In this document: in pieces, positions 1 through 64,000 of the stretch | How positions within the stretch are numbered: position 1 is the stretch's first letter | Layout: every line of letters starts with the position of its first letter | DNA from: an uncultured Vicinamibacterales bacterium | Lineage (GTDB): Bacteria; Acidobacteriota; Vicinamibacteria; Vicinamibacterales; UBA8438 | Direction: 5' to 3' | Assembly: GCA_958295905.1 (NCBI GenBank) | Contig: OY282382.1 | Coordinates: 4,198,910 to 4,262,909, forward strand | DNA: 64,000 nucleotides | Program-made: the position numbers and the translations under genes | The notes under the pieces: generated by a model | Database searches by the model: none | What the model saw: only the letters and a program-made list of their open reading frames with translations | Told to the model about the DNA's origin: nothing

Positions 1-466
1 GAATCGCGGACGGGTGGCGGCCCTGCCGGCGGGGCCGAAAACGGTGAACCGGGAAGTCGAGGTGTTTTACGGCACGCCGTTCGACGAAGACACCTGCATC
101 GCCGACGAAGAGGATGCGGTTCGGGCCTTCAAGGCGTCCCGCCGCCACATCTGCTTCTTCGGGCACACCCACGTACCCGTCGCCTACGTGCAACGGGAGT
201 CCGACGTGGCGGCCACCCACCCGATACCGGGCGGCCCCGACACCACCGTCATCAACGTGGACAAGAAGTGGCGCTATCTCGTCAACCCGGGCTCGGTCGG
301 ACAACCGCGGGACACGGATTCACGGGCGTCCTACGCCGTCTACGATTCGCGGAAACCGAGCATCGAGCTCCGGCGCGTGCCGTATCGCATCGATCTGGCG
401 CAGCAACGCATCACCGAGGTAGGACTTCCGGAGAGTCTCGCGTTCAGGCTCGGCTTGGGCCGGTAA
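1..466 (+). CDS. Metallophosphoesterase, 5'-truncated
   Basis: The reading frame is open to the left edge of the window, so the N-terminal part of the protein, which would hold the first metal-binding motifs, is missing. The visible part has the GHTH metal-binding motif (around codon 52 from position 14) and the NPGSVGQPRD stretch. Both are typical of calcineurin-like phosphoesterases of the YfcE / diadenosine tetraphosphatase-like group. The protein ends 466 and is followed by a repeat-rich gap. Family membership is well supported. The substrate (phosphodiester or Ap4A-type nucleotide) cannot be told from this fragment. Confidence 0.85.
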   Translation, partial: NRGRVAALPAGPKTVNREVEVFYGTPFDEDTCIADEEDAVRAFKASRRHICFFGHTHVPVAYVQRESDVAATHPIPGGPDTTVINVDKKWRYLVNPGSVGQPRDTDSRASYAVYDSRKPSIELRRVPYRIDLAQQRITEVGLPESLAFRLGLGR

Positions 467-779
467 GAGAACCTGCCGGGGGCCGGCAGCCCGTGGCGGA
501 AGTCCGCGCTGCATTCGAGCGGCGGGGCGTCCCGCCCGGCGTCGTCGTCGGTTGCCTACGCCCAAACCGTCATGATCGGGGACGCCGATCACCCGGCGCC
601 ACGAAACGTCGGGACCGGTTTCAACAGCAACCGGCGCCCTTCTCACGCCTTGCCGGGCACGGGCGCCCCTTGCCCGCGGCGGCCCTTCATCCCGCCGGCG
701 CCCCCGCCGCTCCCGGGGCGACGCGGGGTTCACCACGGGCCGCCGGGCTACCGCACCGCGGGGGCGGGACGGCGCGCCG
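467..779. repeat. Gene-free gap holding an inverted copy of interspersed repeat B (about 560-745)
   Basis: No gene is supported here. The reverse complement of about 560-745 matches 34783-34935 base for base over long stretches, for example CCCGACGTTTCGTGGCG followed closely by TGATCGGCGTCCCC, and the first half matches 37162-37255. A weaker match to the start of the repeat is seen near 487-530. The repeat has no coding potential consistent between copies. Confidence 0.6.
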
Positions 780-938
780 TCAGGTCCCGCGCGGCGCCCG
801 CTTCCGAGCGGCGCGCTCCTCCCGCCGCCGCAACTCCGCCGCATAGGCGTCGGCGGCGGCGCGGGATCCGAGAATCCAACCGGCCACCAGCCCCAGCAGC
901 AGGATGGCCGGAATATAGACGAAGTGTCCGGCGGGCAT
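780..938 (-). CDS. Small single-pass membrane protein downstream of ccmD
   Basis: This is a 52-residue frame from an ATG at 938 to a TGA at 780-782. It has one hydrophobic segment (residues about 6-24, VYIPAILLLGLVAGWILG) followed by an Ala/Glu/Arg-rich charged helix (AELRRREERAARKR). The pattern is that of a bitopic protein with a cytoplasmic basic tail. It lies 78 bases downstream of the CcmD-like gene on the same strand, so it may be the last gene of the cytochrome c maturation operon. I do not recognise the family. The match between a clean hydrophobic block and amphipathic tail argues against a chance frame, but its small size keeps confidence moderate. Confidence 0.55.
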   Translation of the reverse strand: MPAGHFVYIPAILLLGLVAGWILGSRAAADAYAAELRRREERAARKRAPRGT

Positions 939-941
939 CGT

Positions 942-1005
942 CTGGCAGTCCCCGGCGGAACCCCGCGTCGCACCGAGACGGGCGGGGCGTCTGCCTGGAA
1001 AGGGT
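942..1005 (+). repeat. Fragment of interspersed repeat B
   Basis: The stretch GGAACCCCGCGTCGCACCGAG with its flanks resembles the start of the repeat copies at 34783 and 37162. It occupies the gap between the CcmD-like gene and the small ORF at 780-938. Confidence 0.4.
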
Positions 1006-1016
1006 GACGTGGGGCC

Positions 1017-1355
1017 TCAGGCCCCGTCCCGTTCTCCGATACGGCGGGCCACGTCGGCGAGCTCCGCCTCGACCGTGCCCAGCCTTCGCCAGAGGGTCCA
1101 CAGATAGCCGACGGCAATCGCCCAGACGACGGCATAGGCGGCCGCCACGAGGGGCGCGGCCGGCATCTGGTCCTCGGGCGGAATGTCAGGCATCGGCACG
1201 AACCCGTCCTGCGCCGCGGTCGTGGGCGGTTGGGCCGCATCCAGCACCGCCACGCCCGCCGCCAAGCCGATGACGAGCCCCAGGGCCAGCAGCCGGCGTA
1301 TGCCCCACCCGGACGCGGCCGGCCGTGACCCGCCGCCCAGACGCAGAATCCCCAC
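1017..1355 (-). CDS. ccmD: CcmD-like small membrane protein of heme export
   Basis: CcmD is a short membrane protein that helps release heme-loaded CcmE from the CcmABC complex at the inner membrane. This 112-residue version has an N-terminal hydrophobic segment (residues about 19-38) that looks like a signal or anchor. It then has the CcmD-like core near residues 71-105: AAYAVVWAIAVGYLWTLWRR followed by a charged helix. The GTG start at 1355 overlaps the ccmC stop codon (TAGTG), which fixes the start and implies translational coupling. It is longer than classical CcmD (about 50-70 residues) because of the extra N-terminal segment; a shorter internal start cannot be excluded. Confidence 0.75.
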   Translation of the reverse strand: MGILRLGGGSRPAASGWGIRRLLALGLVIGLAAGVAVLDAAQPPTTAAQDGFVPMPDIPPEDQMPAAPLVAAAYAVVWAIAVGYLWTLWRRLGTVEAELADVARRIGERDGA

Positions 1356-2026
1356 TAGTCCTCCTCCACCGCCAGATAGAGGCGATCGAGCGCCGCACGC
1401 TGTTCCTCCAGCCTGACCCTGGCCGCGAGCAACGCCATGCACAGCACGATGAACCCCGCGAACGACCACCAGAGCGGAATGCCGAAGTCGACGGGGAGCG
1501 TCGGCACCACCGATGTTCGGGGATGGACGGTACGCCAGATCTCGGTCGACACATAGAGGAACGGCACGTTGGCCATCGCGAAGATCCCGATGCCCGCCGC
1601 CAGTCTGTCGGAACCGGCCCCGCCGTACTGCCGCAGGAGCAGATAGGCGATCAGGATCAGCTCGAGGATCACCGCCATGGTCAATCGGGCGTCCCACTGC
1701 CACCACACCCCCCAGGCCTTGATCCCCCACAAGGGCCCGGTGATCAGCCCCATCAGTCCGAAGATCACGGCCGTTTCGGCCGCCGCGACGGCGAGTCGGT
1801 CGGCCGCCGGCTTGCGCCGGAACAGATACAGGCCGCTGGCGATGCCGAGGACGAAGATGGCGAGGAACATCGCCATCCACGCCGGAAAGTGGAAGTAGAA
1901 GATCTTCTGCACCAGCCCCATCGTCGACTCGTAGGGGGCGCGAATGATGATGACGGGGGCGGTCACGAAGAAGAACAGCGACAGGCCCGCGAGCACCGGG
2001 AAGAGGCGTCGGTTCATCGGTGTCAT
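1355..2026 (-). CDS. ccmC: Heme exporter CcmC, cytochrome c maturation
   Basis: CcmC is an inner-membrane heme handling protein that presents periplasmic heme to CcmE. The 223-residue protein has six hydrophobic segments and the tryptophan-rich WWD signature at about residues 117-124 (GVWWQWDARLT). Conserved histidines lie in the loops (FYFHFPAW near 43, and the TEIWRTVHP loop). The ATG at 2026 overlaps the ccmB stop (ATGA); a second in-frame ATG follows three codons later. Length and motifs match the family well. Confidence 0.95.
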   Translation of the reverse strand: MTPMNRRLFPVLAGLSLFFFVTAPVIIIRAPYESTMGLVQKIFYFHFPAWMAMFLAIFVLGIASGLYLFRRKPAADRLAVAAAETAVIFGLMGLITGPLWGIKAWGVWWQWDARLTMAVILELILIAYLLLRQYGGAGSDRLAAGIGIFAMANVPFLYVSTEIWRTVHPRTSVVPTLPVDFGIPLWWSFAGFIVLCMALLAARVRLEEQRAALDRLYLAVEED

Positions 2027-2706
2027 TCTGTCATGACCGGCTCGAATGTCCATAACGCGAGGGTCAGGAACACCGCGTCGAAGAAGAACAGCAGGCCGAT
2101 CCACAGCCGCGCCATCGCGAGATCCGGCTCCGGCGCGATGAGCACGGCGGTTCCGCTGACCCCCATGATGAGCACCGGGATCGTGATCGGATACAGCAGC
2201 ACCGGCAACAGGACGGCCCGGCTGCGGGTACGCACGAGCATCGCCGAGAACAGCGTCCCCACGCTCGCGAACCCGATCGTCCCGAGCGCCAGCAACGCGA
2301 AGAGCCGCACCGGGAACCGGAACAGCGGGGCCTGGAACAGGAAGGCCACCATGACCGCCACGATCGCTTCCACCACCGCCAAGAGCAGCAGCAGGCCGGC
2401 CAGCTTGCCGACATAGATCGCGGGACGGGCGGCCGGCGCGAGCAGCAGGCCGCGGAGGGCGTCGTGATGCCGCTCGCGCTCGAAGGCGCGGCCCAGAGCC
2501 AGGGTGCCGGAGAAGGCGACGGCGATCCACAGGATGCCGGCCGCGGCCCCTTCGACGGCGCGCCCGCCGCGGACGAAGCCGAACGAGAACACCAGGACGC
2601 AGGAGATGGCGAAGAAGACGGTCGTGAACAGCAGCTCCCGGCTGCGCGACTCGACGCGCAGGTCCTTGCGGACCACGAGCCAGGCGACCCGCAGAAACTC
2701 GTTCAC
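2023..2706 (-). CDS. ccmB: Heme exporter CcmB, ABC permease subunit
   Basis: This is a 227-residue polytopic membrane protein with about six hydrophobic helices, the usual size for CcmB. It pairs with the CcmA ATPase encoded just upstream. The GTG start at 2706 overlaps the ccmA stop codon (GTGA), and its own stop overlaps ccmC. The sequence has the family's N-terminal RKDLRVESRSRE stretch and the PVLLYPITIPVLI helix. CcmAB uses ATP to release holo-CcmE rather than to carry heme itself, as established for the family. Confidence 0.94.
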   Translation of the reverse strand: MNEFLRVAWLVVRKDLRVESRSRELLFTTVFFAISCVLVFSFGFVRGGRAVEGAAAGILWIAVAFSGTLALGRAFERERHHDALRGLLLAPAARPAIYVGKLAGLLLLLAVVEAIVAVMVAFLFQAPLFRFPVRLFALLALGTIGFASVGTLFSAMLVRTRSRAVLLPVLLYPITIPVLIMGVSGTAVLIAPEPDLAMARLWIGLLFFFDAVFLTLALWTFEPVMTE

Positions 2707-3428
2707 CGCGCCTCCCCGGACGCGACCGCGGCCCGGTACCGCTCGCGAAGTGTTCCCTCGCCCCCCAGGGGCCGCAGCCGGCCCGCCCGCAGCAGCAGCG
2801 CCTGATCCAGCAGGCCGTCGACGATGTCGAGGTCGTGGGTGGCGAGCACGACGATCCGCCGGTCGGCGCGCAGGCTCCGCAACCGGCGTACCAGCTTGAC
2901 GCACGATGCCTCGTCCAGCCCCGTGAACGGCTCGTCGAACAAGGCCAGACGCGGCTCGTGCAGCAGCGCGCGCTCAAGCGCCAGCCGCTGGCGCATGCCG
3001 CGGGAGAACCCTTCGACGACGTCGTCCGCCCGGTCGTCGAGACCGGCGCGCGCCAAGGCGTCCGCCGCCTCGCGCCGCGGATCGTCGAGGCCGTGGAGCC
3101 CCGCGAAGAACTCCAGGTTCTCGCGCGCCGACAGCTCCGGATACAACTGCAGGTCGTGGGAGAGGAAACCGATCTGCGCGCGCAGGGCGGCCCCCGCCGC
3201 GCCGGGGGTCGCCGCGCCGTACCGCACGCTCCCCGTCGAGGGCGCGGCGAGGGTGGCCAGCACCGAAAGCAGGGTCGACTTGCCGGCGCCGTTCGGGCCG
3301 AGGAGCCCCACGATCTGTCCGGCCGCGCAGTCGAACGACACCCGGGACAACGCCCGCCGCCGGCCGAAGTGACGGGACACGTCGGCTACGGTGATCCGCT
3401 CGAAGTGGACGGGTTCGGAATACGGCAC
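2703..3428 (-). CDS. ccmA: Heme exporter ATP-binding protein CcmA
   Basis: This is the ABC ATPase of the CcmABCD heme-handling complex, 241 residues. Walker A is GPNGAGKST at residues 44-52. The signature motif is the CcmA-typical SRGMRQR, around 140-146, and Walker B with the D-loop is LALFDEPFTGLD. The H-loop is seen in LATHDLD. It is the upstream member of a four-gene overlapping run ccmA-ccmB-ccmC-ccmD. The preceding 116 bases (3429-3544) separate it from the zinc-ribbon/regulatory pair transcribed in the same direction. Confidence 0.95.
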   Translation of the reverse strand: MPYSEPVHFERITVADVSRHFGRRRALSRVSFDCAAGQIVGLLGPNGAGKSTLLSVLATLAAPSTGSVRYGAATPGAAGAALRAQIGFLSHDLQLYPELSARENLEFFAGLHGLDDPRREAADALARAGLDDRADDVVEGFSRGMRQRLALERALLHEPRLALFDEPFTGLDEASCVKLVRRLRSLRADRRIVVLATHDLDIVDGLLDQALLLRAGRLRPLGGEGTLRERYRAAVASGEAR

Positions 3429-3544
3429 GCGGCTTTCAACACTTGGCGGGGCCGGGTCCGAACCCGGGCGGGTCGACTCGGAGACCGGGCCCGCCGCGGG
3501 TCCGGGGGCGGCAACGCGTCACGACGGCGAACGGCCCCCGCGGA

Positions 3545-4837
3545 TCATGCGGGCGCCTGACCGGAAAGGCGAACGGCCGTCGGGGGACCGGCCACCGCTA
3601 GATCGTCCAGGTCCCGCAACACCGCCTGGAGCTCATCGATCAGCTCGGCCCGCCGCGTCCCGTACCGCGTGGCCCCGATCCGGCCCTGCCGGTGCTGCCG
3701 TTCCACCTTCACCAGCTCCGTGAACAGCTTCTCGCGGCGGCGTTCGAGCGCTTCGCGATCCGCCCCCCCCCCGCCGCCGGCGCCCACCGACCCCACGATG
3801 CCGAGGGCGGCGACGAGCCCCGACAGGGACAGGGCGATGATGCGGGGCCATCCGCTGTGGTGGGGCAGGCCGCTCAGCTCCAGGACCACCGGCTGCCCTG
3901 CCGGAACCCGGCGGCCGGCGCCCCAGATCAACGCCGATCGCCCCGTCTCGGCCGCCGTCATCTCCCCGCGCCGCTCGATCTGGGCAGACGCCACGTCCAC
4001 CGTGCCCCACTTCTCGACGAAGACCAGGAACTGGTCGAAGTCCGCGGGAAACGCCTGCGACAGCACAAGACTGCCTCCCGAGTAGGGCAGGATGCCGGCC
4101 ACCTGCACCGGGGTCACCCCCGGCTCGAAGGCTCCCTGCACCCACACCCGCGGGCCATCGATCAGGGTTCGCGGCGTCGACCCCGGCAGCACCGTGCCGG
4201 CCTGGGCTCCCGGGGGCAGGCGGAACTCGAACGGGGGGTCCGGCTCGACCGGCCACGCGGCCTGATTGAACACGTCCAAGAGGTAGTACACCTCGATCTG
4301 CTCTTCACCGAGCTCGAGCAGAATGCGCGATTCCCGGCTCAGGGTCACCCGCCCGGGACGCGCCGCGGCGCGGGGGTCGGCGTCTCCGACGTTTCCGGCC
4401 GCCCCGACGAGCAGGACGGCGACGCCTCCCCGACCTGGAGCCGCGAACGGCAGCGACTCGAGCGCGGCCCCGTCCAACTCGGTGGCCACCGTCACCTGCT
4501 CTCCCGGGTTCAGGCTCAGAAACGTCGCCCGGCCTTCCGCATCGGTATCCGCCGTCGACACCCGGTCGCCCGCCCGCAGCTCGACCACGTGCCCGGCCAC
4601 GTTGTCGGCAAAACTGTCGCGGATGACCCGCACCGTGATCGCCCCGTCGGACAGATTGGGGTCGGGCCGGGGAATCCCCGACATCTGCCGCGGGTCCGGT
4701 TGCGCCAGTGCGGACACCGCGGCGAGACCCAGCAGCAGGACGCCGGCGCCGGCCCGCCCCCGCGCGCGGAGCGGGCGCGGCGGATTCGACCGGCCGTTGC
4801 CGGCGTACCTCTTGTTGCCGCGCGCGACCCCGGTCAC
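3545..4837 (-). CDS. Secreted/membrane protein with carboxypeptidase-regulatory-like domain
   Basis: This 430-residue protein has an N-terminal signal or anchor (residues about 27-45). A beta-sandwich resembling carboxypeptidase-regulatory domains follows (about 65-145, GAITVRVIRDSFADN to the PGEQV strand). A long beta-rich middle region leads to one transmembrane helix (IIALSLSGLVAALGIVGSV, near 335-355) and a charged cytoplasmic coiled tail. The GTG at 4837 overlaps the stop of the zinc-ribbon gene, so the two are translationally coupled. I infer that the pair works together at the membrane, perhaps in the cytochrome c maturation context. No catalytic motif is visible and the function is unknown. 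Confidence 0.7.
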   Translation of the reverse strand: MTGVARGNKRYAGNGRSNPPRPLRARGRAGAGVLLLGLAAVSALAQPDPRQMSGIPRPDPNLSDGAITVRVIRDSFADNVAGHVVELRAGDRVSTADTDAEGRATFLSLNPGEQVTVATELDGAALESLPFAAPGRGGVAVLLVGAAGNVGDADPRAAARPGRVTLSRESRILLELGEEQIEVYYLLDVFNQAAWPVEPDPPFEFRLPPGAQAGTVLPGSTPRTLIDGPRVWVQGAFEPGVTPVQVAGILPYSGGSLVLSQAFPADFDQFLVFVEKWGTVDVASAQIERRGEMTAAETGRSALIWGAGRRVPAGQPVVLELSGLPHHSGWPRIIALSLSGLVAALGIVGSVGAGGGGGADREALERRREKLFTELVKVERQHRQGRIGATRYGTRRAELIDELQAVLRDLDDLAVAGPPTAVRLSGQAPA

Positions 4838-5412
4838 GCCACCGCTCCCGACAGGGCCGCGCCGCACCCCTTGCAGAAACGGGCGTCCGCGTCGTTGGAC
4901 GTTTGGCAGGCGCCGCACACCCGCTCCCGCGCGCCGGCGGACGCCGCCGCCGGCTCCGGAGTCGAGCCCAGCCGCTCCTGCAGCTCGCGCTCGATCACCG
5001 CGAGAAAGTCGACCGCTTCGACGTCGAGCTGCTTCATGAGGCGAATCGCCCGCGCCCGCAGCCGCCGGCCCATCTCGTTGAAATCGGCTTCCGACACTTT
5101 GCCCATCGCCCGATCGAACTCGAGCTCCTTGATGGACCGCAGCACCAGGGTCTTCTCCCGCTCGACCGCGGCCCGGCTCCGCGATCCGGCCATCACCGTC
5201 GTCTCCTGGAACGTGTCCTGGAGCAACGGCGCGATCGCCCGATGGATCATCAGCCCGACGAAGCCCGCCGCGCCGATGGCCAGCGTCAGCAGGATCGCGC
5301 CCACGGGGTCCGACGGTCTCGCCACGAGGATGGCGGCCGTCGCCGCCACCAGGGCGGCCAGGACGAACAGATGCCAGGGGCGGAAGGAGGAAGTATCGAT
5401 GGCCGGCTTCAT
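4834..5412 (-). CDS. Membrane-anchored zinc-ribbon protein
   Basis: This 192-residue protein has two N-terminal membrane helices (about residues 14-31 and 36-55). A helical charged middle region follows (EREKTLVLRSIKELEFDRAM), then a C-terminal zinc ribbon with two CxxC pairs (CGAC and CKGC). The middle helix resembles the bundle found in proteins located beside ccm genes in several phyla. The ATG at 5412 is preferred over an upstream frame extension because the membrane helix begins right after it. The extension reads through the family A palindrome at 5469-5494. Its 3' end overlaps the regulatory-domain gene. The function is not known. Confidence 0.75.
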   Translation of the reverse strand: MKPAIDTSSFRPWHLFVLAALVAATAAILVARPSDPVGAILLTLAIGAAGFVGLMIHRAIAPLLQDTFQETTVMAGSRSRAAVEREKTLVLRSIKELEFDRAMGKVSEADFNEMGRRLRARAIRLMKQLDVEAVDFLAVIERELQERLGSTPEPAAASAGARERVCGACQTSNDADARFCKGCGAALSGAVA

Positions 5413-5479
5413 GGACACGTCATGCGCTGCGCCGTCGCGGCGCGTCCAGGGGTTCGCGCCCGTTCCACGGCGCAGACTC

Positions 5480-5594
5480 CTAGGAGTCTGCGCCGCAGGA
5501 AAATAAGCCCCCACATACAGTGGAGTTAAGATCTACGACTACTATATACAGGGGTCTAATCGTGCCAAAATCGTTCTGCGGCGCAGACTCCTAG
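5480..5594. mobile_element. Family A MITE-like element, copy 1 (115 bp)
   Basis: It is bounded by perfect 19-base inverted repeats CTAGGAGTCTGCGCCGCAG at 5480-5498 and 5576-5594. The interior is AT-rich compared with its surroundings and has no ORF. The left end abuts a second, opposite repeat end, forming a perfect 26-base palindrome at 5469-5494. The termini and sub-terminal bases (CAGGAAA, CCAAAA..CGTTCTG) match the copies at 63006 and 63378, while the interior differs. CTAG could be a 4-base target duplication. Confidence 0.8.
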
Positions 5595-5693
5595 CCCGGA
5601 AATCGTCGTCTGCGGCTCCGATTGCCGCCCAACCAACCCTCCAGGGAGTCGGCGCCTCCGGGGGGAGGCGGCGCCGTTCTACGGCGCAGACTC

Positions 5694-5697
<4 letters not shown>
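5595..5697. repeat. Repeat unit carrying a solo family A end; provides the ccmF stop
   Basis: The unit starts CCCGGAAATCGTCG then CTGCGGCTCCGATTGCCGCC and ends in TTCTACGGCGCAGACTCCTAG. It is closely related to 8294-8376, 27838-27903 and (partially) 63495-63532. The TAG stop of the CcmF fusion protein (5694-5696) lies within the terminal CTAG. Confidence 0.7.
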
Positions 5698-8192
<2,495 letters not shown>

Positions 8193-8293
8193 CGTGATGA
8201 GACCTCGACGAGGTAATGTCCGAAAGCCGGATCGAGCCGTACCTTCTCGAAACTGCCCCGGTTCCCGTCCGGACGCCGACCGGCGGAACCCTG

Positions 8294-8376
8294 GCCCGGA
8301 AACCGCCGCCTGCGGCTCCGATTGCCGCCGAACCAGCCGTCCAAGAGTCCGCGCCGTTCTACGGGCAGACTCCTAG
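8294..8376. repeat. Repeat unit with solo family A end; provides the ccmE stop
   Basis: This is the same unit as 5595-5697 (CCCGGAAACCGCCG, then CTGCGGCTCCGATTGCCGCC). It ends in a slightly damaged family A terminus (TTCTACGGGCAGACTCCTAG). The TAG of ccmE at 8373-8375 is contained in it. It fills the gap between ccmE and ccmF, leaving no other gene there. Confidence 0.7.
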
Positions 8377-8810
8377 TTGCCGGACGCGAAGTTGCCGGAC
8401 GCGACGGCGTCCAGGGTGGGCTTGGGCTCGTACTTGGACGGGCACTTGGCCATCACCCCATTCGGCTTGACCGCGAAGACGTGGGGCGAGAGCCGCCCCG
8501 AGATGACCACTTCCGAGCCGTCCTGGAAGGTATCGGGGACGATCCCGGTGTACTCGGCGTCGATCACGGCGCCGTTGTTCTCGACCTTGAACCGATATTC
8601 CAGGGTGTTCGGATTGACCATCCTCGACCCCGGTACCACGTACCCGTGCACCTGCAGGTTCTTGCCGTACCACGCGTCGGGCTCGGCCAGGACCTCGTCG
8701 ACGTGCATGTAGTACTCGGTGCCCTCGGCAAGCGTTCCCCAGAGCAGGCCGCCGAACGCGGCGGTCAGAACCAGGGTCGTCACGATCATCTTCACGGTCT
8801 TGGCTGGCAT
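8373..8810 (-). CDS. ccmE: CcmE heme chaperone, CxxxY (cysteine) variant
   Basis: CcmE is the periplasmic membrane-anchored chaperone that binds heme covalently and passes it to CcmF. The 145-residue protein has an N-terminal membrane anchor (about residues 7-25) and the OB-fold strands (HVDEVLAEPDAWYGKNLQVHGYVV, VVISGRLSPHVF). The heme-binding site reads C123-P-S-K-Y127, that is CxxxY instead of the classical HxxxY. Cysteine variants are known in Desulfovibrio and some archaea, where the attachment residue differs. The ATG at 8810 directly precedes the anchor. The extreme C-terminus (ASGNFASGN) comes from a 15-base micro-duplication at 8377-8406. Confidence 0.92.
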   Translation of the reverse strand: MPAKTVKMIVTTLVLTAAFGGLLWGTLAEGTEYYMHVDEVLAEPDAWYGKNLQVHGYVVPGSRMVNPNTLEYRFKVENNGAVIDAEYTGIVPDTFQDGSEVVISGRLSPHVFAVKPNGVMAKCPSKYEPKPTLDAVASGNFASGN

Positions 8811-8880
8811 GCTGCTGCACCCTCCGGCGCGAAACCGAATCGCGAATATGCCGAAGGATACCGCGACGACGCCCGGCCGG

Positions 8881-9498
8881 TCAACGATCCGCCCCGCCCG
8901 GGGATGCGGCTCCGGCCGCGCGATCCGCGCCGCGGCCACGGTCCGCCCTCAGCTCGGCCAGCAGATCATCGACCAACTCGATGGGAAGCCCGACGACGTT
9001 CGTATAGGAGCCCTCGAGACGGGTGACGAACCGCGACGCCCGCCCCTGGATCGAATACCCGCCGGCCTTGTCGGACGGCTCGCCGGTCGCCACGTACCAC
9101 GCGATGTCGTCCCGGCTGAGCGCCCGAAAGACCACGCGGGTCGACTGCACGCCGTCGCAGCGCCGGCCGTCCGTGCGCACGGCGACGCCGGTCAGCACCT
9201 CGTGGGCCCGGCCGGACAGCCGCCGGAGCATGGCGGCCGCGTCCGCGTCGCCGGCCGGCTTGCCCAGCACCGCGCCGTCGACCACGACCACGGTATCCGC
9301 CCCGAGCACGATGGCCCCGGGGTGGCGGGGAGCCACCGCCGCGGCCTTCCCGCGGGCGAGGCGGCGCACCAGCGCGGCCGGCGCTTCCCCGTCGAGCCGG
9401 CGCTCGTCGATATCCGCCGGCGCCACCTCGAACCGGTGTCCGGCGCGGGTGAGCAGGTCCGACCGGCGCGGCGACCGGGACGCGAGCACGAGATGCAT
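8881..9498 (-). CDS. maf: Maf-like nucleoside triphosphate pyrophosphatase
   Basis: This 205-residue house-cleaning enzyme hydrolyses non-canonical or selected nucleoside triphosphates (dTTP/UTP group) to monophosphates. The Maf signature SRSPRR is at residues 8-13, the catalytic region GADTVVVVDG follows near 67-76, and KAGGYSIQG near 143-151 is characteristic. The C-terminal 20 residues after LLAELR are low-complexity and not conserved. It is divergently oriented from the DUF721 gene, with 69 bases between the two starts. Confidence 0.9.
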   Translation of the reverse strand: MHLVLASRSPRRSDLLTRAGHRFEVAPADIDERRLDGEAPAALVRRLARGKAAAVAPRHPGAIVLGADTVVVVDGAVLGKPAGDADAAAMLRRLSGRAHEVLTGVAVRTDGRRCDGVQSTRVVFRALSRDDIAWYVATGEPSDKAGGYSIQGRASRFVTRLEGSYTNVVGLPIELVDDLLAELRADRGRGADRAAGAASPGGADR

Positions 9499-9567
9499 GG
9501 CGCTGGATGTTACATTAGAGTAATCGGGGTGCGGACAAGGATCCCAACCGGAGCGAACGGCAGGTCG

Positions 9568-9891
9568 ATGACCGCGGCGCGCCAGTGCACGGCGTCTGCG
9601 CTAGGAGCGCTTCTGCGCGACCAGCCGCTGTCCCGCGGCAAGGTCGCGTTGGCCTGGAGCGTCGCCGTCGGCCGCACGGTCGAACGGGTCACCAGCGTCG
9701 AGCTCGACGGGGACGGCGCCCTCACGGTCACCGCGGCCGATCGGCACTGGGCGCGCGAGCTCCACCGATCGCGCCCGTTGCTCACGACCCGGTTGAATCA
9801 GGTGCTCGGCCACGGCGCCGTCACCCGAATCGAGATATCGAGCCGCACCGCCCAGGAGAGACAGTCTCATGCGAGAGTCGGTCATCGTTAG
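9568..9891 (+). CDS. DUF721 / DciA-like protein
   Basis: This 107-residue protein has the DUF721 pattern: a short N-terminal helix ([14 protein letters not shown]), a conserved W at AWSVAVG, and two beta strands ([21 protein letters not shown]). DciA proteins, the best studied members, assist replicative helicase loading in bacteria lacking DnaC. The start at ATG 9568 begins just before the conserved core. The 3' end overlaps the downstream acetyl-CoA acetyltransferase gene by 23 bases, so expression is probably coupled although the functions are unrelated. Confidence 0.75.
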
Positions 9892-11047
9892 CGCTGCGCG
9901 TCTGCCCACCGGGAAGTTCCTGGGCGCCCTCAAGAGCGCGCCGGCCACCGAGCTGGGGGCCAAGGTGGTGCGCGAGGCGGTCGCCCGCGCCGGCATCGAG
10001 CCCGGGCTGGTCGACGAGTGCATCATGGGCAACGTCGTTTCCGCCGGTGCGGGCCAGGCCCCGGCCCGGCAGGCGGCCCTCAAGGGCGGACTCGACGACC
10101 ACGTCGCGGCCCTCACCATCAACAAGGTCTGCGGGTCCGGGCTCAAGGCGGTCATGCTCGCGTCGCAGGGAATCGCGACCGGAGACATCGACGTCGCCGT
10201 GGCCGGGGGCATGGAGTCGATGAGCAACTGCCCGTACATGCTGACGCGGGCGCGCGAAGGCATCCGCATGGGCAACGCCGAGGTGATCGACTCGATGATC
10301 CACGACGGACTGTGGTGCTCGCTCGAGAACCAGGGCATGGGGATCGCCTGCGAGGCGGTGGTCGAGCGCTACGGGGTCTCGCGCGACGACCAGGACGCCT
10401 TCGCCGCCGCGAGTCACCACAAGGCGGCGCGGGCCATCCGCGAGTGCTGGTTCAAGGACGAGATCCTGCCCGTCGACATCCCGCAACGCCGCGGCGATCC
10501 GATCCGCCTCGCCTACGACGAGCCGGTTCGCCCCGACACCAGCGCCGAGGCCCTCGGAAAGCTGCGGGCGGCCTTCAAGGAGGGCGGCACGGTCACCGCC
10601 GGGAACGCACCGGGGGTCAACGACGGCGCGGCCGCCGTCGTGATCATGGCCGCCGACAGGGCGGACGCCCTCGGCCTCACGCCCATGGCCCGGGTGGTCG
10701 GACAGGCGGTGAGCGGGCTCGCACCGAAGTGGCTGCTGATGACCCCGGTCGAGGCGGTCCGCAAGCTGCTCGCCAAGGTGGGCTGGTCGATGGGCGACGT
10801 CGACCTCCTCGAGCTGAACGAGGCGTTCTCGGCCCAGGCCGTCGCGGTCATCCGCGAGCTGGGCATGGACCCCGACAAGGTCAACGTCAACGGCGGGGCG
10901 GTCGCCCTCGGCCACCCCATCGGGGCCAGCGGCGCCCGCATCCTGACGACGCTGCTCTACGCCATGCGGAACCGGAACGCCAAGCGCGGCGTGGCCACCC
11001 TGTGCCTCGGCGGCGGCAACGGCGTGGCCCTGGCCGTCGAAAGATGA
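9869..11047 (+). CDS. Acetyl-CoA C-acetyltransferase (thiolase)
   Basis: This is a biosynthetic-type thiolase that condenses two acetyl-CoA to acetoacetyl-CoA or catalyses the reverse reaction. The 392-residue length is standard. The acyl-accepting Cys88 lies in [12 protein letters not shown]. His349 lies in [14 protein letters not shown], the acid/base Cys379 in LCLGGGNG, and NEAF is in place near 315. There is no partner 3-hydroxyacyl-CoA dehydrogenase in the immediate vicinity, so its pathway (ketone body, isoprenoid or PHB precursor) cannot be fixed from context. Confidence 0.94.
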
Positions 11048-11134
11048 GCGTAGCGGCGCGGGACGCCACTCCCGCCGTCTGTCGACCGGGGGCTTCCGGC
11101 AAGGACGGCAGGAGGCCGCCGCCCGCGCGCGGAG

Positions 11135-12193
11135 TCAGTCATCCTGCTTCCAGAACGCGATGCCGCCGGCCTGCTTGCCCACGTCGACGGCGCCCACCCG
11201 CTCGCCGGTGGCCAGCCGGTAGATCTCGACGGTGCCGGGATCGGCCCCGGCGCCCTCCAGCGTGACGAACGCGAACTCGGCGTCCGGAGTCACCAGTATC
11301 CCGTGAGGGATGGTCCGGCTCGTCGGCGTGCGGGCGGTTTCCTCCCCGCGCTCCAGGTCCCAGAACCCGACCGCATCGCCGTTCTTGTAAGTGGCGGCCA
11401 TGCGCGTTCCGTCGGCGCTGACGTCGATGTTGTAGGGGCCGGCCCCGGTCTCGAAGGTCCGCTCGATGCGCCAGCTCTCCAGGTCGATCTCGAATATGCG
11501 CGCAACGTTGTTCCCGGTCACGTAGACCTTCCCGTCCGGCGTCGGGCGGGTCACCCAGGTCGGCATCACGCCGTCCCCGAGCGGGAGCCGGCGGGTGATC
11601 TCGAACGTGAACGCATCGAGCTCCACGAGCTCGAAGTCCATCATGTTGACCGAGTAGAAGGCCGAGCCGTCCCGGCTGAGGCGCCCCCCATGGGGCCGGA
11701 CGCCGGTCTCGACGCGGGCGACCTCGGCCATCGTGTCCACCTCGACCACCGAGATGCTGCCGGCCTCGAGCGGACCGTGGAGGTTGAAGTTCACGGCGAA
11801 GAGCAGCCCGGTGGGCGCCGACACGTCGAGGGTGGCGGGAAACAGGCCGAGGGTGACGTCGCCGACCCAGGCATCGGTGCCGGTCTCGTACTTGCGCACG
11901 CTGCCGTACGGAAACCCGTGGGCGATCGAGACGTACCAATGGCGTCCGTCCGGATCGACGTTGACACCGTGCGGCCCTTCGACCTCGGCCGGGTAGCTTC
12001 CCACCGCCACCGTCTTGACCACCTCGGCCCCGCCCGGCCCGTAGCGGACGATGGACACCTCGTCGTCCGATTCCGCCGCGACATACACGTAGTAATTGCG
12101 CCCGGAAGCCTCCAGCTCCGCCGGCGCCGCGCCGCCGGCCAGCAGCCCCGCCGCCACCGCCGCCGCACCCATCGTCCGGCGTCTCCGTGTCAT
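11135..12193 (-). CDS. Secreted YncE-like beta-propeller protein
   Basis: The 352-residue protein has a signal peptide (cleavage near residue 28) and about seven repeats of the YVTN/YncE type (for example PHGVNVDPDGRHWYVS, PHGILVTPDAEFAFVT). These fold as a beta-propeller in the periplasm. No cofactor or catalytic motif is visible. It is followed upstream by another secreted protein on the same strand (12365-14410) with a propeller-type repeat domain; the 171-base gap between them contains no gene. A binding or sensing role is likely but unproven. Confidence 0.8.
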   Translation of the reverse strand: MTRRRRTMGAAAVAAGLLAGGAAPAELEASGRNYYVYVAAESDDEVSIVRYGPGGAEVVKTVAVGSYPAEVEGPHGVNVDPDGRHWYVSIAHGFPYGSVRKYETGTDAWVGDVTLGLFPATLDVSAPTGLLFAVNFNLHGPLEAGSISVVEVDTMAEVARVETGVRPHGGRLSRDGSAFYSVNMMDFELVELDAFTFEITRRLPLGDGVMPTWVTRPTPDGKVYVTGNNVARIFEIDLESWRIERTFETGAGPYNIDVSADGTRMAATYKNGDAVGFWDLERGEETARTPTSRTIPHGILVTPDAEFAFVTLEGAGADPGTVEIYRLATGERVGAVDVGKQAGGIAFWKQDD

Positions 12194-12364
12194 CCTCCGG
12201 AACCTCGTGAACGGTCTGCGCGGCCGGCAACCCGCCGCGCGGACCGCGTTGGGTCCGCGGTTGCCCGCACCGACAGGCGCCTTGGCGGCGCCGCGTCCGC
12301 GGGCGGCTTGCGGCCTGCCGACGCCCCCGCCGGTCCCGGCGCAACACGATCCCGCGGCGGGCGG

Positions 12365-14410
12365 CTAACGCGGCTCGCCGACAATACGACCCGGACCGGT
12401 CCGCTCCCGCAGTTTCACGGCCCAGAGCCCGGTGTTCCAGTCGGTGAAGAAGATGTGTCCCTTGTGGGGCTGCGGGCCCCAGACGAACGGGGCGTTGGCG
12501 ATGTAGCCGTCGGGATCGGCCGGCACGTACATCGCGATCTCGCGGCCCTGCCGGTACAGATCGCCCATCAGCTCTCCGGAGACGTCGACGACCCGGAGCC
12601 CCCCGTTGTAGAAGGCGGCGTACAGCACGTCGTCCTCGATCCAGAGGTTGTGCGAGCCCGCCTCGGGCACCTGGTAGCGGGCCACCTCCTGCGGATGGTC
12701 CCAGTCGCTCCAGTCGATGACGTGGATCCACCCCGCCGCGCGCGAGGGGGAGCCGCCGCGCTGGTTGCTGTAGCCACCGTAGGGAAACGCCTCGTCGCCG
12801 GCGAACAGGTAGAACTTACCGGTGGACCGGCTCCGATACGGGAAGGCGGCGTGGTTCCATCCACTGGGGTACGCGTAGCGGCCCAGCTCCACCGGCTGCT
12901 CCGGCGTCCCGCCCCGGCCCCCGCCGCCGACGTCGACGGCCACGATCCCGTCGGTCCAGTTGGACGAGAACGCCACGCCGTCGCTGACCCAGACGTCGTG
13001 GATGCTGTGGCCGGGGGTGTCCAGCTCGAACCGCCCCACGCGGCGCGGATTGCGGGGGTCCTCGATGTCGATGACGTCGTAGCGCCGGCCGGCGCTCAGG
13101 GCGAAGACGTGGTCGTCGGCGATGAACACGTTGTGGACCCCGCCGGTGAGCTGGTCGGTGAACTCGGACAGCACCGGCACCCCCTCGCGCGGGTTGCCCA
13201 CGCCCAGAACGACGATGCCGTTCCTGCGATCCGACGCCCCCTCGCGGCTGATGACGGCGATATCGCCGTCCTCGGACACCTTGACGTCATTGACGGTGCG
13301 GGCATCGACCTTCACCTCGTGCAGCCTCTCGATGTCGGCGGGGTCCGTCACGTCCCAGATATAGGCGTGCCCGTCGGCGCCCCAGGTCCCGGTAATCGCA
13401 TAGTCGCGGCCGTCGGTCCCCTCCCAGATCCACAGGTCGGACGTATGCCGGTCGAGCACCCTGCCGCGTCCGACCACCTCGACCTCGCGGCGCACGTCGC
13501 GCCGGCCGATGGAGATGGTGCTGGCGGCGCTGTGGCGGCCGGTCGTGGCCACGACGGTGTAGAGACCGGAACGCTCCGCGACGAAGCGTCCATCCTCGGC
13601 AACGTGCGCGGCCGCGCCGGCCGCGATGATCCCCGGCGCGGTCCCGCCCCCCACCGCGAACCGCACCGGCACGCCGCGCACGGCCAGCCCCCGCGCGTCC
13701 CTGGCGGTGGCCGTGAACCGCACCACGTCGCCGGTCAGCGCGGTCGGGGCGCCGGCCCGCAGCTCGAGCGACGTCACCGGACTGGTCTCGACCTCGATGG
13801 CCAGGCGGTCGCTGACGCCCTCGGCGGTCGCGGTGATCTCCACCGATCCGGGCGCGCGCAAGGTGAGGAACCCGAAGCCGTCGACCTCCGCCAAGCCGGC
13901 GTCGGCCGACGCAAACGTTACCGGGATGTCCGTCCGCACGGCACCGACGACGTCGACCACCTCGACGGCCAACCGCGGCCGGGTGCCCACGTAGTATTTG
14001 GCCGGCGCGTCGGTGAACGCGACCCGCGCCGCGGCCGGCGGCGGCACCGTCACCGGCACCTCGACCCGCACGCGCGCCTCGGGGCGGCGGCCCCCGCCGC
14101 CGGGATCGGCCGGCACGAGGGCCACCAGGGTGAACTCGCCGGGCCGGTAGGCTTCGACCTCGCCGGCGCGCGTCACCCCGACGCTGCGCCGCGCGCGGGA
14201 CAGATAGATGACCGTCGCATCGTCCACCACCGCCCCGGACGCGTCCCGGACGGTGGCGGCCAGCGTCGCCTTCTCCCCCACCGCCAGCGTCAAGCGGTCC
14301 GGCGCGACCTCGAGCGTGAGCGCTCCGGTCTCCGCCTGCGCCGCCGCCGGCGCGGCGGCCAACGTCACGACACCGGCGAGCACCGCCGCCGCACATCTGA
14401 TTCCTGTCAC
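12365..14410 (-). CDS. Secreted Ig-like (Big) plus LVIVD-repeat protein
   Basis: The 681-residue protein begins with a signal peptide (about residues 1-25). Three Ig-like/Big-type domains follow (about 28-330), with signature strands such as LTLAVGEKATLAATVRD and VTFASADAGLAEVDGFGFLTL. The second half (about 340-680) is a repeat domain of the LVIVD kind (VIDIEDPRNPRRVGRFELD, VIDWSDWDHPQEVARYQVP), predicted to be a propeller. The GTG at 14410 has a strong GGGAGGAG ribosome site about six bases upstream. It is probably a surface or periplasmic binding protein. The ligand is unknown. Confidence 0.8.
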   Translation of the reverse strand: MTGIRCAAAVLAGVVTLAAAPAAAQAETGALTLEVAPDRLTLAVGEKATLAATVRDASGAVVDDATVIYLSRARRSVGVTRAGEVEAYRPGEFTLVALVPADPGGGGRRPEARVRVEVPVTVPPPAAARVAFTDAPAKYYVGTRPRLAVEVVDVVGAVRTDIPVTFASADAGLAEVDGFGFLTLRAPGSVEITATAEGVSDRLAIEVETSPVTSLELRAGAPTALTGDVVRFTATARDARGLAVRGVPVRFAVGGGTAPGIIAAGAAAHVAEDGRFVAERSGLYTVVATTGRHSAASTISIGRRDVRREVEVVGRGRVLDRHTSDLWIWEGTDGRDYAITGTWGADGHAYIWDVTDPADIERLHEVKVDARTVNDVKVSEDGDIAVISREGASDRRNGIVVLGVGNPREGVPVLSEFTDQLTGGVHNVFIADDHVFALSAGRRYDVIDIEDPRNPRRVGRFELDTPGHSIHDVWVSDGVAFSSNWTDGIVAVDVGGGGRGGTPEQPVELGRYAYPSGWNHAAFPYRSRSTGKFYLFAGDEAFPYGGYSNQRGGSPSRAAGWIHVIDWSDWDHPQEVARYQVPEAGSHNLWIEDDVLYAAFYNGGLRVVDVSGELMGDLYRQGREIAMYVPADPDGYIANAPFVWGPQPHKGHIFFTDWNTGLWAVKLRERTGPGRIVGEPR

Positions 14411-14920
14411 GGGCTCCTCCCCCACCAACGGGGCGGGTTCCACAACGACACGGCCGGGACGGCTGCGCAGCCCCCCGCGAAACCTCGGCGGGCGGTGGCA
14501 AGCGGCCCCGCTCGCCACCGCCCGGTGCGACGCGGAGTTCCATCACGATCTGCCGGGCAGCCGCCACCTCCGAACCTGCGGCGCGAACGGTCCATTGTAA
14601 CGCCGGTCCCGGGACGGCGAGAGTTCCGCGAGTCCCGCCGCCGGGCGCGGCAACCGACGCGGGCGCAGGCCGGGGCCTCGTGCCGCGCCGGCCTCCGTGC
14701 CGTCGACGACGGGGACACGGACTTGGCGGGGGGACGGCAAGAGTCCCGCCGCCGGGTGCGGCAACCTGCGGTCTCACCCGGACTCCTGGAAGATCCTGCA
14801 CCCTGCACCGGTCCTCCGGAGTGCAACATCCCGCGCACGCCCGTTCGGAAGCGAAAGTCGATGAATCTGTAACCTACTGATTTAACTATGGATAACCTCC
14901 TACGCAGCGTATATTTTCGC
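14411..14920. other. Long gene-free leader between a secreted-protein gene and recA
   Basis: I see no supported gene. Two imperfect direct repeats occur, near 14612-14655 and 14727-14767. They share GAGTCCCGCCGCCGGG and GCGGCAACC, and in both copies are followed by sequence of different kinds. The AT-richer stretch after 14865 leads into the recA promoter. Confidence 0.5.
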
Positions 14921-14949
14921 TTGACATGGATCTGGCACGATCCTAGAAT
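14921..14949 (+). promoter_or_regulatory. Sigma-70-type promoter of recA
   Basis: A consensus TTGACA at 14921-14926 is separated by exactly 17 bases from TAGAAT at 14944-14949, the best promoter match in the window. It lies 138 bases before the recA start, leaving a long leader. I cannot identify a LexA box with confidence. Confidence 0.75.
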
Positions 14950-15087
14950 GCCGTGAGCGTGACACGGGGGCCGGGCCGGCGCCATACCGCGACGGTCCAG
15001 GTTCCGGCCAAACCAGCACGCGGCGGTCACCCTGCACTTCATCGCAAATCGTCCAGGAACGACGAGCCGACAGGTCGAGAGGTATCC

Positions 15088-16152
<1,065 letters not shown>

Positions 16153-16164
16153 CAGGAAGAGTTT

Positions 16165-16202
16165 CCGGGGGTCTGCGCCGCAGAAGCGGCGCAGACCCCC
16201 GG
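16165..16202. terminator. Hairpin after recA, related to family A ends
   Basis: A 17-bp perfect stem (16165-16181 pairing with 16186-16202) with a four-base AGAA loop lies 12 bases after the recA stop. There is no U-tract. The stem contains GTCTGCGCCGC, the same core as the family A terminal repeat, so this is probably a repeat end co-opted as a bidirectional terminator between convergent genes. Confidence 0.7.
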
Positions 16203-16236
16203 CAGGACCGGTTGGGGAGGCAGACGCCGCCCCGGA

Positions 16237-17754
16237 CTATGGCGCCGGATACTCCATGGTGAACGGATCGGGCAGCGGAATGCGCACCGCGCCGCCCGGA
16301 CGCAACGTTTCGAGGGAGAACTCGGGCCGCTCGGGGTCGCCGGCGAGAATCGCATCGAGATTGCCGACCACGAGAATCGCCAGCGCTTCGGGGTCGAGGT
16401 AGCGTCGCGCCGCGTCCAGGACATCCTCTGCCGTCACCGCCGCGATGTTGTCGCGGTAGGTCGCCAGGTAGGACGGGTCTCGGCCCGTGTGCTCGTCTCC
16501 GGCGAACAGGCCGGCCGTCGACGCGGCGCTCGAGAAGTTCCGCGAGAACGTCTCCACGAAGTAGGCGATCGAGTTGCGCAGCTCCTCCTCCGTGACCGGC
16601 TCGCGGCGGATGCGTTCGATCTCTTCGAGCACGATCGCCGCCGCCCGCGCGACGGTCTCGCTGCGCGACTGGAACCCGGCCTGAAACACCCCGTCGTAGT
16701 GCACGCCCAGCCCGAAGTTCGAACTGGCGCTGTAGGCCAGCCCCTCGTCGGAGCGGACGCGGGTCAGGAGACGGGCGCTGAACCCGCCGCCGCCGAGAAT
16801 GTCGTTCATCACCAGGAGCTTGTAGCGGTCCGGGTTGTCCCGGGTGGTGCCGAGATGGCCGATCGCGACCCGTCCCTGATTCACGTCCGGCTTGTCGACG
16901 AGGTAGAGACCGGGGGACGGGGTGAAATCCGGCGCCGGCACCGGCGGCACCGGTCCCGTGCCGGCCGCCCATCCGTCGAACCGCCGTTCGAGCTCGGCGA
17001 GGATGCCGGCCGTGTCCACGTCCCCGGAGACCGCGAAGATGAAGTTGCCCGGGTGGTAGTACTCGCGGTGGAACGCCACCAAGTCGTCGCGGGTGATCGA
17101 CTCGACCGAGGATCGGGTCCGCGGCAGGGTCGAGAAATGCGCGTCGCCGCGCATCAGCCGCTGCCACTCCCGGCGTTCGATGCTTCCCGTCGCGTCGTTT
17201 CGGCGCTCCATCTGCTGAATCGCCTGCCGCTTGGCCAGGGCCAGCCGTTCTTCGTCGAAGCCCGGGTTTCTCAGCATGTCGAAGAAGAGGTCCAGACAGG
17301 CATCAAGGTCCCGGGTCAGACAGTTCATGCTGGCGCCGCCGGAGGTGGCGCCGATGCTGCTGCCGATCTGGGCGGCCAGGAAGGCGGCCTCCTCGTCGAA
17401 CTCGGCCGCGCTCATCGTCGCGGTGCCGCCGGCCCGCATCTGGCTCCCGGTCAGGCCGGCCAGCCCGATCTTGTCCGGCGGGTCCAGATGGGCGCCGGTG
17501 CGGACGGTCACCGCCACCGTCACGAGCGGCAGCTCGTGGTCTTCCACGGCGAAGACGACGATCCCGTTCGAGAGCTCGTGCCGGTGATCGGACGCCGCCG
17601 GCGGCGTGAAGTCGAGCAGTTCGTAGGCCAGATCGGCGGGATGCGCGGGAATGGTCTGCGCGCCGGCGGTCGCCCCCGGCGGCAGCACGCCGAGCGCCAG
17701 CAAGCCCGCGGCGCACGCCGCCCGACCTGTCGGTTGTCTGCGCAGGAGCATCAT
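16237..17754 (-). CDS. M16-family peptidase-like protein, non-catalytic subunit
   Basis: The 505-residue secreted protein has a signal peptide (about residues 1-32) and two M16 domains. The HxxEH zinc site expected near residue 95 is replaced by GLAGLTGSQMRAGG, so it cannot be an active metallopeptidase. The second half keeps the conserved RMGHLG-like strand (VAIGHLGTTRDNPD) and the R/Y-containing C-terminal domain of non-catalytic partners. It overlaps the active partner gene by four bases (ATGA). Together they resemble the paired alpha/beta M16 peptidases of Gram-negative bacteria. Confidence 0.88.
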   Translation of the reverse strand: MMLLRRQPTGRAACAAGLLALGVLPPGATAGAQTIPAHPADLAYELLDFTPPAASDHRHELSNGIVVFAVEDHELPLVTVAVTVRTGAHLDPPDKIGLAGLTGSQMRAGGTATMSAAEFDEEAAFLAAQIGSSIGATSGGASMNCLTRDLDACLDLFFDMLRNPGFDEERLALAKRQAIQQMERRNDATGSIERREWQRLMRGDAHFSTLPRTRSSVESITRDDLVAFHREYYHPGNFIFAVSGDVDTAGILAELERRFDGWAAGTGPVPPVPAPDFTPSPGLYLVDKPDVNQGRVAIGHLGTTRDNPDRYKLLVMNDILGGGGFSARLLTRVRSDEGLAYSASSNFGLGVHYDGVFQAGFQSRSETVARAAAIVLEEIERIRREPVTEEELRNSIAYFVETFSRNFSSAASTAGLFAGDEHTGRDPSYLATYRDNIAAVTAEDVLDAARRYLDPEALAILVVGNLDAILAGDPERPEFSLETLRPGGAVRIPLPDPFTMEYPAP

Positions 17755-19487
17755 CTCCCGTCCCCCTCCGCGGCGGCCCGGCGTTCGCGCAGCAGCTCCA
17801 GCACGACGGCCACCATGTCCTGATTCTCGGGCGGCGCCTGCGACGACATCTGCTCGAACCGCTCGATGAACTGCCCGATCTGCTCCGCGTTCAACTGCCC
17901 GATCATGGCCTGCATCTGACGAATCTGCTCCTGCTCCTCCGGGTCCAGCCCGGCGAGGCGGGGATCCGGCGCCTCGTCCGACGCCTTCCGATAGTAGACG
18001 GCCACCGCCCGGTTCTCCGGCTCGAAGTAGGTGTTGGCCACCCGCATGATGTCATCCGCGGTCACCGCCTCGTACAGCGGCGGGTCGGAGTTGATCGTCT
18101 CCCAGCCGCGGTAGGCGTCCCGCATCAGCAACGAGTACATCAGGAAAAAGTTGCCCTGCAACTGGCGGAAGGTGGATGCGGCGTTCTGGTTCTTCACCTT
18201 CTGAAGCTCGCGGGGGTCCACCGGTTCGGTCTTCAACCGCTCCATCTCCGCGTACAGCGCCTGCTCGACCTCCTCCGGCGCGTGCCCCTCCGCCGCCGTC
18301 CCCCGCAGCTCGAACATGCCCTCGAACTTGAAGCCGGACTGCCCGCCGGAGGCCCGGGTGGCCACGCCCTCTTCTTCCACCAGGGCCCGGTAGAGGCGCC
18401 CGGTCCGGTCGTTCAGCAACTGGCCGAGCACCACGAGGGCCGGCTCGTCGACGTGCCCGTCCGGCACCGAGTGGTAGCGGACCACGACCTGCGGGTTCGT
18501 CTCGGCGTAGGCGAGCATCCGCTTCTCGCTCACCTGCGGCATCTCGCGCGTGCGCGGCTGCGGCGGGAGCCGGTCGCCCCGCGGCAGGCGGCCGAAGTAC
18601 CGCTCGGCCAGCGCCTTCGCCTCGGCGGGGTCGAAGTCGCCCACCAGCGCCGCCGCCAGATTGTTCGGCGCATAGTACAGATCGAAGAACGCCAGCGCCT
18701 CCCCGCGGGTGATGCCCTCGAGGTCGCTCGGCCAGCCCACCACCGGCCAGCCGTAGGGCGACGACTGCCAGAACAGGGCTTCGAACTGCTCCTGGAACCT
18801 GCCGATCGGCGTGCTGTCGATGCGCAGCCGCCGCTCCTCGTGAACGACGTCGCGCTCGGCGTAGAACTCGCGGAAGACGGGGTTCAGCAACCGGTCCGAC
18901 TCCATCCAGAACCACAGCTCGAGCTTGTTCGCGGGCACGTTCACGAAGTACAGCGTGAAGTCGTAGCTGGTGCCCGCGTTCATCCCGGAGGCGCCCTGTC
19001 CCGAGTAGATCCGGCTGAAGTCCTCCTTGATGAGCAGATCCCCCTGCTGGGCGAGCAGCGCCTCGAACCGGTCCATCAGCGCCTGGTGGCGTTCGGTTCG
19101 ATGGGCGGGGTCGCCGGCGTCCTCGATCCGCCCCAGCCGCTCCGCCTCGAGCAGGGCCGCCTCCTCCACCCGGAGCGCCGCCTTCACCTCGTCGAGCTGG
19201 GCGATAATCTGCAGGTCCTGCTCGATGTTCCGGGTGCCGATGGCCGCGGTGCCCTTGAACATCATGTGCTCGAAGAGATGCGCGACCCCCGTGATGCCGG
19301 GCCGCTCGTAGACCGACCCGACCTTGGCCACCCACCCCGCCGCCACGTTCGGGTCCCCCGGCCGCGGCAGCAGCAACAGCGTCATCCCGTTGTCGAGCAC
19401 GACTTCCTCGACCGGGACCTGCTGCGCCGCCGCCGTGCCGCCGGCGCACGCCGCGGCGAGCGCCAGCGCTCCGACTAGTGTCCTCAT
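17751..19487 (-). CDS. M16-family zinc metallopeptidase, catalytic subunit
   Basis: The 578-residue secreted peptidase has a signal peptide (cleavage near residue 21) and the inverted zinc-binding motif HxxEH as HLFEH near residues 71-75. The distal zinc ligand Glu is probably in VVHEERRLRID. The PYGWPVVGW and YYAPNNLAAALVGDFD segments are typical of the family. A long helical insert (about 95-155, rich in E, R, A) sits between the two zinc motifs. The ATG at 19487 has GGGAGG six bases upstream and is preferred over one four codons earlier. It is translated just before the non-catalytic partner. Confidence 0.9.
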   Translation of the reverse strand: MRTLVGALALAAACAGGTAAAQQVPVEEVVLDNGMTLLLLPRPGDPNVAAGWVAKVGSVYERPGITGVAHLFEHMMFKGTAAIGTRNIEQDLQIIAQLDEVKAALRVEEAALLEAERLGRIEDAGDPAHRTERHQALMDRFEALLAQQGDLLIKEDFSRIYSGQGASGMNAGTSYDFTLYFVNVPANKLELWFWMESDRLLNPVFREFYAERDVVHEERRLRIDSTPIGRFQEQFEALFWQSSPYGWPVVGWPSDLEGITRGEALAFFDLYYAPNNLAAALVGDFDPAEAKALAERYFGRLPRGDRLPPQPRTREMPQVSEKRMLAYAETNPQVVVRYHSVPDGHVDEPALVVLGQLLNDRTGRLYRALVEEEGVATRASGGQSGFKFEGMFELRGTAAEGHAPEEVEQALYAEMERLKTEPVDPRELQKVKNQNAASTFRQLQGNFFLMYSLLMRDAYRGWETINSDPPLYEAVTADDIMRVANTYFEPENRAVAVYYRKASDEAPDPRLAGLDPEEQEQIRQMQAMIGQLNAEQIGQFIERFEQMSSQAPPENQDMVAVVLELLRERRAAAEGDGR

Positions 19488-19614
19488 GATGCCTCCCACC
19501 GCGGCGCTCTCCGGGCGCGCCCACAGACCTTCGGCCTCTTGACTTCGAGCCCCGCACTACGCGCCGGCCGTCCCGAGACGCCGACCGCAACCGGCCCGGA
19601 CATACGGTACACTA

Positions 19615-19645
19615 GGAATCCGCGCCGGGGAATGGCGCGGATTCC
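19615..19645. repeat. Perfect 12-bp stem hairpin related in layout to family A
   Basis: GGAATCCGCGCC (19615-19626) pairs with GGCGCGGATTCC (19634-19645) around a 7-base loop and is preceded by CTA. It lies between divergent genes, so it is not an obvious terminator. Confidence 0.55.
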
Positions 19646-19727
19646 CGGAGGTCTGGTTGGGCGGCGGGGCGGAGCCGCAGGCAACGTTTTTCCGGGACGG
19701 ACCGCACCACGATCGGCATCAACCGCC

Positions 19728-20456
19728 GTGCGCAAAGACCACGTCCCGCCATCCGCTACGCCGGCGCCGATCCTGCCGCGTTGGGTGCGCGCGGCGGACG
19801 CCCTGACCGGCCTACTCGGGGCGGCCGCGCTGCAGGCCGCGCTGTTCGGCGGTTTCCAGACACCCGGTCTCTCGGTCACCGATCCGTGGCGACCCCTGGT
19901 GTTCGGGTTGGTGCTCGCCGCCCTTCGCCACGGTGTGTTCCGCACGGCGCCGATGCACGAGCGTCTGTGGCGCTGGCTCTGCAAGATCTGGTTGACGGAC
20001 GAGGTGCGGACGGCCTGGACCCGCGCGATGGCGGCCCGGACGGCCCAGTGGCCGTCGCTGGACCTGAAGTTCTTCCGGACCCTCGACGTCCTCGTCCTGT
20101 CGGTGGTCTCGATCTCGTTCGCCGCGATCGCCCTGCTGGCCCTGAACCGGTTCGACGCGCGCATCTCGTGCATCGCCGGACTCCTTCTGGCCACCGCCGT
20201 CCGGTGCTTCACGCCGGCGCGGTTCGACGCCGAGCGCGCGTCGGCCGGCAAGCCGATCGCGCCCGTCCTCCTGCTGGTGCTCCTCACGGGCCTGTTGTTC
20301 CGCACCGAGCCGTTCCTGTACATGCACGGCGGACAGGACCAGGGCGTGTACGTCAGCATGTCCGCCCACCTGCAGCGTGAGGGCTCGCCGAGGTCGCGCG
20401 GAACCCCCGCCGGTCCCCCGTACGGCGGCTCGGGGTCCTCGGCCTCTCCCTGCTGA
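19728..20456 (+). pseudogene. N-terminal remnant of a glycosyltransferase-like membrane protein
   Basis: From a GTG at 19728 the frame encodes several membrane helices, then FLYMHGGQDQGVYVSMSAHLQREG. That stretch closely resembles the first luminal loop of GT39/ArnT-type membrane glycosyltransferases. After this the sequence changes abruptly (from about 20383) to a low-complexity read-through, and translation stops at 20454-20456. A full enzyme would be more than twice as long. The N-terminal helix pattern (ADALTGLLGAAAL..FGLVLAALRH) also resembles the N-terminus of the sulfatase at 52683-55463. I read this as a gene truncated by a deletion. Confidence 0.65.
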
Positions 20457-21238
20457 CGTTCGAGCTGACCGGCTACGGACTTACGGAGTGTCGCAGATCT
20501 CCAAGTACCTCCCCGGCAACGTGATGCACCTCGCCAGCCGCCAGCTCCTCGGGGCATCCGCCGGAGTGCCGCACGCCGTCCTCGCCCGATCGTCCCTGCT
20601 CGAACTCGCCGGCTTGGCGTCCGCCGGCCTTCTCCTCAGCCTGCCCGCGCTGCCCCTGATCGACGGCGGCCGGTTCCGGTGGGTCACACCGGCGGCCGGC
20701 GCGGCGATCGTCCTGCTGACCCTCGGGGCGGTCCGCATGACGGCGGGAGCCCTGACCGCGCGGATCCTCGGACGGCATCTGCTGTTTCTGCTCACCGCAT
20801 CGCTGATCTTCACCGTGCTTCTCGTCCTGCTCACCCCCGTGGCCGACCGGACCCTCCCCTGGACCGCGGCCTGCGGCACCTACGCCGCGGCGTGGCTGGC
20901 CGGCTTCGTCACCCCCGGTGCTCCGGCCGGGTTGGGGGTACGCGAAGCGGTCCTGGTGCTCCTGCTGGAGAACCACGCGGCAGAGCAGCACCTGCTGCCC
21001 GCGGTCGTGCTGAGCCGGGTGGTCAGCGCGCTCGGCGATACCATCTTCTTCGGTGCCGCGGCTTGGGCCGGCTGGCGGGAACGGGTGGGACGGCCGAGTC
21101 CGTCCACCCGGCGATCGCCCCGCTTCGAGAGCGTGAAGTCGAACCGCCTTCACGAACGCAGTCCAGGATTGCCGGCAGGCTCGAGGCGGAACCGCGGGGA
21201 GCCTGGAGGCACGCGCGGCAGGTTGCGCGGCAGTAGCG
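20384..21238 (+). pseudogene. Decayed lysylphosphatidylglycerol-synthase/flippase-like membrane protein
   Basis: After the junction, one frame reads GLAEVARNPRRSPVRRLGVLGLSLLTFELTGYGLTE (a membrane helix). A second frame continues with GVSQISKYLPGNVMHLASRQLLG and several helices, including GFVTPGAPAGLGVREAV. The latter motifs are typical of UPF0104/LPG-synthase-type flippase domains. A frameshift and probably a small deletion lie near 20470-20490. The frame runs on without a convincing family C-terminus after about 21100, suggesting another lesion. The end coordinate (21238) is the first stop in an alternative frame. Confidence 0.6.
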
Positions 21239-21338
21239 CCGTGCGTTATCTTGATGGTGCGTTTCGGACGATGCATCTCGCGACGGCAAAGTTGCGCAAC
21301 CCCGAGACGGGGATCGCGCAACGCTCTGTCTCTTGTGT

Positions 21339-21414
21339 GCCGAGGTAGCTCAGTCGGTAGAGCACATGACTGAAAATCATGGTGTCGGCAGTTCGATTCT
21401 GCCCCTCGGCACCA
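21339..21414 (+). tRNA. tRNA-Phe (GAA)
   Basis: This is a complete 76-nt cloverleaf. The acceptor stem GCCGAGG pairs with CCTCGGC, the D arm is GCTC..GAGC, and the anticodon stem CATGA/TCATG holds the loop CTGAAAA with anticodon GAA. The T arm is GGCAG/CTGCC with TTCGATT. The CCA end is encoded. It lies between the decayed flippase gene and a lipoprotein gene. Confidence 0.97.
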
Positions 21415-21561
21415 TTTTCTGACTTCAAGACCACGAAAGGCTGCAGCCGAGAGTTGCCGCGGCCGAAGCCCTCCACGGCGACCCGCGAAACCGCCGACCG
21501 CTGCGAGTCCCCCGGCCCTCTCCGGCCGGCATCGGCATCCGGCCGAGAATCGAACCGAACC

Positions 21562-22065
21562 ATGACGAAGAAGAACAACAGCTTCCGCTTGGCGATCGTG
21601 CTGTGCGGCATCCTGGCGGCGGTCGCCTGCGACAGCGCGAGCCCGACGGCGCCGACGGCACCCGAACCCGAGCCCGAGCCGGTCACCCTCAACGGCAATT
21701 GGAGAGGGACGTTCACGGGCACCTTGATCGCCTCGGACGCGGTCACCGCGACCCTCACCCAGACCGACGCCGCGGTGACCGGGGAATGGTCTTCCCCGAT
21801 GCCCGCGATCCTCGTCGCCTTGGGCGCGCCCGCCAACGTCAACCTCTCCGGTCCCGTGACGGGAACGGTGACGGGCACGACGGCCGAACTCTCGTTCGGA
21901 TTCCTGGCCATCGCGGCTTTCCAGGAGTACTTCGCCGAGGGCTGCGCGCTCTCCCTGTCGGTAACGTCGTTCACGGCGACGACGATGGAGGGGACGTGGC
22001 GCACCAACGCGTCGTGTGAGGGCCGAGTCAATGACAACGGCAACCTGACGCTCACCCGCCAGTAG
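21562..22065 (+). CDS. Small secreted lipoprotein-like protein
   Basis: The 167-residue protein has a lysine-rich N-terminus, a hydrophobic signal and a lipobox-like LAAVAC (Cys about residue 23), so it is probably lipid-anchored. A short Pro/Glu linker (APEPEPEPV) precedes a beta-rich domain starting NGNWRGTFTGTL and ending in NGNLTLTRQ. That domain is reminiscent of small beta-barrel lipoproteins. The start is the ATG at 21562. It follows tRNA-Phe on the same strand. I do not recognise a specific function. Confidence 0.75.
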   Translation: MTKKNNSFRLAIVLCGILAAVACDSASPTAPTAPEPEPEPVTLNGNWRGTFTGTLIASDAVTATLTQTDAAVTGEWSSPMPAILVALGAPANVNLSGPVTGTVTGTTAELSFGFLAIAAFQEYFAEGCALSLSVTSFTATTMEGTWRTNASCEGRVNDNGNLTLTRQ

Positions 22066-22080
22066 CCGGTCAGCCGCCCG

Positions 22081-22266
22081 CTACGGCAGCGCCAGCTCGG
22101 CGCAGAAAGCGGCGAACGGCAGGACCCGGGTGGCGGAGTCCGCGCTGCCGAAGTCCCCGGCGCCGAGATGAACCTACCTGCCGCGGACCTCCGACGAAAC
22201 CATCGTATCGGCAAGATCCGCGGTCACGGCATGGTTGATGTACCGGAGCTTGTGCGGCCTTTCCAT
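22081..22266 (-). pseudogene. Internally deleted remnant of a DUF4143-type AAA ATPase
   Basis: From an ATG at 22266 the minus strand encodes MERPHKLRYINHAVTADLAD plus TMV. This resembles the N-terminus that precedes the P-loop in DUF4143-type ATPases (typically RY..DL.EKMVFLGGPRQVGKTTL). The P-loop is missing. After an in-frame TAG (22174-22176) the frame continues with VHLGAGDFGSADSATRVLPF and AAFCAELALP up to TAG at 22081-22083, matching the usual C-terminal strand/helix. I infer that nearly the whole gene was deleted and only its two ends remain. A perfect palindrome overlaps the start codon. Confidence 0.55.
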
Positions 22267-22298
22267 GAGTAATTTCAGGTATACCTGAAATTACTCAT
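22265..22298. promoter_or_regulatory. Perfect 34-bp palindrome at the ATPase remnant start
   Basis: The sequence reads ATGAGTAATTTCAGGTA to its centre at 22281/22282 and then its exact reverse complement. It is far more AT-rich than its surroundings and includes the start codon of the ATPase remnant. It could be an operator for a dimeric repressor, or a repeat end. It is not followed by a U-tract in either direction that would make it a clear terminator. Confidence 0.6.
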
Positions 22299-22858
22299 GA
22301 CTCTTTTCTGATCAACCCAAAAACACTCGCGCGTGTGCCCGCGTCCGGCCCCACGTCAGGAACGTCGTCTCGAGGCCGTCCGTCTCGGCGATCACCCAGA
22401 CCCCGGCCTCGGGGCCGGCCGCGCTCGTCACGACCCCCGCGATGTCGTCACCCGCGGCCCGCGGCGCAGGACCGACCCGAGCAGCAGCGCCGCCATCGCC
22501 GACAGACCCACGCCCGAAAGACATGCCGTACGGCCTCTGGCGCTCATGTCGTCTCTCCCCCCGTCCGGCCGAATCCCTGCAGGAGCCCGCGCACCGTCCG
22601 ATCACGGCCGCACTGTCCTTACGCTGGAGAAGCGTTCCCCGCGATCGGTGGCAGGAGCCCGCGCACCGTCCGATCACAGCCGCGCGACCCTGCGGTCCAC
22701 CGCGCCACGCGACTCCGGCGCCGTCGCCCCCCGGCTCCGTAGGTCGACGCTCCGTCACATTCGATCAGGGCCGGGCGTTGGGGCGGGCGGGTCACGGGAC
22801 GCGGGTGGTGGTGGTCGGGGACCGCGAGAGCGCCGATGCACACCGGTGATGGGGTAAG
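22299..22858. repeat. Gene-free stretch with a 33-bp direct repeat
   Basis: No gene is supported. GCAGGAGCCCGCGCACCGTC plus the next 13 bases occurs at 22579-22611 and again at 22651-22683 with one mismatch, 72 bases apart. The stretch leads into the radical SAM operon, but I cannot identify a convincing promoter or riboswitch. Confidence 0.6.
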
Positions 22859-24025
22859 GTGTTACCGAGCGAACATTCGCGTGGAGGCCCCCGGACCGGC
22901 ATCGGGCCGACGCCGGGAACCGCCGGGGACGACATCGCCGTGGAGAGCATCTACTACGTCCTGTGCTGGGCCTGCCACCGCCAGTGCCGGCACTGCTACG
23001 AGGTGCGGTTCCGCCCGTATGCGCCGGCCGACCTGCGCCGCGTCGTCGACGAGGCGGGGGCGGCGTTCCCGCGGGTGATCGCGCATCTCCCGGAGGACTT
23101 CTCGTACCTCGACCTGTCGGCGCCGTCCGAGGGCGCGCCGGGGGGCTACGAACGCCGGTCCGGCCGGATCATCCTCGCCGGCGGCGAGGTGCTGGTGGAT
23201 CCGGTGCGCGAGGAGGTGCTCTACCCGGCCCTCGACCTGCTCCGCGGCCGCTACGCAGGCCAGGGCGTTCGGGTCATCGTACAGACCACCGGCGATCTCG
23301 TGACGCCCGGCATCGTCGACGATCTGCTCGCCCGCGGGGTCTGGATGATCTCTTGCGCGGGCATGGACGACTTCCACGTGGGGATGGAGGGCGAGAAACG
23401 CATCCCGGTAGAGGAGCGGCTGCGGGCGATCTTCGAAGCGGCGGGGATGCGGGACAGCGCCCGCACCGCCGGCGCCCGGGATTGGTCGCGGCAGGACGAC
23501 GCCGGCCCCTGCTATTCCTTCTTCGGCGCGACCGACGACGCCTGGATCGGCAAAATCTGGCCGCGCGGACGGGCCTGGGAGCATTCGCTGTCGACCGCCG
23601 CCATCGAGGACAACTTCTGCAACGCGTGGTCCGGCGGGCTGAACTTTCTGCGCCGCGGCGTCGCCGGCTCGGAAGTGTCGATCGACCCGAACGGCGACGT
23701 GTTTCCGTGCTGCCTGAAGACCGCGATCCCACTGGGCAACCTGCAGGAGGAGCGGCTCGACGACATTCTCGACAGCCTCGCCGGCCATTCCGTGTTCGAG
23801 GCGATCGCGATGGGCCATCCCGAACGCATGGGGCTCGCCCACGGCTGGAGCGTCGCCCGGTTTCTGGACGCCTCGCGGACCACGACGCCGGCCGGCGCCG
23901 ACTACCGCAATCTGTGCATCGGCTGCGACCGCTTCCACGAGCAGGTCCTCGGCCCGGTCATCGAAGCCCTCCGGGCGGGCCGCCTCGCCGCGCGGCGCGG
24001 CGCGGACGGCGTTGCGCCGGCATGA
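22859..24025 (+). CDS. Radical SAM protein with SPASM-like C-terminus
   Basis: The 388-residue enzyme (GTG start at 22859; an alternative GTG at 22940 is also possible) has the 4Fe-4S motif CxxxCxxC at residues 39-46 (ACHRQCRHCYE), with an extra Cys36. The C-terminal part has cysteines in DPNGDVFPCCLK near 283 and LCIGCDRF near 358, a SPASM-like set binding further iron-sulfur clusters. The GGE segment (LAGGEVL) helps bind SAM. It overlaps the ynjB-like gene by four bases (ATGA). SPASM enzymes usually modify peptides or carry out anaerobic-type maturation. No precursor peptide gene is evident upstream. Confidence 0.85.
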   Translation: MLPSEHSRGGPRTGIGPTPGTAGDDIAVESIYYVLCWACHRQCRHCYEVRFRPYAPADLRRVVDEAGAAFPRVIAHLPEDFSYLDLSAPSEGAPGGYERRSGRIILAGGEVLVDPVREEVLYPALDLLRGRYAGQGVRVIVQTTGDLVTPGIVDDLLARGVWMISCAGMDDFHVGMEGEKRIPVEERLRAIFEAAGMRDSARTAGARDWSRQDDAGPCYSFFGATDDAWIGKIWPRGRAWEHSLSTAAIEDNFCNAWSGGLNFLRRGVAGSEVSIDPNGDVFPCCLKTAIPLGNLQEERLDDILDSLAGHSVFEAIAMGHPERMGLAHGWSVARFLDASRTTTPAGADYRNLCIGCDRFHEQVLGPVIEALRAGRLAARRGADGVAPA

Positions 24026-25248
24026 TCGAAATGGCCGTCACGACCCGATCGGCCGCCCTCGCCGCCGCCGCGGCGCTGCTGCTCGCCGCGCCCGTCCGCG
24101 CCAACCCCGATCCCGCCGACTGGCCGGCGGTGCTCGCCGAGGCGCGGGGCCAGACCGTGTACTGGCACGCGTGGGCGGGGTCGGCGCGCATCAACGACTA
24201 CATCGCCTGGGCCGCGCGCCAGGTACGGGCCCGCCACGGCGTCCGGGTCGAGCACGTGAAGCTCTCGGACGCGGCCGAGGCGGTCAGCCGCATCGTGGCC
24301 GAGCGGGCCGCCGGCCGCCACGCCGGGGGCGCCGTCGACCTCGTCTGGCTCAACGGCGAGAACTTCGCCGCGCTGAAGGACCAGGGGCTGCTGTTCGGTC
24401 CCTGGGCGGAAGCGATACCGAACTGGCGCTACGTCGACACCGGCAACCCCGCGGTGACCACCGACTTCACGGTGCCGACGGACGGGCTGGAGGCGCCGTG
24501 GGGCCTCGCCCAGCTCGTGCTCTACCGCGACGCGGCGCGGGTGCCGGAGGCTCCGGGCAGCATGCAGGAGCTGCTCGCGTGGGCGAGGGCCCACCCTGGA
24601 CGGTTCACCTTCCCCCAGCCCCCGGACCATCTCGGCACGACGTGGCTCAAGCAGGCGCTCTACGAGCTGACCCCGGACCCGGCGGCGCTGCTGCGGCCGG
24701 CCGCGCAGGCCGACTACGACGCGGCGACGGCGCCGGTCTGGGCGTTCCTGGCCGCCCTCACCCCGCATCTCTGGCGGTCGGGGGCCGCCTATCCGCAGAC
24801 CGGTCCCCGCCAGATCCATCTGATGGCGGACGGCGAGATCGACCTCGCGATCAGCTTCAACCCGGGCGAGGCGTCCGCCGCCATCGACAACTTCGAGCTT
24901 CCGGACACGGTGCGAACGTCCGTCCTCGACGGCGGCACCATCGGCAACGCCAGCTTCCTGGCCATCCCCTACAACGCCGCGGCGAAGGCGGGCGCCCTGG
25001 TGCTGGCCGACTTCCTGATGTCGCCCGCGGCGCAGGCGCGCAAGCAGGACCCGGCGGTGTGGGGCAACCCCACGGTCCTCGCCGTCGACCGGCTTCCAGC
25101 CGAGGACCGGGCGCGCTTCGAGGCCCTCGAGCCGGGCATCGCCACACCGGGGCCGGCCGAGCTCGGCGACCCGCTGCCCGAGCCGCATCCGAGCTGGATG
25201 GTCCGGTTGGAGGAGGACTGGATCAGGCGGTTCGGCGTGTCCCGGTGA
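24022..25248 (+). CDS. YnjB-type ABC transporter substrate-binding protein
   Basis: The 408-residue periplasmic protein has a signal peptide (residues about 1-30, ending VRANP). It matches the YnjB family: GQTVYWHAWAGSARINDYIAW near the N-terminus, VDLVWLNGENFAALK, the PWGLAQLVLY strand and AAYPQTGPRQIHLMADGEID. The E. coli YnjBCD ligand is not securely known; the family resembles thiamine/iron-type solute binding proteins. The ATG at 24022 overlaps the radical SAM stop, and its stop overlaps the permease GTG, so all four genes should be co-translated. Confidence 0.88.
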   Translation: MIEMAVTTRSAALAAAAALLLAAPVRANPDPADWPAVLAEARGQTVYWHAWAGSARINDYIAWAARQVRARHGVRVEHVKLSDAAEAVSRIVAERAAGRHAGGAVDLVWLNGENFAALKDQGLLFGPWAEAIPNWRYVDTGNPAVTTDFTVPTDGLEAPWGLAQLVLYRDAARVPEAPGSMQELLAWARAHPGRFTFPQPPDHLGTTWLKQALYELTPDPAALLRPAAQADYDAATAPVWAFLAALTPHLWRSGAAYPQTGPRQIHLMADGEIDLAISFNPGEASAAIDNFELPDTVRTSVLDGGTIGNASFLAIPYNAAAKAGALVLADFLMSPAAQARKQDPAVWGNPTVLAVDRLPAEDRARFEALEPGIATPGPAELGDPLPEPHPSWMVRLEEDWIRRFGVSR

Positions 25249-26987
25249 GCGACGACACGGTCCGGACCCGGGCGGCCCCGACCGCCCGCGGCCGCCCGCG
25301 GCCGGGGGCTCTCGCCTGGGCGCCCGCCCTCACCCTCGGCCTGATGCTCGGCCCGGTGGCGGCGGGGCTGGCGGGCACGGTGGCGCCCGCCCTCGGCTGG
25401 CTGCCGGCGCTGGGCGGCGACCATCTCGGTACGGACGCTTTCGAGGCGCTGCGGGCGTGGCCGGGATTCCCGCGCGCGGCCGCCCTCAGCCTCTTCACCG
25501 GCCTCGGCGCGACCCTCACGTCGCTCGCCGCCGTCACCCTGATCTGCGCCGGCTGGCAGGGTACCCGGGTCTTTCACGCGATCGAGCGGGGGCTGTCGCC
25601 GCTGCTGTCGGTACCGCACGCCGCCGCCGCCTTCGGGCTCGCGTTCCTGATCGCCCCGTCGGGCTGGCTCGCGCGCGCCGCCTCCCCCTGGGCCACGGGG
25701 TGGGAGCGCCCCCCCGATCTGCTGATTCTGCAGGACCCCAACGGCCTCGCCCTGATCGCGGGGCTGGTCGTCAAGGAGATCCCGTTCCTCCTGCTGATGA
25801 CGCTCGCCGCGCTCGGCCAGGTGCCGTCGGCCCGCAGCCGCACGGTGGCCCGCGCCCTGGGGTACGGGCCGGTGGCGGCGTGGGTCAAGACGGTGTTCCC
25901 TCGGGTTTACCCCCAGATCCGGCTCCCGATCTATGCGGTGCTCGCGTACTCGATGTCGGCGGTGGACACCGCCATCATCCTCGGCCCGAACACCCCGCCG
26001 ACCCTGGCCGTGCAGGTGGTTCGGTGGATGAACGACCCGGACCTCCAGCTTCGGTTCCAGGCGGCGGCCGGCGCGGTGACGCAATTGGCGCTGCTGGCAG
26101 GGGCGCTCGGGCTGTGGCGGGCCGGCGAGCGGCTCGCCGCGGGCCTCGGCCGGCGCTGGATAGAGCGGGGCGGGCGGGGGCGCAGCGCGGCGGCGACCCG
26201 CGTCCTTGGCGGGGGCGCCGCCGCCGCCACCGCCGGCGCCCTCGGCGCGGGGATCGCGGGGCTCGCGGTCTGGTCGGTCGCCGGCGTGTGGCGTTTTCCC
26301 CAGGCAACCCCCGATGCCCTGACCTGGCGGAGCTGGGAGCGCTACGGGCCGCGGCTCGCCGACCCCGGCGCCGAAACCTTCATTCTCGCCGGGGCGGCCA
26401 CCGGCCTCGCCCTCGCCCTCGCGCTGGCGTGTCTGGAAGCCGAGCAGCGGTACGGGGTCCGATCCGCCGGCCGCGCCCTCTGGCTCGTGTATCTTCCGCT
26501 GCTCGTGCCGCAGGTCGCGTTCCTCGCGGGCCTGCAGATGCTGGCCCTGGCCGCCGGCCTCGACCCGAACCGGGGCGCCGTGATCCTGACCCACCTCGTC
26601 TTCGTGCTGCCTTACGTGTTCTTGTCTCTGGCCGACCCGTTCCGCGCCTGGGATCGGCGCTATGCGGCGGTCGCCGCGGCCCTCGGAGCGGGACCGGACC
26701 GCGTATTCTGGACGGTGCGCCTGCCGATGCTGGTACGCCCGGTGCTGACCGCGGCCGCATTGGGCTTCGCGGTCTCCGTCGGGCTGTATCTGCCGACGCT
26801 GCTGGTCGGGGCCGGCCGCGTCCAAACCCTGACCACCGAGGCGGTGGCCCTGGCGTCGGGCGGCGACCGGCGGGTCATCGGCGTCTATGCCCTGGCCCAG
26901 ACCGCCGCCGTCCTGCTCCCCTTCGCGCTGGCCGGCGCCGTGCCGCGGGTGCTCTGGCGCCGGCGGCGGGGGCTGCGCGATGACTGA
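25245..26987 (+). CDS. YnjC-type ABC transporter permease, fused double unit
   Basis: This 580-residue polytopic protein has about twelve membrane helices in two related halves (about 20-290 and 320-575), as in YnjC. Each half has an EAA-like cytoplasmic loop (ARALGYGPVAAWVKTVFPRVY in the first, AAALGAGPDRVFWTVRLPM in the second) that contacts the ATPase. The GTG at 25245 overlaps the substrate-binding protein's stop (GTGA). Its 3' end overlaps the ATPase gene by eight bases. Length and layout match the family. Confidence 0.88.
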   Translation: MSDDTVRTRAAPTARGRPRPGALAWAPALTLGLMLGPVAAGLAGTVAPALGWLPALGGDHLGTDAFEALRAWPGFPRAAALSLFTGLGATLTSLAAVTLICAGWQGTRVFHAIERGLSPLLSVPHAAAAFGLAFLIAPSGWLARAASPWATGWERPPDLLILQDPNGLALIAGLVVKEIPFLLLMTLAALGQVPSARSRTVARALGYGPVAAWVKTVFPRVYPQIRLPIYAVLAYSMSAVDTAIILGPNTPPTLAVQVVRWMNDPDLQLRFQAAAGAVTQLALLAGALGLWRAGERLAAGLGRRWIERGGRGRSAAATRVLGGGAAAATAGALGAGIAGLAVWSVAGVWRFPQATPDALTWRSWERYGPRLADPGAETFILAGAATGLALALALACLEAEQRYGVRSAGRALWLVYLPLLVPQVAFLAGLQMLALAAGLDPNRGAVILTHLVFVLPYVFLSLADPFRAWDRRYAAVAAALGAGPDRVFWTVRLPMLVRPVLTAAALGFAVSVGLYLPTLLVGAGRVQTLTTEAVALASGGDRRVIGVYALAQTAAVLLPFALAGAVPRVLWRRRRGLRDD

Positions 26988-27675
26988 CGCCGCGGGACTC
27001 CGCTTCGACCGCCTGTCGATCACCCTGGGGCGCAACCGCCTCGTCACCCTCGACGGCCACGTCGCGCCGGGCGACGTGCTCACGGTCATGGGGCCGTCGG
27101 GGTCCGGCAAGTCCACCCTCCTGTCGGTCATCTCCGGCACCGCGGCGGCGGTGTTCCAGGTCCGGGGCGGGATTCATCTCGACGGGCGCGACATCACCGG
27201 TCTCGCGCCGGAGGCGCGGCGGGTCGGCATCCTGTTCCAGGACGAGCTGCTGTTCCCGCATCTCTCGGTGGGCGGCAACCTCGCCTTCGGCCTCCCCCCC
27301 TCGGTGGCCGGCCGGCGCGAACGCCGGCGCCGCGTGGAGGCGGCCCTCGCCGAGGTGAACCTCGCGGGGTTCGCGAACCGCGACCCGGCCACGCTCTCCG
27401 GCGGACAGCAGGTGCGGGTCGCTTTGATGCGAATGCTGCTCTCGGAGCCGCGGGCGCTGCTCCTCGACGAGCCGTTCCCGCGGCTCGATGCGGGCTTGCG
27501 GGATCGCATCCGGCAGGCCGTCCTCGACCGCGCCCGGACGCGGCGGCTCCCGGTGGTGCTGGTGACCCACGACGCGGCCGACGCGCGGGCCGCCGGAGGC
27601 CGCATCCACCATCTGGATCCGCACGAGGCCGGCACCGACTTGCGGCCATCGCCCCGAACCGGCGATCCGGCCTGA
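26980..27675 (+). CDS. YnjD-type ABC transporter ATP-binding protein
   Basis: The 231-residue ATPase has Walker A GPSGSGKST near residues 33-41, a Q-loop in ILFQDELLFPHL, the signature LSGGQQVR and Walker B ALLLDEPFPRLD, plus an H-loop in VLVTHDAAD. These are the normal active residues. The last roughly 25 residues are unstructured. It closes the radical SAM-ynjBCD-like operon; the ATG at 26980 lies inside the permease gene. Confidence 0.92.
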   Translation: MTDAAGLRFDRLSITLGRNRLVTLDGHVAPGDVLTVMGPSGSGKSTLLSVISGTAAAVFQVRGGIHLDGRDITGLAPEARRVGILFQDELLFPHLSVGGNLAFGLPPSVAGRRERRRRVEAALAEVNLAGFANRDPATLSGGQQVRVALMRMLLSEPRALLLDEPFPRLDAGLRDRIRQAVLDRARTRRLPVVLVTHDAADARAAGGRIHHLDPHEAGTDLRPSPRTGDPA

Positions 27676-28045
27676 AGAAGCCCGGCGCCCCCCGGGTGGA
27701 ACTGCGAAGCCGGTGCGCCGCCACTGTCGCCCAAGGCGGCCCCGCCGCCCTGCCGGCACGGAACTCCAACCCATTGAAGTCGCGGGACGAGGGCTCCCCG
27801 GCGAAGAGGGGCAGCCTCAGCGACTCGCGGCGGCCTCGCCCGGCAATCGCCGCCTGCGGCTCCGATTGCCGCCCAACCCTCCAGGAGCGGGCGCCGTTCT
27901 ACGCCGGCCCGCAAAGCGTCTTGCGGCTCCGCAACCCACCCTCCGGGACCGGCGCCGCCTTGCCGAGTCAGCGCCCTGCTCGGGACGCCGAGGACGCCCT
28001 GCCGCAACCCACCCTCCGGGAGCGGCGCCGCCTTGCCGAGTCAGC
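27676..28045. repeat. Repeat-filled gap reaching into the amidase 3' end
   Basis: No gene is supported. 27838-27903 is a copy of the unit at 5595 and 8294 (CTGCGGCTCCGATTGCCGCC, CTCCAGGAGCGGGCGCCGTT). A 44-base unit starting CCGCAACCCACCCTCCGGGA occurs at 27929-27972 and 28002-28045 with one mismatch. The second copy contains the stop codon of the amidase gene (28041-28043). A family A-like core, CTGCGGCGCAGACTCCCG, lies just inside the amidase frame at about 28070. Confidence 0.65.
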
Positions 28046-29705
28046 ACCTCCTTGCCGAAGGCGGGCCGCCCTGCGGCGCAGACTCCCGCCGCTGCAGGAC
28101 CGGGGTCGTGGCCGGCGGCTCGCGCCGGTGCGTACCTTGTTCGTAGGCGTACCCCAGGCGCAGCAGCGCGGCCTCGGCGAACGGCCCCGCGAGAAACTCG
28201 AGACCGACCGGCAGCCCGTCATCGGTCAGGCCGGCCGGCACGGTCAGAGCCGGGAAACCGACCACCGGGCTCAGATACCGGTTGTTCCCCCGCGCGTAGG
28301 CGTCCTCGGTGTCCGGATTGGTCAGGACGTCCGGGGCGATGAGGGTCGTCTGGTGATCGAACGTCGCATAGACCAGCGCGTCCAGGTCCCGGTCCGCCAT
28401 CACCGAGAGAATCGTGCGCCGCAGGTGTTCCCGGGCGCGGAGAACCGGCAGATAGGCGTGATCGCCGGTCGACCGGCCCACCACGCCCATCAACCCCTTG
28501 GCCCGCCACGGGGTGACCCGTCCCGCCAGGAGGATGTCGCGCAACGTGCGGACCGGGGCCTCGGGCAGCGCGGCCAGATAGGCGTCCATCGCTTCTTCCG
28601 TCTCGAAGTTGTTCCGCACGTACGTCGCCTGCACCCGATCGAAGTCGGGGATCTCGACCGGGTCCAGCACCACCGCCCCGAGCCGCTGGAGATCCGCAAT
28701 CGCCCGATCCACGACCCGCCGCACCTGCCGGTAGTCGTCGGATTCGGGATCGGTCTTGGCGTCCATGGGCTCGCGGATCACGCCGATGCGGGCCCCGCGC
28801 AGGCCGTCGCGGTCGAGGCCGTCGGCGTAGGAACCGGGCGTGCGGCCGGCGGCGTAGGCGGTCACCGGATCGTTCGAGTCATAGCCGGCGATCGTGTCGA
28901 GGAGAATCGCGGCATCCCTGACCGTGCGGGTCATCGGCCCCAGCATATCGCTCGAGGGATTCGCGGGCATCATCCCGAATCGGCTGACCAGGGGCACCGT
29001 CGGCCGCAGGCCGACGAGGCTGTGGACGGCGGCCGGACCCCGGATGGAGCCGCCGGTGTCCTCCCCGATGCCCACCAGACCGAAGTTCGCGGCGATGCCG
29101 GCCCCGCTGCCCCCCGACGACCCGCTCGGGTTGCGGGTCGGGTCGTAGGCGTTCCGGATGATGCCGAAAGCCGACCCGACGTAGCGGGAGGCGAACTCCC
29201 CCATGGTCGTCTTGGCGAGGATGATCGCCCCCGCCTCCCGCATCCGGGTGACGATGGTGGCGTCGCGGCCCGACTGGAACCCGTCGAAGAGCGCGGAGCC
29301 GTAGGTCGTCGGCATGTCGCGGGTCTCGACCTGGTCCTTGAGGAGCACCGGGACGCAGTGCAGGACACCGACCCGGCCGGAGGCGGCGAAGGCGGCGTCG
29401 AGGGCGTCCGCCTCCTCCACCGCGAGGGGGTTGACGTACTGGATCGCGTTCAACGCGGGCCCTGCCTGGTCATAGGCCTCGATGCGGGCGAGGTAGCCCT
29501 CCACGAGATCGCGGCAGGTGGTCCGTCCCGCCGCGAAGGCGGCGTGCACCTCGTCGATGGTCGTCTCCATCAGCCGGAAGTCCTGCGCGCCGGAAACGCC
29601 GGCCGCCGACAGCGACAGCGCCAGGGCGATGGACGCCGGCCGTCCCCCGAGCGGGGATGCAGGGTTGCGGCACGCTGCGGACACCTCCGCGGTCGTTCGT
29701 GTCAC
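28041..29705 (-). CDS. Amidase-signature family hydrolase, secreted
   Basis: The 554-residue serine amidohydrolase has the Ser-cisSer-Lys triad. Lys123 lies in VLLKDQVE, cis-Ser196 in RNPSGSSGGS, and nucleophile Ser220 in GEDTGGSIRGPA. A signal-like hydrophobic segment (about 25-40) suggests export. The GTG at 29705 has AAGGAGA five bases upstream and is preferred over an ATG six codons earlier. The last ~20 residues (QRRESAPQGGPPSARRC) are encoded by repeat DNA and are not conserved. The natural substrate (amide of unknown type) cannot be predicted from sequence. Confidence 0.9.
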   Translation of the reverse strand: MTRTTAEVSAACRNPASPLGGRPASIALALSLSAAGVSGAQDFRLMETTIDEVHAAFAAGRTTCRDLVEGYLARIEAYDQAGPALNAIQYVNPLAVEEADALDAAFAASGRVGVLHCVPVLLKDQVETRDMPTTYGSALFDGFQSGRDATIVTRMREAGAIILAKTTMGEFASRYVGSAFGIIRNAYDPTRNPSGSSGGSGAGIAANFGLVGIGEDTGGSIRGPAAVHSLVGLRPTVPLVSRFGMMPANPSSDMLGPMTRTVRDAAILLDTIAGYDSNDPVTAYAAGRTPGSYADGLDRDGLRGARIGVIREPMDAKTDPESDDYRQVRRVVDRAIADLQRLGAVVLDPVEIPDFDRVQATYVRNNFETEEAMDAYLAALPEAPVRTLRDILLAGRVTPWRAKGLMGVVGRSTGDHAYLPVLRAREHLRRTILSVMADRDLDALVYATFDHQTTLIAPDVLTNPDTEDAYARGNNRYLSPVVGFPALTVPAGLTDDGLPVGLEFLAGPFAEAALLRLGYAYEQGTHRREPPATTPVLQRRESAPQGGPPSARRC

Positions 29706-29734
29706 TGGTTCTCCTTGAATCAAGTCGGGGGCGG

Positions 29735-29740
29735 ATTATA
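29735..29740 (-). promoter_or_regulatory. Possible -10 element for the amidase gene
   Basis: A perfect TATAAT (preceded by GGC) reads on the minus strand 30 bases before the amidase GTG. No good -35 hexamer lies 16-18 bases upstream, so the call rests on the -10 alone. Confidence 0.35.
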
Positions 29741-29899
29741 GCCCTACCTTGATGGGTCGCGCCCCGGCCGCGCCGGCTGCCGCGCAGATGGGCGATGAAC
29801 GTGCTACGCTGACCCTCCGGCTCTGCCGCGCGGATGCTGGAAGCGCAAGCGGACTGCGCCGCGGCCCGACGGGGGTCCACCGGCGGCTCCACGCAGCCC

Positions 29900-30298
29900 A
29901 TGTCCAACGAGATTGTCCTCGCCATCGTCGTCGCCGCCGCCATCGTCGGCATCTACCTGCTCCGGCACATCATCGTGCTGACCTTCCGCCTGCTCGTCCT
30001 CGCGGCCCTGGTGCTGGCGGCAATCTGGGTCTGGGAGCATCGCGGGGAGGTGATCGACGCGGCCCGGCCCTATCTCGGCGGCATCGGCGACCGCCTCGGG
30101 GAGCTGGCTCTGCCGGACCTGCCGGGTCTGCTGGATCTGCTGGAGCTCTTCTCGGACGACGACCCGAGCGCACCGGAGGACGCCGCCACGCCGGAGATCG
30201 CCGGCATCCCCGAAGAATCGGAAGCGTCCGATGTCCGCGAACCGCCTGAGCGCTTCGAAGAGGCGGACGGACCCGGGGACCCGCCCCCCCCGGAGTGA
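29900..30298 (+). CDS. Small membrane protein with acidic tail
   Basis: The 132-residue protein starts at ATG 29900 directly before a hydrophobic hairpin: EIVLAIVVAAAIVGIYLL and LTFRLLVLAALVLAAIWVW, residues about 4-47. A short amphipathic segment (LPDLPGLLDLLELF) and an acidic, Pro-rich disordered tail (SDDDPSAPEDAATPE..PPPPE) follow. I do not recognise a family. It is 74 bases upstream of the epoxide hydrolase gene and may share its transcript. Strong membrane pattern and composition support a real gene. Confidence 0.65.
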   Translation: MSNEIVLAIVVAAAIVGIYLLRHIIVLTFRLLVLAALVLAAIWVWEHRGEVIDAARPYLGGIGDRLGELALPDLPGLLDLLELFSDDDPSAPEDAATPEIAGIPEESEASDVREPPERFEEADGPGDPPPPE

Positions 30299-30371
30299 CC
30301 AGCGCCCGCCGATGGCGCGGCGAGGGGGTCATCGAGCACTGCGCACGAACCTGCACGGGATGGAGAACGCG

Positions 30372-31640
30372 ATGCCAGAACAGCAGATGGACCGACGGAC
30401 CCTTCTGAAGGCGATGGCCGCGGCGGGGGTCGCCGGCCCCTCCGCTGTCGGGGCGGCCCCGGCCCGGGCTGCGGGCGGCACGGCGGCGGCGCAGGCGGAC
30501 ATCGCTCCCTTCACCATCGAGGTCAGCGGCGAGGCGCTGGACGACCTCCACCGCCGGCTGGCGGCCGTTCGATGGCCGCCCGAGGCGCCGGGCGGGCCGT
30601 GGACCTACGGCACCGACCGCGCGTTTCTCGAAGCGCTGATCGCGTACTGGCGGGACGAGTACGATTGGCGCGCGCACGAGGCGGCCCTCAACACGTTCGA
30701 CCACTACACGACCGAGATCGAAGGCCAGCGGATCCATTTCGTCCACCAGCGGAGCGCCCGCGAGGGGGCGCTGCCCCTGCTGATGACCCACGGGTGGCCC
30801 GGCACCGTCTGGGAGATGCTGCCCTCGGTCCGCCGCCTCGCCGATCCCGCCGCCCACGGCGCCGACGCCGCCGACGGGTTCCACGTCGTGGCGCCCTCGA
30901 TCCCCGGCTTCGGCTTCTCGGGCGAGCCTCTCGAAGGCACCGACATCGCCCGCACCGCCGAGCTGTGGGTCGCCCTGATGGGCCGCCTCGGCTACGACCG
31001 GTTCGGCGCCTACGGCAGCGACTGGGGGGCCGGAGTCACCCGCGCTCTCGGCGCGGGGTACCCGGATCGGGTCACGGGCATCCACACCCCCGGCGCGCCG
31101 CCCCGAGCCCGCCGCCCGCCGGCCACCGAAGAGGAACGGGACTATCTCGCGCGCGCCGAGGCCTGGTCGGTCGACGAGACCGGGTACCAGCGCATCCAGG
31201 GCACCAAGCCCCAGACCCTGGCCTATGGACTGACCGACTCGCCGGTGGGGGTCGCCGCGTGGATCACCGAGAAGCTGCGGTCCTGGAGCGACTGCGGCGG
31301 CGACGTCGAGACCCGCTTCAGCAAAGACCAGATTCTCACTCTCGTCTCCATCTACTGGCACACCCGGACCATCGGCACCAGCGTGCGCTACTACTACGCC
31401 AACGGGCTCGGCAGCTCGCGCCCCCGGCGGGTCCCGCAGGGACCGGTGCAGATGCCGCAGGGCTACGCGCAGTTCGTGGGCATTCCGTCCCGGTCCGGAC
31501 CGCCCCGGTCCTTCGTGGAGGACGTGCCGGACAACGTCATCCACTGGTCGGTCTTCGACACCGGCGGGCACTTCCCCGCGATCGAGGAGCCGGATCTGCT
31601 GGCGCAGGACCTGCGCCGATTCTTCCGCACCCTGCGCTGA
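30372..31640 (+). CDS. Epoxide hydrolase (alpha/beta hydrolase with EHN domain), Tat-exported
   Basis: The 422-residue enzyme has an N-terminal twin-arginine signal (DRRTLLKAMAAAGVAG). An epoxide hydrolase N-terminal domain follows (about 45-150), then the alpha/beta core. The oxyanion motif HGWPG is at 140-144, the nucleophile Asp217 lies in GSDWGAGV, and the catalytic His sits in TGGHFPAIE near the C-terminus. It hydrolyses epoxides to diols through an ester intermediate. The ATG at 30372 has GGAG six bases upstream; another ATG four codons earlier is possible. A Tat signal on this family is uncommon. Confidence 0.9.
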   Translation: MPEQQMDRRTLLKAMAAAGVAGPSAVGAAPARAAGGTAAAQADIAPFTIEVSGEALDDLHRRLAAVRWPPEAPGGPWTYGTDRAFLEALIAYWRDEYDWRAHEAALNTFDHYTTEIEGQRIHFVHQRSAREGALPLLMTHGWPGTVWEMLPSVRRLADPAAHGADAADGFHVVAPSIPGFGFSGEPLEGTDIARTAELWVALMGRLGYDRFGAYGSDWGAGVTRALGAGYPDRVTGIHTPGAPPRARRPPATEEERDYLARAEAWSVDETGYQRIQGTKPQTLAYGLTDSPVGVAAWITEKLRSWSDCGGDVETRFSKDQILTLVSIYWHTRTIGTSVRYYYANGLGSSRPRRVPQGPVQMPQGYAQFVGIPSRSGPPRSFVEDVPDNVIHWSVFDTGGHFPAIEEPDLLAQDLRRFFRTLR

Positions 31641-31929
31641 CCGCCGCCGCGATCCGGAGGGATCAGAGCGGATCTCCGGACCCGGACGCGGCGTTGCCGG
31701 GATCGAGCCTTGCCGCGGTCCCCGCGATCGACCCGGCGACGGCGCTCAGCCGGAATACGTCGCGACCTCCGCGTGCGGGAAATCAACGCGGTCACCGGCT
31801 CGGCGAACCCCGGCTTCGGCATTGCGAACGTTCAGCGCCGGGGATCAACCTGCGCAGGCCGATGGCGACACTGCAGCATCGTCGGCGCGCGGGGGCGCCG
31901 CGAACGGCTCGGCGCGGGGCCGCCGGGCA

Positions 31930-32487
31930 TCACCGCCGCCCCCGCGCCGCGCGGGCGCACAGGCCGCCGGCCAGCAGGCCGAACAGATGGGCCTCCCAGG
32001 AGACCCGGTCATCGCGCGGCAGGACGCCCGCGATCATGCCGCCGTAGACGACCGCCACCAAGATCGCGACGGCGACGGACGACAGGCTGCGTTCGTAGTA
32101 GCCGCGGCCGACCAGGAAGCCGAAGTAGCCGAAGATCAAACCGCTCGCGCCGACGTGCGCCGCGTTCCGTCCGAACGTCCACAGGCCCAGGCCTCCGAGA
32201 ACGACGATGGCCAGCGTCGTCGTCACGTAGTAGGCCGCGCCGCGGATGGCCACCATGCCGCCGAGAATCAGCAGGGGAACCGTGTTGGCGGTCAGGTGGG
32301 CGAACGAGCCGTGCACCAGGGGCGCACCGAGAATGCCGGCGAGGCGGTCGAACCGGCGCGGGACGACGGCGAGGGCGTAGACGAGGCGCTCGTCCGCGAG
32401 CAGGCCGTAGAGGGACACCGCCCATACCAGGGCGGTAACGGCGCCCAGCGCGGCGGCCCGCGACTTCCAGGCGGACAAGTCAATCAC
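31930..32487 (-). CDS. Rhomboid-family intramembrane serine protease
   Basis: The 185-residue protein has about six membrane helices. It carries the rhomboid motifs HGSFAHLTANTVPLLILGG (residues about 59-77), the catalytic Ser115 in GASGLIFG and His167 in WEAHLFGLLAGG, the expected serine-histidine dyad. It cleaves substrates within membranes; its target is unknown. It is convergent with the epoxide hydrolase, and the 289-base gap (31641-31929) between them contains no gene I can support. Confidence 0.9.
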   Translation of the reverse strand: MIDLSAWKSRAAALGAVTALVWAVSLYGLLADERLVYALAVVPRRFDRLAGILGAPLVHGSFAHLTANTVPLLILGGMVAIRGAAYYVTTTLAIVVLGGLGLWTFGRNAAHVGASGLIFGYFGFLVGRGYYERSLSSVAVAILVAVVYGGMIAGVLPRDDRVSWEAHLFGLLAGGLCARAARGRR

Positions 32488-32687
32488 GAATCACGCCCCC
32501 GGGACGACCCCACGCGCATGGTTCCTCATTGCTGCTCACCGACCCGAAGAACGCCGCGTCGTCGACACCGATATATCGGGACGACCAGCGCCGGTCCAGG
32601 TAATCGTCCGCATTTTCGCACGAAAATCTCCGGCGCCGGCGCCACCAGCCCGGTCGACGCCGCGGAGACCCCTGCTATGATCTTCTG

Positions 32688-33698
32688 GTGGCGGATGCAC
32701 CCGACCTGAACGATCAGCCTCACTCCGCGCGCCGCACCGACACGGCCATGTCCAACATCGGCGTGACGGTACCGGCCGCCCGCGCCGACGATCCCCCCCT
32801 CGAGAATCTCCGGTTCCCCGGATGCCGCCCGCTGCCGCTGCTGCGCGACCGGTTCGACGACTTCGACGACCGGCTCGAACACTGGGACGCGGGGTCCGAG
32901 ACCGTATGGGTGGTGGCCGAAACGCCGGGCGGCATCCATGAAGGCACGTCCCGGCGGCTGCCGCAACTCGCGGAGCGGGTCGCCCTGGTGCGCGGCGCGC
33001 CGATCGTGGCCCTCGGCGCGGTGGGGCTGGTGGAGCGCGACGCCGCCGGCGCCCCCGTCCGCGCGATGCAGGCCGACGAGACCCTGTATCTGCATCCCGA
33101 TCGAGCGGTTCTGCCCGAAGGGTCCCTGACCATCGGCGAGCACGACCTGCCCGACGTGGCGCTCGAGGTGGACTACACCACCGACATCCGCCCCGGCAAG
33201 CTGCGGGTGTACGAGAGATGGGGTTTCCCGGAGCTGTGGACGGTGACGCCGGAGGGCGCGAGCCGGCGGCGGCCGGCCGGGGTCGCGATCTACCGCCTCA
33301 CCTCCGGACGGTACCGCCCCGCCGCGGCCAGCACCGCCCTGCCCGGATGGACGGCGGCAGAGATCCACGCGGCCCTGACGGAGCGGGTTCCGTCGGCGCG
33401 GACCGACCGCGTGCTCGAACGGGTGGGCCGCGCGCTCGGCGCCCGGGACGGCACGCAGGCCGACGACACCCCGCTCATCCGCGCACTCAACGAGCAAGCT
33501 TACACGGCGGGCCGCAACGCCGAACTCGTCGCCACCGTGGACAGTGTGCTCCAGGCGCGCGGCATCCGACTGGCGGAGCCGCTGCCGGCCGGACCGGCGC
33601 CTTTCGGCGGCGCCCCCCGGGATGACGTGACGGCGGCGGCCGTCGCCTGCGTGGACGAAGCGGACTTCTGGCGTCGGCTCGGCGTCGCGCGCCGCTGA
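32688..33698 (+). CDS. Uma2-family (DUF820) putative endonuclease
   Basis: The 336-residue protein contains a Uma2-type PD-(D/E)xK-like domain near residues 150-190: DLPDVALEVDYTTDIRPGKLRVYERWGFPELWTV, with the Asp and Glu-x-Lys positions recognisable. These widespread proteins are predicted nucleases of uncertain role. The extra N-terminal and C-terminal regions (to residue 336) are longer than most members (about 190 residues). Start is uncertain: GTG at 32688 or ATG at 32748. A weak TATGAT at 32676-32681 would serve as -10. Confidence 0.75.
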   Translation: MADAPDLNDQPHSARRTDTAMSNIGVTVPAARADDPPLENLRFPGCRPLPLLRDRFDDFDDRLEHWDAGSETVWVVAETPGGIHEGTSRRLPQLAERVALVRGAPIVALGAVGLVERDAAGAPVRAMQADETLYLHPDRAVLPEGSLTIGEHDLPDVALEVDYTTDIRPGKLRVYERWGFPELWTVTPEGASRRRPAGVAIYRLTSGRYRPAAASTALPGWTAAEIHAALTERVPSARTDRVLERVGRALGARDGTQADDTPLIRALNEQAYTAGRNAELVATVDSVLQARGIRLAEPLPAGPAPFGGAPRDDVTAAAVACVDEADFWRRLGVARR

Positions 33699-34087
33699 CG
33701 GACCCCTGTGCCTCACCGCCGTCGCGAGTTGCGAACCGCCGACCCGATGGCGGGCGGCCATGGACAACCGCTCGCCAGCACCATGATAGGATCACCTTCG
33801 CCGCCGGGCGTGTCCATCCCGCCCGATGAAAGGGACTCGGACCCCACGCAGAGTATGCGCTTGCCGTTCGCCGTGGACAGCCTTGCGTGCGCCCGCGCCG
33901 CGATCATGCCATTCCGTCGTGCACGGCGGCAGCCATGGCAGTCGAAAAAGGTGTGGACGCTCCCGACACGGGCGGCCGCCGGCACTATGGCAGCAAGCCT
34001 GAAGCGGCCCGACCGACACGAGCAGTTGACGACGGCGACACCGACGCGGGATTCTGAAGACGACTCCCACGACAGCGACGACACCGA
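33699..34087. other. Gap without a supported gene
   Basis: Several open frames span this region on both strands but none has consistent features. It is less GC-rich than the neighbouring Uma2 gene. Confidence 0.45.
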
Positions 34088-34351
34088 ATGAGCGATTTTC
34101 AGCACGAGGACGATATGCGGCACTGGGTGAGCGGGTGCTTCGCTGCCGCAGCGCTCCGCGCAGCGGTTCCGATTCACGCGCAATCGCAATGGACCTTGCG
34201 CCGGGGTGCGCCGGCCGGCGCTGAGGTGGTCGAGATCGATCTGCTGCCCATCGCGGTGGCCGCGTTCCAGGTGGTTGCCGTCATCGGCATCCTCGTTCTC
34301 GCGTACCTGCTCCTCAGGAGGCGTGGCGCGGGCGGAACCGACCGTCCTTGA
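34088..34351 (+). CDS. Small membrane protein, putative
   Basis: The 87-residue frame (ATG 34088; an ATG at 34115 is nine codons downstream) has a signal-like N-terminal segment (CFAAAALRAAVPIHAQS). A single transmembrane helix (LPIAVAAFQVVAVIGILVLAYLLLRRR) is followed by a short basic tail. The two hydrophobic segments in the right order favour a genuine secreted or bitopic protein. The family is unrecognised. Confidence 0.5.
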   Translation: MSDFQHEDDMRHWVSGCFAAAALRAAVPIHAQSQWTLRRGAPAGAEVVEIDLLPIAVAAFQVVAVIGILVLAYLLLRRRGAGGTDRP

Positions 34352-34590
34352 GCGCCTTCAGCGGGGCGTGCGACATCGGGTCACGCGCGAGCATGACGTC
34401 CGACCCGGGACCGGCGTCCTCAGCGATCATTCTGCCGGACATGGAAGGTTCAAGCCGCCTTCATTTTGAAAGTCTGTGGGACAGCAGTGAGCGGGCGCAA
34501 GCCTGCGCTCCTGGGCGCTCGGTGAGGACCTCCGCCGCGTGGTGAAGGCGGGGAGCAGGGATCTGGGTGGCCCAATCAGGAGGCGAGAGG

Positions 34591-34779
34591 ATGACACAGG
34601 GCACACCGGGGGAGTGGGACAGGATCATCAAGAACCGCAAGCTGTTTTTCGCCGCTGAGCGGGCACTCGTCAAGGCGAGCGCGGAGTACGAAAAAGCACG
34701 GGTGGAGTACGAACGAGCGTGCACCCAAGTTGGGGTGACTCCCCACTACGCACCGGGACACCTTGACACCGTGCCGTAG
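34591..34779 (+). CDS. Small charged helical protein
   Basis: A 62-residue frame starting at ATG 34591, with an AGGAGG ribosome site at 34579-34584, seven bases upstream of the ATG. The sequence is dominated by an amphipathic helix (KNRKLFFAAERALVKASAEY, EKARVEYERACTQ), suggesting a coiled coil. There is no recognised family. The strong ribosome site favours a real small gene. Confidence 0.55.
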   Translation: MTQGTPGEWDRIIKNRKLFFAAERALVKASAEYEKARVEYERACTQVGVTPHYAPGHLDTVP

Positions 34780-34782
34780 CGG

Positions 34783-34935
34783 CCCGTGGCGAACCCCGCG
34801 TCGCACCGAGAGCGGCGGGGGCGCCAGCGGGCTGAAGAGCGCCTGTGCCTGACAAGGCGTGGGGAGGGCGCCCGGTGCTGTGAAAACATGTCCCGACGTT
34901 TCGTGGCGTTGGAGTGATCGGCGTCCCCGATCGCG
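34783..34935 (+). repeat. Interspersed repeat B, reference copy
   Basis: It begins GGCCCGTGGCGAACCCCGCG and ends near GATCGGCGTCCCCGATC. An inverted copy lies at about 560-745, and its first ~95 bases recur at 37162-37255. The remaining sequence to 35193 contains no gene I can support. Confidence 0.65.
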
Positions 34936-35193
34936 GCGTATGAGTCAAGCCCCGCGGCGACCGTGCGCGTTTACCCCGTTTGCGTTCCTTGTTCTGAATC
35001 GGCTTGATGCGGACGAAAGCACCGTCTGTGGACGGACCGAGCCCCGCGGCGCCCCCCCGCGCTGTTCACCGAGGAAACGAGGCCGCCGGCCGTACGGGCC
35101 ATTCGAGCACCCGTGGCCGCACGAGTCGGTGCTTGATACCCACCATGACCGCTTGGCGGCGGACTCGGGCTGGCGGCAGAGGCGCCGGGTGCC

Positions 35194-36120
35194 GTGGTGA
35201 CCCCGCTGTTTCCGATCGAGTCCATTGAACCGGTTACCCCCAAGGGGCAGGGCGACCACGCGCCCCAGTACCTCCGTCTCGATGCGGAAGTAGACGGTGA
35301 ACTCCCTGCTCTGCCGGCCGCCACACTGATCCGCGGAAGAGCCTCGGATGCGCTCGACCTGCTGCCCGCCGAGAGCGTGCGTACGGTCGTTACGTCCCCA
35401 CCGTACTGGTCGCTGCGCGACTACGACGTCGGCGACCCGTTCGGACGGAACGACACCCTGCACGACTACGTAGCAAGCATCGTCGCCGACTTCCGCAAGC
35501 TCCGGCGTGTGCTGAAGGGCGACGGCACGGTATGGCTGAACATCGGCGATGCGTACACGTCCGGGAATCGCCGCTACCGGGCGCCGGACCGGAAGAACCG
35601 GGCGCGCGCGATGTCGGTCCGGCCCCGGACGCCGCGCGGACTCAAGCCCAAGGACCTGATCGGGCTGCCCTGGCGCGTCGCGTTCGCGCTGCAGGACGAC
35701 GGGTGGTGGGTACGGTCAGAGGTGATCTGGCACAAGCCGAACGCGCACCCGGAGTCAGTCGCCGACCGACCGACCAAGGCCCACGAAACGGTCTTTCTGC
35801 TGTCGAAGGACCAGGATTACCGTTACGACGTCAACGCCGTCCGCGGGGCCAACGACCGGCGCTTGAGAACGGTATGGGACATTCCGACCAGCCCGCGCCG
35901 ACGCCATCAGATCCCCGGTGATGATCACCCCGCGCCGATGCCAATCAACTTGGCCCATCGCTGCGTCACGCTCACGAGCGAACCGGGCGATGTGGTGCTG
36001 GATCCGTACGCCGGCTCCGGCACCACCCTGCTCGCGGCCGCGCAACTGCGACGGCGGTGGGTCGGTATCGAGCTCAAAGCGGAATTCGTGCGTCTGATCG
36101 AGCGTCGCATGAGCCGATGA
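35194..36120 (+). CDS. DNA methyltransferase, N4-cytosine type, of a restriction-modification system
   Basis: The 308-residue beta-class enzyme has its catalytic motif IV first: TSPPYWSLRDY near residues 67-77. SPPYW favours N4-cytosine methylation. The SAM-binding motif I (DPYAGSGTTLLAA) is C-terminal, near 270, with VGIELK following. The PKDLIGLPWRVAFALQDDGWW stretch is typical. The GTG at 35194 is the first start in frame. The stop overlaps the ATG of the restriction endonuclease gene (ATGA), confirming a cognate pair. Recognition sequence cannot be predicted. Confidence 0.92.
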   Translation: MVTPLFPIESIEPVTPKGQGDHAPQYLRLDAEVDGELPALPAATLIRGRASDALDLLPAESVRTVVTSPPYWSLRDYDVGDPFGRNDTLHDYVASIVADFRKLRRVLKGDGTVWLNIGDAYTSGNRRYRAPDRKNRARAMSVRPRTPRGLKPKDLIGLPWRVAFALQDDGWWVRSEVIWHKPNAHPESVADRPTKAHETVFLLSKDQDYRYDVNAVRGANDRRLRTVWDIPTSPRRRHQIPGDDHPAPMPINLAHRCVTLTSEPGDVVLDPYAGSGTTLLAAAQLRRRWVGIELKAEFVRLIERRMSR

Positions 36121-36929
36121 ACGATCGCGACAGCCTCAAGGCGCGCATCGACACCTTGTCCGCGATGGCCGTGCGGTTCGTTGCGAGGCTCGTTGATTCG
36201 CTGTCCGAGGCGCCCACGCCGAACACCGTCGCACCGACATGGTTGACCCGACATCCGGTAATGGATCGAGTACTTCTACTTCGGGCCCGCGATCTCGGCG
36301 CACCACGGCACGACGATCGAACCTCTCGGATTGACGAGTTTCGAAACCGTGTTTCGCAACGCGTGCGAAGCCTTGGATTGGTCGATTGACGCGCCCGGAT
36401 CGGCAACGCGACGATTCGTGGACCTGACGCTCACGCCGGCCGACGGAACGGCGCGGAGACTGTCGCTGAAATCGACCGCCGCCAGAAACCTCTCTGAGCG
36501 TACCGCCCACATCTCGAAGCTGACGGAAGCCGCATGGATTCAAGACGTGAGGAGTGCCAGAGCACGCCGCCAGCACACGCTGAAACTGTTCAGGGAGTAT
36601 CGTGCCGCGGTGGACGCGATCATTATGCTCAGAGCGTTCCGCGAACCGGACACGGTTCCGAACCGCTATCAACTCATCGAGATTCCCAGCGACTTGTTCA
36701 AATCTCTGGAGGACGCGCCGGAATCGGTATTCGCGGCCGACGGTCCGGTGCTCGACTGCGCCTACCGGGGGCTTTCTTCGGCGGCCCAAGTGTCGATTGA
36801 TCGGTCGGACGCCAAATCACGATCCGTCGCATCGACCCTGCCGCCTGCACGATCCACGTGGAATGGGGTCTGGTCCAGTCTACCGCCGAATCGACCGTTT
36901 CTCCGGCTCGTCCGGGCCAAGCTGGGTGA
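36117..36929 (+). pseudogene. Type II restriction endonuclease, interrupted by two frameshifts
   Basis: An ATG at 36117 starts MNDRDSLKARIDTLSAM and runs to TWLTRHPV near 36262. Coding sense then continues in the +1 frame as WIEYFYFGPAISAHHGTTIE and PLGLTSFETVFRNACEALDW, with a likely active-site segment RRFVDLTL..RLSLKSTAA of the PD-(D/E)xK kind. Near 36812 an A seems lost from an A-run, and sense resumes as ITIRRIDPAACTIHVEWGLV, ending at TGA 36927-36929. About 270 residues would be encoded if both shifts were corrected. Either the nuclease is dead or these are sequencing errors. Confidence 0.75.
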
Positions 36930-37427
36930 TTGGCGATCCCGGTGGCAATCCTGGTTTGATCCCGGCCGCGATTCTGGCGCACGACCACGGATCGGCGGCA
37001 CGGTCGAGCCAGCCGTACCACACGTCCTCCGCGCGCGCGGCTGCTCGATGTAGTCGACGAGGTTTTTTTCAGGCCGAGCCCCGCCGGACCGGCGGCGCCG
37101 CCCGTCCGGCATCGCCGGTCCGGCTTCACGCTGTCTCGAACGCGTGGTATCGTCAATGCTTGGCAGCCCGTGGCGAACCCCGCGTCGCCCCGAGAGCAGC
37201 GAGGACGCCAGCGGGCTGAAGAACGCCCGTGCCTGACAAGGCGTGAGTAGGCAACCGACGAACAACGCAGTCAGGCGGGATGCATCGCCGCTCGACGGCA
37301 GCAGGGACTTTCCGCCTCGGGCGGTTGGGCGCAGGTGGCGAACCGCCTGTTGCGCCGAGACCTGCGTTCCCAAGGCGGCCCGCCGAACGGGCCGCGCTCG
37401 ACCGACCACTGACAACTGGAGATCGCC
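36930..37427. repeat. Gap with a partial copy of interspersed repeat B (37162-37255)
   Basis: No gene is supported. 37162-37255 (GCCCGTGGCGAACCCCGCGT through the TGCCTGACAAGGCGTGAG segment) matches 34783-34875 closely. The region otherwise looks like unconstrained sequence up to the PQQ dehydrogenase. Confidence 0.6.
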
Positions 37428-39062
37428 ATGCAACGGCTCGTCACCGCCATCACCCTGCTCGCCTGCGCCGCCGGCGCGGCCGCCCAGCCCGCCGACACCG
37501 GGGCCGGCGCATCGCCGTCCCTGTCGCCCGTCACCTGGGAGCGTCTGCTGAACGCGGCCGACGAGCCCGAGAACTGGCTGATGTACTCGGGCACCCTCGA
37601 CGCCCAGCGCTACAGCCGGCTCGATCAGGTCCACAACCGCAACGTCGGCGGGCTCGAGCTGAAGTGGGCCTACCAGATCCCCCAGCTCGACCGCGCGGAG
37701 ACCGTTCCCCTCGTCGTCGACGGGGTGATGTTCATCACCGAGGCGCCGAGCAACGTCGTCGCCGTCGACGCCGCCACGGGCCGGCAGTACTGGCGCTACG
37801 ACCACCCGCTGCCCGACGACCTGCGCATCTGCTGCGGCCGCAACAACCGCGGCGTGGCCATCCTGGGCGACACGCTCTTCATGAGCACGCTGGACGCGCA
37901 CCTCGTCGCCATCGACGCGCGCACCGGGAACCTCGTGTGGGATCGGGAGGTCGCCGACCACCGGTCGGGGTACAGCAAGACGGCGGCTCCGCTGATCGTG
38001 AAGGGCGAGGTGGTGACGGGCATCGCCGGCGGCGAGTTCGGCATCCGCGGGTTCGTCGACGCCTACGACGCCGCGACCGGAGACCTGACGTGGCGGGCGT
38101 GGACGATTCCCGGCCCCGACCACCCCGACAACCAGACCTGGGCCGGCGACTCGTGGCGCACCGGCGGGTCGGCCAGCTGGATCACCGGCGCCTACGACCC
38201 CGACCTCGACCTCGTCTATTGGGGCACCGGCAACCCGGGTCCGGATTGGAACGGGGACGTGCGGCTCGGCGACAACCTCTACTCGGACTCGGTGCTGGCC
38301 ATCGACCACGAGACGGGCGGGCTCGAGTGGTACTTCCAATTCACACCCCACGACGTGCACGACTGGGACGCCATCCAGGTGCCGATTCTCGCCGACCTGA
38401 CGATGGACGGCGAGGAGCGCAAGGTCATGATGTGGGCGAACCGCAACGCGTTCTTCTACACCCTCGACCGCGTGACCGGCGAGTTCCTGGTGGGCAAGCC
38501 GTACGCCAAACAGACGTGGGCGGTGGGGCTCGACTCGAACGGCCGTCCGATTCGCGTGCCCGACACGTCGCCCACGCCCGAGGGGACGATCGTATCGCCG
38601 CCCGTCGTCGGGGGCACCAACTGGTTCTCGCCCGCCTACAGCCCGCGCACCGAGCTCTTCTACGTGCAGGCCTATGACGGCGAGGACATCTACTACAAGC
38701 GCGACGAGGACTACGTCGAGGGCGATCGCTACACCGGCGGCGGTTTCCAGCGGCCGCTGCCGGTCGAGAACTACGAGAGCGCCATTCGCGCCATCGACCC
38801 GCGGACCGGCGACGTCCGGTGGGAGTATCCGGTGCAGCCGCGCTCGACCGCGGGCGTCCTGGCGACGGCCGGCGACCTCGTGTTCAGCGGCAGCGTCGAC
38901 GGCTACTTCTACGCCCTTGACGCGGCCACCGGCGAAGCGCTGTGGCACGTCGCGGTCGGGGCCATGGTGCACGCCGCCCCGCTGACCTACGCCGTCGACG
39001 GCCGGCAGTACGTGACCGTCGCGGCCGGCAACGTGGTGTTCACGTTCGCGCTTCCGGAGTAG
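37428..39062 (+). CDS. PQQ-dependent alcohol dehydrogenase, possible lanthanide type
   Basis: The 544-residue periplasmic quinoprotein has a signal peptide (about residues 1-20). It has W-motif propeller blades and the vicinal disulfide Cys135-Cys136 (RICCGRNNRG) that sits against PQQ. Asn269 lies in WGTGNPGPDW. The catalytic Asp312 is followed by W and Asp314 (VHDWDAIQ), so the position two residues after the catalytic Asp is Asp, as in lanthanide-dependent XoxF-type enzymes, where calcium enzymes have Ala. It oxidises alcohols or aldehydes, presumably donating electrons to a cytochrome. No cytochrome gene is adjacent. A hairpin terminator follows. Confidence 0.9.
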   Translation: MQRLVTAITLLACAAGAAAQPADTGAGASPSLSPVTWERLLNAADEPENWLMYSGTLDAQRYSRLDQVHNRNVGGLELKWAYQIPQLDRAETVPLVVDGVMFITEAPSNVVAVDAATGRQYWRYDHPLPDDLRICCGRNNRGVAILGDTLFMSTLDAHLVAIDARTGNLVWDREVADHRSGYSKTAAPLIVKGEVVTGIAGGEFGIRGFVDAYDAATGDLTWRAWTIPGPDHPDNQTWAGDSWRTGGSASWITGAYDPDLDLVYWGTGNPGPDWNGDVRLGDNLYSDSVLAIDHETGGLEWYFQFTPHDVHDWDAIQVPILADLTMDGEERKVMMWANRNAFFYTLDRVTGEFLVGKPYAKQTWAVGLDSNGRPIRVPDTSPTPEGTIVSPPVVGGTNWFSPAYSPRTELFYVQAYDGEDIYYKRDEDYVEGDRYTGGGFQRPLPVENYESAIRAIDPRTGDVRWEYPVQPRSTAGVLATAGDLVFSGSVDGYFYALDAATGEALWHVAVGAMVHAAPLTYAVDGRQYVTVAAGNVVFTFALPE

Positions 39063-39080
39063 CCAAGGCCGCCCCTGACG

Positions 39081-39120
39081 CCGCGGGCGGGCGGGCGGGC
39101 AGCCGACCGCCCGCCCGCGG
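39081..39120. terminator. GC-rich hairpin terminator
   Basis: CCGCGGGCGGGCGG (39081-39094) pairs perfectly with 39107-39120 around a 12-base loop, 18 bases after the dehydrogenase stop. No U-tract follows. Confidence 0.6.
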
Positions 39121-39199
39121 CGCGCCGCAACCCGCGATCGATTCGTCTGGATACTCTCCTGCCGCGCAGGTGCCAAGCCCGAGATGACCGCAAGAGCGC

Positions 39200-40543
39200 A
39201 TGAACCGCAACCACTTCCAGGAAATCCGGCTGCATGATTTCCGCTGCTTCCACGACGAGCAGATGGCTCGTCTGGCGCCGCTCACGCTGCTCGTCGGCGA
39301 CAACAGCACCGGCAAGACGTCCTTTCTGGCCGCGGTGCGGGCAGTGTGGCAGGCTGCCTTCCGCCAAACCGAACTCGATTTCCGAGAGCCGCCCTACGAC
39401 CTCGGCGCGTTTCGCGAGATCGCGCACAACCGGAGCGATGGAGAAAACGGCACCAGTTCCTTCCGTCTCGGCTTCCGCGGCCACGGCCGACAGCGCAGAC
39501 CCGTCGAGTTCGACGTCACGTTCACATCCCGCGCCGCCGCACCCTCACCCTCACGGCTGTCCTGGCACACGAAGGACATCCGGGTCGAGTACTCCCGCGT
39601 CAACACCGGCAAGGCCACCATCGATCTCGCTTCCGGCAACGGGACGTGGCGTCTCGACGTGAATATCGAACGACCATTCAGGCGATGGTGGACATCTGCG
39701 CGATTGCTCGCCCACTGGATTGAAGCAACGATTGATGAATTCGACAGCAGTTACGATCGATTGCAGAAAATGGATGGTACGCTGAAGGCACCCAGTCGAG
39801 AGGATCTCAAGAACCTCTCGGACCTTCTGCGCCACTTCACTTTCCGCTCCGGGGAGCCTCCATTCGCCAGCGCTCCGATCCGTTCCAGCCCCAGCCGGAC
39901 ATATGATCTAGCCGGGTCCTCACCTGATCCAGGGGGCAAGAATGTACCAGCTTATATGCAAAGCGTGTATTTTCAGGACAGGAGCAGGTGGCTTCAACTC
40001 AAGGACCGACTGGAGCAATTCGGCCGCCGATCTGGTTTGTTCGAGGAAATCGGAGTAAAGCAACTGGGTGGAATCGAGGGCGGACCGTTCCAACTGCAGG
40101 TCAGAAAAGCCGGGACGAGCAGAGCGGGTCCGAGACGGAACCTGATAGATGTCGGATACGGCGTAAGCCAGGCGCTGCCGGTGCTCGTGGAGCTCTTCCG
40201 GCCTGATGCGCCACAGATGCTGCTCTTCCAGCAACCCGAGGTGCATCTGCATCCAAGCGCCCAGGCCGCCCTCGGTACCTTGTTCTGTGAGACCGCAGCA
40301 GCCGGCCGGCAGCTCATCATCGAGACCCACAGCGACTATATCGTCGATCGCGTCCTCCTCGACGTTCGCGACCGACGTACCGATTTGGAAGCGGAAGACG
40401 TATCGATCCTCTATTTTCAGCGTGAAGATCTCGACGTCCGCATTCACTCCATTCGCGTCGACGACGAAGGGAGCGTACTCGATGCGCCCGAAGGATACCG
40501 GCGTTTCTTCCAGGACGAGCTGAACCGGGTGATCAGCTACTGA
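39200..40543 (+). CDS. AAA ATPase of the DUF3696/OLD-like group, paired with a PIN protein
   Basis: The 447-residue protein has the SMC/OLD-like N-terminal LHDFRCF..LAPLTLLVGDNSTGKTS (Walker A at 33-41). A long variable middle region follows, then a C-terminal half with GVSQALPVL, the Walker B-like LLFQQPEVHLHPSAQ and the switch segment IIETHSDYIVDR. There is no Toprim nuclease domain. Its stop overlaps the next gene (TGATG). ATPases of this shape drive several anti-phage systems when coupled to a nuclease. I infer a defence role but cannot name the system. Local GC is lower than in flanking genes. Confidence 0.85.
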   Translation: MNRNHFQEIRLHDFRCFHDEQMARLAPLTLLVGDNSTGKTSFLAAVRAVWQAAFRQTELDFREPPYDLGAFREIAHNRSDGENGTSSFRLGFRGHGRQRRPVEFDVTFTSRAAAPSPSRLSWHTKDIRVEYSRVNTGKATIDLASGNGTWRLDVNIERPFRRWWTSARLLAHWIEATIDEFDSSYDRLQKMDGTLKAPSREDLKNLSDLLRHFTFRSGEPPFASAPIRSSPSRTYDLAGSSPDPGGKNVPAYMQSVYFQDRSRWLQLKDRLEQFGRRSGLFEEIGVKQLGGIEGGPFQLQVRKAGTSRAGPRRNLIDVGYGVSQALPVLVELFRPDAPQMLLFQQPEVHLHPSAQAALGTLFCETAAAGRQLIIETHSDYIVDRVLLDVRDRRTDLEAEDVSILYFQREDLDVRIHSIRVDDEGSVLDAPEGYRRFFQDELNRVISY

Positions 40544-41136
40544 TGTGCGCCATAGTCGACGCCAACGTGACGTTCGAAGTGTTCGGGAGAAAGCAGACCG
40601 AGGCCGGCAGGAAGTTCCGGGACTGGCTCGACGGGAACGGCGGGGCTCTCGTGGTCGGCGGGAAGAACCTGACCGAGCTTGCGCACAACGGCAGTTTCCG
40701 GAGGTGGTTTGTGGAGGCGCGGCGGCTGACCGGACGGGTTCGACAAGTAGGCAAGGCGCAGATCGAGATCCAGGAGGAAGAACTCCGGCGGGGTGGCCGG
40801 TGCAGGTCCGATGACGAGCACGTTCTTGCCCTCGCCCTGGTGAGTGGGGCACGTCTTCTGTACTCCAATGATGGCGACCTGAAGGACGATTTCTCCGACG
40901 CCGGCATCATCCAGAGACCCAAGGGGCGGGTATACACGACGCAGGAGTCCAAGAGCTACACGCCCGAGCACCAGGCGCTTCTGGAGACGAAGAGTCTCTG
41001 TCGCGGCGTCCGGAAATTCGCTACGAACTTGGCCGCTGATCGGACGCGGGGCGTTCCTGACGTCTCCCGTAGATCGGCGCGTTCGCGCCAAGCGCTGATT
41101 TGCACCCGGACCGCGCGCGACGTTGGGGCGGCGTAA
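40543..41136 (+). CDS. PIN-domain nuclease partner of the AAA ATPase
   Basis: The 197-residue protein begins MCAIVDANV, with Asp6 as the first PIN acidic residue. It continues with Glu45 in NLTEL, the acidic cluster SDDEHVLALAL near 89-99 and SNDGDLKDDF near 108-117, so all expected metal-binding residues are present. The core ends about residue 165. The tail (VPDVSRRSARSRQALICTRT) is basic and low-complexity and may be read-through after a lost stop. The ATG overlaps the ATPase stop, implying coupled translation and a physical complex. It probably cleaves RNA or DNA when activated. Confidence 0.82.
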   Translation: MCAIVDANVTFEVFGRKQTEAGRKFRDWLDGNGGALVVGGKNLTELAHNGSFRRWFVEARRLTGRVRQVGKAQIEIQEEELRRGGRCRSDDEHVLALALVSGARLLYSNDGDLKDDFSDAGIIQRPKGRVYTTQESKSYTPEHQALLETKSLCRGVRKFATNLAADRTRGVPDVSRRSARSRQALICTRTARDVGAA

Positions 41137-41179
41137 CCGTCCGTCGCCGCCGTGATGCCGTCACGAGGAGGACCGACCC

Positions 41180-42016
41180 TTGCCGGAGCTGCCGGAGGTC
41201 GAGCGGGGCCGCAGGCTCGCGGAGTCGGTGGCGGCGGGGCGGCGCGTCGCGCGGGTCTGGTGCGAGGACGATCCGCGGGTGTTCGACGGGGTCGCGCCGG
41301 ACCACTGGCGGGACGCGCTCGAGGGCCGGCGGGTCGAGGCGGCGCGGCGCTGGGGCAAGCAGCTCTGGTTCGTCCTCGACGAGCCGCCGCATCCCCTCTT
41401 CCATTTCGGGATGGCCGGCGGGTTCAAGACCCCGGCGTCGACGCCGCTGCAGCTCAAGTCGGGGCCGAAGGAGGACCCGGCGGTCTGGCCGCCGCGATTC
41501 GTGAAGATCCGGATGCGCTTCGACGACGGCGGCGAGCTCGCGATGACCGACGGCCGCCGCCTCGGCCGCATCCTGCTGCGCGACGATCCGCAGGCCGAGC
41601 CCCCCGTCGCCAGGCTCGGCTTCGACCCCCTGCTGGCGATGCCCCCGCCGAAGCGGTTCTCCGGGCTGATCCGCGCGCGCGGCGCCAACGTGAAGTCGCT
41701 CCTGCTCGACCAGTCGTTCGCGGCCGGAGTCGGCAACTGGATCGCGGACGAGGTGCTGTACCAGGCCGGCATCGATCCGCGGCGCCGCGCCACCTCGCTG
41801 ACGGACGCCGAAGCCCGGCGCGTGCGCGCTCGGCTCGCGGCGATCGTCAAGCGCGCGGTCGACGCGAACGCCGACGACTCGCGCTACCCCCGCACGTGGC
41901 TGTTCCACCGGCGCTGGGGCAAGCGTGCGGACGCGCGGACGACGCGCGGCGAGCGCATCGAGCACCTGACGATCGGTGGACGCACGACCGCGTGGGCGCC
42001 GACCGCGCAGCACTGA
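41180..42016 (+). CDS. Formamidopyrimidine-DNA glycosylase-like protein without zinc finger
   Basis: The 278-residue Fpg/Nei-family base-excision enzyme keeps the catalytic N-terminus PELPEVE (Pro2, Glu3), Lys60 (RRWGKQ), and the helix-two-turn-helix segment AAGVGNWIADEVLYQAGIDP. The C-terminal zinc finger cysteines are absent. The region TIGGRTTAWAPTAQ still has the loop Arg, so it resembles zincless-finger members. The TTG at 41180 places Pro at residue 2 after processing and has GAGGAGG upstream. It repairs oxidised purines. Confidence 0.9.
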   Translation: MPELPEVERGRRLAESVAAGRRVARVWCEDDPRVFDGVAPDHWRDALEGRRVEAARRWGKQLWFVLDEPPHPLFHFGMAGGFKTPASTPLQLKSGPKEDPAVWPPRFVKIRMRFDDGGELAMTDGRRLGRILLRDDPQAEPPVARLGFDPLLAMPPPKRFSGLIRARGANVKSLLLDQSFAAGVGNWIADEVLYQAGIDPRRRATSLTDAEARRVRARLAAIVKRAVDANADDSRYPRTWLFHRRWGKRADARTTRGERIEHLTIGGRTTAWAPTAQH

Positions 42017-42135
42017 CGCGAGCGTTGCCGCTGCTCGTCCGAGTGATCTTGCGGCGGCGGTTCGGGCTGTGAGCACGCGCAGCGCGGCCGGACAACGAAC
42101 GCGGCCCGGCGCCGGAAGACGTGCGAAAAGACGAA

Positions 42136-42159
42136 GGGCCGGGCAACGGCACCCGGCCC
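42136..42159. terminator. Hairpin between convergent genes
   Basis: GGGCCGGG (42136-42143) pairs with CCCGGCCC (42152-42159) around an 8-base loop, in the gap between the Fpg-like gene and the minus-strand secreted protein. No U-tract. Confidence 0.5.
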
Positions 42160-42203
42160 CAGTGACTACCCGTAGCGCCGCCAGGCGCCTGTCGGCGGGC
42201 GGT

Positions 42204-43220
42204 CTACTGCCCGTCGTCGTTGGTCAGTTCCCGCGCGCGCTCGCCGCCGAGGATGTTGGTCATGCTGTAGTTGCCTTCGTGGCAGGCGTACTCGAAGAGG
42301 TACGGCAGCTCGTCGGCCGGGAACGTCGTGAACGGGAACTCGCCCGAGAAGCTCCGGGTCCAGTGCGTGGGGTCGTCGACGGTGAACTCGTAGCGCACGG
42401 TGCCGGGACCGGTCCGCGTGAACCGCTCGGTCACGGTGATGGTGTCGTCGTCCCGGCCGTTCGCCATGCGCAGCAGGACGGGGTCGCCGCCCACCGCCCC
42501 CGCGTTCGCCTCGGTGCGCCGCAGGTTGGTGGTCTCGACGACGAGGGTGTCGCCCTCCCAGCGCCCCCGCGCGTCGCCGTGCCACTGGCGGATACCCGCC
42601 GGCAGATGCCCGCGCCCATCGATGGGAATGATCCGGAAGTCGTGGATCATCTCGACGTAGATCGCGACGTAGCCCAGCGTCTGCATGATCATGAAGTTGT
42701 TGTTGTAGGCGCTCGGCAGCATCGGCGGACCGGCCGACCACACCAGGCAGCGGTCGTTCAGCTCGAGGTCCTCCCACGAGTCGAACGGCCCCTCGACGGG
42801 GAAGGCGGCGTCGTGCGCCATCTTCCGGTCGGCGGCCTCCACGGTACGCGCCGGCAGCCGACCGTTGGGCGGGTCGGAGATCAGGGACGTCCGGCCGGTC
42901 GGCCGCGTGCCCCCGTCCAGCCAGAAGTTGTTGTAGCCGCCGACGTTGCCCCCGGCCTCGGTCCGGCGCGGCGGGGCGAGCAGCAGCTCGAGGTTGCGGT
43001 CGACCCGGGCCTGCTCCTGGGACGCCACCTCTTCCGCGGTAAGGAACTCCTTGTCGCCCAGCGCCTCCGGACGCTCGAGCGGCGTCGTCGTCTTGTTCGT
43101 ATAGGTGCCCTGCAGGTCCGGGTCGCCCCACGGCGTCCGGGGCGTGTCCTGGCCGGCCACCGCCGCCGGCGCGAGCAGAAGCGCGGCCAGGGCCGCTGCG
43201 GCAAAGCGTGATCGTGTCAT
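42204..43220 (-). CDS. Secreted protein of an acidobacterial family, function unknown
   Basis: The 338-residue protein has a signal peptide (cleavage after VAG, about residue 23). It begins the mature region with TPRTPWGDPDLQGTYTNKTT, a motif I associate with a large secreted family of Acidobacteria. The rest alternates conserved short motifs (NNNFMIMQTLGYVAIYVE, WEGDTLVVETTN, TERFTRTGPGTVRYEFTVDD), suggesting a beta-barrel or lipocalin-like fold. The ATG at 43220 has GGGAGG upstream. There is no catalytic motif. The family may be expanded in this lineage. Confidence 0.75.
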   Translation of the reverse strand: MTRSRFAAAALAALLLAPAAVAGQDTPRTPWGDPDLQGTYTNKTTTPLERPEALGDKEFLTAEEVASQEQARVDRNLELLLAPPRRTEAGGNVGGYNNFWLDGGTRPTGRTSLISDPPNGRLPARTVEAADRKMAHDAAFPVEGPFDSWEDLELNDRCLVWSAGPPMLPSAYNNNFMIMQTLGYVAIYVEMIHDFRIIPIDGRGHLPAGIRQWHGDARGRWEGDTLVVETTNLRRTEANAGAVGGDPVLLRMANGRDDDTITVTERFTRTGPGTVRYEFTVDDPTHWTRSFSGEFPFTTFPADELPYLFEYACHEGNYSMTNILGGERARELTNDDGQ

Positions 43221-43785
43221 CTCTGGTACCTCCCGTCTGGTTCTCTTGTCCGCCAGGACGCGCCGCGGCCCGCGGACGCGCGTCGAGCCCTTCTTCCAGA
43301 TTATACGCCCGGTCTCCCGGTCGCCGGTCGCCGGAGGCTCGACCAGCGGCGCATCCCGCCTGGACTGCGTTGCTTCGCAGAGCCGCGCGGGCCCCGGCCC
43401 AACCGGCTGGCCGCATCGCACCTTGCCGCGCGGGCACCTACCCCCCGGGCGCCCCCACAACCCCGGGCACTCTCACCGGTCCCGCCGCCGCCCACGGTTT
43501 CGCCACGTGTCAGCCGCCGCCCGACAGGGCGTCAATCTGGACCGGTCGTCGACCACAGCATGTCGGGGGTCAGGGTTGGACATCGTCCGTTAAATGCCCG
43601 GTCCGACAGGCGTGCGCAGAACCGTCGTCCCGGCCGAAAGTCCGGCGAAGCGCCTCGACGCCGGCGATCGCACGCCGAAGCTGTCGGTCGGACAATGCCC
43701 GGCCACCACAACATCTTGGGGTCGGCGCCGGGCGCGAATCGATCGCTTTCACGCGTTCGGCGGCAGCCGCGGGCCCCTCGCGCCG
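43221..43785. other. Gap without a supported gene
   Basis: Only short, inconsistent frames occur here, including a 60-codon minus-strand frame at 43570-43752 with no recognisable features. No strong repeat or hairpin is seen. Confidence 0.5.
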
Positions 43786-45432
43786 TCAGATCCGCCCGTC
43801 GACCACGACGTCCAGGAGCGTCGGGCCGGCGTGGTCGAGCGCCTCGGCGAGGGCCGGTGCGACGTCGTCCGGCTCGACTATCCGTCGCGACCGGAGCCCC
43901 AGCGCGGCGGCCAGCCCCGCGAAGTCGATGGGCGGGTCGTCGAAGTCCATGCCGACGAAGCGCTCGACGCCGTGTCCGGCCCGCACCCGTTCTTTCAGGA
44001 TCCGGTAGCCGCGGTTGTTGGCGATGACGTAGACCATCGGCAGGCGGAGATGGGCCGCGGTCCACAGCGCCTGGATGTTGTAGAGCGCCGAGCCGTCCCC
44101 GATGACCGCCACCAGCGGCCGGTCCGGCACCGCGAGCCGAATGCCGACCGCGCCCGCCACCGCGAACCCGATGCCCCCGCTGGCGAGACCGTAGTAGCTG
44201 CGGCCGTCGCGGTACGCCCACAACCGGGGCAGCGCACGTGACGACGTTAGCCCCTCGTCGACCACCACCGCATCGGCCGGCAGGGTGTCGCTCAACACCC
44301 GCATCAGATGGCGGGGGTCGATCGGCGCCCCCGCGCAGGGCCCCAGCGACCGCACGAAGGCGGCCCGCTCCGCCGACCAGTTTCGCGGCCCCAGCCGTTC
44401 GATGCGCCGCCGCGCGGCTTCCGCGTGCCCCGCCGGCCGCCGGGCGCGCAGCCGGGCGTTCAAGGCGGCGAGGGTCTCGCGGACGTCCGCCTGCAGCGCC
44501 AGCTCGGTCGGGTAGTTCTTGGCGAGGTCGGCCGACCGCTCCCCCACCTGCACGACCGGCAGCCCCGGGGGCAGCGGCGGCGCCGGCGCCGGCACGGACA
44601 TGCGCAGCAGGTCGGTACCGAGACAGACCAGCAAATCGTAGGCGCCCAAGCGGTCCGCGACTTCCCGCTGGTCGCGGCTCAGCATGCCGAGAAAGCACGG
44701 GTGCGCGGACAGGAAGGGGGCGGCGGTGGGAATGGTGTCCTGGTACACGCCGGCGCCGAGCAGCTCGGCCAAGTCGGCGGCCTGCGGCAGGGCCGAGCGG
44801 GTGTTCACCTCGTGTCCCGCCACCACCACGGGGCGGCGGGCCGCGAGCAGGCGGTCGGCCAGCGCGTCGAGGACGGCGTCGGCGGGCCGGGCGCGGGCGT
44901 CGACGCGGTTCCGTTGTCCGAGGTCCACCTCGACGTCATCCGTCAGCACGTTGCCCGGCAGCGAGATGAAAACCGGACCGGTCGGGGGCGCGAGGGCGAT
45001 CTTGGCGGCGCGCCGCACGATCCGGGGCAGGTCGTCGAGCCGCGCCGCCTCCACCGCCCACTTGACGTGGGGCCGCGCCATGGGTTCGAGCGGCGCGTAG
45101 AGCATGGGCTCGGTCAAGCCGTGCCCGATGGGGTGCTGGCCGGCGGTGACGATCAGCGGCGACCCGATCCAGCTCGCGTTGAAGAGGGAGCCGACGGCGT
45201 TGCCGACCCCGGGCGCGACGTGAAGATTGCACGCGGCGAGACGCCCGCTGGCGCGCGCGTAGCCGTCGGCCATCGCCACCACCGCGGCCTCCTGGGCGCC
45301 GAGCACGTAGTCGATCTGCGGAAAGTCCGGCAGGGCCGCCATCAGCGGCAGCTCGGTCGTGCCGGGATTGCCGAAGAGGTGGGTCACCCCCTCGTCGACC
45401 AGCAGCGACAGCAACGCGTGGCTACCGAGCAT
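43786..45432 (-). CDS. Thiamine pyrophosphate-dependent decarboxylase/synthase-like enzyme
   Basis: The 548-residue protein belongs to the acetolactate synthase / benzoylformate decarboxylase superfamily. The cofactor-activating Glu48 lies in GAQEAAVVAMADGYARA. The binding motif GDGSALYNIQALWTAAHLRL..VIANNRG is near 430-465, and the GNPGTTELPL loop is near 21-30. A His is present in NLHVAPGVGNA, as in benzoylformate decarboxylases, but the loop Ser of the mandelate enzyme is a Thr. The specific substrate is therefore uncertain. There is no regulatory small subunit gene nearby, arguing against acetolactate synthase. Confidence 0.85.
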   Translation of the reverse strand: MLGSHALLSLLVDEGVTHLFGNPGTTELPLMAALPDFPQIDYVLGAQEAAVVAMADGYARASGRLAACNLHVAPGVGNAVGSLFNASWIGSPLIVTAGQHPIGHGLTEPMLYAPLEPMARPHVKWAVEAARLDDLPRIVRRAAKIALAPPTGPVFISLPGNVLTDDVEVDLGQRNRVDARARPADAVLDALADRLLAARRPVVVAGHEVNTRSALPQAADLAELLGAGVYQDTIPTAAPFLSAHPCFLGMLSRDQREVADRLGAYDLLVCLGTDLLRMSVPAPAPPLPPGLPVVQVGERSADLAKNYPTELALQADVRETLAALNARLRARRPAGHAEAARRRIERLGPRNWSAERAAFVRSLGPCAGAPIDPRHLMRVLSDTLPADAVVVDEGLTSSRALPRLWAYRDGRSYYGLASGGIGFAVAGAVGIRLAVPDRPLVAVIGDGSALYNIQALWTAAHLRLPMVYVIANNRGYRILKERVRAGHGVERFVGMDFDDPPIDFAGLAAALGLRSRRIVEPDDVAPALAEALDHAGPTLLDVVVDGRI

Positions 45433-45443
45433 GACACGTCGTC

Positions 45444-45537
45444 CATCTGCGGAAGCTTGGCGGGGCCGCCGTCAGCGACGGCTCGGTGGTGCCGGGATGC
45501 CGGCGAGAGGTGGGTCACCCCCTCGTCGACCATGCCC
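45444..45537. repeat. Degenerate tandem duplicate of the TPP-enzyme 5' end
   Basis: The stretch starting CATCTGCGGAAGCTTGGCGG parallels 45315-45400 inside the gene. Shared blocks include GCTCGGT.GTGCCGGGAT and GGTGGGTCACCCCCTCGTCG. The copy has small deletions and no intact reading frame. Confidence 0.6.
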
Positions 45538-45571
45538 GGCAGCTAGCGCGGCTGCCGGGCATGGTCGACGA
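45523..45571. repeat. Perfect 21-bp inverted repeat with 7-base loop
   Basis: 45523-45543 and 45551-45571 are exact reverse complements (CGTCGACCATGCCCGGCAGC plus a flanking T/A pair). The left arm overlaps the end of the duplicated TPP-gene fragment, indicating an inverted duplication; it could also act as a strong hairpin. Confidence 0.75.
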
Positions 45572-45728
45572 CGAAAGAGCGGTACGGCGATCGCGCTCCC
45601 CGTCGTTCGTCAGGTCTTCATCTTCGAATAGGCGAACTGGAGTCGATGATGTTGATTCTCCGGTATGGGGACTCACTTTGGTTCGAGGTGAGTTCCCGAT
45701 GGCCCTGATGTTTAATCATGGCGAAGCA

Positions 45729-48155
45729 CTAGACGTGGGCCATCAACCGGTCGTGACCGGTCGGCGCCTGCTCGAGCCGGGTCAGAATCATGTCCCGCGT
45801 CACCGGCGACCGGAAGAGGTCGCCGTGCCGGCCCAGCGCGTCGGCGACGGCGTTGACGACGGCGCCCGAGCCGGCGCCCTGCGCGGCCTCGCCGATGCCC
45901 TTGGCGCCCAGCGGGTTGAACGGGTCTGGCAGGTCGGCCGCGCCCCACTGCATCGGCTGCTCGTGGGGCACGTCGAGGATGCCCGGCGGGCGGTTCTGGT
46001 AAAACCGCTTCGCCACCAGCAGTCCCCAGCGCCGGTCGTACACCCACTTCTGGCTGAGGGCGACAGAGAACCCCTGGATCGCCCCCCCGAAAACCTGGGC
46101 CGCGAAGGTCCGGGGGTGGATGATGGTGCCGGCGTCGCACCCCGCTGCGTAGTCGACGAGCCGGATGCCGCCGGTCTCCACGTCCACCTCGACCTCGGCG
46201 AACCCCGCGACGAACGACATCCGCCGGCCGCCCTCCTCGAAGTTGTCGCGGGCGACCCCCATCAGGCCCTGCCCGGCGAGCGCGGTCGCCGCGGCCGCCG
46301 TCATCCCGTTGATGTCCTCGGGCAGCTCGTGGCCGTCGTAGCGGCCGCCGATGTCGATGGCGCGCTGCGCCACCCGCGCGAAGCTCATGCCCACCGAGCG
46401 GTTGCCGATGCGGAACACGCGCTCGCCGCCGATGGTGTAGTCGTCGGGCACGCCCCCGAGGTCGCGGGCCGCGATCTCGCGCACCTTCCGCCGCGCATCG
46501 AGCGCCGCCGCCCAGTTGGCGCGGGTGTGCGCGTGGGCCGTCGAGCTGCCCGCCTGCAGAGAGCTCCACGGCAGGTGCCGGCTGGTGTCGCCCCACGCGA
46601 CGTCGCACTTTTCCCAGGGCATGTCCATGCCCTCGGCGGCGGCCCGCATCATGTCGAAGGTCGACCCCGTGCCCAGATTGCCGACGCCCGACTGGATGGA
46701 CATGCGCCCGTCGGGCCGGATGACGAACAGCCCGTCGACGCCGGAGGCGCCGGCCGCGAAGGTGCTCAACGCCACCCCCACTCCCGTCACCTTGGGCCCG
46801 TTGCGCCGCCCGCTGCGCTGCACCCGCCCGCGCCAGTTGAAGAGCTCCGCGCCCCTGTCGATGGCCTCCCGCGCGAACGCGCTCGACGCGTGCCCCTGCT
46901 CGCCGTTCACGCCCGGCGCGCCGAACCTCGCCTGCCCTTCGGGCGCGTTGACCTTCAGCACTTCGACCTGGTCGAGGCCCAACTGCTTCGCCGCCTTCTG
47001 GATGATCGGCGACAGCATCGTCATCGACTGCTCGCCGCCGGGGGCGCGCTGGGCGGCGCGCGGCGGGGTGTTGGTGTAGACGCCGGTGCCGCGGATGCGC
47101 ATCGCCACCGGCTGATAGGCGAGCGAGCCCATGACCCCGAGGTTCATGTGATCGCCGGACCGCCCGTAGGGGCCGCCGTCGCCGATGGAGTGGATGTCGA
47201 GCGCGGTAATCCGTCCGTCCCGCCGCATGCCCAGCCGGATACGCGCCTGGATGCCGGGGCGGGCCTTGCCGAACGAGGTCTCGTCGCGCCGGGTCACCCG
47301 CATCATGACCGGCTTGCCGATTTTCTTCGACAGCAGGATCGGAATCTGCGCCTGCACGTAGCCGGCCGCCTTGCTGCCGAAGCCGCCGCCGGTGAACTCG
47401 TTGATGAGCACCACGTTCGAGGGCTCGACGCCGGCCCAGCGCGCCATCGGCCCGACGCTCCGGTTGGTGCTCTGCACCGACGGATACACGTAGAGCTTCT
47501 GGCCCTCCCAGTAGGCCATGGTGGTGCGGCTCTCGAGCGGCTGGTGCGAGAGCGACTGATGATACGAGTGCTCCTCGACGACGACGTCCGCGGCCGCGAA
47601 GCCCGCCTCGAGGTCGCCGTACGACCACTCGTCGGTCGCCTCCGCGCCCATCGGGATCTCGCCCGGCCCGAGCCCCGCGAGGTCCGCCTCGGTCCACTTG
47701 ACCTCGCTCAACTCGCGCCCCTTGGTCGTGTTGCCCTCGGTACGGGCGTTCGGTCCCCCGGGGCGGAGGCTGTCGAGCGGATCGAGGACGAACGGCAGCG
47801 GGTCGAGGTCGATGTCGATGAGCTCGACGGCGCGGGCGGCGGTCTCCTCGTCGACCGCGGCCACCGCGAGAATCGGCTCGCCCTCGTAGCGCGGCTCGTT
47901 GGTCAGGGCCGCCTCGTTGGGCGCGTCGATCTCCGGCAGGTCGTCCGCGGTCAGAATGCCCTCGACGCCCGGCAGCGCCTCGGCCGCGCCGATGTCGATG
48001 GACACCACCCGGGCGTGCGGCATCGGACTCACCAGGAGCTTGCAGAAGACCATGCCCTCGGCGCGATGGTCCTCGGCGTAGCGCGAACGTCCGGTGACCT
48101 TCGCGAACAGATCCGGCGTCTGATAGTTCTTTCCGAGCAGTTTGTACTCAGCCAC
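45729..48155 (-). CDS. Molybdenum hydroxylase large subunit (xanthine dehydrogenase / aldehyde oxidase family)
   Basis: The 808-residue protein has an N-terminal a/b-hammerhead domain (about residues 1-130). The molybdopterin-binding domain contains LINEFTGGGFGSKAAGYVQA and the catalytic Glu in LGAKGIGEAAQGAGSGA near 755. The carbon monoxide dehydrogenase active-site loop is not seen, so hydroxylation of an aldehyde or heterocycle is more likely. The GTG start at 48155 has GGGAGGG upstream. The FAD and iron-sulfur subunits normally encoded alongside are absent from the window. It is transcribed divergently from the MBL gene. Confidence 0.9.
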   Translation of the reverse strand: MAEYKLLGKNYQTPDLFAKVTGRSRYAEDHRAEGMVFCKLLVSPMPHARVVSIDIGAAEALPGVEGILTADDLPEIDAPNEAALTNEPRYEGEPILAVAAVDEETAARAVELIDIDLDPLPFVLDPLDSLRPGGPNARTEGNTTKGRELSEVKWTEADLAGLGPGEIPMGAEATDEWSYGDLEAGFAAADVVVEEHSYHQSLSHQPLESRTTMAYWEGQKLYVYPSVQSTNRSVGPMARWAGVEPSNVVLINEFTGGGFGSKAAGYVQAQIPILLSKKIGKPVMMRVTRRDETSFGKARPGIQARIRLGMRRDGRITALDIHSIGDGGPYGRSGDHMNLGVMGSLAYQPVAMRIRGTGVYTNTPPRAAQRAPGGEQSMTMLSPIIQKAAKQLGLDQVEVLKVNAPEGQARFGAPGVNGEQGHASSAFAREAIDRGAELFNWRGRVQRSGRRNGPKVTGVGVALSTFAAGASGVDGLFVIRPDGRMSIQSGVGNLGTGSTFDMMRAAAEGMDMPWEKCDVAWGDTSRHLPWSSLQAGSSTAHAHTRANWAAALDARRKVREIAARDLGGVPDDYTIGGERVFRIGNRSVGMSFARVAQRAIDIGGRYDGHELPEDINGMTAAAATALAGQGLMGVARDNFEEGGRRMSFVAGFAEVEVDVETGGIRLVDYAAGCDAGTIIHPRTFAAQVFGGAIQGFSVALSQKWVYDRRWGLLVAKRFYQNRPPGILDVPHEQPMQWGAADLPDPFNPLGAKGIGEAAQGAGSGAVVNAVADALGRHGDLFRSPVTRDMILTRLEQAPTGHDRLMAHV

Positions 48156-48288
48156 TTCAGGCCCTCCCGGGTCAATCGCCGCCGCCCGTCCGGGCGACCC
48201 CCGGATTCTACCACCACGGACGGTCCCGACGTTCCCCCCGCCTACCCGCTCCGGCGAACGAGACGGGATTCCGGAGGCGGGGACGATC

Positions 48289-48318
48289 TTGTCCCTGCCC
48301 GCAGTCTCCGACTATCAT
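48289..48318 (+). promoter_or_regulatory. Putative promoter for the MBL-fold gene
   Basis: TTGTCC (48289-48294) and TATCAT (48313-48318) are 18 bases apart, 38 bases before the ATG. The -10 is a 5/6 match, the -35 4/6. Confidence 0.45.
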
Positions 48319-48355
48319 CGTTTCCATGACTCACTCACGCCGTCAGGAGGCATTC

Positions 48356-49852
48356 ATGCGAAGAACGCTCCCGCTGATCGCCGCTCTCGCGGCCCTGCCG
48401 GCGGCACTGGCCGCGGCCCAGGACATCGAGAGCGTGCTGCTGGCCGCGGGCGAGGCCATGGGCAATCCGAGCTCCATCGAGTACTCCGGCACCGGCTGGG
48501 TCGCGAACGTCGGCCAGAGCCACACCCCCGCCGACGACTGGCCCCGCTTCGAGGTGACCGCCTACTCACGCACCATCGACTACGACGCCAAGTCGTCGAA
48601 GGAGATCCATACCCGCCGCCAGGGCGATTATCCGGCCCTCGGCGGGGGCGCGCCGCTCCTGGGAGAGCAGGAACGGATCCTCCTCACGAGCGGCGGGCAT
48701 GCGTGGACGATGCGCGGATCCGACGCGGTGCCCCAGCCGGCCGCGGCGACGGTCCGGCAGCTCGACATCTGGATGTCACCGCACGGGTTCCTGAGAGCGG
48801 CGGCCGACGCCGACGACGCCACCGCCGTGACCCTGATGCTGGAGGGACGCGAGCTGACCATCGTGTCGTTCACGGCGATGGGCCACCGGCTGAACGGCAC
48901 CATCAACGAGGACAACCTCGTCGAACGAACCCTGACGTGGGTCGCGAACCCCGTGTTCGGCGACATGATCTACGACCACCGCTACACCGGCTACCAGGAT
49001 TTCGGCGGCGTGATGTTCCCCACCGTGATCCACTCGCACCAGGGCGACCCGCGGATCAACCCCGGCCACAACTCGATGGAGATCACGGTGACGGCGGCGG
49101 CGGCCGACGTGGAGACCGCGCCGCCGGCGGCGCCCGACAACGTGCGGGACGCGACCGCCCCCCCCGTCGTCGTCCGCTCCACGCAGATGGCCTCCGGCGT
49201 CTGGCGCATCTACGGCGGCAGCCACCACAGCGTCGCCGTCGAGTTCGCCGACTTCGTCGCCGTCGTCGAGGCGCCGCAGAACGAGGCGCGATCGCTTGCG
49301 GTCATCGCCGAGATCCGCCGCCGGGTCCCGGACAAGCCGATCCGCTACGTCATCAACACCCATCATCACGCCGACCACGCCGGCGGCCTGCGCACCTACG
49401 TCGCCCAGAGCGCGACCGTCATCACCCACGAGGCCAACCACGCGTTCTACGACGACGTGTTCTTCCACCCCGGCACCCGCGCCCTGGAGCCGGACCTCCT
49501 GTCCGGGCGCATGCCGTGGTTCGCCCCCAACCGCATCCCCGCCTACGAGCTGGTGGGCGACGACGGGCACACGCTGACCGACGGCGAGCGGGTCATGAAC
49601 ATCCACCCCGTCCTGCGCCTGGGGCACGCCGGCACGATGCTCATCGCGCACCTGCCGGCGGAGCGGATCCTCATCAACGCGGACCTCTACTCGCCGCCAG
49701 CGCCGGGGTCCGACCCGCCGCCGGTCACGGCCGGCATGCGGAGCCTCGCCCAGAACATCGAGCAGCTCGACCTCGACGTCGCGCGGCACGTCGGCATCCA
49801 CGGCCTCGTCGGCTCGCACGTGGACTTCATGCGGCTGATCAACGGCGAGTAG
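48356..49852 (+). CDS. Secreted MBL-fold metallo-hydrolase
   Basis: The 498-residue protein has a signal peptide (residues about 1-21), a beta-rich N-terminal domain (about 25-260) and a C-terminal metallo-beta-lactamase fold. The zinc motif HHHADHAGG is near 343-351, and a further His sits in RLGHAG. The ATG at 48356 has AGGAGG five bases upstream. The N-terminal domain is unlike classical beta-lactamases, so lactonase, hydrolase or other activity is possible. A hairpin terminator follows at 49865. Confidence 0.88.
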   Translation: MRRTLPLIAALAALPAALAAAQDIESVLLAAGEAMGNPSSIEYSGTGWVANVGQSHTPADDWPRFEVTAYSRTIDYDAKSSKEIHTRRQGDYPALGGGAPLLGEQERILLTSGGHAWTMRGSDAVPQPAAATVRQLDIWMSPHGFLRAAADADDATAVTLMLEGRELTIVSFTAMGHRLNGTINEDNLVERTLTWVANPVFGDMIYDHRYTGYQDFGGVMFPTVIHSHQGDPRINPGHNSMEITVTAAAADVETAPPAAPDNVRDATAPPVVVRSTQMASGVWRIYGGSHHSVAVEFADFVAVVEAPQNEARSLAVIAEIRRRVPDKPIRYVINTHHHADHAGGLRTYVAQSATVITHEANHAFYDDVFFHPGTRALEPDLLSGRMPWFAPNRIPAYELVGDDGHTLTDGERVMNIHPVLRLGHAGTMLIAHLPAERILINADLYSPPAPGSDPPPVTAGMRSLAQNIEQLDLDVARHVGIHGLVGSHVDFMRLINGE

Positions 49853-49864
49853 CGCTCCGGACGA

Positions 49865-49896
49865 ACGGCCTCGGAGCGACCCGTCTCCGAGGCCGT
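49865..49896. terminator. Bidirectional hairpin terminator
   Basis: ACGGCCTCGGAG (49865-49876) pairs with CTCCGAGGCCGT (49885-49896) around an 8-base loop, between convergent genes. Confidence 0.65.
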
Positions 49897-49986
49897 CGGG
49901 CGGGCGGAACCCCGACCCAAGGAGCCGATGTCGAGATGGGGCAGCGTCCAGCCCGCTCCGGGCGCTTCGGCCGGCGCGGAAAGCCC

Positions 49987-51957
49987 TCACGGCAGTGCGA
50001 AGGCGATCAGCTCCCCGTGATACGTGCCGCCGCCCACGGCCACGACGAGATACTGCCGGCCGTCGAGCAGGTAGGTCATGGGCGAGCCGGTCTGGGCGGC
50101 GGGCAGATAGACCGCCCCCCGCTCCTCCCCCGTCGCCTTGTCGTAGGCGCGCAGCATGGCGCCGCGCGCGCCGGACGGGGTGGTGAACGTTCCGCCCTCG
50201 CCGCTGATGACGAGGGTCTTCGTGGTCAGGGTCCCGATGCCTCCGGAACTGCCGCCGGCGCCGCCGGTGCGGCCTGTGCGCGGAATGTCGAGGCCCCGCA
50301 GCGCGGGATGGTTGCGCACGAAGTCGGGGGTCTCGCCGTGCGCAATCTGCCACGCGATCTCCCCCTCGTTCAGGTCGATGGCGGTGATGCGGCCCCACGG
50401 CGGCTTCATCATCGGCAGTCCCCGCACCGTGGGCGGCCGCAGGCGGCCGTTGACGTAGTCCATGTCCGACCGCGCGGGGTCGTTGACCAGCCCGATGGCC
50501 CGGTTCAGGGTGTGGGAGTACAGGTACAGCAGGCCGGTGTCGGGGTCGAACGAGCCGCCGGGCCAGTTGGCGCCGTTCGGCACGAACAGGGTCGCGAGCA
50601 GGCCGTCCTGCCCGCGCACGATCGGCGGCGTGAAGACCGGTCCCGTCCGGTAGCGCGACGCGATCGCGAGCGCCTCGGCGCGCAGCTCGGGGGTGAAGTC
50701 GATCAGCTCGTCAAGGGTGAACCCCTGCCGCTCGAACGGCGGGGGCTTCGTGGGAAACGGCTGGGTCGGCGCGTACCACTCGCCGGGCACCGACCCCGCC
50801 GGCACCGGCCGCTCCTCGATCGGCCACACCGGCTCGCCGGTGACGCGGTCGAACACGTACACCCACCCCTGCTTGGTCGGCTGCGCCACCGCCTTGATCC
50901 CGCGGCCGTCGACGGTGATGTCGACGAGGATCGGCGGACACGGCACGTCGTAGTCCCAGATGGGATGGTGCACGAACTGGAAGTGCCACAGCCGCTCGCC
51001 GGTCTCGAGACTCACCGCAACGAGACTCTCGCCGAACAGGTTGTCGCCCGGCCGATGCCCGCCATAGTAGTCGCCGGTGGGAATCTCGATCGGGAGGTAG
51101 GCGATGCCGAGCTCCTCGTCGACGGTGAGGTTGGTCCAGATCCCGGTGTTGCCGGTATAGACGGCGGAGTCGTTCAGCCAAGTCCCGCGCCCGAACTGGC
51201 CGGGGCGCGGAATGGTGTGGAAGATCCACCGGCGCCCGCCGGTGCGGACGTCGTACCCGCGGATGTAGCCCTTGACGTTCTCGCGGCTCGGGGGCGACCC
51301 GCCGGAGCGGTGCGACGCCCCGACGATCACCACGTCGCGCGCGACGACGGGGGCGCTGTTCCACCCGATCTCGCCGGTCAGGGGGTCGATGGGCTGGTCG
51401 TTGCCGCGCTTGAGGTCGACGATGCCGTCGACGCCGAAGTCGGGCAATCGACGCCCGGTCCGGGCGTCGAGCCCCACGAGCTGGTAGCCGATGGTGACGG
51501 TGTAGATGCGCTCGTCGCCTCCGCCGTCGGTCCAGTAGGCGACGCCGCGCCCGGACAGGCGGCGGATGGCGTTCGTCCCCCGCCGGCCCTCGTCGAGCCG
51601 GTGGATCCACAGCAGTTCGCCGGTGGCCGCGTCGAGGGCCACGACGTTGCGGCGGCTGCCGGCGGTGGCGTAGAGCACGCCGTCGACCATCAGCGGCGTG
51701 GCCTGGTAGTTGAAGTCGGGAAACGGCCCGAGATTGGTGGTCCTGAACCGCCACTGCACCTCGAGGTCGTCGAAGTTCTCGGCCGTGATCTGGTCCAGCG
51801 GCGCGTACCGGGTGCTGCCCAGGTCGCCCCCGTAGGTCCGCCATTCGCCGCCGGCGGCCCCGAACTGCGCCACGCCCGGCGCCGCCCCGGCGAGAAGGAG
51901 CGCCGCCACCGCCGCCGCACGCACACCCGTTCCGCGCACATCCACGTGTCGTGACAT
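49987..51957 (-). CDS. PQQ-dependent glucose dehydrogenase-like quinoprotein
   Basis: The 656-residue secreted propeller has a signal peptide (about 1-30, ending PGVAQ), the W-motif blades and the membrane-GDH-like core WRTYGGDLGSTRYAPLDQI. The catalytic Asp335 lies in HHPIWDYDVP. The domain GLPMMKPPWGRITAIDLNEGEIAWQIAHG near 545-580 is typical of this subfamily. Unlike E. coli Gcd it has no multi-helix membrane domain. The ATG at 51957 follows GGGAGACG. DYD is usual for this branch, so it says little about lanthanide use. Confidence 0.9.
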   Translation of the reverse strand: MSRHVDVRGTGVRAAAVAALLLAGAAPGVAQFGAAGGEWRTYGGDLGSTRYAPLDQITAENFDDLEVQWRFRTTNLGPFPDFNYQATPLMVDGVLYATAGSRRNVVALDAATGELLWIHRLDEGRRGTNAIRRLSGRGVAYWTDGGGDERIYTVTIGYQLVGLDARTGRRLPDFGVDGIVDLKRGNDQPIDPLTGEIGWNSAPVVARDVVIVGASHRSGGSPPSRENVKGYIRGYDVRTGGRRWIFHTIPRPGQFGRGTWLNDSAVYTGNTGIWTNLTVDEELGIAYLPIEIPTGDYYGGHRPGDNLFGESLVAVSLETGERLWHFQFVHHPIWDYDVPCPPILVDITVDGRGIKAVAQPTKQGWVYVFDRVTGEPVWPIEERPVPAGSVPGEWYAPTQPFPTKPPPFERQGFTLDELIDFTPELRAEALAIASRYRTGPVFTPPIVRGQDGLLATLFVPNGANWPGGSFDPDTGLLYLYSHTLNRAIGLVNDPARSDMDYVNGRLRPPTVRGLPMMKPPWGRITAIDLNEGEIAWQIAHGETPDFVRNHPALRGLDIPRTGRTGGAGGSSGGIGTLTTKTLVISGEGGTFTTPSGARGAMLRAYDKATGEERGAVYLPAAQTGSPMTYLLDGRQYLVVAVGGGTYHGELIAFALP

Positions 51958-52130
51958 CGTCCGTCTCCCGCGCGGCCGCCCCGTCCGCGGTGTCGCCCGG
52001 CGGCCGCGATTCATCGGTTCCTGCCGCTGAGGCTCCGGCCGGCCTGCGCCGGCAGGGTTGTGGCCCTTGGGTCGGGGAGGCCTCCAGTCGATCTCCGGGA
52101 CTTCGAACCGAGGCGTGGCAGAGCCGGCGG

Positions 52131-52520
52131 CTATTCCGCGGGCGGCTCCGGCGTTGGCAGGACGACACGCTCGATGATGAGCAGTCTCTGGTCGACCTTG
52201 CCGAAGGCGATCTCGACGTTGCGCAGTCGGGTGTCGAAGCCGTTCATGCGGGTGTTCACTTCAGAGCGGAAGTCGCGAAGGTCGGTGCGCAGGTCGTCGA
52301 TGCGGTCGTTGACGTCCTCGATGCGCGTGTTGACGTCGTCGATGCGGTCGTTGACGTCTTCGATGCGGTCGTTCAGCCCGCCGAACTGAGTGAGCAGGAG
52401 ACCGGCCACGGTGAACACGGCCATGACGATGGTCAGCCCCGTGCCGACGATCGTGCCGATGATCCACTTCGTGTCGCTGGTCACATAGACCAGCGTAGCA
52501 CACCGGGAGTTCTGGGCCAT
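52131..52520 (-). CDS. Membrane-anchored coiled-coil protein with tandem heptads
   Basis: The 129-residue protein (ATG 52520; a GTG at 52485 is an alternative) has one membrane helix (IIGTIVGTGLTIVMAVFTVAGLLL). A coiled coil follows, built from a repeating seven-residue unit (NDRIEDV, NDRIDDV, NTRIEDV, NDRIDDL). The underlying DNA shows a 21-base repeat unit, which suggests heptads expand by tandem duplication. The family is not recognised; it resembles small phage-like or bacterial coiled-coil anchors. Confidence 0.65.
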   Translation of the reverse strand: MAQNSRCATLVYVTSDTKWIIGTIVGTGLTIVMAVFTVAGLLLTQFGGLNDRIEDVNDRIDDVNTRIEDVNDRIDDLRTDLRDFRSEVNTRMNGFDTRLRNVEIAFGKVDQRLLIIERVVLPTPEPPAE

Positions 52521-52682
52521 CGCGGCCGGGGCGGGCATCGCGGGGCTCTGTCTACCGCCTTTGATGTTCGCCTCAGCCGCGTAGTGGACCGGCTTCACCA
52601 GGACGTGCCGGCGCTCCGGGAACGGATTCCGCACCTGCGGTCGCCGCCGGCGCCGCCGTGACACGCCACGTGCAGATCTCGG

Positions 52683-55463
52683 TTACGGGACGGGAGCTGC
52701 GCCACGCAACTCGATCAGGCTGACGGCAACACCGAGCTCGCGCGTATCGCGCGTCGAGGGAACGTGCGTATCGCTCTGCAGCGCGATCTCGAGTTCGGGG
52801 GGGACGAGCGGGCAGTCGCCCAGACCAAAGGTAGCGCTCCAGCGCCCTTGGATGGTCTGATCGAAGAGGATGCAACCCTCTACCGTGATGCGGAGCCGCT
52901 TGGGCGGGCCTGTCATCAGCACCTCGATGACGAGTTCCACCGGTGGCGAGCGAGAATCGAGCGGCACCAGCAGACGCGCGTCTCCGCCGGTCCAGCGGAA
53001 CGAGCGGAGATCCGTCCACTCGGTGCCGCCAAAGCCGGACGCCTGGGCCCCCAACACCTGAATCTCCGCTTCCCGAACGAGGTTGGGCCACGAACCCGGG
53101 GCGCTGGAACCTGCGGCGGCCGCCAGTTCGACGGACCCGCCGCCGGGCGCCGCGCGGATCTCGAACACTTCCAGCGCGTTCGCGCCCGCGACGAAACGCC
53201 GCGGATCGACGATGGCCTCCCAAGCGTTGCGGCGACCGTGTAACGGAAACCCGTACGGCCGCGTGACGGCGGCAACGACACCGTTGAGCACGATCGCCAG
53301 CGCGGGCGCCGCCGCACCATCCCGCAGATCGGCGACGCTACCCGTGATGTGGGCCGGGACGAAATCGGCCTCCGGGTCCACGTCCCGCAGTAGCGGCAGT
53401 ACGTCAACAACCACCTGAGCGTCCGCCGACCGCGCCGCGCGCAGCGGATCGGCCGCGCGTCCGATCAACTCCCCGTAGGGGCCGTGGAAGGCGCGGATGT
53501 CCAGCGGGTCGCCGGTTGAGAACCACTCGAACTTGCGGGCGGCGCTCTCGACCAAGGTGGCGACAAGGTCGCCCGGCGCTTCCACGCTGCTTCTCGCGCC
53601 GTTGAAGAACAACTTCCTGGACGATCGGCGCCGCAAAAGCGCCGGATCGAGGACGTTCACTCCATCGACGGCCCACGGCAACTCGACACCGAGGCCGGCC
53701 GCCAGCGTCGGGAGCACGTCGACCACCTCGACATCCGCATCGACCACCCTACCCTCGCGCTGCGCCGGCCGTTTGACGAAGAACGGTACGGTCCCGACAT
53801 CCCCGAAAGAAGAGGGTTCGGGCCGCCGGAACGAGTTCCCGGGCCACAGGCTGGCGCCGTGATCAGCGGTCACGACGATCAGGGCGTCGTCGTAGACACC
53901 CACCTCGCGCAGGCGCGCCACCAGCCTGCCGAGCAGGGTGTCCACGTATCCGACCTGCAGCAGGTACCGCTGATAGTTCAGCGCCGCGGCCCACGGATCG
54001 TCGGACCATCTGCCATTCTGAAGACCGACGTTCTGCCGCAGGAACGTATACTGCTGCCCCGTCGGCAGGTAGAGCCAGGGTTCGTGCGGGAGCAACACGT
54101 GCGCGAAATGCAGCGTCGGTTCAGCGGCGGCGCTGATCGACTCGATGAAACCCATGATCGTCGGCCGCCGGTCGTCGACCCGCGCCGCACGCCAGCGGCC
54201 CTGCAACGTCCCGCTCCCCGCGAAGTCGTTCCAGTTCTGATCCACCGGCGGCAATGAACCGGTCAAATCGTCCGGTAACGCCACTGTCAGATACACGATG
54301 GCCAAGTCGCGCAGTACGCTCGCGAGCCAAGCGCCGAACCCATGCTCGGGCGGGCACAACGATTCCGGACAGAGCTCCGACAACGGCTCTTCGACGTGCA
54401 GCCGATACCGGCCGCCCAGCAGCGTGAACAGATTCCCCGGATGGTCGGCGGACACCGGCAGGCGGTCGGGCGACGGATACGTGCCGGTCAAGATGGCGGG
54501 CAGCGCGTACCGCGTCATCTCCCCCACCGCGGTCGCGTTCCGAAACCAAGTGGCGTCGTCGGCCAGCGCCGCAAAATGCGGGAAGGTCCCGCGGTCGATG
54601 TTTCCTTCCCGGTCGAGCAGCGCCGCAAGCTGGAACTGATCGAAAACGACCACCACCACCGGCGGCGTGGCGGCGAACGCTACGCGGTCGAGCGCACGGG
54701 CCTCCTCGGCTGGCGCGAGCAGACGGCCGACGCCGGGGTTGAGCAGAAACACCGTCGGCACGACGACGACTGCGGGGGTCAGAAACGTGGCAAACAACCG
54801 GACGGGCGCGAAACGGCGATACGCATGCGCCACACCTGCACCGGCGGCGGCGGCCAAGACGACAAGAAAGGTGCCGGGCGAGCCGCCGAGCGACTTGAGC
54901 GTCAAGAGCGCCATGACGCCGACGAGACCGCCGATGACCCACACGGCGGCGCGTCGCCGCCAATGCGGACCGGCCGCGAGGCCGACGAGACGGATGGCGA
55001 GGAGGCAACCGGCCGAACCGCCGAGGCAGAGCAGCAGCACCAGCCCCAGAAGATAGCTCGGCCGGGTGTCGTGGGCCACGAAGAACTCGGGGCTGCGCCC
55101 CACCAAGTCAAGAATCGGCTGCGCGACGGCGAGGCTCCAGAGGCCGGCGATGTGAAGCGCTGCGAGACGGGCGTCGGCGACGGACTCCCGCGGCACGGAC
55201 CACGGCCGCCGCGCCGCATGTCGGAGCCCACTCCAAACGCGCCGAGGCAGCGGGCGCGCGCGTACCAGGTAGTGGCGCAGACCACAAATGACGATCAGTC
55301 CGAACAACGCCCGCCCGGGCGTGGACATGGAGAACAGCGTTCCAATCCGAATCCCTCCGAAGACACCCCAAAGGAGTACGGCGGCGGCGAGCAGCAGCGC
55401 GAGGCTGTCGGCGAGGCGCGCCCAGACCGGCAGCGGCGGTTCCGAACAGTTCGAGTTGTTCAT
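52683..55463 (-). CDS. Membrane sulfatase/phosphoethanolamine-transferase-like protein
   Basis: The 926-residue protein has an N-terminal membrane region of several helices (about residues 15-270). A sulfatase/alkaline phosphatase-fold domain follows (about 275-600), with the nucleophile region VVVVVFDQFQLAALL and the metal motif TADHGASLWPGNSF. A C-terminal beta-rich region ends near 926. Fe/Ca sulfatase-type CxPxR is absent, so transfer or hydrolysis of a phosphoglycerol- or phosphoethanolamine-type group is likelier. The ATG at 55463 overlaps the stop of the methyltransferase gene. The N-terminal helices resemble those of the truncated gene at 19728. Confidence 0.85.
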   Translation of the reverse strand: MNNSNCSEPPLPVWARLADSLALLLAAAVLLWGVFGGIRIGTLFSMSTPGRALFGLIVICGLRHYLVRARPLPRRVWSGLRHAARRPWSVPRESVADARLAALHIAGLWSLAVAQPILDLVGRSPEFFVAHDTRPSYLLGLVLLLCLGGSAGCLLAIRLVGLAAGPHWRRRAAVWVIGGLVGVMALLTLKSLGGSPGTFLVVLAAAAGAGVAHAYRRFAPVRLFATFLTPAVVVVPTVFLLNPGVGRLLAPAEEARALDRVAFAATPPVVVVVFDQFQLAALLDREGNIDRGTFPHFAALADDATWFRNATAVGEMTRYALPAILTGTYPSPDRLPVSADHPGNLFTLLGGRYRLHVEEPLSELCPESLCPPEHGFGAWLASVLRDLAIVYLTVALPDDLTGSLPPVDQNWNDFAGSGTLQGRWRAARVDDRRPTIMGFIESISAAAEPTLHFAHVLLPHEPWLYLPTGQQYTFLRQNVGLQNGRWSDDPWAAALNYQRYLLQVGYVDTLLGRLVARLREVGVYDDALIVVTADHGASLWPGNSFRRPEPSSFGDVGTVPFFVKRPAQREGRVVDADVEVVDVLPTLAAGLGVELPWAVDGVNVLDPALLRRRSSRKLFFNGARSSVEAPGDLVATLVESAARKFEWFSTGDPLDIRAFHGPYGELIGRAADPLRAARSADAQVVVDVLPLLRDVDPEADFVPAHITGSVADLRDGAAAPALAIVLNGVVAAVTRPYGFPLHGRRNAWEAIVDPRRFVAGANALEVFEIRAAPGGGSVELAAAAGSSAPGSWPNLVREAEIQVLGAQASGFGGTEWTDLRSFRWTGGDARLLVPLDSRSPPVELVIEVLMTGPPKRLRITVEGCILFDQTIQGRWSATFGLGDCPLVPPELEIALQSDTHVPSTRDTRELGVAVSLIELRGAAPVP

Positions 55464-56875
55464 CGGGTTCCGGGCCGGCAGTGATACAGGGTGCGCGTGC
55501 CGGAGGCCAACATCTCGTGTCTCACGTCGCCAAAATGCCGCTCCAGCGCCGCGCGGAGCGCGGGTTCGGAATAGTCGAACTCCTGATCCCGCCGGTTGCG
55601 GAGCAACCGCTGCACCATCGGGTCATCGCGTCCGACGAACTCCAGTATCACCTCGGCGCCGAACTGCGCGAGCCAAACCACGAAATCGTCCAGCGGAATG
55701 TTCCGGCCGATCACCACATGGTGCACCAACGCCAGACACAGGATGAGCGCCGGTGCGCCGCGGTCACCGAGCGGCAGCCGCTCCCGCCCGCGCCAACCCA
55801 AGCCCGGTGACGGATTGGCGACGTCGGCCACGAGCGGCAAGATGTTCGAGGGTCCGCCGTCGTCGAGCGCTTGGTACAGGCGCTCGACGACGACGTGATC
55901 GGCGTCGAGAGCCAGGGTGTAGTCCGCGTGCTTCGCGGCCAGACGCGAGTAACTACCGGTGTTGCACCCGAGGTCCCAAACGAGCGGCCAGCGCCGCCGG
56001 GCCAAAACCCCTTCGACAAAACCGACCTTGCGCTGCAGGTCGGCGTCGTCGTAGGAATGCTCCCGCTGATACTCCGACCAGGTAGAACGCCGGGGTTCCC
56101 AGCGCAGCCGCTCGACGGTTCGTCGCAGGCGGTCGATGTTGTGCTTGATCAGCGACGCGCCGAAGCCCGCGGCGCGCAGCTCCTGCCGGACGTCCCGTGG
56201 CGCATCCTTGTAGCGCACCTGCGCTTTCGCCTGCAGGTACACGTGCGCCAGCACCCCGCGCCGCAGCATGTGGCGGCCCGACAGCAACGCGAGACACTGC
56301 TCCGCCGGGATCCCTTCCAGGCTGCCACGAAGCCAGGGGTGGAACGGCACGTTGCGGTACGCCTGCAGCAGCAGCGGATAGAGAAACGTCTCGCAGAACT
56401 GCCTGTAACCGGCCCAAGGTTCCCCCGCGACGTATGCCGTGAACGATCCGATGTCGATGAACGTGGGGCGCGCGCCGCACCATTGGACGTTGAACGCGGT
56501 TGCGTCCTTGAGCGTCATCTTCTCGTTGAGCGCGGCGCGCGTCACGTCGAGCTGCAACAGGGCGGCATCCTTGAGCATGCCGAACGACCACTCGTACGGA
56601 TAGGACACCACGGGCACCAGCTCGTGCTCCAGAACCGCCACCCAGCGGGGTGGGAGCGGCGGCAACGACTCGACGTCGGTTACCAACCGCGTCGGGATCA
56701 AGCGGCGATCCGCCATGAACCGAGCATGAAAGTCGGTGGCGGCAAGCCGCTGCCAATTATCGAGGGCGCGGGCCGCCAAGCAGCGGAATGCGGCCCCGTT
56801 GTGGTAGAAGACGCGGGTGTCCGGGTCTCGGAACGAGCCGGTGTCGAACCGCACAGAGGGCTCTTGAGCCATCAT
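55460..56875 (-). CDS. Class I SAM-dependent methyltransferase
   Basis: The 471-residue protein has an N-terminal domain (about 1-270) without clear motifs. A Rossmann methyltransferase with motif I VWDLGCNTGSYS follows near 300, with the acidic LALDADHV at the end of strand two and ILCLALVHHVV near 385. The pairing of an unknown N-terminal half with this type of methyltransferase occurs in polysaccharide or nodulation-type modification genes. Its overlap (ATGA) with the sulfatase gene suggests modification of an envelope glycan. Acceptor is unknown. Confidence 0.82.
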   Translation of the reverse strand: MMAQEPSVRFDTGSFRDPDTRVFYHNGAAFRCLAARALDNWQRLAATDFHARFMADRRLIPTRLVTDVESLPPLPPRWVAVLEHELVPVVSYPYEWSFGMLKDAALLQLDVTRAALNEKMTLKDATAFNVQWCGARPTFIDIGSFTAYVAGEPWAGYRQFCETFLYPLLLQAYRNVPFHPWLRGSLEGIPAEQCLALLSGRHMLRRGVLAHVYLQAKAQVRYKDAPRDVRQELRAAGFGASLIKHNIDRLRRTVERLRWEPRRSTWSEYQREHSYDDADLQRKVGFVEGVLARRRWPLVWDLGCNTGSYSRLAAKHADYTLALDADHVVVERLYQALDDGGPSNILPLVADVANPSPGLGWRGRERLPLGDRGAPALILCLALVHHVVIGRNIPLDDFVVWLAQFGAEVILEFVGRDDPMVQRLLRNRRDQEFDYSEPALRAALERHFGDVRHEMLASGTRTLYHCRPGTR

Positions 56876-56941
56876 CTGCGGCGCGGTGAAGCCGAGGTGG
56901 AACGCCGACGCGGCAGATCCGCGGCCAGCCCCATGGCGGTG

Positions 56942-57139
56942 TCAGCGCTTGGGGCGTTGCGACTTGCCGAAAACAGCCGTCAGCCGGTGCCAGTAGAGCC
57001 TCGCAATGACCCCCAAAGCCGCGACACCGCCGAGGAGCGCCTGCAGCAACATGCTCCCGGTCCCGGGGTCGAGATAGGCAACGGCCGGCTTCTCGAACGC
57101 GACCAGAAGGACGACGACGAACAGGGCGGTACGAAACAT
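56942..57139 (-). CDS. Small membrane protein of the envelope-modification operon
   Basis: The 65-residue protein starts at ATG 57139 (an upstream in-frame ATG at 57178 is possible). It has a signal-like helix followed by AYLDPGTGSMLLQALLGGVAALG and a second helix ending in a basic tail. The AYLDPGTGS motif recurs in small proteins next to sulfatase/methyltransferase genes. It probably sits in the membrane beside the sulfatase. The next upstream sequence is the family C repeat array. Confidence 0.75.
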   Translation of the reverse strand: MFRTALFVVVLLVAFEKPAVAYLDPGTGSMLLQALLGGVAALGVIARLYWHRLTAVFGKSQRPKR

Positions 57140-57193
57140 CGCGGAAAAGTATAGCAGAATCCGCGACGAGGCGCCCAACAGTCACCAACAGTC

Positions 57194-57374
57194 GGGTGCA
57201 CGTCAGATTTGTGAAACGACCGCCCTGTCGCTGCCAGATTGGCGATTTCCGATCCCGTTCCCGGTCTGGATGCCCTCCGAACGAGCCCTTTCGGGCTTCG
57301 ACGCGATGGGGCAGCTCGGGGCCGCCCGCGCCAGATACCCCAACGGGGCCGTCTCACTTTCTTGACGTGCACCC
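57194..57374. mobile_element. Family C element, copy 1 (181 bp)
   Basis: The ends are perfect inverted repeats GGGTGCACGTCA (57194-57205) and TGACGTGCACCC (57363-57374), extending imperfectly for about 28 bases. There is no ORF. CCAACAGTC flanks the left end and recurs between the two copies. Confidence 0.7.
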
Positions 57375-57383
57375 CCAACAGTC

Positions 57384-57524
57384 GGGTGCACATCAGACTC
57401 GTGAGACGACCGCCCCGTCGCTGACGGATTGGCGATTTCGAACGGGCCTTCGGGTCTCGGCGCGATGGGGCGCCTCGGGGCCGGAACTTCCAGCGGCGGC
57501 GCCTCACTTTCTTGACGCGCACCC
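57384..57524. mobile_element. Family C element, copy 2 (141 bp)
   Basis: A second copy, with ends GGGTGCACATCA and TGACGCGCACCC. It shares CGATTTC and GCGATGGGGC..CTCGGGGCCG with copy 1 but lacks about 40 interior bases. It lies between the small membrane protein gene and the cytochrome/copper gene; no other gene is found in 57140-57660. Confidence 0.7.
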
Positions 57525-57660
57525 CGCCGGAATCCGCACGTTGATTCCGCCGCATCGGTCCACTAGCATAGGAGCGTGGCGGGTCGCCGCGGGATTTCCG
57601 CCACGGGTCCGGCGCACGCGCGCCGTCATCACATCGCCGCCACGTGAGGAGACCGTCCAG

Positions 57661-59094
57661 ATGCCTGCATTGAGCTTCCGGAGACGTTGGTTCGCGGCCG
57701 GCGCCATCGGCGCCGCCGCTTTCGCGATGATCGCCGCGCCGGCGGCCGCCGCGTCGGGGAGTGCGGCGGACGGCGTCACCTACCACCGGGACATCGCGCC
57801 CATTCTCGAGCGGAGCTGCCAGCACTGCCACCGCCCCGAGTCGGTGGCGCCGATGTCGCTGCTGACCTACGAGGATGTGCGGCCCTGGGTGCGGGCCATC
57901 AAGTACCGCACCGGACGGGTCGGCAAGCCGGACGTGATGCCGCCGTGGTACATCGAGAAGGACGTCGGCATCCAGGACTACAAGGGCGACATCTCGCTGA
58001 GCGCCGAGGAGATCGCCCTCATCGCGGCCTGGGCGGACGACGGCGCCCCGCGCGGCGAGCCGGTCGACCGCCCGGCCGTCACCCGCGTCGTCGACGCGTC
58101 GGGGTGGCGGATCGGCGCGCCGGATCTCGTCGTCCGGTCCCCGGAGATCGAGGTTTCGGCGACGGCGCCCGACTGGTGGGGGCCGATGGGCGAGACGGAG
58201 ACCGGTCTGACCGAGGACCGGTACGTCTCGGCCATCGAGATGCGCGAGCTGAGCACCTACGAGGGGCCGGCCGAGCGCGACACCATCGGCGGGCTCTACG
58301 TCATCCACCACTTGGTCATGCTGCCGGTGGGTCCCGACGGACGGCCGGTGGCCGAGTCCGGCTTCTGGCCGGTCCACGAGGTGGGGCGCAACCCCGACAT
58401 CTTCCACCCCGACTCGGGCAAGCTGCTGAAGGCGGGCTCGAAGATCCTCTTCCCGTCCGCCCACCTGCACTCGAACGGGCGCCATACCCGCGCCCGGCTC
58501 GAGATCGGGTTCAAGTTCCATCCCGAGGGTTACGAGCCGTCGCGCACGGTGCAGATCATCGGCCCCGCGACGGTCGACCTCGACATCCGGCCGATGGAGG
58601 CGGGCCAGAAGTTCGAGGCGTTCAGCACCCTGATGGAGCACACCAAGATGATGGTGTACGAGCCCCACATGCACGCGGCGGGGGTGCGGATGTGCCTCGA
58701 CGCAATCTGGCAGAACAACGTCGAGACCCTGAGCTGCGCCGGCTACAACCACAACTGGGTGCGGGTGTACACCTTCGAGGACGACGCGGCGCCGCTGCTG
58801 CCGCGGGGCACCATCCTGCGCATCACCGGCTACTTCGACAACACCCCGACGAACCCCAACGTCTCCGATCCCCGGAACTGGTCGGGGCTCGGCCACCGCT
58901 CGATCGACAACATGATGATCAACATCGGGCAGGCGGTGTCGCTGACCGACCAGGAGTTCGCCGACGAGATGGCGGCCCGGCGGGCGCGCCTCGGTCTCGC
59001 GCCGGGAGAGACGGTCGTCGGGTGCCCGCTGTGCGGCTACCCCGACCCGTCCGAGCTGGTTCCGGCCACGGCCGACAACACCGGGGGCCAGTAG
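57661..59094 (+). CDS. Secreted protein with cytochrome c-type and copper monooxygenase-like domains
   Basis: The 477-residue protein has a signal peptide (about residues 1-32) and a heme-binding motif C53-Q-H-C56-H57 in a cytochrome-like domain (about 38-135). A larger domain with paired His motifs follows: IHHLVM, FPSAHLHSNGRHTRA, HMHAAGVRM and GYNHNW. These resemble the copper ligands of PHM/DBH-type copper monooxygenases. The ATG at 57661 has GAGGAG upstream. The combination suggests an electron-fed copper oxygenase in the periplasm. It is followed three bases later by a secreted beta-rich protein gene. Confidence 0.85.
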   Translation: MPALSFRRRWFAAGAIGAAAFAMIAAPAAAASGSAADGVTYHRDIAPILERSCQHCHRPESVAPMSLLTYEDVRPWVRAIKYRTGRVGKPDVMPPWYIEKDVGIQDYKGDISLSAEEIALIAAWADDGAPRGEPVDRPAVTRVVDASGWRIGAPDLVVRSPEIEVSATAPDWWGPMGETETGLTEDRYVSAIEMRELSTYEGPAERDTIGGLYVIHHLVMLPVGPDGRPVAESGFWPVHEVGRNPDIFHPDSGKLLKAGSKILFPSAHLHSNGRHTRARLEIGFKFHPEGYEPSRTVQIIGPATVDLDIRPMEAGQKFEAFSTLMEHTKMMVYEPHMHAAGVRMCLDAIWQNNVETLSCAGYNHNWVRVYTFEDDAAPLLPRGTILRITGYFDNTPTNPNVSDPRNWSGLGHRSIDNMMINIGQAVSLTDQEFADEMAARRARLGLAPGETVVGCPLCGYPDPSELVPATADNTGGQ

Positions 59095-59096
59095 CG

Positions 59097-60044
59097 ATGG
59101 TCAAAGCGACACGGGAGTCCGGATGGACGGGACCGGCGGCCGGCGCCGCGGCCCTGGTGGCGGCGGCGGGCGTCGCGGCCGGCGCCATCGGCGGCGCCGC
59201 CGCCCCGGCCTGGGCCCAGGACCCGCCGGGGCGCGAAATCAGCATCTCCCCCGCCTACGAAGGCTGGGAGCGGAACGGCGACGGATCGTTCAACCTGGTT
59301 TTCGGCTACATGAACCGGGGCTGGGACGCGGTCGACGTCCCCATCGGCCTCGACAACCGGATCGAGCCGGGCACCCCGGACCGGGGGCAGCCGACCCACT
59401 TCCAGCCGCGGCGGAACCGTCACGTCTTCCGGGTCCGGGTGCCGGCCGACTTCGGCGACCGGGAGCTGGTGTGGACGCTGACCAGCCACGGGGAGACCGA
59501 GCGCGCCTACGGGACGCTGCACCCCGACTACTTCATCAACGACATCGCGATCATGAACAACAACGGCGCCGGCGGACCGGCCGGCGGCGCCTACAACATC
59601 TTCGGCAACGAACGGCCGGTGCTGGAGATCGAGGACCTGCGCGTGCGCCGCGCCACCGTCGGCGAGCCCGTGGTCCTGCGGGCGCGGGCCCGCGACGACG
59701 GCGTGCCGAAGACGCGGAACATGCCGGCCCCGCGCATCGGCGCCACCCGCATCGGGGCCGGCACCCCGAACAGCGCGAGCGGCCTGCGCGTCGCCTGGAT
59801 CGTCTACCGCGGCGCGGGCCGCGGCGTCACCTTCGATCCGCCGCAGTTCAAGGTCTACGAGGACTACCGGGCCGGGGCCGACTCGCCGTGGGCGCCGGGC
59901 TGGAAGACGCCGGAGCCGCCCGAGGACGGGGCGTGGACCGTCGAGGCGACCTTCCACCGGCCGGGCAGATACGTGATCCGCTGCCTCGCCCACGACGGCG
60001 GCCTCGCGACACATCAGGACGTGACCGTCACGGTCAGCCCGTAG
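59097..60044 (+). CDS. Secreted beta-rich protein coupled to the cytochrome/copper gene
   Basis: The 315-residue protein has an Ala-rich signal peptide (cleavage after AWA, about residue 40). The mature domain starts REISISPAYEGWERNGDGSF and is rich in beta strands, with a C-terminal segment PGRYVIRCLAHDGGLATHQD like a cupredoxin or Ig-type strand pair. A single Cys and His pair near the end does not make a full copper site. The ATG at 59097 is three bases after the upstream stop, so the two are co-transcribed. Confidence 0.75.
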   Translation: MVKATRESGWTGPAAGAAALVAAAGVAAGAIGGAAAPAWAQDPPGREISISPAYEGWERNGDGSFNLVFGYMNRGWDAVDVPIGLDNRIEPGTPDRGQPTHFQPRRNRHVFRVRVPADFGDRELVWTLTSHGETERAYGTLHPDYFINDIAIMNNNGAGGPAGGAYNIFGNERPVLEIEDLRVRRATVGEPVVLRARARDDGVPKTRNMPAPRIGATRIGAGTPNSASGLRVAWIVYRGAGRGVTFDPPQFKVYEDYRAGADSPWAPGWKTPEPPEDGAWTVEATFHRPGRYVIRCLAHDGGLATHQDVTVTVSP

Positions 60045-60332
60045 CGGGGCCGTGGCGCCGGCAGCCGGGCACGGCACCACGGCTTCCATGTCAACGACGT
60101 GATTGTCTCCGAGCTTCTCCGGATGGACTGCCGCTGGCCGGCGTCATCGGACTGCGCGCCGGCGCCGGCCTGCACGTGACAGCGATCGCGATCGGACCGA
60201 ACCGCCGGAACCGGTAGCCGGGCCGCCTCGTGCCGGCGCGGCCCGGCCAACCGATCCCGCCGCAGTCCGCACGGTCCGCCGGCGAAGGCTCCCGGCCTCG
60301 GCCACCCGCGGGGCCGCGCCCGAGAACCGCAA

Positions 60333-60968
60333 TCAGAAGAAGAGCAGGACGTCCTCTTCCACCTCGCCGATGACCACGCTCGTGTCGGTCACGTCGGTCA
60401 CGCGGAAACGGTAGAGGCCGCGCGGCGCGGGACCGCCGAGGCGGCGGCCGTCCGCGGCCGCGAAGGCGCTGTTGTGGCAGGGGCAGAGATAGACGGGACC
60501 GTCGACCGGCCCGGTTTCGGCGATCACGTCGGGATGCAGGTCGGCGGGGTCGCCGACGAAGTCGACCTCGCACCGTTCGTGCGGGCAGACGGCGCAGACC
60601 GCGCGGAAGCGATCGGGGGCGTCGTCGGCGTCCGAGATGCGCGTCACCAAGCCGGTGACCCGGACCGGTTGGTCCGGGTTCGCAGCCGTCGGCAGCGACA
60701 CCGCGCGGGCCTGGAACCGGCGCGCGCGGCCGGGCGCGGCCAGCGCGTTGCGCGGCACCAGCACCGGCCGGGGCAGCGGGTGGTAGCGCAGGAACCGCCG
60801 TCCCTGCGCGCGGAGGCGGCGGCCGAGACCGCAGAGGACGAGGGCCGCGGCGCCGAGGAACGTCCGGCGGGCCAAGCCGCCGCCACGCGCCTTCGCCGCG
60901 CCTTCCCGCGCGGGCGCCGCACCGGTCTCGGCGCGGCCGGCGGTGTTGCCGCGGAGCGCCGGGGTCAT
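60333..60968 (-). CDS. Rieske [2Fe-2S] protein
   Basis: The 211-residue protein has a Tat-like signal (ARRTFLGAAALVLCGLG, about 34-50). Its Rieske cluster ligands are C128-x-H130 (CPHERC) and C162-x-x-H165 (LCPCHNSAF). It resembles Rieske subunits of bc1-like complexes or periplasmic oxygenase reductases. The ATG at 60968 overlaps the stop of the diheme-type gene (ATGA). The 288 bases between its stop and the upstream plus-strand gene contain no gene I can support. Confidence 0.9.
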   Translation of the reverse strand: MTPALRGNTAGRAETGAAPAREGAAKARGGGLARRTFLGAAALVLCGLGRRLRAQGRRFLRYHPLPRPVLVPRNALAAPGRARRFQARAVSLPTAANPDQPVRVTGLVTRISDADDAPDRFRAVCAVCPHERCEVDFVGDPADLHPDVIAETGPVDGPVYLCPCHNSAFAAADGRRLGGPAPRGLYRFRVTDVTDTSVVIGEVEEDVLLFF

Positions 60969-61783
60969 CGGGCCATCCGCCCCTGAACCCAGGCGGCGAG
61001 GGTCTGCCACTCGCCGGCGTCCCGCGTCGTCCAGTGCTTGCCGCCGGCGTGCCAGCGGCTGCCGCCCGCGTCCTCCGCCAACGGGTTCACCAGCAGCACG
61101 CTCGCCATCGGCTCGCCCGGCGCCACCAGACGCTGCACCCGCTCGAAGTTGCGGAACGACTGCTCCTCGTCCCAGGTCTCCCGCCCCGGCGGCAGCGGCT
61201 CGAGGAAGGCGTTGCCGCCGCCGCTCGAATGGCAGGCGATGCAGCGCGCGTTGCCGGGGCGCCGGTTCAGGAAGATAGGCTCCACGTGGTCGCGGTAGAA
61301 GCCGAAGTCGAGGGCGATGGAGGTCGTGTTCACCCAGCGGGCGAGGGCCTGCCACTCTTCGTCATCCTGCGAGCCCCAGTGCTTGCCGCCGGCGTGCCAG
61401 TGGCTGCCGCCCGCGTCCTCCGCCAACGGGTTCACCAGCAGCACGCTCGCCATCGGCTCGCCCGGCGCCACCAGACGCTGCACCCGCTCGAAGTTGCGGA
61501 ACGACTGCTCCTCGTCCCAGGTCTCCCGCCCCGGCGGCAGCGGCTCGAGGAAGCTGTTGCCGCCGCCGGCCGAATGGCAGACGACGCAGCGGGCGTTGCC
61601 CGGCCGGCGGTTCAGGAAGACGGGCTCCACCGTCTCGAGATAGAGGTCGAAGTCGAGACCGAGCAGCGTGCCGCCCGGCGGCTGCGCCGACACCGGTGCC
61701 GCGGCAAAGAGGGTGACGACCGCGAGGGCGGCGGCGACCGCGGGCGCCGCGGCGCAGGCGATGAACGGGGTCCGTGCGAACAT
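60965..61783 (-). CDS. Secreted diheme cytochrome-like protein with duplicated domains
   Basis: The 272-residue protein has a signal peptide (about 1-33) and two nearly identical domains with heme motifs C66-V-V-C69-H70 and C181-I-A-C184-H185, exactly 115 residues apart. Each domain contains EPLPPGRETWDEEQSFRNFE and AEDAGGS.WHAGGKHW. The DNA of the two units is identical over about 160 bases, showing a recent tandem duplication or gene conversion. It probably passes electrons to the Rieske protein encoded next. The ATG at 61783 has AAGGAG upstream. Confidence 0.87.
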   Translation of the reverse strand: MFARTPFIACAAAPAVAAALAVVTLFAAAPVSAQPPGGTLLGLDFDLYLETVEPVFLNRRPGNARCVVCHSAGGGNSFLEPLPPGRETWDEEQSFRNFERVQRLVAPGEPMASVLLVNPLAEDAGGSHWHAGGKHWGSQDDEEWQALARWVNTTSIALDFGFYRDHVEPIFLNRRPGNARCIACHSSGGGNAFLEPLPPGRETWDEEQSFRNFERVQRLVAPGEPMASVLLVNPLAEDAGGSRWHAGGKHWTTRDAGEWQTLAAWVQGRMAR

Positions 61784-61901
61784 GGCCCGGTTACTCCTTC
61801 CGAAGAGGACGGCCGGCGTCCGGCAAAGGCCGGTCGGCCCGAACGACGGCCGGCGCGCGATCCCTGACCGGCCCGGCCCCGGACGCGGGACGGCTCGTCT
61901 T

Positions 61902-62981
61902 CTACTGATCCACCGGCAGCCCCGGCAGCTGGGCCGTGATGTTCCGCTTCGGCACCTGGCCGACCTGAATCACCTCGACCTCTTCGCGGGCCGCGACGTC
62001 GACCACCGACACGGTGTTCGAGTGGGCGTTCGCCACGTAGAGGTACCTGCTGTCGGGCGTGAACGTCAGCCAGTCGGGAACCACGCCCACCTTCACGCCG
62101 CCGAGCGGATCGAGGTCCGGGAGCGAGTAGGCGTAGACGCTGCCGTTGATCTTGCTGGTCGACCAGATCGTCGTGCCGTCCGGCGTGATCTTGATGCCGT
62201 GGGCGGGGGCGCCCTGGATGCCGTAGGTGTTGCGCTCGGCCACGGGGATGTCGGGCTGGACGATGCGGCGGACCTCGCGGCGCTTCTCCCAATCGACCAC
62301 CGCGAACCCGTGCAGGTTGGAGATCTGCACGTACATGTTCTTCGTCGACCCGTCGGGGTTCGTGTCGAAGGTGAACGGGCGCACGCCGCCCTCGAAGTGG
62401 TACGCCCATACCGGCCGCTCGAGCTCGGTGTTGATGACGGTGGCGCTCGACCCGCCGATGGAGCCGGCGACGACGTACCGGCTGTCGGGGGTCATGAACG
62501 TGTTGTGCACGCCGCGCAGGATGCGGATGAAGTCGACGTGCTCCTCGGCCACCGCGTCGATGACGTCGACGCCGCCGCCCACCCCCCGGATGGCCACGTA
62601 GAGCCGCTCGCCGTTGGCGTGGATGGCGACGTTGTTCGGCCGCCCGCTCAGCGGAATCGACTTGCGGACCTCGAGGGTCTTCGTGTCGACGACGTCAAGG
62701 GCGTGCGTCGACTCGTTGCTCAGGTAGAGCCGGCTGCCGTCGGGGGCCGCGGCCACGCCGTGGATCACCTCGACCCCGGTGATTTCGGCGACGATCGCGT
62801 TGGTCGCCGGATCGATCACGTGCACGTTGTCGCCGGCGGCGTTGGTCTGGACGATGTAGATGTCGTCATCGTTCGCGGCCGCCGGCGACGGCGGCAGCAG
62901 GACGGCGACGGCGAGAGCGGCGGCGATCCGCAACAGACGAACCGGGCGGCGACCGCGCGCCCGCAGGGTGGCGAATGTCAT
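61902..62981 (-). CDS. Secreted YncE-like beta-propeller protein
   Basis: The 359-residue protein has a signal peptide (about 1-35). About seven YVTN-type propeller repeats follow (for example NAIVAEITGVEVIHGVAAAP, PDSRYLYVANAHSNTVSVVD). It is transcribed in the same direction as the diheme and Rieske genes, 118 bases upstream of them, so a shared operon for a periplasmic redox system is plausible. GAGGAGG precedes the ATG. No heme or metal motif is present in it. Confidence 0.82.
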   Translation of the reverse strand: MTFATLRARGRRPVRLLRIAAALAVAVLLPPSPAAANDDDIYIVQTNAAGDNVHVIDPATNAIVAEITGVEVIHGVAAAPDGSRLYLSNESTHALDVVDTKTLEVRKSIPLSGRPNNVAIHANGERLYVAIRGVGGGVDVIDAVAEEHVDFIRILRGVHNTFMTPDSRYVVAGSIGGSSATVINTELERPVWAYHFEGGVRPFTFDTNPDGSTKNMYVQISNLHGFAVVDWEKRREVRRIVQPDIPVAERNTYGIQGAPAHGIKITPDGTTIWSTSKINGSVYAYSLPDLDPLGGVKVGVVPDWLTFTPDSRYLYVANAHSNTVSVVDVAAREEVEVIQVGQVPKRNITAQLPGLPVDQ

Positions 62982-63005
62982 GGGCGAGCCTCCTCGTACG
63001 GGACT

Positions 63006-63122
63006 CTAGGAGTCTGCGCCGTAGAACTGTTTTGGGTCTGATCTGGCACAATATGTAGCGGTCAATCGCCTGTGCTTGCGCAATATATGGCGGTCATAAT
63101 TTCCTGCGGCGCAGACTCCTAG
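63006..63122 (-). mobile_element. Family A MITE-like element, copy 2 (117 bp)
   Basis: It is bounded by CTAGGAGTCTGCGCCG and its reverse complement (18 of 19 terminal bases match). The reverse complement of the whole element aligns almost fully with copy 3 at 63378-63494. No ORF. Confidence 0.8.
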
Positions 63123-63377
63123 CGCGCCGCCGCGCGGCCGTCAACCGCCGCGCGGTGACGGGCAGGACCATCCTACGCTCGGCCACCGCCGTGCGCAGGC
63201 GGAATCGCGGCGGGTCCTGGGGCTCCGGACGTGCGGAATCGCGGGTCTCACGCGGCGCCGGCCGGTCGGCAAGACCGTGGCGACCCCGCGAATCGGGGGC
63301 GAGCCGTCACGCGCCGTCAGCGTGGGATGCCCCTGGGTGACGGGGCGCACGTCAGTATGCCCGAACCCGCTGTCGAG
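63123..63377. other. Spacer between two inverted family A elements
   Basis: The 255 bases contain no supported gene, tRNA or clear regulatory site. Confidence 0.5.
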
Positions 63378-63494
63378 CTAGGAGTCTGCGCCGCAGGAAA
63401 TTATGACCACTATATATTGTGCAAGCGCCGGCAATTGACCGCTACATATTGTGTCAGATCGGACCCAAAACCGTTCTGCGGCGCAGACTCCTAG
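63378..63494 (+). mobile_element. Family A MITE-like element, copy 3 (117 bp)
   Basis: It has perfect 19-base ends (63378-63396 and 63476-63494). The interior includes ACTATATATTGTGCAAG and GACCGCTACATATTGTG. It is inverted relative to copy 2 and followed at 63495 by the same CCCGGA unit start that follows copy 1 at 5595. Confidence 0.82.
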
Positions 63495-63529
63495 CCCGGA
63501 GAGCGTCGCCTGCAGCTCCGCTCGCCGCC

Positions 63530-64000
63530 CTATTCGCGCCCCACCTGCCAGAGCAGGAAGCTCACGGTGTCGACCATCTCGTCGATCTGCCGGCTCGTCG
63601 GCTGGCCGCCGGAGTGGCCCGCCGCCGTGTGGTAGCGGAGCAGGACGGGGTTGCCCGATCCGTTCTTCGCCTGCATCAGGGCGGTCATCTTCCGGGCGTG
63701 CAGCGGCGCCACCCGCGTGTCGCCGTCGCCCGAGAGGTACAGCATCGCCGGATAGTCGCCCCCGTCGACGACGTTGTGGTACGGCGAGTACGCGTGGATG
63801 TACGCGAACTGCCCGGGGTCGTCGCTCGACCCGTACTCGGGCACCCAGAAGCTGGCGACGAGGAACTGGTGGTAGCGGACCATGTCAAGCAGCGGATAGG
63901 TGCAGACCACCGCCCCGAAGAGGTCGGGCCGCTGGTTCGACACCGCCCCGACGAGCAGGCCGCCGTTGCTGCCGCCGCGGATCGCGAGGTGCTCGGGGCT
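63530..64000 (-). CDS. Prolyl oligopeptidase (S9 family), truncated by the window edge
   Basis: The frame is open to the right edge and encodes the C-terminal 156 residues of an S9A serine peptidase. The nucleophile elbow RGGSNGGLLVG is near the edge, the Asp in YLSGDGDTRVAPLHA, and the His in HTAAGHSGG. It cleaves after proline in short peptides. Its N-terminal propeller and any signal peptide lie outside the window. Its 3' end is 36 bases from family A copy 3. Confidence 0.93.
   Translation of the reverse strand, partial: SPEHLAIRGGSNGGLLVGAVSNQRPDLFGAVVCTYPLLDMVRYHQFLVASFWVPEYGSSDDPGQFAYIHAYSPYHNVVDGGDYPAMLYLSGDGDTRVAPLHARKMTALMQAKNGSGNPVLLRYHTAAGHSGGQPTSRQIDEMVDTVSFLLWQVGRE

Follow-up and report, generated by a model that had tools for sequence, protein, structure and literature searches.

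OLD-ABC ATPases of BREX and BR (Hma) loci are found in pairs with HNH, PD-(D/E)XK or PIN-endoRNase partners, and such OLD-ABC/nuclease pairs have been proposed as backup suicide effectors (PMC12839542, 2026). The tRNA nuclease of PARIS, AriB, is switched on by AriA, the sensor of Ocr (PMC12839542), and Menshen (NsnA-NsnB-NsnC) combines NsnB with a DUF262 protein and with an OLD nuclease (PMC10952713). The name HEC denotes Hma-embedded candidates (PMC10855318, PMC12988326). In our study, a locus from an uncultured Vicinamibacterales bacterium has been analysed within a 64,000-nucleotide stretch of its genome (the window), and it was found to encode an ABC ATPase of the OLD family and, in the same operon, a nuclease, as expected for the OLD-ABC plus nuclease class of defence genes. 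The architecture is known in outline, since OLD-ABC plus PIN pairs are already contained in the in silico work of PMC12839542, with the same two components and the same kind of locus (DUF499 systems) as in the family of the window. In that work, such pairs appear only within a class comprising 594 taxa whose nucleases are of alternative types; the present analysis delimits a family by both of its genes and shows that it also occurs as stand-alone insertions, that its site is empty in congeners, that phages carry it and that it is transferred across phyla. The original prediction had seen no named two-gene system in this pair and had called for a defence-system profile search. PADLOC was run and no system fits the ATPase together with the PIN protein; the idea of an OLD ATPase with a PIN nuclease was already present in PMC12839542.

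The coordinates of the features are collected in Table 1. The two open reading frames agree with what had been read from the letters at the outset, namely a DUF3696/OLD-like ATPase lacking a nuclease of its own, coupled by a TGATG start-stop overlap to a PIN protein with all its metal ligands. The four acidic ligands are D6, E45, D91 and D110. At the junction, the last base of the ATPase stop codon TGA (40541-40543) is also the first base of the PIN start codon ATG at 40543, giving a one-base overlap. In Pfam, the ATPase matched AAA_21 (5e-20) and AAA_15 (4e-18), the DUF3696 match stayed below its cut-off, and no TOPRIM or other nuclease domain was found in the protein. Lys39 of the Walker A motif is kept in 73 of 74 ATPase relatives. 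The AF2 model of the ATPase (pLDDT 90.5) matched Rad50, SMC heads and PtuA in Foldseek, and the closest entries in a PDB sequence search were OLD, PtuA and GajA. The PIN frame matched PF01850 at 1.3e-5 in Pfam and none of the PADLOC models; neither frame gave a match at the NCBIfam cut-offs. The AF2 model of the PIN protein (pLDDT 94) resembles VapC toxins, VapC20 and the SMG6 PIN domain at Z 9.6-9.7, the resemblance being weaker by Foldseek alone (TM about 0.5), and when the PIN profile was searched against PDB sequences, VapC 7by2 was the sole match (E 0.19). Residues 158-197 are regarded as an unconserved tail because the homologues, of about 155 aa, stop near residue 157. An origin of this tail from a repeat element was rejected, as the tail is single copy in the genome.

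Table 1. Positions of the ATPase-PIN pair, its motifs and its flanking features in the window.
Feature	Coordinates	Strand	Remarks
OLD/Rad50-type ABC ATPase ORF	39200..40543	+	447 aa; DUF3696-like C-terminus; without nuclease domain
Walker A GDNSTGKT, residues 33-40	39296..39319	+	nearly invariant in alignments A2 and A8
ABC-signature-like GYGVSQ, residues 319-324	40154..40171	+	G319, G321, S323 and Q324 invariant in A8
Walker B LLFQQPEVHLHP, residues 341-352	40220..40255	+	Q344, Q345, E347, H349 and H351 invariant in A8
Switch His377 of IETHSD	40328..40330	+	kept in 71/74 relatives
DUF3696-like stretch, residues 397-432	40388..40495	+	PF12476 at 20.5 bits, cut-off 22
PIN-domain nuclease ORF	40543..41136	+	197 aa, of which 157 (up to 41013) form the conserved core and ~40 an unconserved tail
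PIN acidic ligand Asp6	40558..40560	+	72/74, remaining two gapped
PIN acidic ligand Glu45	40675..40677	+	72/74
PIN acidic ligand Asp91	40813..40815	+	71/74
PIN acidic ligand Asp110	40870..40872	+	71/74
Segment missing at the same site in two congeners	39063..41180		homology to G001/G002 breaks there
GC-rich inverted repeat I12 upstream of the pair	39079..39122		possible terminator of the upstream gene

The ATPase matched the PADLOC models NsnB (1.4e-46; 157.9 bits, with residues 297-438 as the best stretch), PDC-M55A (1.5e-28), HEC-03B (1.5e-26) and AriA (3.5e-20). NsnB being the best model, Menshen was considered for the pair and was rejected, as NsnA (DUF262) and the OLD nuclease NsnC are missing and the neighbours are PQQ dehydrogenase, Fpg and the PIN gene. 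HEC-03 is similar in having a DUF3696 OLD-type ATPase (HEC-03B) followed by the small overlapping HEC-03A of about 160-177 aa with PIN-like motifs, and it is linked to Hma loci by name. However, the window ATPase scores better with NsnB than with HEC-03B. In a comparison of HEC-03A with the PIN profile the acidic motifs align, as a weak match (probability 7%, E 0.005), and the HEC-03A model of PADLOC gave no match in the PIN protein or its relatives; identity with HEC-03 was rejected on the absence of this HEC-03A match. PARIS shares the nuclease-free OLD-type ATPase with a separate small nuclease and offers a mechanistic model in its activated tRNA nuclease, but AriB is a TOPRIM nuclease whereas a PIN protein is present here, and the AriA profile is weaker than the three other models. 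In case of Septu and the retron PtuA-PtuB proteins, an OLD/Rad50-like ATPase is likewise accompanied by a separate nuclease and the structures are among the closest solved ones; PtuB, on the other hand, is an HNH protein. No HNH, TOPRIM or helicase, which are features of PtuB, GajA or GajB, was found in the cassette. The PIN protein is similar to VapC of VapBC in its fold (Z up to 9.7) and its four acidic ligands, whereas its partner is an overlapping upstream ATPase of 447 aa in place of the small DNA-binding VapB antitoxin. DefensePredictor DS-5 is also a two-protein system which needs a PIN RNase and a partner, but that partner is a DUF5830/AcrIF4-like protein and not an ATPase (PMC13092281).

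The ATPase and PIN genes are a two-gene unit. Scanning of 84,980 species with the PIN profile (alignment A3) gave 78 PIN loci, a scan which reaches close kin only because its patterns were derived from the relatives of the window, and the same ATPase was found directly upstream in 76 of these 78 (two of the 76 are cut by contig edges), with a gap mostly of -4 to +12 nt. The distance matrices of ATPase and PIN are correlated at r=0.86, a value equalled by 0 of 2000 permutations. There is no third conserved gene, as no other neighbour family occurs in more than about 10 of the 78 loci. In one of the two exceptions (L099), the ATPase is reduced to a remnant and the PIN gene is frameshifted, so this is a decayed copy. 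The other (L068) is an orphan PIN gene, apparently intact, without an ATPase, and hence the PIN protein alone may not be strongly toxic, or the assembly of this locus may be faulty. At two loci (L151 and L038), one ATPase is followed by two tandem PIN genes.

In the window, the pair is located between two housekeeping genes, a PQQ dehydrogenase upstream and Fpg downstream. In two genomes of the same genus (G001 and G002), the dehydrogenase is followed directly by Fpg and the pair is absent; homology to them ends at 39062-39064, at the stop of the dehydrogenase, and restarts at 41181, at the start of Fpg. Judged from these alignments, the segment between is probably an inserted cassette with its own flanks. 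With 61.4%, the pair has a GC content below that of every other window stretch of equal length and of the window as a whole (70.3%), and its third codon positions have a GC of 0.69 where the neighbouring genes have 0.95, which confirms the lower GC noticed originally. This low GC favours a gain here rather than a loss in the congeners, whose empty dehydrogenase/Fpg site (L138 and L139) carries the start region of Fpg in short tandem copies. The inverted repeat upstream of the pair is possibly the terminator of the upstream gene, and the downstream flank has no second copy elsewhere in the genome. A position of the pair between repeats, as first proposed, was not found; the 89-nt direct repeat, with copies at 34779 and 37163 that are 90% identical, brackets the methylase and restriction genes instead. 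In that locus (35194-37160), a type II methylase (MTase_II 4e-95) is followed by a restriction-enzyme fragment (REase_II 8e-8), apparently split across frames. The restriction-modification pair noticed a few kb away thus comprises, 3-4 kb from the ATPase-PIN pair, this methylase and a restriction enzyme that is probably broken.

Relatives of the pair span 15 phyla, and the ATPase tree needs 29 phylum changes against a minimum possible of 15, with phylum labels taken from the titles of metagenome-assembled genomes, some of which are perhaps erroneous (L026 and L029, although near-identical, bear different phylum names). Lateral transfer of the pair between phyla is clearly indicated by these sequences. 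The presence of the pair is sporadic (5 of 100 relatives and 7 of 396 of the phylum). A second copy in the same genome is 49% and 45% identical to the window copy in its two proteins; it falls in another clade, and therefore the two copies were probably acquired separately.

Most copies, including that of the window, stand alone among housekeeping genes, outside defence islands. A DUF1156 methylase (HmaB) precedes the pair at 10 of the 78 loci, and 9 of the 78 have the pair between HmaB and a DUF499 ATPase (HmaC), an arrangement which is also seen at the second copy in the own genome and at the copy in G023. Proximity to DUF499 was chosen as the test because broad PADLOC/Pfam annotation of the neighbours gave a mixed picture; in single-chromosome genomes, DUF499 genes lie within 10 kb of a PIN gene in 4 of 25 cases against 0.17 expected (P 3e-5), a statistic which rests on four islands. 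A steady association with housekeeping loci and a lack of enrichment near defence genes, which the original prediction had named as evidence against a defence role, are not seen for the family, as the housekeeping neighbours of the lone copies vary by locus, none of them being constant, and the DUF499 genes are enriched. In the Hma-type island of the own genome (C1:5817000-5836900), the second ATPase-PIN copy is accompanied by a DUF1156 methylase, a DUF499 ATPase and additional ATPase genes, and a short upstream ORF there is TIR-like by eye. At two other loci (L033 and L150), several different pairs of an ATPase and a small nuclease (DUF4276 and others) stand in a row between HmaB and HmaC.

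A direct search of plasmids, phage records and viral contigs with the PIN patterns found no PIN relatives; the viral and plasmid relatives of the pair were recovered only through ATPase searches. By the ATPase profile, two viral contigs were found to carry the whole pair. In one of them (L127), the pair is encoded on the opposite strand, with the portal gene on one side and the terminase large subunit gene on the other, again with a one-base overlap; in the other (L128), it is found beyond a Rha regulator and genes which, from their translations, are endolysin-, spanin- and holin-like. Such cargo positions in phages are typical for genes directed against competing phages. On a third viral contig (L133), a PIN-like protein accompanies an ATPase that is more distantly related. 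On three further viral contigs (L134, L135 and L136), related ATPases are followed by unrelated proteins of 295-384 aa, which are possible further effector types; that of L134 was unmatched in PADLOC.

The closest full-length plasmid ATPases, from Rhodococcus, Aeromonas and Azotobacter, are 25-27% identical to the window ATPase, and each is followed by an overlapping protein of 169-177 aa starting with VIDTNV and then by an RNA ligase. A Tistrella plasmid locus has the same order of ATPase, PIN-like protein and RNA ligase, and in an Acinetobacter plasmid locus an HNH gene takes the place of the ligase, which is thus present in 4 of 5 plasmid HEC-03 loci. The first two genes of these plasmid cousins are named HEC-03B and HEC-03A by PADLOC, the plasmid members scoring 1e-110 to 7e-134 with the ATPase model. 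In four of the plasmid loci (L103, L104, L105 and L107), the DUF3696 ATPase, the PIN-like HEC-03A and the RNA ligase form one apparent operon. The adjoining ligase suggests that RNA may be the substrate of the PIN-like nuclease.

Taken together, the pair is rather probably a self-contained mobile anti-phage module of the class 'OLD-type ABC ATPase plus effector nuclease', because its relatives travel as a unit between phyla, recur in defence islands and ride on phages; the PIN protein would cut RNA. The candidate two-gene defence system of the original prediction is thereby supported, by the near-obligate pairing, co-divergence, lateral transfer, Hma islands, phage cargo and the empty site of the congeners. 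By comparison with PARIS AriA-AriB, Septu PtuA-PtuB and VapC, the ATPase would be both the sensor and an oligomeric head keeping the bound PIN protein inactive. The ATPase may be altered by a phage cue, which could be a protein of the phage or a disturbance in the state of nucleic acids or nucleotides, so that the PIN protein is freed or activated. VapC toxins cleave tRNA or rRNA, and going by the families involved, the PIN protein would most likely cleave one of these, so that translation and with it phage growth would stop, leading to growth arrest.

A different substrate can be considered, since structured DNA can also be cleaved by PIN nucleases. The Rad50/OLD-like ATPase would then load onto invading or damaged DNA and the PIN protein would cut it, in a restriction- or repair-like complex. 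The model of the ATPase is nearest to Rad50 and SMC heads, its relatives GajA and Old are DNA nucleases, and in Hma loci the pair adjoins methylases. However, the PIN model is nearest to VapC RNases and the SMG6 PIN domain, the cousins (though distant ones only) are paired with an RNA ligase, and the window cassette has no cognate modification gene, and we consider this action on DNA unlikely. The VapC-like fold together with the two-gene overlap, the mobility and the sporadic presence would also suit a module of toxin-antitoxin or addiction type that chiefly maintains itself, with the ATPase as the antitoxin of a VapC-like toxin, as would the decayed copy in which the ATPase is almost gone and the PIN gene is frameshifted. 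Yet an ATPase of 450 aa is not known as an antitoxin of VapB type, the orphan PIN gene is apparently tolerated, and the embedding in Hma islands and the phage cargo positions point to defence. Self-maintenance as the main effect therefore appears quite unlikely, and addiction and defence are compatible with each other. A host-beneficial RNA processing or stress-response module with no connection to phages would agree with the location of most copies among housekeeping genes and with a possible sponge-symbiont link. It is rendered very improbable by the sporadic presence in relatives and phylum, the cross-phylum transfer, the phage carriage and the lack of a constant housekeeping neighbour.

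As regards habitat, eleven jk18x records match the names of bins from Caribbean Ircinia sponges (PMC9531527), two records correspond to Aplysina bin80 (PMC5649159), and the codes of 18 records appear to fit the host sponges of PMC8163846. Two CO36386 records would fit Cliona orientalis and four p16x records seem to belong with the jk18x ones; these assignments are made by record and bin names, and the remaining 41 of the 78 loci fall outside them. Genes for restriction-modification, CRISPR and toxin-antitoxin systems are abundant in sponge symbionts, among which gene exchange also occurs (PMC8163846, PMC5649159). For the pair family, the link to sponges is a strong lead rather than a result, and the viral and plasmid relatives show that the family at large also occurs outside sponges. 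A more far-reaching picture, of a phage-borne and so far unnamed family of ATPase-PIN immunity genes which spread laterally through sponge symbionts of at least 15 phyla as a shared immune pool of one habitat, with the RNA cut of the PIN protein coupled to a ligase in the plasmid cousins (cut-and-reseal), is offered tentatively and is doubtful as a whole.

This study has described a compact two-gene candidate which is absent from PADLOC-DB 2.0. The preferred reading as an anti-phage module would add PIN RNases to the effectors coupled with OLD-type sensors, and the candidate connects the forms that one architecture takes in plasmids, phages and symbionts. If the sponge bias is true, the pair would be a marker for defence genes common to one host-associated community.
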